Shown piece after piece: positions 1 through 33,325 of a stretch of 33,325 nucleotides of DNA. Under the pieces are notes generated by a model. It was not told the DNA's origin and made no database searches. It saw only the letters and a list, made by a program, of their open reading frames with translations. A program made the translations under genes and the position numbers. Every line of letters begins with the position of its first letter. The first letter of the stretch is position 1. Origin of the DNA: Pseudomonadales bacterium (GTDB lineage Bacteria; Pseudomonadota; Gammaproteobacteria; Pseudomonadales; Pseudohongiellaceae); assembly GCA_022821865.1 (NCBI GenBank), contig JAJECW010000032.1:1-33325 (forward strand), in the 5' to 3' direction.

Positions 1-18
1 TTAAGTCAGAGCTTCCCT

Positions 19-132
19 GCGGCACATGGAAGTGCCGCCGAATTCGATGGCGTAAGCCATTGAATTCGGGAGCAAAACAAAACCACGCTTTTGTTTTGCG
101 ATAATGAAAAACTCCACGGATGGAGTTTTTCA
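19..132 (+). repeat. Four-hairpin structured element, copy A
   Basis: Four consecutive hairpins can be folded by hand. HP1 spans 19-38 (7 bp, loop AUGGAA). HP2 spans 39-68 (13 bp with one G-U pair, GUAA tetraloop at 52-55). HP3 spans 72-99 (11 bp, GCAAAACAAAA pairing across loop CCACGC). HP4 spans 105-132 (12 bp, loop CGGA). The element matches 21369-21482 with no gaps, about 80 percent identical by hand count. HP3 is identical in both copies. Five pairs differ by compensating changes on both sides (20/37, 41/66, 45/62, 109/128, 112/125). One reading frame that is open through copy B meets a TAA at 53-55 here, so a conserved peptide is unlikely. It lies upstream of lpoA, but about 160 bases separate it from the likely start. 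Its function is unknown to me. Confidence 0.85.
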
Positions 133-294
133 GAGAATACCCAGGAGCCTGCGCCGTAAGTTCGCTGCATTTCGGAACGGCCCTTGAGAAATTTCGCGCG
201 AAAATTTGGCGCTGCGGCTTGTCCTGTATTAGGCTTTCCGTGGCGCCGCCGGTTGGCTGGCGCAGTTGCCTGTTTTCGGCGCTCGGGGTTTCCC
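133..294. other. Intergenic stretch before lpoA, no feature recognised
   Basis: No gene, RNA or clear promoter can be supported here. The lpoA frame is open back to a TTG at 184, so a longer N-terminus cannot be excluded. An AGGAG at 143-147 is not followed by a plausible start codon at normal spacing. Confidence 0.4.
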
Positions 295-2073
295 TTGACT
301 GTTTTACGATTCATGTTTTTGTCTGCGCTGCTGGGACTTGCGGGCTGTGGCGGGTCCGGCGGGATGCGGGATACGGCGGTGGTTGGACCGGCTCGGGACG
401 CTGTGGCGGTCTTGCTGGCTGAGGCCGATGCCGCCATTGGCGTGGAAGCCGCCTTGTTGCGGATGGAAGCGGCCGGGCGGCTGCTGGAAGAAGGGAGACT
501 TGAGGAAGCGGTTGCGGTTGCCGATTCCGCGCTTTCTCCGCCGGTGGAACTGGCAACCCGGCTTGCGCTGTTGCGAACCCGCATCAGCCTGGCGGCGAGC
601 GATGCCGCCGGAGCCATGGCGCGGCTGCGTGAAACCGCGCCGCCGGCCAGGGGGGAAGAAGAGTTTATCGACTACCACCTGCTGCTCGGCGACGCGGCCA
701 GCGCCCTGGACCAGCCCCGGCAGGCCATTACCGCCTGGACCGAGGCGGCCATTTTGCTCGATGGCGAGCCGGGCGAGGAGGTGCGCCGCAAGATCTGGGC
801 GACGCTGGAAAGCCGCAGCGCCCGGGAACTGGAGGAAATGGCCGCCGCGAGCACGAGCTATGAATTGCGGGGCTGGGTCGAGCTTGCCCGGGTGGTGGAC
901 TCCGGCGAGCACAGCATTCCGCGGCAACTGGAGTCGCTGGTGAACTGGCGCCGGGCCTGGGAACAGCACTCGGCGGCGCGGCAATTGCCGGAGCAGTTGC
1001 GCCAGCTAGAGGCGGCCTGGGATGAACGACCGCGCCATATCGCCCTGATGCTGCCCCTGGGCGAGGCGGCCGGCGCGGCGATTCAGCAGGGGTTTCTCGC
1101 GGGTTACTACGAGGCCCTGGCGGTTTCCCGGGAGGTGCCGCGCATTTCGCTGTTTGATTCCACCGGTGCCGCCGATATTCGTCCGTTGTACCAGCAGGCG
1201 GTGGATTCCGGCGCCGACCTGATTGTGGGGCCGCTGTTCAAGGAACTGGTCAACCAACTGTTTGCCGCCGGAGAATTGCCGGCGCCGACCCTGGCGTTGA
1301 ACTATACCGACGCGGAACCGCCTGTCGGCGAAGGCAGGCTGTTCCAGTTCGCCCTGGCGCCGGAAGATGAAATCGATGCGGTCATCGACCTTGCCCTTGC
1401 GTCGGGCCATCGCAATGCGGCGGTCATCTATCCGGCCAACGATGTCTTCCTGCGCCTGCAGAACATCTTCGCCGAACGCTGGCAGGCCCGGGGCGGCGAG
1501 TTTGTGGCCCGGGCGGCCTATCTCGGCGGCGGCGATTTCACCGAAGTGGTCAAGACCGTTCTCGATATCGACGCCAGCGAGGCGCGGCTTGCCCGGCTGC
1601 TCGACATCCTGCCCCGCTCGAATGTGGAGTTCACGCCCCGGCGGCGGCGGGATATCGACTTCATCTTCCTGATGGCGAATCCCCAGGTGGGGCGGCAGAT
1701 CAAGCCCGCGCTCGATTTCTACTACGCCGAAGACCTGCCGGTTTTCGCCCTGCCCTCGATTTACGACGGCGCCGAGAATCCCGAAAGCAACCGCGACCTG
1801 AACGGGGTGATTTTCGCCGACGCCCCCCTGATGTGGCTGAATGAAGATCCGGCGCTTGCCGCCAGCGGAGCGGAGCGCAGGCTGCAGGCCATGGGAATCG
1901 ACAGCTTCCGATTGTATCCCCGCCTTGGCCAGTTCCTGCGGGGGCAGGTCACGAGCCTGCGCGGCGCCACGGGAGAGCTGCGCATGGAAGACAATCGCCG
2001 GATTCACCGCCGGCTCACGCCGGGGCGATTCGAGAACGGCATCGCCGTGCCACTGGCGGAACCCGGCGCCTGA
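295..2073 (+). CDS. lpoA: Penicillin-binding protein activator LpoA (outer membrane lipoprotein)
   Basis: LpoA is an outer membrane lipoprotein that reaches through peptidoglycan to stimulate PBP1A. The product starts with a lipoprotein signal ending in LAGC, followed by Gly/Ser. An alpha-helical, Ala/Leu/Glu-rich TPR-like region covers roughly residues 30-240. A C-terminal periplasmic-binding-protein-like domain follows (HIALMLPLG, DLIVGPLFKE, FRLYPRLGQF). The family identity also fits the next gene, yraN. Start choice: TTG at 295 gives MTVLRF before the hydrophobic stretch and a GGGG 8 bases upstream. ATG at 313 gives a signal of only 11 residues without a positive charge, and TTG at 184 would put a long Arg-rich leader before the signal. 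The function is well supported; the start is uncertain. Confidence 0.88.
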   Translation: MTVLRFMFLSALLGLAGCGGSGGMRDTAVVGPARDAVAVLLAEADAAIGVEAALLRMEAAGRLLEEGRLEEAVAVADSALSPPVELATRLALLRTRISLAASDAAGAMARLRETAPPARGEEEFIDYHLLLGDAASALDQPRQAITAWTEAAILLDGEPGEEVRRKIWATLESRSARELEEMAAASTSYELRGWVELARVVDSGEHSIPRQLESLVNWRRAWEQHSAARQLPEQLRQLEAAWDERPRHIALMLPLGEAAGAAIQQGFLAGYYEALAVSREVPRISLFDSTGAADIRPLYQQAVDSGADLIVGPLFKELVNQLFAAGELPAPTLALNYTDAEPPVGEGRLFQFALAPEDEIDAVIDLALASGHRNAAVIYPANDVFLRLQNIFAERWQARGGEFVARAAYLGGGDFTEVVKTVLDIDASEARLARLLDILPRSNVEFTPRRRRDIDFIFLMANPQVGRQIKPALDFYYAEDLPVFALPSIYDGAENPESNRDLNGVIFADAPLMWLNEDPALAASGAERRLQAMGIDSFRLYPRLGQFLRGQVTSLRGATGELRMEDNRRIHRRLTPGRFENGIAVPLAEPGA

Positions 2074-2076
2074 ACC

Positions 2077-2442
2077 ATGTCCGCGAGCACCCGGCACGCG
2101 GGCCACTTGCAGGAGCGGCGGGCGCTGCGCTTTCTCTCCGGCAAGGGCCTGAAGCTCATCGAGCCCAATTTCCACTGCCGCGCCGGGGAAGTCGACCTCA
2201 TCATGGGCGACCGGCAAGGAGCCGTGGTCTTTGTTGAAGTGCGCTACCGCAAAAGCGCCCGCTACGGCAGCGCCCAGGAAACGATCGGCCCAGGCAAACA
2301 GCGCCGGGTCCGGCTCGCCGCGGCCTGGTTCCTCAATGCCAGAAACTGGCAGCACAAGGCCTGCCGTTTCGATGTGGTGGCCATTACCGGCAATGGATCC
2401 AACGGCGCGGACCAGCTCGAATGGATTCGCGATGCGTTTTAA
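2077..2442 (+). CDS. yraN: YraN family (UPF0102) nuclease-like protein
   Basis: A 121-residue protein that begins three bases after the lpoA stop, so the two are almost certainly cotranscribed. It has the UPF0102 signature: an N-terminal GHLQERRALRFL helix, GEVDLIM around residues 37-43, and VFVEVRYRKS around residues 51-60. The Glu/Asp...Glu-x-x pattern is that of a Holliday-junction-resolvase-like (PD-(D/E)xK) fold. Members are about 120 residues long, so this is full length. Its biological role is not established. Position between lpoA and a DiaA/GmhA-type gene is the standard gammaproteobacterial arrangement. Confidence 0.92.
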   Translation: MSASTRHAGHLQERRALRFLSGKGLKLIEPNFHCRAGEVDLIMGDRQGAVVFVEVRYRKSARYGSAQETIGPGKQRRVRLAAAWFLNARNWQHKACRFDVVAITGNGSNGADQLEWIRDAF

Positions 2443-2514
2443 GGGCCCGCGTCATTACGGGTTACAATATCCGCGCATCATGGCCGATACAGAAGATTGC
2501 AGAATGGAACCTGA

Positions 2515-3683
<1,169 letters not shown>

Positions 3684-3708
3684 ATGCGCCGCAGGTTTCC
3701 AGGCGCGT

Positions 3709-4344
3709 TTACGCGGACATTTCCCGCTCAAGCTCCGACAGGCTCGCCTTGACCGAATCGCGGTTGAAAAGCCTTTCGCGGTATTCGATCAGCGGCCTGG
3801 TGCCGCGGTTTTCCGGCAACTCGATTCCCATCACCGGCAGGCGCCACAGAATCGGCGTGACGCAGCAGTCCACAATGGTGAATTCTTCGCTCATGAAGAA
3901 AGGCTTTTCGCCAAAAATCGGCGCCGTGGCGATCAGGCTGTCGCGCAGCTTGCCGCGCATGGCTTCGAGTTCCTCGTCGTCGCCTTCATTGGCGAGCAGC
4001 GGATCCACCAGGGCGCACCATTCGCGCCGCACGCGGTACATCCACAGCCGGCTTTGCGCCCGGGCCACGGGATACACCGGAAACAGCGGCGGATGGGGAA
4101 AGCGCTCGTCGAGATACTCCATGATGATGTTGGACTCGTAGAGTACAAGCTCGCGGTCGACCAGGGTCGGCAGGCTGTTGTAGGGGTTCAGGTCCACCAG
4201 GTCTTCAGGCAGGTTGTCGCCGTCCACGTCAATGAGATCGACGGTTACCTGCTTCTCGGCAAGGACGATACGTACGCGATGGCTGTAATGACTGACCGGG
4301 TCTGAAAAAAAGGTCATTGACGAACGCTTCGCGATAACTCCCAT
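3709..4344 (-). CDS. sspA: Stringent starvation protein A (GST-fold RNA polymerase-associated protein)
   Basis: SspA binds RNA polymerase and acts as a transcriptional regulator in stationary phase and stress. The 211-residue product matches the family closely: MTFFSDPVSHYSHRVRIVLA, DLNPYNSLPTLVDREL, IIMEYLDERFPHPPL, PVYPVARAQSRLWM and the C-terminal LSELEREM. It has an N-terminal thioredoxin-like half and a helical GST-C half. The start ATG at 4342-4344 has a GGGGAAG ribosome-binding site just upstream. It follows the cytochrome b/c1 gene by 32 bases and is probably cotranscribed with petABC. The downstream partner sspB, next to sspA in Pseudomonas, is not here. Confidence 0.96.
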   Translation of the reverse strand: MGVIAKRSSMTFFSDPVSHYSHRVRIVLAEKQVTVDLIDVDGDNLPEDLVDLNPYNSLPTLVDRELVLYESNIIMEYLDERFPHPPLFPVYPVARAQSRLWMYRVRREWCALVDPLLANEGDDEELEAMRGKLRDSLIATAPIFGEKPFFMSEEFTIVDCCVTPILWRLPVMGIELPENRGTRPLIEYRERLFNRDSVKASLSELEREMSA

Positions 4345-4376
4345 TGGCTTCCCCATTCGGGCGCTGCGGGCGCCGC

Positions 4377-6485
4377 TCAGTGATAGTCCTTGCGGAATTC
4401 CCGGCTCATCAGGGCCACGGAAATGTACAGCAGGCCCAGAAAGAGCAGGACCCAGACGCCGATCTGCTGGCGCCGGTAACGAATCGGCTCGCCGATGTAG
4501 TGGAGGAAATTCACCATGTCGGCAATCATGGCGTCGAATTCCGCGGGCTGCATGCCGCCGGTTCCCGCCACATGGCTGAGGCTGCACTCCATCGGATCCC
4601 CGGTGCCGTGGTCATCGCAGATCACGTCGCCCTGCAATTCATGCAGCACATTGGGCATGCCCACATTGGGAAAGATGCTGTTGTTCGTGCCGAAGGGCCG
4701 CACCGGATCATTGTAGAACGAGCGCAGGTAGGTGTAGAGCCAGTCCGGGCCCCGCACCCGGGAGATCAGGGTCAGATCCGGCGGCGCCACGCCGAACCAT
4801 TCGTTGGCGTCGTCCTCCGCCAGCGAATTGCGGATGTGGTCGCCGATCAGCGAATCGTCGAACACCAGGTTTTCCAGCACGAGTTCGTGTGGAATCTCGA
4901 GATCGTCGGCGGTGCGCTCATAGCGGGCGTAGCCGAGGGAATGGCAGGAAACGCAGTAGTTCATATAGTAGTTGAAGCCGCGCTGCAGCGAGGGCTTGTC
5001 CAGAAAATCAGTCTCCACATGATCCAGATCCAGATTGCCGGCTTCGGCGGCTTCGGCCCGTTCCGACACCAGCATCAGGGGCAGTATCACCAGCAGGGCG
5101 ATCAGCACGATGCTGCCGATGAGCTGGGGAATGCTGATCCAGCGCCCGGTGATCCGGTCCGGCGGCTGGGCCGTCCGTTCCCGCCGCGTGTACCAGGGCA
5201 TGAGGAAGAAGTAGCCAAAATAGACCGCGGTCATGATCTGGGCCAGCAGGGTCTTGGCGGGGCTTACCGCCTGGGTGCCAAGCACGCCGAGAATGAAGAA
5301 GCTGACCACGAAAAGCATCAGCGCCACGCGGCTGTACCAGCCCTTGTAGCGCATCGAGCGCACCGGGCTGCGGTCGAGCCAAGGCAGGAAGAACAGGATC
5401 GCGATGGCGCCGAACATCACCAGCAGGCCCCAGAATTTCGCGTCGATGCCGAACAGCGGCACGGTCACCGCCCGCAGCATCGAGTAGAAAGGCGTGTAGT
5501 ACCAGACCGGGGGCACGTGTTCCGGCGTCTTGAGCGAATCCGCCTCCTGGAAGTTCGCCACTTCGAGGAAATAGCCGCCCATCTCCGGCGCGAAAAAGAC
5601 CACCGCGAAGAACACGATGAAAAACAGCACCACGCCGCCGAGATCGTGGAACAGGGTGTAGTAGGGGTGGAAGGGCACGCTGTCCAGGGGTACCCCGTCA
5701 GGCCCCTTGTGCCGCTTGATCTCGATGCCGTCGGGGTTGTTGGAACCCACCTCGTGCAGCGCCAGGATATGCAGCACCACCAGGGCGATGAGCACCAGCG
5801 GCAGGGCCACCACGTGCAGGGCGAAGAAACGGTTCAGCGTCGCCCCGGATATGAGATAGTCGCCGCGCACCCAGATCAGCAGATCCTCGCCGATGATGGG
5901 GATGGCGCCGATCAGCGACACGATCACATTGGCGCCCCAGTAGGACATCTGGCCCCAGGGCAGCACATAGCCGAGGAAGCCTTCCATCACCAGAATCAGG
6001 TAGATGGCCATGCCGAAGATCCAGATGAGTTCCCGCGGCCGCTGGTAGGAACCGTACATCAGGCCCCGGAACATGTGCGCATAGACCACGAAGAAGAACG
6101 CCGAAGCCCCGGTGGAATGAACGTAGCGCAGCAGCCAGCCCCATTCGACGTCGCGCATGATGTATTCGATGGAGGCGAAGGCCCCCTCGGCGCTGGCGGT
6201 ATAATTCATCGTCAGCCAGATCCCGGAAAGGATCTGGATGACGAGCACCGCCAGGGACAGCACGCCGAAGAAGTACCAGAAATTGAAATTGGACGGGGCG
6301 TGGTACTTCGACATGTGCGTTTCCCAGGCCTTGACCACGGGAAGTCTTGCGTCGATCCAGCCCACCAGGCCCATGAATCCGGCCGTCAGACGGCCGGGGG
6401 GCTGTGCCGCGCCAGCGCCGTCGGCGGCCGCGGATTCCGGCGCTTCGTTCACCGCAAGGTCTCCCTGTTCGCCTGCCCCGCTCAT
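4377..6485 (-). CDS. Cytochrome b / cytochrome c1 fusion of the bc1 complex
   Basis: One 702-residue reading frame encodes two subunits of ubiquinol:cytochrome c oxidoreductase. Residues about 1-455 are cytochrome b: multiple membrane segments, paired haem histidines in RYVHSTGAS/VYAHMFRG and FALHVVALP/VVLHILALHEV, and PVWYYTPFYSMLRA at the quinol site. A hydrophobic segment ending SERAEAAEA (about 482) looks like an internal signal peptide. Residues about 483-702 are cytochrome c1: haem c motif CVSCH at 511-515, candidate axial Met in FPNVGMPN, and a C-terminal membrane anchor. This is the FbcH layout of Bradyrhizobium, where the polyprotein is cleaved after synthesis; I infer the same here. 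Start overlaps the Rieske stop (ATGA). Pseudomonas has two separate genes. Confidence 0.95.
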   Translation of the reverse strand: MSGAGEQGDLAVNEAPESAAADGAGAAQPPGRLTAGFMGLVGWIDARLPVVKAWETHMSKYHAPSNFNFWYFFGVLSLAVLVIQILSGIWLTMNYTASAEGAFASIEYIMRDVEWGWLLRYVHSTGASAFFFVVYAHMFRGLMYGSYQRPRELIWIFGMAIYLILVMEGFLGYVLPWGQMSYWGANVIVSLIGAIPIIGEDLLIWVRGDYLISGATLNRFFALHVVALPLVLIALVVLHILALHEVGSNNPDGIEIKRHKGPDGVPLDSVPFHPYYTLFHDLGGVVLFFIVFFAVVFFAPEMGGYFLEVANFQEADSLKTPEHVPPVWYYTPFYSMLRAVTVPLFGIDAKFWGLLVMFGAIAILFFLPWLDRSPVRSMRYKGWYSRVALMLFVVSFFILGVLGTQAVSPAKTLLAQIMTAVYFGYFFLMPWYTRRERTAQPPDRITGRWISIPQLIGSIVLIALLVILPLMLVSERAEAAEAGNLDLDHVETDFLDKPSLQRGFNYYMNYCVSCHSLGYARYERTADDLEIPHELVLENLVFDDSLIGDHIRNSLAEDDANEWFGVAPPDLTLISRVRGPDWLYTYLRSFYNDPVRPFGTNNSIFPNVGMPNVLHELQGDVICDDHGTGDPMECSLSHVAGTGGMQPAEFDAMIADMVNFLHYIGEPIRYRRQQIGVWVLLFLGLLYISVALMSREFRKDYH

Positions 6486-7075
6486 GCCGCGCTCTCCTCA
6501 TCGATGCCGATGACGAGAACATTGTCGCCTTCGTAGGAATAGGGAGGCACTTCCATGTTGCGGGAGGCCGGCGAGCCGCTGTAGACCCGGCCCGCGAGAT
6601 CGAAGCGGGAACCGTGGCAGGGACAGAAGAAGCCGCCGTTCCATTCGGCGTCGAAAGGCTGGGGCCGCAACTCGATATGTGGAGTCGGCGAACAGAACAG
6701 GTGCGGGCAAAGGCCGACGAGCACCATCACTTCAGGCGTGCGCGAGCGGAATTCGTTTTGCGCGTACCCGGGTTGTTCCGGTTCTTCCGAATCGGGGTCG
6801 GCGAGCCGGTCCGGATCGCGGTTCAGGGCTTCGAGAGCCTCGGGGCTGCGCCGGACAATGAAAATGGGCCGGCCGCGCCAGGCGGGAATCGGGCCAAGCA
6901 TTTCGCCCGGGGCGAGATTGCCGATGTCGATGCGAACCGGCGCCCCCGCGGCCCTTGCCTCGGCGCTCGGATTCCAGGATCCGATCAAGGGCGCCGCCGC
7001 GCCAGCCACGCCCACTGCGCCCAGCGCGGATGTTGAGCCCACCAGAAAGCGTCTGCGCGCCGTCATGCGGGCCAT
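6482..7075 (-). CDS. petA: Rieske iron-sulfur subunit of the cytochrome bc1 complex
   Basis: A 197-residue protein that carries the 2Fe-2S cluster accepting electrons from quinol. The N-terminus (TARRRFLVGST) followed by a hydrophobic segment is a Tat-type signal/anchor. Cluster ligands are CPHLFC at 123-128 and CPCHGS at 151-156. The insert between the anchor and the cluster domain (about 95-115, Glu/Pro-rich) is normal for the proteobacterial type. The start at 7073-7075 is fixed by an AGGAGG six bases upstream. It is first of the petABC-sspA operon; its stop overlaps the cytochrome b/c1 start. Confidence 0.96.
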   Translation of the reverse strand: MARMTARRRFLVGSTSALGAVGVAGAAAPLIGSWNPSAEARAAGAPVRIDIGNLAPGEMLGPIPAWRGRPIFIVRRSPEALEALNRDPDRLADPDSEEPEQPGYAQNEFRSRTPEVMVLVGLCPHLFCSPTPHIELRPQPFDAEWNGGFFCPCHGSRFDLAGRVYSGSPASRNMEVPPYSYEGDNVLVIGIDEESAA

Positions 7076-7081
7076 TCCATG

Positions 7082-7087
7082 CCTCCT
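7082..7087 (-). promoter_or_regulatory. Ribosome-binding site of the Rieske gene
   Basis: AGGAGG on the minus strand lies six bases before the ATG at 7073-7075. A second ATG at 7078-7080 is only one base away and out of frame, and a third at 7064-7066 is too far. The spacing decides the start. Confidence 0.75.
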
Positions 7088-7090
7088 GTC

Positions 7091-7204
7091 CGGTCATTCC
7101 ACGAGTATTCGCCTGTCCCGTCATTCCGCGCGAAGTCGCGGAATCCCCATGCGCGGCCACTGTTTGAAGTTACGTCACTTCGCTTCGCTGCGCGCGGAAT
7201 GTCA
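7091..7204. repeat. Cluster of GTCATTCYGCG-type palindromic repeats upstream of petA
   Basis: The gap between rpsI and the Rieske gene is filled with copies of a dispersed repeat. A short full copy lies at 7120-7146 (GTCATTCCGCG, then CGCGGAATC pairing back). A partial GTCATTCC lies near 7092, and an inverted partial copy at about 7178-7204 ends GGAATGTCA. The family recurs at 9689, 15822-15895 and 18455-18526. Any petABC promoter must lie within or beside these repeats; I could not identify one. Confidence 0.65.
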
Positions 7205-7279
7205 GTTGGAATGCTTCGCTGCGCGCAGATCGACAAATCGCTGTTATCCATGCCGGAAGGTTGCATTGGAAAAGAAATT

Positions 7280-7672
7280 CTAGCGCTTGGAGTACTGCGG
7301 CCGCTTGCGCGCCTTGCGCAAACCCACCTTCTTGCGCTCGACTTCCCGAGCGTCCCGGGAAACGAATCCGGCCTTGCGCAAGGTGGGCTTGAGTTCGCTG
7401 TCGTAGTCGATCAGCGCCCGGGTAATGCCATGCCGGATCGCCCCGGCCTGGCCAAAGCTGCCGCCGCCGCGCACGGTAACCCGAATGTCGAAGCGTTGCG
7501 CCATATCCACCACTTCCAGCGGCTGGCGCACGATCATGCGCGCCACCTCGCGACCAAAGTAGGTGTCGATGGGGCGTTGGTTGATCACGATATTGCCGCT
7601 GCCGCGGCTGAGATAGACTCGCGCGGTGGAAGTCTTGCGGCGGCCGGTGCCGTAATGCTGGCTGGTTTCCAT
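7280..7672 (-). CDS. rpsI: 30S ribosomal protein S9
   Basis: A 130-residue protein, the normal bacterial length. It shows [15 protein letters not shown] at the N-terminus, [16 protein letters not shown] in the middle, [18 protein letters not shown], and the invariant C-terminal KRPQYSKR that reaches the ribosomal P site. It follows rplM by 32 bases in the universal rplM-rpsI operon. Confidence 0.98.
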
Positions 7673-7704
7673 TTCGATGATTCTGTCTTGGATTCGTTTG
7701 GGGA

Positions 7705-8133
7705 TTACAGTTTCAGGGTTTGCGGTTGCTGCGCCGCATGGGGGTGCTCGCCGCCGGCGTAGACTTTCAGTTTCTTCAGCATGATCCGGCTCAGCCGGTT
7801 GCGCGGCATCATGCCCCGCACCGCGAGGCGAACCACCCGCTCGGGGGACTTTTCGAGCAACTGCGCGAAGGAGATCGACTTCAGTCCGCCGGAATAGCCG
7901 GAATGCGAGTGGTACAGCTTGTCGCTGGCCTTCCTGCCGGTAACCCGCACCTTGTCGGCATTGATTACCACGACAAAGTCGCCGGTGTCCACATGCGGCG
8001 TGAATTCCGCCTTGTGCTTGCCGCGCAGACGAGCGGCAATGGCGCTTGCCATCCGCCCCAGGGTCTGGCCCTCGGCATCCACCAGCAGCCAGTTGCGGGC
8101 CACCTCGCCCTGCCGTGCGCTATAGGTCTTCAT
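7705..8133 (-). CDS. rplM: 50S ribosomal protein L13
   Basis: A 142-residue protein of normal length that binds 23S rRNA early in large-subunit assembly. Family landmarks are [41 protein letters not shown] and [18 protein letters not shown]. The frame permits a GTG one codon upstream at 8134-8136, but ATG at 8131-8133 gives the standard N-terminus MKTYSA. It is the first gene of rplM-rpsI and has a good sigma70 promoter at 8169-8197. Confidence 0.98.
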
Positions 8134-8168
8134 CACTCGATTCTTAAGCGGTTTTCAAGGGAGCGCGG

Positions 8169-8197
8169 ATATTACCCGAGCCGCCCATGGGATTCAA
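8169..8197 (-). promoter_or_regulatory. Sigma70-type promoter of rplM-rpsI
   Basis: On the minus strand, TTGAAT (8192-8197) and TAATAT (8169-8174) are separated by exactly 17 bases. Transcription would begin near 8162, giving a leader of about 30 bases to rplM. The promoter lies between vapC and rplM, so the ribosomal operon keeps its own promoter despite the accessory genes inserted upstream. Confidence 0.7.
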
Positions 8198-8267
8198 GCG
8201 GAAAATTGGGGCATCCATCGAATTTTCCAGCAGGAACGCCCGAGTCATGCCCACGGCTGCGAGCCAC

Positions 8268-8696
8268 TCAGGAATCCGGCATAAAAGGGTTGGCGATGCG
8301 CAATCGGCCAATTTCCTGTCCATGCTGCAGATCTTCCGTAAACAGAGTGCCGCAACCCACCTCAAGAGCGGCGGCGACTATCAGCGAATCGTAAAAGCTG
8401 AATTGGTAGCGATATCGAATCTCAAGACCCCTGCGGTACAGTGTGCGCCCCGGATTGACCTTCCAGAGCGGCAGCAATACAGATTCAAAAAATCTGCTCG
8501 TATCCTCCGAGTCAAGCGGGGTAGCCAGCTTGGTAGTGATCACGTTCAGGGTTTCCTGCACGACCTGGAAACTTATCACGGCGTTCCCGGTCCGCAGTGC
8601 CTTGTTTACAAGATTTGCGGCAATCCCATGCTTGTGGTGATTGCGTTCATCGAACAGGTACACCAGGATGTTGGAATCAAGAAAACTAGCGCTCAT
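8268..8696 (-). CDS. PIN-domain ribonuclease toxin (VapC-like)
   Basis: A 142-residue PIN-domain protein. The acidic metal-binding residues are visible: Asp7 in FLDSNILVYLFD, Glu48 in QVVQETLNV, Asp103 in FYDSLIVAAA and Asp122 in LFTEDLQHG. This wording is typical of VapC-type toxins, which cleave RNA. The gene starts inside the last codons of the upstream ribbon-helix-helix gene (11-base overlap), the standard antitoxin-toxin arrangement. The stop region merges with a degenerate GGATTC-type repeat (about 8222-8280), so the extreme C-terminus may have been altered by repeat insertion. Confidence 0.9.
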   Translation of the reverse strand: MSASFLDSNILVYLFDERNHHKHGIAANLVNKALRTGNAVISFQVVQETLNVITTKLATPLDSEDTSRFFESVLLPLWKVNPGRTLYRRGLEIRYRYQFSFYDSLIVAAALEVGCGTLFTEDLQHGQEIGRLRIANPFMPDS

Positions 8697-8910
8697 TCAT
8701 TTCGTCCCTGGTGAATTTGCGTCCATGAGTTCGTGCGCGCACCCTCAGTTCACGGATCAACTCCATAGCTTCCTCCGCCCTGCGTTTGCGTTGCACATAT
8801 TCTTCAAGCCATTCGCGAAACCGGGCATTCAGCGTTGTGCCCTCGTTAGCGGCCATATCCCGGGCGGCCGCGATCAGATTCTCGTCGGCGCTGAGAGTGA
8901 TGTTCTTCAT
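8686..8910 (-). CDS. Ribbon-helix-helix antitoxin of the PIN toxin pair
   Basis: A 74-residue protein beginning MKNITLSADENLIAAARDMA, a typical ribbon-helix-helix N-terminus that binds DNA as a dimer. A charged helical C-terminus (about 45-74) would wrap the toxin. It overlaps the toxin start by 11 bases. A near-perfect 32-bp dyad just upstream (8922-8953) is the likely autoregulatory operator. GGAAACC precedes the ATG. Confidence 0.88.
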   Translation of the reverse strand: MKNITLSADENLIAAARDMAANEGTTLNARFREWLEEYVQRKRRAEEAMELIRELRVRARTHGRKFTRDEMNER

Positions 8911-8921
8911 GCAGGAAACCT

Positions 8922-8953
8922 CACACTGAAATTGTGTACACGATTATAGTGTG
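8922..8953 (-). promoter_or_regulatory. Dyad operator with -10 box of the toxin-antitoxin operon
   Basis: A symmetric arrangement: CACACT, six bases, GTGTACAC, six bases, AGTGTG. Thirteen of 16 half-site positions are palindromic about a centre at 8937/8938. A perfect TATAAT on the minus strand (8943-8948) lies inside the dyad, so a bound ribbon-helix-helix antitoxin would block the promoter. No good -35 box is seen; that region is inside the 3' end of mod. Confidence 0.7.
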
Positions 8954-8956
8954 GAA

Positions 8957-11900
8957 TCAGGCCTTTTGCAGCATGGTCCGCGCAGGCTCCCAGACCCGGA
9001 ACACCTTGATTACTTCGTCGCCGAGGTGGTTGATGACCTTCACGGCAATACGGCCCGTGGCGGGCTTCGGGAAGGGGCGCGACAGGTCGCTGTTGAGGCT
9101 GTCCCAGGCTTCGCGGTTGATTTCGGCTTTCAGGGTGGTCTTGAGCGACTTGTACGGGTCGTTGGCGCCGAGGAAATAGACGTGACGGACGAAGAAGCTT
9201 TCCTGATCGTAGTCGGTGTCGATGAACCAGCAGGCGATGTCGGCGGCGGCGCTTGAGCGGATTTCGCCGGATTGCGGGTGGAATACGTCAACGCCCTTGA
9301 GCTTGACCTGTATCCGGTCGTCTTCCAGGTCGAGGATTTCGATGTCGGGTTCGCCAAAGACGACGAAGAGATTGCCCTTGCCGGTGTTCTTGAGGTCCCT
9401 GGCCATGTGCAGGTCGGCGTTCATCCGCGCCTTGAGCACGGGGATTCTGCCGAGCTTGTGGAATTCCGAGGCGTGGGCATCGAAATTGAAGGCGCAGGCG
9501 ATGAGTACCTCGAATCCCGCCTCCGCGGCTTCCCTCGCGGCCTCAACAAGGTCAGCCCGGGCGACCGTGCCGAATTCTGGCCCAATGAAGATACCCGCCC
9601 GGAATTCCTTGCCGTCGCCATGGTTTCCTTCGCCGTAATCCCGTTTGGAACCCCCATCCCCACCATTCTTCGCGGAGCTCCCTTGCCTGTCATTCTGCGC
9701 GGAGCGAAGCGGAGTCGCAGAATCTCCCCGGCCTTCCTCTTGCCCTCCCGAAGCCGATTCCCCCCGGCCCGACCCGCCCTCCAAATATCGCCCCTCCGCA
9801 CAAATAAGCTCCCCAGGCCATGGGATTAGCGAAGAGAAGTCGATCTTGCCCTGCTTGTCGGCCTGCTGGACGCCAGCGGTTTTCAGGTTTTCCAGAATAA
9901 TCCGCGCGAAATCGGCTTCGCGGCCGTACACGGGGCCGGGCTCGGCGACCTGGTCCTCGACGAAGTCGCCGTCCTCATCGACTTTCAACTCGCGATGGGG
10001 CGACAGGCTTTCCACCGTGAAAGGCCCGGCCACGCGAACGACTTTCCTGTCCTCATGCGGCTTGTCGTAGAGGTATTCGTAATCTGCCCTGACGGCGATG
10101 GATGCGTCGATTTCCCGCTGCCGGGCGATACGGGCGTTCCAGAATCGTTCGAGCGGTTCCCGGGTCGCTTCGGGCCAGTCCGCCGGCGCTTCCCGGGGGA
10201 CTTCCCATTCCAGCAGTTTGCCGGCGGCAACCACATCCCCCGAGGGAAGCACCCGGGGTTCGGTCTGCTTCGCATCAAAGCGGACGGGCTTTCCCTGCCA
10301 GCCGCCGGTGCTGACGGTGAAGGCTTGTGGGTGTCCCTTGAGGGAATCGTTCAGCGCGGCGAGGCCGGCCTCGACTTCAGGCTGCAAGCGTTCGTAAATG
10401 ACGTCGATTTCGGCGTTGTTGGCGATGGACTTCAGTGTAATGTGGGGGACGCGCTCGTAAACGAAGCCCTGCCGAATGTCGGCGCTTGATGGTGAATAAG
10501 ATGACTGACTGACTGACTGACTGACTGACTGACTGACTGACTGAGCAAGTTCCGTGCCAGAAAGCTCGGCTTCCTTCGCTTTTCCTTCGGGGCTGTCGGC
10601 GAGGAGGTAGAACGGATAGCGGGCGCCCATGATGCGGGCCCGGGCGAGCGCGAGGGAAACTCGGGACGTGTCGATGGTGATCCAGCGGCGGCCCCATTGT
10701 TCGGCGACATAGGCGGTGGTGCCTGAGCCACAGGTTGGGTCGAGTATGAGGTCCCCCGGATCTGTGGTCATTTGAATACAACGCTCGATCACTTTGGTTC
10801 GAGTTTCAACAACGTACCGTTGTTCTTGAATAAATCCTGAAGTATCTTTCCAAACTTCTGAAATTACTTTGAGAGGGTAGTCATCGATAAAATACTTCCA
10901 GCGAATTTTCTTCCCAGATTTAACTATACGCCCAGACTTCTTTAGATAATTCATTCCATTGGGGTAAGTCAATTTCCAGTGACTATTACCACTTGGTCTG
11001 AAAATTTCTCCTTCAAATTCGAATGGAGTGTCTTCTGATGCAGGATTTGAACTTTCCAAGCTCACTACTCGCAAAATTCGTGCCAGTGGATAATGACGAC
11101 TTGGTTCATCTATTTCTTCGGCACTTAATACCCGTAGAGACAAGTCCGGCAATTCAACTAACTTGTAGAAACTATCTGGCTTTTTGGGGGAAAATAGTTG
11201 GCGGTACTTTGCATGTTCCTTACTTTTGGCATACCAAATCAAGTAATCGCTGGTTCTTCCTAGTTCTCCGGAAACCATACTCCCCGTCTTTGCGAAAACA
11301 ATCTGCCGAACAAAATTGCCCTCCCCAAAAACCTCGTCCATCACCGCCCGAACCCGATGCACATTCTCATCACCAATCTGCACGAACACCGAGCCGCTTT
11401 CCGTCAGCAATTCCCGCGCCACGGTGAGCCGGTCCCGGAGATAGCCGAGATACGAGTGAATCCCGTCGCGCCAGGTGTCGCGGAAAGCCTTGACCTGCTC
11501 GGGCTCCCGGGTGATGTGTTCGGCCCTGCCGTCCTTGACGTCGCGGCTGGTGGTGGACCACTGGAAATTCGAGTTGAACCTGATGCCATAAGGCGGGTCG
11601 ATATAGATGCACTGGACCTTGCCGCGCAGTCCTTCGCGCTCGGCGAAGGAGGCCATGACCCGGAGGCTGTCGCCGAGAATCATGCGGTTCGACCAGTTGG
11701 CGTCGTGGCGGTAGAACTCGGTTTTGGCGTGTTCGTCCGGCAGGCCGTTGAAATCGGAAAACAGGTCGATCTGGGATTCGGCGGCCTTCCCGTCCGCCTC
11801 GGTGCGGCGCGCGAGATCGTCCACGAGCGCCTTGGGATGGACTTTCTCCTGGATGTACAGCGGCGGCGCATTCACCACCAAATCCGCCTCGTCCTGCGCG

Positions 11901-12088
11901 TCCTTGCCGCGCCAGACGAGCTGGGGGTCAAGATCGCGGTTGCGGCGCTCGTAGGCAACCCGCAAAGGCGACTTCTGTTCCGGCTCGATCAGGGGCTCGG
12001 CTTCCGCCGTGGGAATATTCCTGCGGGTGGCGTCCCGATGCCTGAGCGTCTCCACCGTCTTGTTCTTCGACTTCTTGCCCTTCGGCAT
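8957..12088 (-). CDS. Type III-like DNA methyltransferase (Mod), phase-variable
   Basis: A 1043-residue adenine/cytosine-N4 methyltransferase with the beta-class motif order. DPPY is at 164-167 and DPTCGSGTT (AdoMet motif I) at 450-458, with a long specificity region between them. Residues 516-530 are a Q-S-V-S repeat encoded by a 43-base tetranucleotide tract. Beyond it are about 510 further residues with no catalytic motif I recognise; these large Mod proteins accompany 1000-residue helicase-nuclease Res partners. About 55 Gly/Ser-rich residues (about 769-825) interrupt the C-terminal half and contain a dispersed palindromic repeat in frame. DNA for residues about 256-431 is AT-rich, unlike the rest. 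ATG at 12086-12088 has GGAG upstream. res lies upstream in the same orientation. Confidence 0.92.
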   Translation of the reverse strand: MPKGKKSKNKTVETLRHRDATRRNIPTAEAEPLIEPEQKSPLRVAYERRNRDLDPQLVWRGKDAQDEADLVVNAPPLYIQEKVHPKALVDDLARRTEADGKAAESQIDLFSDFNGLPDEHAKTEFYRHDANWSNRMILGDSLRVMASFAEREGLRGKVQCIYIDPPYGIRFNSNFQWSTTSRDVKDGRAEHITREPEQVKAFRDTWRDGIHSYLGYLRDRLTVARELLTESGSVFVQIGDENVHRVRAVMDEVFGEGNFVRQIVFAKTGSMVSGELGRTSDYLIWYAKSKEHAKYRQLFSPKKPDSFYKLVELPDLSLRVLSAEEIDEPSRHYPLARILRVVSLESSNPASEDTPFEFEGEIFRPSGNSHWKLTYPNGMNYLKKSGRIVKSGKKIRWKYFIDDYPLKVISEVWKDTSGFIQEQRYVVETRTKVIERCIQMTTDPGDLILDPTCGSGTTAYVAEQWGRRWITIDTSRVSLALARARIMGARYPFYLLADSPEGKAKEAELSGTELAQSVSQSVSQSVSQSSYSPSSADIRQGFVYERVPHITLKSIANNAEIDVIYERLQPEVEAGLAALNDSLKGHPQAFTVSTGGWQGKPVRFDAKQTEPRVLPSGDVVAAGKLLEWEVPREAPADWPEATREPLERFWNARIARQREIDASIAVRADYEYLYDKPHEDRKVVRVAGPFTVESLSPHRELKVDEDGDFVEDQVAEPGPVYGREADFARIILENLKTAGVQQADKQGKIDFSSLIPWPGELICAEGRYLEGGSGRGESASGGQEEGRGDSATPLRSAQNDRQGSSAKNGGDGGSKRDYGEGNHGDGKEFRAGIFIGPEFGTVARADLVEAAREAAEAGFEVLIACAFNFDAHASEFHKLGRIPVLKARMNADLHMARDLKNTGKGNLFVVFGEPDIEILDLEDDRIQVKLKGVDVFHPQSGEIRSSAAADIACWFIDTDYDQESFFVRHVYFLGANDPYKSLKTTLKAEINREAWDSLNSDLSRPFPKPATGRIAVKVINHLGDEVIKVFRVWEPARTMLQKA
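9689..9727. repeat. Palindromic repeat inserted in frame within mod
   Basis: GTCATTCTGCGCGGAGCGAA and the following bases to AGAATC match the intergenic copy at 18489-18526 with one difference. The ends ATTCTGCG/CGCAGAAT can pair. Read on the mod strand it encodes SATPLRSAQNDRQG (about residues 788-800) and leaves the frame open. It sits within a low-complexity Gly/Ser/Glu insert. Confidence 0.85.
10502..10544. repeat. Tetranucleotide tract (AGTC on the mod strand, 10.75 units)
   Basis: A perfect period-4 run, (TGAC)n on the plus strand, equals (AGTC)n on the coding strand. It encodes Q-S-V-S repeats in mod. The same unit occurs in the phase-variable mod of Haemophilus influenzae, but near the 5' end there; here it lies near codon 515 of 1043. 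Gain or loss of one unit shifts the frame. Both other frames also read S-V-S-Q through the tract and stop at about 10432 and 10377. Confidence 0.95.
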
Positions 12089-12238
12089 TGCTGTTCTCCA
12101 TTGTTATGGCGGTTTTATCAATCCGCTTTTTTCCTTTCTTGACCGCATTCTCGCAGCCATTCTGGTTATTCAATCCGGAATCTTGTCGTCGGTTCATTTC
12201 TTCCCTGGCGAAACCGTGTTCACACCGTCTTCATCAGG

Positions 12239-12454
12239 CTACCCCGCCCTTGTCGAGCGCAATGGCAAGGAATTCGTTTCCAGCGTGGACAGGTCCATGC
12301 GACTTGAGGCCCGGCCAATATCGAATCCCACAATTTCGCCCGCGGCGTTGATATCGACTTGCAGCCCGTCGGTGACCTCAAGGGCCTGCCCACCCGGTTC
12401 GCTCCTGAATTCGACGCAAAGGCTGTCCGTGTCCGGGTAGTAGTGCAATTTCAT
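12239..12454 (-). CDS. DUF2283 family protein
   Basis: A 71-residue protein starting MKLHYYPDTDSLCVEF, followed by GLQVDINAAGEIVGFDIGRAS and a short acidic helix (LSTLETNSLP). This is the DUF2283 pattern, a small beta-rich domain often encoded next to a DUF4258 protein in a pair that resembles a toxin-antitoxin module. Its ATG overlaps the stop of a DUF4258-like fragment (ATGA), supporting that pairing. It lies between res and mod on the same strand. Its role is unknown; it may be a leftover of a pair whose toxin has decayed. Confidence 0.8.
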   Translation of the reverse strand: MKLHYYPDTDSLCVEFRSEPGGQALEVTDGLQVDINAAGEIVGFDIGRASSRMDLSTLETNSLPLRSTRAG

Positions 12455-12588
12455 CGGTTTCTCCGGTCGAAGTTTCGGTCAAGGAACGCGTTATGAACCG
12501 TTTTCCCGTCAGGCAATGTGACAACCCGCAAGATTCTCTGATCACCCAACTTCTCCGCTTGAATCCGCCCCAAAAGCGAACCCGCCCG
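12451..12588 (-). pseudogene. Fragment of a DUF4258-like gene (C-terminal part only)
   Basis: The open frame from a stop at 12589-12591 to a TGA at 12451-12453 reads RILRVVTLPDGKTVHNAFLD then RNFDRR. That resembles the C-terminal strand and tail of DUF4258-type proteins. The upstream half of a normal-length protein (90-100 residues) is missing: a stop interrupts the frame and the res gene ends 30 bases further up. No ATG or GTG start is available. The overlap with the DUF2283 start is what an intact pair would show. Family assignment rests on this short tail, so it is tentative. Confidence 0.45.
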
Positions 12589-12618
12589 TCAGCCTGAATC
12601 CCGGTTTGTAATGGCTGC

Positions 12619-15600
12619 TCAATAGCCGCTTGCCAGATCCAGCTTGTCTTGCCACAGGGCGTCGAATTCGTCCTGCATCGAGTATACATCAGTGAATTCG
12701 GCAAAGGCCCAGCGGCCGAAGCCGCGGTGCCTGTTGACTCCCGGAATCCATTGGGCGTCCATCGTGTTCTTCTTGTCGATGGCGTCTTCGCCACGGAATC
12801 CCTTGATCTCCACCACGAGATGCAGCGGGTTTTCCGGCCCGCGACCATCGTCGATGAGGACGATGAAATCGGGGATGTATCGGCGCATTTCGGATTTTTT
12901 GCGATAGGGCACTTCGAAACCGAGATTGTGGTTCTTGACCCAGGCGAGCACCCGGGGATGGGAGTCGGCGATGCGGCAGAATTCGCCCTCCCAGGAACTG
13001 TCCAGAATCGCCCAGTTGACATGGCAGCGGCGCGGGTCGGTTTCGTAGCGGCTTTCCTTGCTCGTGGTGAAATTCACCTGCCGGGTTGTGCCGGTTGGGT
13101 TGTAAGGGTCAAGCAGGGCCTGGACGGGCTTTTTGTCCAACTGCGAAAGCAGGATCGCCGAATTGATTCGCTCACAGGCCTGGTCGGCGAGAATCCGGTA
13201 AAGCAAATGCCCCGGATAAATCCCTCCCGCGCAGCTCAGACATTCGTCGAGCCATTGCATGGCGATTCGCCGGAACTGGCCGAACAGGTGCAGTTTGGGC
13301 AAGCCCTGGGTATCCATGGACTTCGATTGAGCATCGTCAGGGGATTCCGCTTTTTGCTCTCCCGGGCTGTCCAACCAGCGGGAATACAGCAGGTGTCTGG
13401 CGAGATGGTAGGCGATTTCCTGTTTTCTGGTGTTTTTCAGATGCTCCGGCGACAGTTCGATGTCTTCGCCGATGATGCCGGCATTCCGGGTTCGGGTGGG
13501 CCCTACCAGGTCCGGAGTCAGGCGCAGCCGGGAGTCGGCATTGAACTTCGCCTTGAGTTTTTCCCGCGGCAATTCGACCCGGTAGCCAACCACTCTGGGG
13601 AAACGAATCTCAAGAGCGTCCCGCTCCGGCGTCACGGCCTTGACCTGGATCGTCTTGCGGGGCGGCTGGGGCTTGACCACCACGGGCCTTGCGGTGAAAT
13701 CGAAGGGGATGCCGAAAACATCGGCGTACTCGACGTTGAACAAGTTGCTTTCGTTCAATTCGTAGGATTGGCGGCGCAAGGCCCGGCCCACGACTTGCTC
13801 ACAGAGAAGTTGTGTGCCGAAGGCGCGGACGCCAAGCACATGGGTGACGGTATTCGCATCCCAGCCTTCGGTCAGCATAGAGACCGAAACTACGCAGCGA
13901 ATTGAGCCACCGAGCCGGCCAGGCTTGCCGACAGTGTTCATCACTTCCCGCAGCAAATCCTGGTCGGTAAGCTTTTCCGCCCTGGACTTGTCGCCGGTGC
14001 GAGTCGTGATCTCACGGCGGAACTGTTCGATCTCATCGGCGGCCAGATTGCGGAAGTTCTTGTCAAGCGCCTCACCGGATTCCAGTTGATTGCTGTCGAT
14101 CAGAAGCGTTCTGGGCCGTGGAATCGCATGCCCTTCCTCGTCAAAGTTGCGAAATAGCTCAAGGCGGCCATTTTCGACGACATACTCCCCATCTTCCAGC
14201 TCGCGGCGAAATCCGGAAACATAGTCGTAGACCAGTCTGGACGTGGCCATGTTGTTGCACACCACGATAAAGCAGGGCGGAGACTCGATGTTCGCTTCCC
14301 GCCATTGTTCGAAGATCTTCCGGTAATGGCCATACAAGGCATCCAGCGCCGATATCAATTGCGACGGAAGATGATGCGGGTCAAGCCCGTCGAGGTTTCC
14401 ACCACCCTTCTTGGGCATTTTCTTGCCGATGTGATCCCAAAGCTTGCGAAAGACCGGCATTTCAGCCTCGGGCACATTGTCTGCGATCGGCACTCTCGGC
14501 AGCTTGACGATGCCGCACTCGATGGCGTCCATCAGAGAAAAATCGCTTGCGGTCCAGGGAAACAGCGTGCCCTCGGCATAGCCGGAACCACTGAGAAAGA
14601 ACGGCGTGGCGGACAGATCGATCACCCGGGAGAGTTTCAGCTTGCGGTTGGCGGCTTCGAGACCTGAAATCCATAGTCGCGCCGCTTCGCGGTTCTTTTC
14701 CGCCTCCTTCCTGTCATCGCCTTTCAAGGCGCCTTCTTCGGATTGGGTTTCAGGCTTTTCACGATAGCAGTGATGGGCTTCGTCATTGATCGCGAGGATG
14801 TTCTTCATCGACAGGAGTTCAGACAGGACACGCCGCAGCATCTGGCCTTCGCTTTCGAGTGTGACGGGGTCTTCCCCACGCCGACCCTTTAGAAGCGCGC
14901 GATTGCCCCTGGACATCTGGACGCGTTCCCGCCGCCTGAAGGCATGGTAGTTGGTGATGACGATTTTCGCCTGACCGAGTTCGCGCAGCATGTCCTGGGG
15001 CACGAGTTCGCGGCTCTGGTAGTAGCTGTCCGGGTCATTCGGCTGCAGTACCCGGAGCCGGTCGCGAATCGTGATTCCCGGAGTGACGATCAGGAAACCT
15101 TTGGTAAATCGGTTGCTTTGCGGTTGCCGCACCGCGTTGATCGTCTGCCAGGCAATCAGCATCGCCATCACAGTAGTCTTGCCGGCGCCGGTGGCCATCT
15201 TGAGGGCGAGACGCATCAACTCTGGATTGGCTTCCCTGCTGGCACTGCTCAGTTGTTCGAGGATTTCCCTACCTTTGCTGCCCGCATGGGGCGCGACTTC
15301 GGTAAGCCAGATCGCGGTTTCCGCCGCTTCCACCTGGCAGAAAAAAGGGCGAATGCCGCTGAAATCATGCTTACGCCAGTGCTGGAGTAGTCGCGCCGTT
15401 GCCGGAGTTACCCGCCACTGGTTCGGATTGGGTAGCGCGCGCCAGTTGTCGACCCGCTGGCGCACGCTGTTGATGAGCGCAGCAGTGCGGTCGTACTGCT
15501 GCTTTTCGTCGGACAGGCCGGTTCCGGTGTCGAGTTTGAGTCCGGCGCTGCCCGGAGGACTCCCCTTTTTCATTTTGGCGCTCGGGACGGCGGTCACAAA

Positions 15601-15783
15601 ATCCGCGCGGCGGCGAGTCTCGGCGATTTTCCCCGTAGGCTGGCCTGAATCATCAAGCTCCCAGTGCCGTGCGGGATAGTCGTAGGGAGAGTTGAGAATC
15701 GGCTGATCGAAGAACTGGCTGTCCAAGACTTTCCGTGCTCCTGCTGGGGAAACGAAATCCGCTCGCATCATATTGCCGATCAA
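12619..15783 (-). CDS. Type III-like restriction helicase-endonuclease (Res)
   Basis: A protein of about 1054 residues with SF2 helicase motifs: MATGAGKT (196-203, Walker A), DEAH (334-337), SATP (391-394), TEGWDANTV (638-646) and QVVGRALRR (663-671). The C-terminus holds a PD-(D/E)xK nuclease core: PDF at 971 and VEIK near 991-994. It resembles the large Res proteins sometimes called the BPTD_3080 family. It would translocate on or track DNA and cleave it with the mod product. The gene order res then mod is the reverse of classical type III operons. The start is unclear: TTG at 15781-15783 or ATG at 15769-15771. The frame is blocked by TGA shortly upstream, and repeats follow directly, so N-terminal loss is possible. 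Confidence 0.9.
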   Translation of the reverse strand: MIGNMMRADFVSPAGARKVLDSQFFDQPILNSPYDYPARHWELDDSGQPTGKIAETRRRADFVTAVPSAKMKKGSPPGSAGLKLDTGTGLSDEKQQYDRTAALINSVRQRVDNWRALPNPNQWRVTPATARLLQHWRKHDFSGIRPFFCQVEAAETAIWLTEVAPHAGSKGREILEQLSSASREANPELMRLALKMATGAGKTTVMAMLIAWQTINAVRQPQSNRFTKGFLIVTPGITIRDRLRVLQPNDPDSYYQSRELVPQDMLRELGQAKIVITNYHAFRRRERVQMSRGNRALLKGRRGEDPVTLESEGQMLRRVLSELLSMKNILAINDEAHHCYREKPETQSEEGALKGDDRKEAEKNREAARLWISGLEAANRKLKLSRVIDLSATPFFLSGSGYAEGTLFPWTASDFSLMDAIECGIVKLPRVPIADNVPEAEMPVFRKLWDHIGKKMPKKGGGNLDGLDPHHLPSQLISALDALYGHYRKIFEQWREANIESPPCFIVVCNNMATSRLVYDYVSGFRRELEDGEYVVENGRLELFRNFDEEGHAIPRPRTLLIDSNQLESGEALDKNFRNLAADEIEQFRREITTRTGDKSRAEKLTDQDLLREVMNTVGKPGRLGGSIRCVVSVSMLTEGWDANTVTHVLGVRAFGTQLLCEQVVGRALRRQSYELNESNLFNVEYADVFGIPFDFTARPVVVKPQPPRKTIQVKAVTPERDALEIRFPRVVGYRVELPREKLKAKFNADSRLRLTPDLVGPTRTRNAGIIGEDIELSPEHLKNTRKQEIAYHLARHLLYSRWLDSPGEQKAESPDDAQSKSMDTQGLPKLHLFGQFRRIAMQWLDECLSCAGGIYPGHLLYRILADQACERINSAILLSQLDKKPVQALLDPYNPTGTTRQVNFTTSKESRYETDPRRCHVNWAILDSSWEGEFCRIADSHPRVLAWVKNHNLGFEVPYRKKSEMRRYIPDFIVLIDDGRGPENPLHLVVEIKGFRGEDAIDKKNTMDAQWIPGVNRHRGFGRWAFAEFTDVYSMQDEFDALWQDKLDLASGY

Positions 15784-15821
15784 GCCCGGATTCCAGTCTT
15801 CGCCTTTCTTTCGCTTCCCAC

Positions 15822-15895
15822 GTCATTTTGCGCGCGCCTACCCCCACCCCGTCATTCTGCGCGCGGTCGCAGAATCTCATTGGGGATTCTGCGAT
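15822..15895. repeat. GTCATTYTGCG repeats between res and the serine hydrolase
   Basis: A partial copy starts at 15822 (GTCATTTTGCGCGC). A fuller copy at 15851-15878 (GTCATTCTGCGCG ... CGCAGAATC) is followed by GGGGATTCTGCGATTG to 15895, which can pair with it. The rest of the 295-base gap to the next gene holds no feature I can support. Confidence 0.7.
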
Positions 15896-16078
15896 TGTTC
15901 ATGCCATCCATGGCGCGTGTTCCCTGACTTCGATTAGCCCCGGTTTCGCCAGCCCAACCGCCGAGTATGGCTCGGGATTACGCTCCGCTTCGCGCAGGAA
16001 GACGTGGAAGCCGCTGAGCGAGCGTTTCAACCCCGCCGCGCCTTGTGGCACACTGGCGGTTTTTGGCGGGAGATTGCG

Positions 16079-17269
16079 ATGTTCAGGGTCTGGATGTTGT
16101 TGCTGGCTTTCGGGGTTTGCGGGCTGGCGCGGGGGGCTGCGCCAGGGGTTGACGAAGTGCTTGCCCGGCTTGCCGAAACCGGGGAGCAGGAAGGGCTGCT
16201 GTTCTGGTCCCAGGAGGACCGGCGGGTGGGGTTTGCCCACATTGCCGAGCTGTTTCCGACCCGGCGCATCGGGAAAAGCGACTCGCCCTCGCCCTTGCGC
16301 GAGGCATCCGTTGAACTCGGCGATGTGCGTTATGAAGTCGATGGTCAGTCCTACTCGCTCACGGATTACCTGGCCGATCCCGCCCATGTGGGAATGATCG
16401 TCGTTCGCGGCGACGATGTGCTGTTCGAGGATTACTCGGCGGATAGCGATGCGGGCAGCGTCTGGATTTCCTTTTCGGTGACCAAGTCCGTCACCTCGAT
16501 GCTGATTGGCGCGGCGATTGCCGACGGCTTTATCGGGAGCGTCGATGAGAAAGTCGTCGATTACCTGCCGCGGCTGCGGGGAACAAGCTACGGGCAGGCG
16601 AGCATCCGCGATGTGCTGAACATGGCCTCGGGCGTTCGCTGGAACGAGGACTATGCCGACCCCGCCTCGGATGTGGCCCGGGCCGGCGGCGCCAACGGGC
16701 TGCAACTCGCCGGTTATCTGGCGACGCTGCCCAGGGCGGACGCGCCCGGCGAGACTTTCAATTACAACACCGGCGAAACCAATCTCGCCGGAGAAATTCT
16801 GCGGGCCGCAATCGGCAACAATGCCTCCACCTACCTCAGCCGCAAGATCTGGCAGCCTTTCGGCATGGAGCACGACGCCTGGTGGTCGCTAGGATCTCCC
16901 GCTGGCGGCGAGCTCGGAGGCTGCTGCATCCAGGCTTCCCTGCGGGATTACGCCCGCATCGGGCAATTCGCGCTTCGCGGCGGGCGCCTTCCGAACGGCG
17001 AGCGCGTGCTGCCCGAGGGCTGGATGAGGGAGTCCACCGAACCCTCGGACGCTTTCGAAGGCTATGGCTACCTGTGGTGGCTGTTCGAAGGCCGGGGCTA
17101 CGCCGCCCGCGGGATTTTCGGACAATTGATCCGCGTGTACCCGGACGATGAGCTGGTCATCGTCTTCCACGGCAATGCCGAGGCTGCCGTGGGCACGACA
17201 TTTCACGCCCACCAGTACGCGGCGGTCGAAGCGATCCGCGATTATCTGGCGGTGGAGCCTTCGCAGTAG
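16079..17269 (+). CDS. Exported serine hydrolase of the beta-lactamase / PBP4-like family
   Basis: A 396-residue protein with a signal peptide (MFRVWMLLLAFGVCGLARGA). The nucleophile motif SVTK is at 133-136 (S-x-x-K) and Tyr229 lies in FNYNTGETNLAG, the second motif; GIFGQ near the C-terminus takes the place of the third. Wording (DVLNMASGV, CCIQASLRDYARIGQF, GYGYLWW) is that of class C beta-lactamase-fold esterases and 6-aminohexanoate-dimer hydrolases. The substrate cannot be inferred. GGGAG lies 8 bases before the ATG. It stands divergent from res and is followed by the DUF4097 gene after 183 bases. Confidence 0.9.
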   Translation: MFRVWMLLLAFGVCGLARGAAPGVDEVLARLAETGEQEGLLFWSQEDRRVGFAHIAELFPTRRIGKSDSPSPLREASVELGDVRYEVDGQSYSLTDYLADPAHVGMIVVRGDDVLFEDYSADSDAGSVWISFSVTKSVTSMLIGAAIADGFIGSVDEKVVDYLPRLRGTSYGQASIRDVLNMASGVRWNEDYADPASDVARAGGANGLQLAGYLATLPRADAPGETFNYNTGETNLAGEILRAAIGNNASTYLSRKIWQPFGMEHDAWWSLGSPAGGELGGCCIQASLRDYARIGQFALRGGRLPNGERVLPEGWMRESTEPSDAFEGYGYLWWLFEGRGYAARGIFGQLIRVYPDDELVIVFHGNAEAAVGTTFHAHQYAAVEAIRDYLAVEPSQ

Positions 17270-17418
17270 CGGAAGCGGCTTTCTTTCATCGCCAAAAGCC
17301 CGCGCCCCGAAATTCGCGAAATTCCGGATTGACTGTAACCAGTTCCGCTGTGCAGCGTTGTATGTGTTGAATGGCATCGTTGCGGGGCTCGCTCGGGCGA
17401 TGCAGGGGGGAACGACGG

Positions 17419-17441
17419 GCCGGCCATGCCGGCACTATTTT
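17419..17441 (+). terminator. Possible terminator or attenuator hairpin before the DUF4097 gene
   Basis: GCCGGC, loop CAT, GCCGGC (17419-17433) is followed four bases later by TTTTT. The stem is only 6 bp and it sits just before the GGAGAG ribosome-binding site of the next gene, so it could end the serine hydrolase transcript or affect the downstream gene. Weak evidence. Confidence 0.3.
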
Positions 17442-17452
17442 TGGAGAGACCA

Positions 17453-18415
17453 ATGAATCAGGCTCTGGTGGGAAACTGTACCGCCGGCTTCGCCGCGCTG
17501 GCGCTGGCGGCAAGCGCGGGGGCCGTGCTTGGCCAGGACATCGAGCGCAGCTTTTCCGTGAATGCAGGCGACACGGTGCGGGTGGATGTGGAGCGGGCGC
17601 GGATCAGCGTCGAAACCTGGGATCGCAACGAGGTCGCTTTTTCGGCGGTGGAAGCCGACCGCTTCGAATTCGAGTTCGAACAGGAGGACGGCGTGGTGAC
17701 GATTCGCGGACGCGAACCCGAGGGCCGCCTCTCGTGGGGCTGGCTGGGGCTGATGGGTAACGCGAATGCTGAAATCATTCTGAATGTGCCGTATCTGCAG
17801 GACCTGAATCTGCGTACCAGCGGCGGCGATGTGGAGTTGAACCGCCTGCGGGGGGAATTCAGGGCCCGCACCTCCGGCGGCGACATCGAAGCGGGCGAAG
17901 TCGACGGGGCGGTGGATGTGGAAACCTCGGGGGGCACGATTCGGCTAGAGCAGGCAAGCGGCTCGGTAGCCGCGAAAACTTCGGGCGGTCGCATCCGGCT
18001 TGGCAACATGGCCGGCACGGTGGACGCCAGAACTTCGGGAGGCAGCATCCGCATTGCCGAAACCGGCGCCGCGGTCGAGGCCCGCACTTCGGGCGGCTCC
18101 ATTGAAATCGACAATGCCGGCGGTGCGGTATATGCCCGGACGTCCGGCGGTTCCGTTACGGTGGGATTTTCCCGCCAGCCCGAATCCGGCAGCGAATTGC
18201 GCACCTCCGGGGGCGGCGTCACGGCGTATCTGCCCGGCGATTTCCGCGCCGATATCTCCGCGCAGACTTCCGGCGGGCGGATTCGTTCCGATTTTCCCGA
18301 AGCCAGCGCGGACGAGCGGGGCCGCGAACTCGAACACGCCCTGAACGGCGGCGGCCCCGAACTCATCCTGAAAACCTCCGGCGGCTCGATCCGCATCCAC
18401 CGCCGGGAAAGCTGA
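17453..18415 (+). CDS. Exported DUF4097 family protein with TSGG repeats
   Basis: A 320-residue protein with a signal peptide (ALALAASAGAVLGQ). After an N-terminal beta region, residues about 115-320 carry at least ten copies of a unit of about 19 residues built around TSGG (RTSGGDIEAGEVDGAVDVE and so on). That is the DUF4097/DUF4098 beta-strand-rich repeat, predicted to form a right-handed beta solenoid. The start ATG at 17453 has GGAGAG upstream. It may form a unit with the serine hydrolase before it. No enzymatic residue pattern is seen; a structural or adhesive role in the envelope is a guess. Confidence 0.87.
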   Translation: MNQALVGNCTAGFAALALAASAGAVLGQDIERSFSVNAGDTVRVDVERARISVETWDRNEVAFSAVEADRFEFEFEQEDGVVTIRGREPEGRLSWGWLGLMGNANAEIILNVPYLQDLNLRTSGGDVELNRLRGEFRARTSGGDIEAGEVDGAVDVETSGGTIRLEQASGSVAAKTSGGRIRLGNMAGTVDARTSGGSIRIAETGAAVEARTSGGSIEIDNAGGAVYARTSGGSVTVGFSRQPESGSELRTSGGGVTAYLPGDFRADISAQTSGGRIRSDFPEASADERGRELEHALNGGGPELILKTSGGSIRIHRRES

Positions 18416-18454
18416 CACGCCTTCATTCAGCACGAAGCGAAGCCTTCCCCCAGC

Positions 18455-18526
18455 GTCATTCTGCGCGGAGCGAAACCTCAACCACCCCGTCATTCTGCGC
18501 GGAGCGAAGCGTAGTCGCAGAATCTC
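18455..18526. repeat. Two tandem copies of the GTCATTCTGCG palindromic repeat
   Basis: A truncated copy begins at 18455 (GTCATTCTGCGCGGAGCGAA, then lost) and a full copy spans 18489-18526, ending CGCAGAATC. GGGGATTCTG follows to about 18539. They lie between the convergent DUF4097 gene and zapE and mark the right border of the accessory island. The full copy differs from the one inside mod at a single base. Confidence 0.8.
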
Positions 18527-18648
18527 TCCGGGGATTCTGTGAGAGGGGGGTATGGACACGCGAACGATGTGGCCAACCACCCGCACAAAAAGGCGGGAAC
18601 CACAGGAGCATGGTTACGCGAACAGGGATGTTCGCGGCCTTGCGCTTT

Positions 18649-19746
18649 TCAGGCCCGGTGTTCGAGGCCGAGATAGTCCCTCGACTGCATTTCCAACAGG
18701 CGTGAGCGGGTGCGCTCGAACTCGGCGGCGAGGCGGGTTCCCGCATACAGGTCCGGGATGGCCGCCGCGGCGCTGACAATCAGCTTTACCCGGCTGTCAT
18801 AGAAGGCGTCAATGAGATTGATGAAACGCCGGATGCTGTCAAGGCTGTGGTCGTCGAGGGCGGGCACGTCGCTGATGATCACGGCGTGGAACATTCTGGC
18901 GATCTCCACGTAATCCGCCGCGCTGCGGGGCCCTTCGCAGATTGCCCTGAAATCGAACCACACCACATCCTGGGTCATCAGCCGCACGGCGATTTCGCGC
19001 TCTTGGATGACAATGCTTCCATGGCTGACGACACTGGCGGCGCCGGTGGCGAGTTCGTGGAAATTCCCCCGCAACAGGGATTCGGTCTCGGGCGTGACCG
19101 GATGGTGGTATAGCGTCGCCTGCTCCAGGCTGCGCAGGCGATAGTCCACCCCCGGGGCAAGCTCCACCACCGCGCAATGTTGCTCAAGCAGGCCGATGGC
19201 CGGCAGGAATCGCCCGCGCTGGAGACCGTTTTCATACAACCTGGCCGGGGGAATATTGGAGGTCGCCACCAGAATCACCTTGCGCCGGAACAGCGCATCG
19301 AGCAAGCCGCCAAGCAGCATGGCGTCGCCGATATCGGAGACATGAAACTCGTCAAAGCAGATGATTCCGGCTTCGAGGGCAAGTTCGTCCGCCACGGTGT
19401 CGAGTGGGTCCCGCATTCCCTGCAGGGCCGCGAGCCGCCGATGCACGCGCTGCAGGAAAGCGTGGAAATGCGCCCGCAGCTTGTAATTGCCCGGCAGGCA
19501 ATCGAAAAACAGGTCCATCAGGAAAGTCTTGCCGCGCCCTACCCCGCCCCACAAATACATCCCCCGGGGCGGGGCGCCCCGCCGGGACAGACCGAGCCAG
19601 GACCATGGCGGCGAAGGCCGCCGATGCCAGCGCGGCGCAAGCTCCCCCGCCAGCCGCCCCAATTCCCGCACCACGGCCTCCTGCGCCGGATCATGGGTAA
19701 CCCCGCCCTCATTCACCGCGGATCGGTAACGACTGCAAATGTCCAT
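18649..19746 (-). CDS. zapE: Cell division ATPase ZapE (AFG1 family)
   Basis: A 365-residue AFG1-type ATPase. It has GGVGRGKT (67-74, Walker A), ICFDEFHVSD (Walker B near 129-138), ATSNIPPARLYENGLQRGRF, and the C-terminal FRRFINLIDAFYDSRVKL-like segment. ZapE binds FtsZ and acts at the division ring under stress. ATG at 19744-19746 has AGGA upstream. The longer frame to 19842 lacks a good ribosome-binding site and adds residues not seen in the family. It is divergent from zapG, as expected for this locus. Confidence 0.95.
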   Translation of the reverse strand: MDICSRYRSAVNEGGVTHDPAQEAVVRELGRLAGELAPRWHRRPSPPWSWLGLSRRGAPPRGMYLWGGVGRGKTFLMDLFFDCLPGNYKLRAHFHAFLQRVHRRLAALQGMRDPLDTVADELALEAGIICFDEFHVSDIGDAMLLGGLLDALFRRKVILVATSNIPPARLYENGLQRGRFLPAIGLLEQHCAVVELAPGVDYRLRSLEQATLYHHPVTPETESLLRGNFHELATGAASVVSHGSIVIQEREIAVRLMTQDVVWFDFRAICEGPRSAADYVEIARMFHAVIISDVPALDDHSLDSIRRFINLIDAFYDSRVKLIVSAAAAIPDLYAGTRLAAEFERTRSRLLEMQSRDYLGLEHRA

Positions 19747-19904
19747 CGAAGAAGTCCTTCCAGGCCCGGAGCATTTCCGGAACGCAAGGGCGCAAAAGAA
19801 TATCATTCCCTTCCCGGCCCGGTCGAAGTCCCGCAACCCCACATGCGGTATACTCCCCCTTCCTTGATGTTGACTTCCCGGCTCGCGCAGCGAAGGTTTC
19901 TCAC

Positions 19905-20375
19905 TTGACTATCTGGCTTACCGGAATCGCGTGTCTGGCCCTTGGGCTGGTAATCGGCGCCGCCTTCGCCAGCCGGCTTGGCGGCGGCCCGGCCCGGGTG
20001 CGCGAACTCGAAGAGCAGTTGCGCCGCCTGCGGGAAAGCGACCGTGACTACCGCGAAAGCGTGTCCGAGCATTTCAGCGCCACCGCCAGCCTCGTCAAGC
20101 AGATGACCGAAAGCTACCGGGATGTGTACCAGCATCTCGCCAGCGGCGCCCAGTCGCTTTGCTCAGCCGAAGTCGCCAGCCGGCTGCTGCCCGCCAACAA
20201 TGAATCGGTATTCGAGAACGCGCCGGAAGCCGAAGAACTCGGCGTGCTGCCACCCAAGGACTACGCCGCCAGGGCCGACCCGTCCCGCAAGGGCGCCCTA
20301 GCCGAGGATTTTGGCCTGGAAAAACCCGGCAGGGAACCGGATGACGAGTACATGAACCAGGGCGAGAATCGTTGA
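19905..20375 (+). CDS. zapG: ZapG / YhcB family (DUF1043) inner membrane protein
   Basis: A 156-residue protein with one N-terminal membrane helix ([20 protein letters not shown]). A charged coiled coil (about 29-75) and the family motif [16 protein letters not shown] follow, then an Asp/Glu/Pro-rich tail. YhcB/ZapG links cell division, envelope synthesis and the cell-shape machinery. The start is TTG with GAAGG upstream. A TATACT at 19849-19854 could be its -10 box, without a clear -35. It is divergent from zapE and is followed by cysD after 22 bases. Confidence 0.88.
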
Positions 20376-20397
20376 AGCAGAGAACTTCACCCCACCG

Positions 20398-21306
20398 ATG
20401 ACCGCCTGCAATCTTACGCACCTGAAGCAGCTCGAAGCCGAGAGCATCCATATCATCCGGGAGGTCGCCGCCGCCTTCGGCAATCCGGTGATGCTGTACT
20501 CCATCGGCAAGGATTCCTCGGTGATGCTCCATCTTGCCCGCAAGGCCTTCTATCCCGGGCGCCTGCCATTTCCACTGCTGCATGTGGACACCACCTGGAA
20601 GTTTCGCGAAATGATCGCCTTTCGCGACGCCCAGGCGAAACGGCTCGGCCTTGAATTGATCGTCCACATCAACGAGGAGGGGGTGAAGGCCGGCATCAAT
20701 CCCTTTGACCACGGCAGCGAAAAACACACCGACGTGATGAAGACCCAGGCGCTGAAACAGGCCTTGAACCGGCATCGGTTCGACGCCGCCTTCGGCGGGG
20801 CGCGGCGGGACGAGGAAAAATCCCGCGCCAAGGAGCGCGTGTTCTCCTTCCGCGACCGCAATCACGTGTGGGACCCGCGCAACCAGCGGCCCGAATTGTG
20901 GAACCTGTACAACACCAGAATCAGCAAGGGCGAAAGCATCCGGGTGTTTCCCCTGTCGAACTGGACCGAACTCGACATCTGGCAGTACATCTACCTCAAC
21001 GATATCGAAATCGTGCCGCTGTACTTCGCCAAGCGGCGGCCCGTGGTGAATATCGACGGCGTGGACATCCTCGTGGACGACAACCGCATGCCCCTGCCCC
21101 AGGTCGAGCCGGTACGACTCAAGATGGTGCGCTTCCGCACCCTGGGCTGCTACCCGCTTACCGGCGCAGTGGAATCGGACGCCGATACCCTGCCGGAAAT
21201 CATTCGCGAAATGCTGCTGGCCACGAGTTCCGAGCGCCAGGGCCGCCTGATCGACTCGGACCAGGCGGCATCCATGGAGCAGAAAAAACGCCAGGGCTAT
21301 TTCTGA
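20398..21306 (+). CDS. cysD: Sulfate adenylyltransferase subunit 2
   Basis: A 302-residue PP-loop ATP pyrophosphatase that makes adenosine 5'-phosphosulfate from ATP and sulfate, together with CysN. SIGKDS at 35-40 is the PP-loop. [22 protein letters not shown]-type wording, [24 protein letters not shown] and the C-terminal [15 protein letters not shown] are diagnostic. Length is normal. Unlike most cysDN operons, where the two genes nearly touch, 186 bases separate it from cysNC, and they hold copy B of the four-hairpin element. Confidence 0.97.
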
Positions 21307-21368
21307 TTGCGCCTGAAATCCACGCGCCTAGACCACACGCCACGCACTTGGACAATCAGCACTTGTAT

Positions 21369-21482
21369 GTGGCACAAGGATGTGCCACCGGATTTAGTGG
21401 CGCAAGCCAGTAAATCCGTGAGCAAAACAAAACCACGCTTTTGTTTTGCGTTAGAGAACAATTCCAAGGATGGAATTGTTCG
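21369..21482 (+). repeat. Four-hairpin structured element, copy B, between cysD and cysNC
   Basis: The positions correspond to copy A at a constant offset of 21350. HP1 is 21369-21388 (8 bp, loop AGGA). HP2 is 21389-21418 (13 positions, one G-G mismatch, GCAA tetraloop). HP3 is 21422-21449 (identical to copy A). HP4 is 21456-21481 (11 bp, loop AGGA). HP1 displays ACAAGGATGT, close to the CsrA in-vitro-selected consensus RUACARGGAUGU, and HP4 displays AAGGA. The cysNC ribosome-binding site GGAG (21482-21485) begins right after HP4, so folding or protein binding could affect translation of cysNC. A transcript from cysD would include it. Confidence 0.85.
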
Positions 21483-21492
21483 GAGAAACCAA

Positions 21493-23394
21493 ATGAACCA
21501 GCAACCCGACCTGGCCCAGGCCGACATCAAGGCTTACCTCGCCCAGCACGAGCGCAAGGAACTGCTGCGCTTTCTCACCTGCGGCAGCGTCGATGACGGC
21601 AAGAGCACCCTCATCGGCCGGCTGCTCCACGATTCCAAGCTGATTTACGAGGATCAGCTCGCCGCCATCGAAGCCGACAGCCTGCGCTCGGGCGGCCTCG
21701 ACGGCAAGCTCGACCTGTCCCTGCTCGTGGACGGCCTCCAGGCCGAGCGCGAGCAGGGCATCACCATTGATGTGGCCTACCGCTATTTCTCCACCGCGAA
21801 GCGCAAGTTCATCATCGCCGACACGCCGGGCCACGAGCAGTACACCCGCAACATGGCCACCGGCGCCTCCAACTGCGACCTCGCGATCATCCTCATCGAC
21901 GCCCGCCACGGCGTGCTCACCCAGACCCGGCGGCACAGCTTCATCGTCTCCCTGCTCGGCATCCAGCAGGTGATCGTGGCGGTGAACAAGATGGATCTGG
22001 TGGATTACGCCGAAGACGTCTTCAACCGCATTCGCGAGGAGTATCTCGCCTTCAGCGCGGGACTCGAAGGCATTGAACCGCATTTCATTCCGCTATCCGC
22101 CAAACATGGCGACAATGTGGTCCATGCCAGTCCGGCAATGCCCTGGCACCAGGGCAAGGCGCTGATGACCATGCTGGAAACCGTGGAGCTTTCCGCCAGC
22201 CGCAACTTCGCCGACTTCCGCTTTCCGGTGCAGTACGTCAACCGGCCCAATCTCAATTTCCGCGGCTACTGCGGCACCGTCGCCTCGGGCGTGGTGCGCA
22301 AGGGCGACGAAGTGGTGGTGCTGCCTTCGGGCCGCAAGAGCCGCATCAAGTCCATTGTCACCTACGATGAGGAACTCGAACTCGCCTGGGCCAATATGGC
22401 GGTAACCCTGACCCTGGAACACGAAATCGATCTCGGCCGCGGCGACCTGATCGCCCATCCCGACAATTCCCCCGCCGGAGGCGACCGCCTCGACGCCAGC
22501 GTGGTGTGGATGGCGGAGGACCCGCTTCTCCCCGGAGTGCGATACGAAATCAAGCTCGGCGCCCGCAGCGTGATCGGCACGGTGAAATCCGTGCGCCATG
22601 TGGTGGATATCTCCAGTCTTGCCGAGCGCTCCGCCGCCAGGCTCGAACTGAATGAAATCGGCCGGCTCGACATCGCCCTCGAACAGGCGGTGCATTTCGA
22701 CAGCTATCGGGACAACCGCGCCACCGGCGGATTCATCCTCATCGACCGGCTTTCGAATGTCACCGTGGGCGCCGGCATGATTCATTGTGAACACGCCCGG
22801 GAGGACGCCCCGGCGGTCAGCGCAAGCGGCCATGTGAGCGGCAGCGAGCGCGCGGCGCGCTTTGGCCAGCGGCCCGTGACGGTCATGTTCATTGGCGTCT
22901 CCGGTTCGGGCAAGTCGACACTCGCCCATGCCCTGGAAAGGCGACTGTTCGACCTTGGCCGCTTCAGCACCGTGCTGGACGGCAAGGCCATGCGCCTCGG
23001 CATCAGCCGCGACCTGCCGCACGACGCCGAGGGCCGCGCAGAGAACCTGCGCCGCAGCGCCCATGTGGCGCGCTTTGTGAATGATTCCGGGCTGATTTGC
23101 TGCGCCGCTTTCGTGGCGCCCAACGAAGACTCACGGGAGCACGCCATCAGCGTGATCGGCCGGCGCAACTGCTTTCTGGTCTATCTCAACCCGCCGCTGG
23201 AAGTCTGCATGCAACGCGACCCGAGCGGGCTGTACGCCGCCGCCAGGGAAAACGAATCCGCGCATGTGCCGGGGCTTTCCTTTCCCTACCGCCCCCCCGC
23301 CGAGCCCTGGCTGGAGCTGGACACCAGCGCGCTTTCCATCAAAGCCTGCGTGGATCAGGTGCTTGCGCGACTCGAAGAAGAACAGGTAGTCTGA
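21493..23394 (+). CDS. cysNC: Bifunctional sulfate adenylyltransferase subunit 1 / APS kinase (CysNC)
   Basis: A 633-residue fusion. Residues about 1-440 are the CysN GTPase: GSVDDGKST (31-39), [12 protein letters not shown] and NKMDLVDY, plus beta-barrel domains. Residues about 455-633 are the CysC APS kinase: P-loop GVSGSGKST (468-476), [19 protein letters not shown] and [13 protein letters not shown]. In the kinase the usual DGDNVRHGL reads DGKAMRLGI; related pseudomonad fusions also depart here, so activity is likely but not certain. ATG at 21493 has GGAG seven bases upstream. The same frame is open back to the cysD stop, but only across the repeated element, which is not conserved as protein. 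Confidence 0.96.
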
Positions 23395-23427
23395 AAGGAC
23401 TACGGCCGCTGGCATGAACCGAACCCT

Positions 23428-24558
23428 ATGGCGACTGTAATGAGCCGTTTATTGCGACTGTTGCGCTTTGCCGGCTGGCCGATGGTCTGCGGCGCGCTGG
23501 TCGCCGTGGCCGCCCTGCAGTTTCTGCAGTTGCGGGAAATCAGCGGTCTGCTCGACGGGCTTGCCGCCGAAGAGGGAACCACCGCGGCGGATCATTACCA
23601 GGCCATCGCCGGGGCATCGGCCTCGGTGGTGAGCATCAGCGCCACCCGGGTCAATGTGGAAGCCATCGAGCGCACCGGCGCCGACCGGGTCGATCTCTAC
23701 CTGGGCGAGCAGGAAAGCCTGGGATCGGGCATCATCATCGACCCGCGCGGATTCATCCTCACCAACCTGCACGTGGTGGACACCCTGTTCGACGCCTTTG
23801 ACGCCACGGTAAGCCTGAGCGACGGCCGCCATACTCCCGCCACGGTCATCGCCTGGGACGAAGCCAACGATCTCGCGGTGCTGCACATCAACATGGGTGA
23901 TCTGACACCGATTCCACTGGGCGATGAAAGCGCGCTGACGGTGGGTGACGAGGTTTTCTCCATCGGCTATCCACACAATATCGGCCAGTCCGTGTCCCGG
24001 GGCATTGTCAGTTCCCTGAACCGCGGTCTCGATTTCCCGGTCAGCATGATCCAGACCGACGCCGCCATCAATCCCGGCAGTTCCGGCGGCGCCCTCATCG
24101 ACAGCGCGGGGCGGCTGGTGGGAGTCAATTCCTCGATTCTGTCGGAATCGGGCAATTTTGAAGGCATCGGCTTCGCCACTCCGGCGCGGTTCGCGGTGGG
24201 GACCGCCAGGGAACTCGTGGAGGAAGCCATCGCCGCCAATTCCGGCTATCTCGGCGTACTCACCGGCGAGGCGCTCACCGCCCAGTCCAGCGAACTGTTC
24301 TTCGGCGTTGACCATATTCGCGGCATGCTCGTGGAAAGCGTCGATGAAGGCGGCGCCGCGGCCCGGGTGGGCATTCTGCCGGGGGACGTGATTACCGCCG
24401 TCAACGACAGCATGGTAGTGGATGACGAAAGCATCGTCATGGAAGTACGCGAAAAGAAACCGGGCGATGTGGTGCGGGTGCGGGTGTATCGCGAAGGCCG
24501 CGCGCTGGAGTTCGAAACCGCGCTTGGTTTCGGCCAGGCCATTGTCTTCGACCCCTGA
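23428..24558 (+). CDS. DegS/AlgW-type periplasmic serine protease
   Basis: A 376-residue trypsin-like protease with an N-terminal membrane anchor (about 15-32) and one PDZ domain (about 270-370). The catalytic triad is His115 (LTNLHVV), Asp148 (ANDLAVL) and Ser219 (NPGSSGG). The single PDZ and anchor, rather than two PDZ and a cleaved signal, mark the DegS/AlgW class, which starts the sigma-E/AlgU envelope stress response by cutting the anti-sigma factor. AlgW lies beside the cys and his genes in Pseudomonas too. Either ATG at 23428 or 23440 could start it; neither has a clear ribosome-binding site. It converges with hisD. Confidence 0.93.
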   Translation: MATVMSRLLRLLRFAGWPMVCGALVAVAALQFLQLREISGLLDGLAAEEGTTAADHYQAIAGASASVVSISATRVNVEAIERTGADRVDLYLGEQESLGSGIIIDPRGFILTNLHVVDTLFDAFDATVSLSDGRHTPATVIAWDEANDLAVLHINMGDLTPIPLGDESALTVGDEVFSIGYPHNIGQSVSRGIVSSLNRGLDFPVSMIQTDAAINPGSSGGALIDSAGRLVGVNSSILSESGNFEGIGFATPARFAVGTARELVEEAIAANSGYLGVLTGEALTAQSSELFFGVDHIRGMLVESVDEGGAAARVGILPGDVITAVNDSMVVDDESIVMEVREKKPGDVVRVRVYREGRALEFETALGFGQAIVFDP

Positions 24559-24560
24559 TT

Positions 24561-24589
24561 CCGGGCTGGCGGCTCCGGTATCAGCCCGG
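24561..24589. terminator. Stem-loop between the convergent protease and hisD genes
   Basis: CCGGGCTG (24561-24568) pairs with CAGCCCGG (24582-24589) across a 13-base loop. It fills the gap between the two convergent stops and overlaps the end of hisD. There is no T-run on either side, so intrinsic termination is doubtful; it could protect both transcript ends. Confidence 0.35.
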
Positions 24590-25894
24590 CAGGCGATATT
24601 CCGCGGAGCGGGCGTGGGCGTCGAGATTTTCCCGGCGACCGAGTTCGGCCGCGGTGACGGCAAGCGCGGCGGCGCCCTCCGCCGAGCAGTGAATGATCGA
24701 ACTGCGCTTCTGGAAATCCGGCACGCCCAGCGCCGAGGAGAAACGCGCCGTGCCCGAAGTGGGCAGCACATGGCTTGGCCCCGCGCAGTAATCGCCCAGC
24801 GCCTCGGCGCTGTAGCGGCCGAGAAAAATGGCGCCGGCGTGCCTGATTTTCTCCAGTAGCGCTTCCGGCTCGGCCACCGACAACTCAAGGTGTTCCGGCG
24901 CAATCCGGTTGCTGATGACGGCGGCCTGGTCCAGGTCTTCGGCAAGTATGAACACCGCGCGCCGGTTGAGGCTTTCGGTAATGATGCCGCGTCTTTCCAT
25001 TTCGGGCAGCAGACGGACCATGGCCCCCTTGACGGCGTCCAGATAGCCGGCGCCGGTGGCGATCAGGATCGACTGCGCCCGCTCGTCGTGTTCGGCCTGG
25101 GAAAACAGGTCCATGGCGACCCAGTCGGGATCGGTGGCGCCGTCGCAGATCACCGTCAGTTCGGTGGGGCCGGCGATCATGTCGATGCCTACTTCGCCGT
25201 ACACCAGTTTCTTGGCGATGGTGACGTAGATATTGCCGGGACCGGCGATCTTGTCGACCCTGGGAATGCTTTCCGTGCCGTAGGCCAGGGCCGCAATGGC
25301 CTGGGCGCCGCCGATGGCATGGAGGCGGTCCACTCCGGCCAGGGCCGCCGCGGCAAACACCATGTCGCTGCCTGCGCCGTGTGCCAGCGGCACGGTGGCG
25401 ATGATCTCCCCCACGCCGGCGACGCTGGCCGGAATAGCCAGCATCAGCACCGAAGAGGGATAGCTCGCCTTGCCGCCCGGCACGTAAATGCCCACGCGGT
25501 CCAGGGCGCCCACCTTCTGCCCATACACCGAGCCGTCCGCTTCGGCGTACTGCCAGGAGCCCTGCTTCTGGGCCTCGTGATAGCGGCGGATGCGCTCGGC
25601 GGCGTGGCCCAGGGCCCTGGCGCCGGCCTCGGGCAGCCGCGCCAGGGACTGCTCCATCTGTTCCCGGGACACGGTCAAACCGGCCATGCCGCCAGCCTCG
25701 ATTCCATCGAAGCGCCTGGTGTACTCAAGCACCGCGGCATCGCCCCGGGCGCGGACATCCGCCAGAATCTCCCGCACCCGGCCCGTCACCTCTTCACCCA
25801 CGAGCATCTGCCGGTCCAGCGCGGCGGCGAGCTGGTGGTCGAAATCCGGCCCGGAGGCTATCAGGGTGCTGATGTCGAGTGTGGAATCGCTCAT
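24581..25894 (-). CDS. hisD: Histidinol dehydrogenase
   Basis: A 437-residue zinc enzyme that carries out the last two oxidations of histidine biosynthesis. Landmarks are VGIYVPGGKASYPSSVLM, KIAGPGNIYV, IAGPTELTVICD, SQAEHDE (Zn/catalytic His), APEHLEL and GDYCAGPSHVLPTSGTARF. Length is normal. It follows hisG by ten bases and ends the mlaC-ibaG-murA-hisG-hisD run. In Pseudomonas hisC comes next; here the gene beyond is the convergent protease. Confidence 0.97.
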   Translation of the reverse strand: MSDSTLDISTLIASGPDFDHQLAAALDRQMLVGEEVTGRVREILADVRARGDAAVLEYTRRFDGIEAGGMAGLTVSREQMEQSLARLPEAGARALGHAAERIRRYHEAQKQGSWQYAEADGSVYGQKVGALDRVGIYVPGGKASYPSSVLMLAIPASVAGVGEIIATVPLAHGAGSDMVFAAAALAGVDRLHAIGGAQAIAALAYGTESIPRVDKIAGPGNIYVTIAKKLVYGEVGIDMIAGPTELTVICDGATDPDWVAMDLFSQAEHDERAQSILIATGAGYLDAVKGAMVRLLPEMERRGIITESLNRRAVFILAEDLDQAAVISNRIAPEHLELSVAEPEALLEKIRHAGAIFLGRYSAEALGDYCAGPSHVLPTSGTARFSSALGVPDFQKRSSIIHCSAEGAAALAVTAAELGRRENLDAHARSAEYRLPG

Positions 25895-25904
25895 GGCGCG
25901 GCAA

Positions 25905-26555
25905 TCATTCCGCCTGTGCCGACACGGCGGCGGCGAGGCGCTCGAGTATGGCCCGGACCGGCCGGCTCTTGATTTTCATCGAAGCCTTGTTGACGATGAC
26001 CCGGGAACTGATCTCGGCAATGGTTTCGACCGGCGCGAGACCATTGGCGCGCAGGGTGTTTCCGGTATCGACGATATCCACAACGGCATCCGCCAGGCCC
26101 ATGGCCGGAGCGATTTCCAGGGCGCCATTGAGCCTGATCAACTCCACCTGCCGGCCCTGCCCGGCAAACCAGCGCTTGGCGATACGGGTGAATTTCGTGG
26201 CGACCCGCAGCCTGTCTCCGGTCTCGCCGGCGCCCTCGGGCATTGCCGTCATCAGGCGGCAGCGGGCTATGCCGAGATCAAGTGGTTCGTAGAGGCCGTC
26301 GCCGCCGTATTCCAGCAGCATGTCCTTGCCGGCCACTCCCATGTCCGCGGCGCCGTTCTCCACATAGACCGGCACGTCCGAGCCGCGCATGACCAACAGG
26401 CTCACGCCGGCCATGCTCGTGGGAAACCGCAGCTTGCGGCTGCGGGCCATGTCCTCCAGCGGCTGTATGCCCGCCTGCTTGAGCAGGGGCAGGGTTTCGG
26501 CAAGAATCCGGCCCCGGGTGAGGGCGATGACGATGGTCTCGGCAGCGGAATTCAT
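25905..26555 (-). CDS. hisG: ATP phosphoribosyltransferase, short form
   Basis: A 216-residue catalytic subunit for the first step of histidine biosynthesis. It shows [33 protein letters not shown], and the PRPP-binding [15 protein letters not shown]. The C-terminal regulatory domain of the long form is absent, so the enzyme should need HisZ, which is not in this window. It lies 22 bases after murA and ten before hisD. Confidence 0.96.
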
Positions 26556-26577
26556 GGCGCTTTCCTTCCGGATTCCT

Positions 26578-27855
<1,278 letters not shown>

Positions 27856-27909
27856 CTATTCCGAATCGCCAAAGCGTGGCCAGGCTTTCGCGGCTCGATG
27901 CCGCCGGAA

Positions 27910-28137
27910 TCAGGTTTCGTCCGGCGCCTTGAGGTTCATGGATACGGCGTGGATCGCGCCGCTGAGGATGTGGCTGTTCAGAATCCCGTAGATCTTCTGC
28001 TGGCGCTTGACGGCGTTCAGCCCGGCAAAGACGGAGCCCGTGGCGGAAACGAGGAATTTGCCGTCGCCGCCGCTGACGGCGATTTCACAATCGGGAAGCT
28101 CCGCCCGCAGCAGGCGGGCGATTTCGTCGCAGTCCAA
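27910..28137 (-). CDS. ibaG: BolA/IbaG family protein
   Basis: A 75-residue BolA-fold protein: DCDEIARLLRAELPDCEIAV, GKFLVSATGSVFAGLNAVKR and the C-terminal IHAVSMNLKAP. The family works with monothiol glutaredoxins in iron-sulfur trafficking, and IbaG is the acid-responsive member next to murA. The start is TTG at 28135-28137 with GGAG eight bases upstream. Longer frames run back into mlaC and would add an unrelated Arg-rich leader. No STAS protein MlaB is encoded between it and mlaC, unlike many relatives. Confidence 0.92.
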   Translation of the reverse strand: MDCDEIARLLRAELPDCEIAVSGGDGKFLVSATGSVFAGLNAVKRQQKIYGILNSHILSGAIHAVSMNLKAPDET

Positions 28138-28154
28138 GGTTCTTTCTCCGCCCG

Positions 28155-28760
28155 CTATTGCCAGTTGTCGAGCACGGCGTCGATGTCGTTGCCGTATTCG
28201 GCCATCAGCGCGCTGAACTGGGTAAAGTACTGGCGTCCCAGATTGATGCCCGCCAGGCTCAGGTTGCGCAGCTTCCATTCGTTGTCGGCGTTCAGGAACA
28301 TCTGGAACTGGAACAGCACCGGCTGGCCGTTGCCGCCGGCGAGTTCCATGGTGACGATGGTGCTTTCCGGGGTGTCGCGGTCCGGATTTTCCGAAGGACG
28401 GAAGCTGACTTCCTGGTCAACATAGGTCAGCAGGGCCGCGCCGTAGAAGCGGGTGAGGTTGCCCCGCAGAATCTGCCCGAACCGCTGCTGTTGTCCGGGG
28501 CCGGCGGCGTCGAGATAGCGATTCATCACCACCGCCGCCACCGCGTCGAAATCCACGAACCGGTCGAGCACGCCTTCCACGCCGGAGTAGAAGGCTTCGC
28601 TGTCGGTGGCGAACAACTGCCGGGTTTCCCCCACTTGCCGCAGCAGGGTGTCCACGGCAAGCCGGGCGGTGTCTACCGCTGTCGGTTGCTGGGCATGACC
28701 GGCGCCATGGGCGGCCAAGAACAGCAGCAGCGCGCACAATGTTCTGAAGGGAGATCGCAT
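28155..28760 (-). CDS. mlaC: Periplasmic phospholipid shuttle MlaC
   Basis: A 201-residue protein with a cleavable signal (LCALLLFLAAHGAGHA then QQ). The MlaC family pattern follows: GVEGVLDRFVDFDAVAAVVM, FGQILRGNLTRFYGAALL, and NEWKLRNLSLAGINLGRQYF with a C-terminal YGNDIDAVLDNW. It carries phospholipid between the outer membrane MlaA complex and the inner membrane MlaFEDB transporter. The ATG at 28758-28760 is chosen because it begins the signal peptide. Upstream, where mlaF/E/D usually lie, is the 3' end of an unrelated autotransporter, so the rest of the system must be elsewhere or lost. Confidence 0.92.
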   Translation of the reverse strand: MRSPFRTLCALLLFLAAHGAGHAQQPTAVDTARLAVDTLLRQVGETRQLFATDSEAFYSGVEGVLDRFVDFDAVAAVVMNRYLDAAGPGQQQRFGQILRGNLTRFYGAALLTYVDQEVSFRPSENPDRDTPESTIVTMELAGGNGQPVLFQFQMFLNADNEWKLRNLSLAGINLGRQYFTQFSALMAEYGNDIDAVLDNWQ

Positions 28761-28822
28761 GGGCGCGAGTGTAACCCATTCTCCGGAAATTTTGCCAACC
28801 TTCCGGCTGCGGCGACCGGGAC

Positions 28823-31800
28823 TCACCAGCGCCAGAGGAGTTCGAGTTTCAGGCCGTGTTCGGGGTCGGCGTTGGGGGCGGTTTCGCGGCGGACGCCCAT
28901 CAGGCCCACCGACAGTTCCGGACCCTTGGCCGCCGGGTTGGGCACGACCCGCCAGCCCAGGCTCAGGTCGCGGCCGCCCATGCCGTTGGCGTAGCCCAGC
29001 GAGGGGCTGCCGATGAAGCGGCCGCGGAAGGTCTCGAAACCCCAGCTTGCCTCGCTGGTCCAGCGTCCCCGCTGGAGCGCTCCGCCCCGGGGGCCGCCGA
29101 AAGCTTCGGGCGAAAGCAGCGCGTCGAGTCCGCCGCTGTCCCGACCGCCGAGTTCGTGGCGCAGGGTGAACATCGGGCCGAGCTTGCTGCCCGGGTCCGG
29201 GTCGAAGACGATGCCGGCGGAGAAGCCCCGGTCCTTGATCGCATCGTCGGCGTGTGACAGCAGCGCCCGCGCCAGCAGGTCGGCGCCGATTCCCAGCGTG
29301 GGATGGCTCCAGGCCAGGCCGCCGCCGAGTTCGACGCCAAAACCCGTTTCCGCGTCGCCGCCGTCGTGACGCGCGGCGATTTCCAGTTTGGGACGGAGTT
29401 GGCCGAGTTCATCGAGCGGGACCCGCCAACTGCCTTCCAGCCCCAGCCGCAGCCGGGTCACGGCGGTGTCCGAGGCCGCCAGGGCGCGGCTGGCGTCGGA
29501 GGCTGTGCCCGCCCACAGCGCGTCGGACACCACCGCCAGCGCCGGGCCGCGCCGACCGAACAGCGCCGGCAGCCGCCCGCGCAGGCCCACCGAGGCCATG
29601 CGCCAGTCGATGTCGGCGCCATGGGACGGCGCCGGGCCACCGGCGGCCGCGTCCGGCGACAGCGTGACTTCGCCAGTGCCATAGCCCGCCGCGCCCCAGA
29701 CATCCAGGCGCTCATTGACCCGCACCGAGCCGTAGGGAACCACCGAAGTCAGCGTGGTGTCGATTTCGCCGCCGCCGGGATCGTAATCCCCGCCGCCCCA
29801 GCTCCGGGTCACCGCCAGCCCCGCGAGCCAGTCGTCCCGGGCGTAATCCGCGCCGAGCATGGCGGTGGTAATGTCGCCGCCGAGTTGCAGCCCGTCGGCG
29901 GCGCCGTCGAAGCTCGAATGCGCGGCTCGGCCCCAGAAGGCGAGACTGCCGCCGTTTTCGCCGGGGTCCAGGGTTTCGGTGAAGGAACTGCCGAGCAGCA
30001 GCCTGCGGCCCAGGGATTCCAGGGCTTCGTTCGCGGAAGGCCGTGGGAAACCGTTCCCCCCGGCGCCATCCGGGTTGCCGTTCATGCCGGGGGCATTCCC
30101 GCCGCCGCCATTCATGGCCGCGGTCCAGGGCGAAGCCGGGGCGCCCGCGCCGATTTCGCCGGGCTGTCCGGCGAACGGGACCGGGCCGCCCTGGTTCGCG
30201 GCGAAACCGGTCGCGCCGGAGAGGGATGCCCCCTGCCCCATGGCGGCGGATTGTCCCAAGGCGCCGGTGTTGGCGGGTGTCGTCGCTCCAGACCACTGGG
30301 CGAGGGAATAGCCGCCGATCTCGCGCCGGCTGCCCGGGGTTCTCGGGTCGGCGATCCGCGCCGCGACCCCGTCCAGGGCCTGCTGCGCCACCGCGCGGCC
30401 AAAACGTCCGAGCCACGCCGCCGGCATGGCGTCGCGGCCGCGGATCGTGCCGGTCGCCTCGCCGTCGCCGATGTCTGCCCCCTCGGGCCGCGAAAGCCGC
30501 AGGGCAAAAGTCTCGTCCGGGTCGTCGTGGGCGTCATCCACCGTGGCGATGGATATGCTGCGTTCGGTTTCGCCGGGGGCGAAGCGCAGCCTGCCGGGCG
30601 CAGCGATGAAATCCACCCCGGCAATCGCGGTGCCGGACTGGGCTTCCCAGGAGACATCCACCGCGCGGGTGGCGGGCCGGTCGAGGCTGACGCGGAATTG
30701 CAGCGTTTCTCCCTCGAAACCTTCGGCGTCGGCGATGGAAAGCACGGGCGGCGAATCGTTGTCGGCCACCGCCACCGAGGCGCCGGCTTCGGTTTCGTGG
30801 AGCTTGTAGCCTTCGCCCGCGCCGAGCGTGACCGAAACCGCGCCGTCGGCCTCGTCGTCGCTGTCGTCGATAGTGGAAACCGCAAGGGTCGCGGCGCCTG
30901 TTGGGGGAATCGCGACCCTGCGCTCCCCCAGCGTCCCGGCTGCGGCGAATGCGCCGGTCTGGGCCAGGGTGACGGCGACTTCCAGGGCTTCCAGCGGCGG
31001 CGGCTCGGCGGCGAGGGTGAAGACGGCGTCGGCGCCTTCGGTCACGGGACTGCCCGCGGAGACGCGCACCACCGGCATATCGCCGTCGAGGATGCGCAGG
31101 GCGATGCTGGTGGTCAATCCGTCATAGCCGCCGCCCATCGCGGCGAGGGCGAGGATCGCTTCCCCGTCCGCGAGATCGTCGTCGCGCCTGGCCGCGACCG
31201 TCACTGTGCGCGGTTCGCTCCAATTGTCGGGGGTGAAGACAAAAGTGTCCTGGAAACCTTCGGCGCCGGGGTCAGTGTCGAAGGTGAGCGCCCCGCCTTC
31301 CGGTCCGCTGACGGCGATGGTCACGGGGCCGATGGGTTCGCTGCCCAGTTTCGCGCTAAAGACCGCTTCGCCGCCTTCGGGTATCTCCAGCGCGGTTGGC
31401 GACAGCAGCAGGGCCGCGGTGTCGTCGTCGCCGATGGTGAGGATGTGGCGGATGGTTTCGCCCGGCTTGTAGCCATCGCCGGTTGCGATGGTCAGGATCA
31501 CGGTTTCGCCGTCCTCGTCGATGGCGTCGTCGAGAATCGCAACGGCAATCGCCGCCCGGGTGGCGCCGGCGGGGATGTTGATATATTCCGCGTCTTCAAT
31601 GACGAAATCCGCGCCCGCCCCGGCGGCGCCGCCAATGGTGTATTCGAGGCGGAATCCATCCGCGGGCGCGGTGTCGATCAATATGCCCACTTCCACGGTT
31701 CCCGCGTCCTCGCCTGCCCCGGAGGCCGCTTCGGCAAAGGAGACTTCCGGAAGTTCCGGTTCCGGTTCGGGTTCGGGGTCCGGTTCCGGTTCGGGGTCCG

Positions 31801-33325
31801 GTTTCGGGTCCGGGTCCGGGTCCGGGTCCGGTGGAGGCGGTGGCGGCGGCGCGGTGTCGTCGTCCACCACCGCGGCGGTGACATTGGCGATGCTGACGCC
31901 GTTGTAATTCGTGTCGGTGGACGTGGCGCTGTGACTGACGGTGACGCTGCGGTTGCCAGCCTGGTCCACGTTATCGTCCACGCCGGTCACGGTGACCGTC
32001 TTCGGCGTGCTCCAGTTGGACGGGGTGAAGGTCAGGCTCGCGGGGCTGACGGTGGCCACTCCCGTGTCGCCCGAGGACACGGCGATGGTCACGTCGTGGC
32101 TCGGATGGCTGGTCAGGACCACCGTGTAGGTATCGGTGTTGCCCGCGCCCGACGCCTCGGTGACCGAGGTCGAACCGGCGGACTCGACGATATTCACGCC
32201 CGCGGTGTCGTCGTTGCTGATCGCCACGCTCCCGGGCGAACCGGACAGGGTCAGGGTGCCCGAAGGCGAGATGCCCGGCGACCGGCTGCCCGAACCATAG
32301 GCGATGGACAGCGTGCGCGCGGCCACGCCGTCGTTGTCCACGGCGGCCAGCTCCAGCGTCGCCGCCCGGGCCCCGGCGCCGGAGAACCGCACCGCCGGAT
32401 TCTGGGCGCTGTGCGGGTTGCTTGTCAGCAGGGTGACGCCGGCGTTGAGGCTGCCCCCGCTCTTCAGTCCAAAAGTGTAGTGCGAGGCCACGTTCGCCCC
32501 GGTCACCGTCAGCGGCGCCGTCACGGTCTCCCCCGCCGTCAGCGCCCGGCCCAGGGTCAGGGTCACGTCGGTCTTGTTGCCCGCCCCCGACTCATTGATG
32601 CTCGCCGACCCCGTCGCCAGGGTCAGGGTGACCGCGCTGGCCGGGGCGTCCACGATGTTGAAGCCCGCCAGGTTGTCGGTTCGGCTCGCGCCCCCGGCGA
32701 GACCCGTGGCGGTGGGCGCGCCAAGGCCGATGTCCACCGCCTCGCCGCTCTCGGCAGCGCTGTCGCCGGCGGCGCTCAGGGTCAGGGTCGCCACCCGGGC
32801 GCTGGCGCCGTTGCCAGGGCCGGTGAAGGTCACGCTGGCGTTGCCGCTGTTCAGGTTGCTGTAGGTCACGCCCGCGGCCAGGGTGCCGGCGAGTGTGTAG
32901 TCGGTGTTGCGCGTGGCGGCGCCCGCGAAGGTCAGCGGCGCGGCGAGGACCTCGCCGTCCACCAGGCCCCGGCCCAGGGTGAGCGTGATGGTCTTTTCGC
33001 CGCCCTCGGTCACGTCGCCCGCGGGACCGGCCAGGGTGACCGTGGTCGGATCGTCGTCCGTTACCCTGGCGGTGACGCTGTCAATGCCGATGTTGTTGTA
33101 ATCGCCATCCGTGGAACTCGCCGCGTGGCCGATGGCCACGTCACGTCCGCCGCCCGGATTGTCCGCGTTGTCGTCCACGCCGGTCACGGTGACCGTCTTC
33201 GGCGTGCTCCAGTTGGACGGGGTGAAGGTCAGGCTCGCGGGGCTGACGGTGGCCGCTCCCGTGTCGCCCGAGGACACGGCGATGGTCACGTCGTGGCTCG
33301 GATGGCTGGTCAGGACCACCGTGTA
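28823..33325 (-). CDS. Giant autotransporter with Calx-beta-like repeats (N-terminus outside window)
   Basis: At least 1500 residues; the frame is open to the right edge, so the start is missing. In order from the edge: repeats with SLTFTPSNWSTPKTVTVTG and VDDN; a longer repeat unit with TLGRGL/TLGRAL segments; a second near-identical SLTFTPSNW block about 399 residues on; an Asp/Glu/Pro linker; several Calx-beta-like domains (VSFAEAASGAGEDAGTVEV ... IGDDD; VRVSAGSPVTEGADAVF; LSIADAEGFEGETLQF). A Gly/Asn/Pro-rich stretch precedes a C-terminal outer membrane beta-barrel of about 330 residues (LAFWGRAAHSSFDG, TTAMLGADYARDDWLAGLAV) ending in LELLWRW. It is probably a surface adhesin, an inference from family. 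It lies at the place of the mla transporter genes. Confidence 0.88.
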   Translation of the reverse strand, partial: YTVVLTSHPSHDVTIAVSSGDTGAATVSPASLTFTPSNWSTPKTVTVTGVDDNADNPGGGRDVAIGHAASSTDGDYNNIGIDSVTARVTDDDPTTVTLAGPAGDVTEGGEKTITLTLGRGLVDGEVLAAPLTFAGAATRNTDYTLAGTLAAGVTYSNLNSGNASVTFTGPGNGASARVATLTLSAAGDSAAESGEAVDIGLGAPTATGLAGGASRTDNLAGFNIVDAPASAVTLTLATGSASINESGAGNKTDVTLTLGRALTAGETVTAPLTVTGANVASHYTFGLKSGGSLNAGVTLLTSNPHSAQNPAVRFSGAGARAATLELAAVDNDGVAARTLSIAYGSGSRSPGISPSGTLTLSGSPGSVAISNDDTAGVNIVESAGSTSVTEASGAGNTDTYTVVLTSHPSHDVTIAVSSGDTGVATVSPASLTFTPSNWSTPKTVTVTGVDDNVDQAGNRSVTVSHSATSTDTNYNGVSIANVTAAVVDDDTAPPPPPPPDPDPDPDPKPDPEPEPDPEPEPEPELPEVSFAEAASGAGEDAGTVEVGILIDTAPADGFRLEYTIGGAAGAGADFVIEDAEYINIPAGATRAAIAVAILDDAIDEDGETVILTIATGDGYKPGETIRHILTIGDDDTAALLLSPTALEIPEGGEAVFSAKLGSEPIGPVTIAVSGPEGGALTFDTDPGAEGFQDTFVFTPDNWSEPRTVTVAARRDDDLADGEAILALAAMGGGYDGLTTSIALRILDGDMPVVRVSAGSPVTEGADAVFTLAAEPPPLEALEVAVTLAQTGAFAAAGTLGERRVAIPPTGAATLAVSTIDDSDDEADGAVSVTLGAGEGYKLHETEAGASVAVADNDSPPVLSIADAEGFEGETLQFRVSLDRPATRAVDVSWEAQSGTAIAGVDFIAAPGRLRFAPGETERSISIATVDDAHDDPDETFALRLSRPEGADIGDGEATGTIRGRDAMPAAWLGRFGRAVAQQALDGVAARIADPRTPGSRREIGGYSLAQWSGATTPANTGALGQSAAMGQGASLSGATGFAANQGGPVPFAGQPGEIGAGAPASPWTAAMNGGGGNAPGMNGNPDGAGGNGFPRPSANEALESLGRRLLLGSSFTETLDPGENGGSLAFWGRAAHSSFDGAADGLQLGGDITTAMLGADYARDDWLAGLAVTRSWGGGDYDPGGGEIDTTLTSVVPYGSVRVNERLDVWGAAGYGTGEVTLSPDAAAGGPAPSHGADIDWRMASVGLRGRLPALFGRRGPALAVVSDALWAGTASDASRALAASDTAVTRLRLGLEGSWRVPLDELGQLRPKLEIAARHDGGDAETGFGVELGGGLAWSHPTLGIGADLLARALLSHADDAIKDRGFSAGIVFDPDPGSKLGPMFTLRHELGGRDSGGLDALLSPEAFGGPRGGALQRGRWTSEASWGFETFRGRFIGSPSLGYANGMGGRDLSLGWRVVPNPAAKGPELSVGLMGVRRETAPNADPEHGLKLELLWRW
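31752..31853. repeat. Low-complexity Pro/Asp/Glu linker tract in the autotransporter gene
   Basis: Alternating six-base units such as GGTTCC, GGTTCG and GGGTCC on the plus strand encode a Pro-Asp/Pro-Glu/Pro-Lys linker on the minus strand. Because the unit is a multiple of three, length changes would keep the frame. Confidence 0.75.
31981..32128. repeat. Long direct repeat in the autotransporter, copy 1
   Basis: This 148-base stretch matches 33178-33325 at an offset of 1197 bases (399 codons), with one mismatch seen by eye (near 32059). It encodes a TSHPSHDVTIAVSSGDTG...SLTFTPSNW...VTVTG block. Confidence 0.9.
33178..33325. repeat. Long direct repeat in the autotransporter, copy 2 (runs off the edge)
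   Basis: Near-identical to 31981-32128. The match continues to the last base of the window, so the true repeat is longer. Confidence 0.9.

Follow-up and report, generated by a model that had tools for sequence, protein, structure and literature searches.

A MITE with a conserved four-hairpin RNA cassette that carries two predicted CsrA/RsmA-type binding hairpins

Results

Two copies of a four-hairpin element in one contig

The DNA analysed here, hereafter the window, is a stretch of 33,325 nucleotides at the start of a contig (JAJECW010000032.1) of a Pseudohongiellaceae genome, which we call the source genome. It carries two copies of an element made of four hairpins (HP1 to HP4), copy A lying 5′ of a gene for an LppC/LpoA-type lipoprotein and copy B lying between cysD-like and cysN-like genes. 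The features referred to below are as follows, by window position and strand.

1-18 (+), right arm and remaining loop bases of HP0, the palindrome at the 5′ end of the mobile form; in complete copies the same sequence gives GGGAAGCTCTGATTAAGTCAGAGCTTCCC
19-38 (+), copy A HP1: 7-bp stem, loop AUGGAA (ANGGAX, CsrA-type)
39-68 (+), copy A HP2: 13-bp stem, GNRA loop (GUAA)
72-99 (+), copy A HP3: 11-bp stem, loop CCACGC, with GA at 70-71 and GA at 100-101
106-131 (+), copy A HP4: 10-bp stem, loop ACGGAU (ANGGAX, CsrA-type)
133-140 (+), 3′ tail GAGAATAC, the right end of the mobile element
184-2073 (+), LppC/LpoA-type lipoprotein gene 3′ of copy A (PF04348, E = 3.8e-85); the first in-frame start is TTG, perhaps not the true start
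8957-12088 and 12619-15783 (-), DNA methylase ORF (N6_N4_Mtase) of 1043 aa and an adjoining ORF of 1054 aa
20398-21306 (+), cysD-like gene 5′ of copy B (PF01507, E = 1.3e-58)
21369-21388 (+), copy B HP1: loop AAGGAU (ANGGAX)
21389-21418 (+), copy B HP2: GCAA loop (GNRA), stem with one mismatch
21422-21449 (+), copy B HP3
21456-21481 (+), copy B HP4: loop AAGGAU (ANGGAX)
21482-21485 (+), GGAG where the element tail would be, likely the Shine-Dalgarno sequence of cysN, with 7 nt between it and the ATG at 21493
21493-23394 (+), cysN/cysNC-like gene directly 3′ of copy B (PF00009, PF01583)

The left arm of HP0 falls outside the window because the contig begins at position 1, and the CCAG directly after the tail of copy A occupies the position expected for a target duplication. 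The methylase and its 1054-aa neighbor form a pair that, by position only, appears restriction- or defence-like.

An initial annotation of this DNA had described copies A and B as aligning without gaps, with about 22 differences that mostly preserve base pairing. Our pairwise realignment of A (19-132) with B (21369-21482), 114 bases each, gave no gaps and exactly 22 differing positions, 13 of which fall in paired columns. In five pairs both partners have changed and pairing is retained (20/37, 41/66, 45/62, 109/128 and 112/125), the G-U at 46/61 has become A-U, and 47/60 is the sole pair lost, all as had been claimed. By comparison, 22 random substitutions break a mean of 11.5 pairs, with one or fewer broken in 0 of 100,000 simulations, and at least five double compensations arise by chance with a simulated P of 0.0001. 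The annotation was also right that the loop of HP2 is of the GNRA type (GUAA in A, GCAA in B) and that a frame open through B (GCG CAA) meets a stop in A (GCG TAA), which together with the compensatory changes disfavors a coding sequence. Its account of the element's four hairpins stands, but it missed the HP0 palindrome, the 3′ tail and the CsrA/RsmA-type loops.

Selection for pairing and the RNA strand

The four hairpins are under selection for pairing, and the covariation suggested by the two copies proved strong in a wider alignment. Among 20 sequences, both-side changes occur in 28 of 41 pairs and 98.6% of cells are paired; among 54 distinct sequences, such changes occur in 36 of 37 pairs. 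Because fitting the alignments to the structure works in its favor, shuffles and slides serve as controls: of the cells in the 54 sequences 94.8% are paired, against no more than 45.6% with slid partners, and for each of five measures 0 of 500 shuffles scored as high. G·U cells outnumber A·C cells by 59 to 19 when one poorly paired column pair is set aside (60 to 25 with that pair), which indicates that the RNA is the plus-sense strand as written.

Ends, target duplications and shortened forms

The mobile form is about 151 bp long (150-152 bp) and runs from GGAAGC to AATAC, with the palindrome HP0 (GGGAAGCTCTGATTAAGTCAGAGCTTCCC) at the start of complete copies and GAGAATAC after HP4 at their end. 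Among 30 complete copies from the source genome and three relatives, 17 have identical flanking 4-mers, where 6.7 are expected and 0 of 20,000 shuffles gave as high a count. The commonest target site is YTAG, and 9 of the 17 exact duplications are not CTAG. Any terminal inverted repeats are imperfect, with 8 of 11 bases shared between the right end and the left end when inverted. By its size and target duplications the element is a MITE, that is, a short non-coding element with defined ends and a target-site duplication. The initial annotation had wavered between a structured RNA family and a hairpin-rich mobile element, and both descriptions apply, since target-site duplications and a covarying RNA core occur in the same MITE. 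Movement of the HUH/RAYT type, which proceeds without duplication, is disfavored by the matching flanking 4-mers.

Forms of other lengths also occur. An 80-bp form in which HP1, HP2 and HP3 are not intact is found at four places, with exact duplications at two of them, and a 99-bp form without HP1-HP2 is found at two. Shortened forms lacking intact HP1-HP3 have thus still moved, so HP1 is probably not needed for movement, and the two end regions seem to suffice. All deleted forms found keep HP4, which could therefore serve transposition, although the search required both ends and forms without HP0 or HP4 were invisible to it; pieces without HP0 (HP3-HP4, or HP4 alone) are present too. A 223-bp form with an enlarged HP2 lies at two places (L182:14075-14303 and L191:13048-13269), where about 72 additional bases form a branched arm on HP2.

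The ends GGAAGC..TTAAG and the YTAR-like target duplication resemble features of the IS5 group, a candidate mobilizer. No inverted pair of the same ends, such as would mark a parent element, was found within the available stretches of 24 PF01609 loci in six genomes, several of which are cut by contig ends; the source assembly is broken at repeats. Some of the loci match the end sequence once, L201 doing so with one mismatch. Another dispersed palindrome, GCGCAGGCTCCTAGGAGCCTGCGC, is a repeated insertion target of the element (window positions 143-156 and the flanks of L012, L032 and L235), and half of it adjoins copy A on the 3′ side.

Copy number and spread

Further genomic copies of the family proposed by the initial annotation are abundant, with at least 40 matches each for queries A and B in the source genome (3.38 Mb, 153 contigs), many of them at contig ends, and at least 64 for a structure model, R1. 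Stretches of five copy-carrying contigs, 400 kb in all, hold 22 matched places, complete or partial, with two long forms counted twice. Matches to R1 occur in 12 of 58 genomes, source genome included: at least 64 in the source genome, 64 in G029, 38 in G032, 37 in G020, 32 in G036, 6 in G021, and 1-3 in each of six others. The weak matches have the identical layout with other stem sequences; one R1 match (L059, in G051) is not member-like and was excluded from the loop and orientation tallies of related elements.

A second model, R2, places the element in at least 17 of 244 genomes of the order (source genome included), in 11 of 113 genera and in nine families by our count. This is a lower bound because only the best 14 candidates per genome were scored, under strict filters, and in three of the 17 genomes (G079, G234, G262) the matches are short or degraded. 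Nine genomes were reached via named loci, and one of these matched, that of Marinobacterium sedimentorum OS208, with 29 matches. In the 20 of these 29 that were read by eye there are at least three stem variants, and the ends mostly appear to be TA-TTAACCCGG...CCGGGTTAA-TA, whereas the family of copies A and B (hereafter the A/B family) has GGAAGC with YTAG. The different ends and common core layout indicate that one RNA layout is carried on different transposon ends. The exact HP3 core gave 0 matches in viral contigs.

Loops of the outer hairpins and the CsrA machinery

In 44 distinct A/B-family sequences from six genomes, the outer loops follow a single pattern, ANGGAX, in which the four fixed bases are constant in HP4 (44 of 44 at each) and nearly so in HP1 (A in 44, the first G in 43, the second G in 44 and A in 44). 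Position N is filled by four different bases and X by three, and HP2 is GNRA. One study proposes that the high-affinity CsrA/RsmE site is an ANGGAX hexaloop seated directly on a stem and free to vary at N and X, with weaker binding when N is missing; ACGGAU, the HP4 loop of copy A, is also the hexaloop of the RsmE-bound hcnA hairpin (PMC4005645). Two such loops on stems are a feature of the A/B family and only partly of its relatives. About 90 nt separate the HP1 and HP4 candidate sites.

A tally of 36 elements that have other stems, five of them partial (L162-L164, L174 and L175), finds GGA in HP1 in 31, in HP4 in 30 and in both hairpins in 27; of the middle loops, 5 of 70 have it. HP1 keeps the exact ANGGAX hexaloop on a C-G pair in 27 of the 36, while HP4 is looser, with the exact hexaloop in 8 and an AGGAX pentaloop in 11 more. 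GGA has been lost from HP1 in five of these elements and from HP4 in six, and one Marinobacterium variant, read by eye, has CGGGAC as its HP4 loop. The GNRA loop of HP2 is limited to the A/B family, HP2 of the 36 related elements not being GNRA.

The source genome has one csrA match (PF02599, E = 8.9e-25), and the translated CsrA has L4 and R44, residues that are named as important for RsmE binding in another paper (PMC4950607). In 433 kb of this genome (the window and stretches of five contigs, a sample chosen because it carries copies), 1360 hairpins have a stem of at least 7 pairs and a 6-base loop; ANGGAX occurs in 32 of them, of which 28 are the element when sorted by eye. The CsrB and RsmZ models gave nothing above cut-off in the source genome. 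The best match to the RsmZ model (G000:C87:6005-6123, 26.3 bits, sub-threshold) overlaps an element copy, a weak sign because sub-threshold RsmZ matches are also present in 2 of 14 control genomes.

Position relative to genes

None of the 45 distinct copies in the source genome lies within a called gene, copy B being flagged only since the caller extends cysN upstream, while five run 2-97 bases into the end of a called frame. The following gene has the direction of the copy in 21 cases and the opposite direction in 14, with no call for 10 (P = 0.31). This orientation bias is not significant, as expected of neutral insertion, and is a counterpoint to a reading that involves CsrA.

In the related families, the element tends to share the direction of the next gene, which is co-directional for 34 of 49 elements, opposite for 12 and without a call for 3 (P = 0.0016; partial elements L162-L164, L174 and L175, as well as L050, were left out of this tally). 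Marinobacterium contributes 20 of the 49 (12 versus 6, two without a call), and the other 29 divide into 22 co-directional and 6 opposite, with one lacking a call. Between co-directional neighbors, related elements are sense in 22 cases and antisense in 7, the corresponding numbers in the source genome being 7 and 4. Three of the 49 fell within a called frame. Gene neighbors were taken from a hexamer-score script in the source genome and from the longest open frames elsewhere.

CysN of the window is 69% identical to CysN of a Pseudohongiella MAG, which makes Pseudohongiellaceae the probable family. In the cysD-cysN spacer, the element of G029 is reduced to HP1-HP2, with a changed HP1 loop, and G032 has no element; thus, the copy at this site is not long-conserved. 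An ancestral, conserved cysN leader was considered and rejected, as the six closest spacers comprise a B-like element in the source genome, a shortened one in G029 and, by eye, none in four. This comparison drew on 30 cysN loci from 61 genomes of the genus, 24 of the 30 being represented only by the length of the spacer and its initial 40 bases downstream of the cysD stop, and R1 was run on 34 of 80 cysN loci. The two genes abut in L070 and L116. In another species (G020, locus L257), the spacer holds a different repeat-like stretch with CTACAGGGATGTA, which is also CsrA-like.

Comparison with known RNAs and repeats

No Rfam family reached its gathering threshold in the window, in keeping with the annotation's view of an unfamiliar element, or in 15 loci with related elements. 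Lax matches to mir-135, TCV_H4, TD-2 and, on the 223-bp form, ivy-DE were judged to reflect generic hairpins, and copy A gave no informative Rfam match. The best match of copy B is RsmW (RF02809) with 24.5 bits (E = 0.015), well below the 52 bits of its gathering threshold, so that copy B falls short of membership. RsmW itself occurs in 2 of the 244 genomes of the order, both of one genus with one match each, and has no match in the source genome. Like the element, CsrA/RsmA-binding sRNAs (RsmW, and also RsmZ and CsrB) have several hairpins, the outer ones with GGA loops, and one paper gives a Kd of 11.5 nM for binding of RsmA by RsmW (PMC4950607). Unlike RsmW, the element is mobile and high-copy, its HP3 is flanked by GA, and in the A/B family HP2 has a GNRA loop.

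The MITEs ERIC, Correia/NEMIS and RUP resemble the element in being 100-200 bp long, non-autonomous and present in high copy, with target duplications and stem-loop transcripts. Bacterial MITEs have mostly been described as long stem-loops formed by end pairing, with CIR having two arms (PMC2229807). In contrast to ERIC- and NEMIS-type MITEs, the element described here consists of four separate covarying hairpins with loops that look like protein sites. REPs, described as single palindromes of 20-40 bp (PMC3733652), share with it the trait of dispersed extragenic palindromes. The 20-40 bp, GTAG/CGTC-tagged palindrome that characterizes REP and BIME sequences is not what is found here, the element being about 151 bp long with four hairpins and 4-bp duplications. 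The TwoAYGGAY RNA motif (Weinberg 2010) is reportedly distinguished by two AYGGAY terminal loops. Its listed range covers the human gut, gammaproteobacteria and Clostridiales (PMC2864571). The matches listed at gathering threshold for the window, and up to an E value of 10 for copies A and B, do not include TwoAYGGAY.

Discussion

We propose that this MITE carries a conserved RNA cassette with two predicted CsrA/RsmA-type binding hairpins, which would act in untranslated regions and possibly also as a distributed CsrA sponge. We give this reading a probability of roughly two in three. When host transcription passes through a copy, the resulting RNA would fold and, as we infer from the loop sequences, CsrA would bind HP1 and HP4. 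Where the copy lies in a 5′ UTR, as copy B does before cysN, bound CsrA might block ribosomes from the GGAG beside HP4 or modulate their access to it, and copies elsewhere could together titrate CsrA. A transposase acting in trans would move the element and would need only the two end regions.

The alternative with most to recommend it holds that the element is a purely selfish MITE or REP-like repeat, the hairpins and loops of which are read by the transposition machinery as single-stranded DNA or RNA, so that the likeness to CsrA sites is coincidental. Clear target duplications would be expected of such an element, as would its intergenic positions and non-significant orientation bias in the source genome, and the retention of HP0, HP4 and the tail in the deleted forms found, by a search that required both ends, agrees with it. 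Nevertheless, we consider this explanation unlikely. HP1 is probably dispensable for movement, yet across 44 sequences its loop is conserved except for one base, and the Marinobacterium ends, as read by eye, differ from those of the A/B family (TTAACCCGG with TA versus GGAAGC with YTAG) while the core layout is common to both. Moreover, the GNRA loop of the A/B family and the excess of G·U indicate RNA, and the orientation bias in relatives speaks against a purely selfish element as well.

It is also conceivable that what has been amplified is the gene of an Rsm-like, CsrA-titrating sRNA, with the copies being sRNA genes or pseudogenes and not a UTR element. The four hairpins and the GGA of the outer loops are indeed RsmW-like, and the best, sub-cut-off RsmZ-model match in the source genome overlaps a copy. 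However, copies in both orientations are found near and between genes, and we regard this origin as quite improbable. Finally, a structured RNA acting by a route other than CsrA, for example on mRNA stability or RNase processing as proposed for ERIC and NEMIS (precedents in PMC2229807), would suit the very stable hairpins of copies A and B and the 22 to 7 preponderance of sense over antisense related elements in co-directional gene pairs, but it is very improbable, as it leaves unexplained why GGA is constant in the outer loops beside varying N and X.

If the two hairpins are indeed CsrA sites, a broader scenario can be put forward, though somewhat more tentatively than an even bet would allow. 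The two-site cassette, carried in several families on MITEs with different ends, may constitute a post-transcriptional regulon dispersed by transposons, in which new genes such as cysN are wired into CsrA control. In genomes with high copy numbers, the element might supply most of the strong CsrA-type hairpins and so form a genome-wide sponge that replaces, or works beside, sRNAs of the CsrB/RsmZ type. Transposons that scatter transcription-factor sites are familiar, and we found no bacterial mobile element in the literature searched that scatters the sites of a global RNA-binding protein. That search, the coverage of which leaves out most subscription papers, likewise yielded no MITE described as having CsrA sites, and the term "CsrA" is absent from the main text of a 2024 MITE review (PMC10969869). 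If the proposal is true, the element is a natural experiment on how a CsrA regulon grows and on how cells cope with very many competing sites. Marinobacterium sedimentorum strain OS208, as a named carrier with an isolate-type record, should allow these ideas to be tested.

One further arrangement concerns csrA itself. A 72-bp deleted form, consisting of HP0 and HP4 with the loop AGGGAG, lies about 115 nt 5′ of csrA in the source genome (L039:1315-1386, on G000:C40), where the csrA leader is already GGA-rich and the inserted form adds a CsrA-type hairpin.
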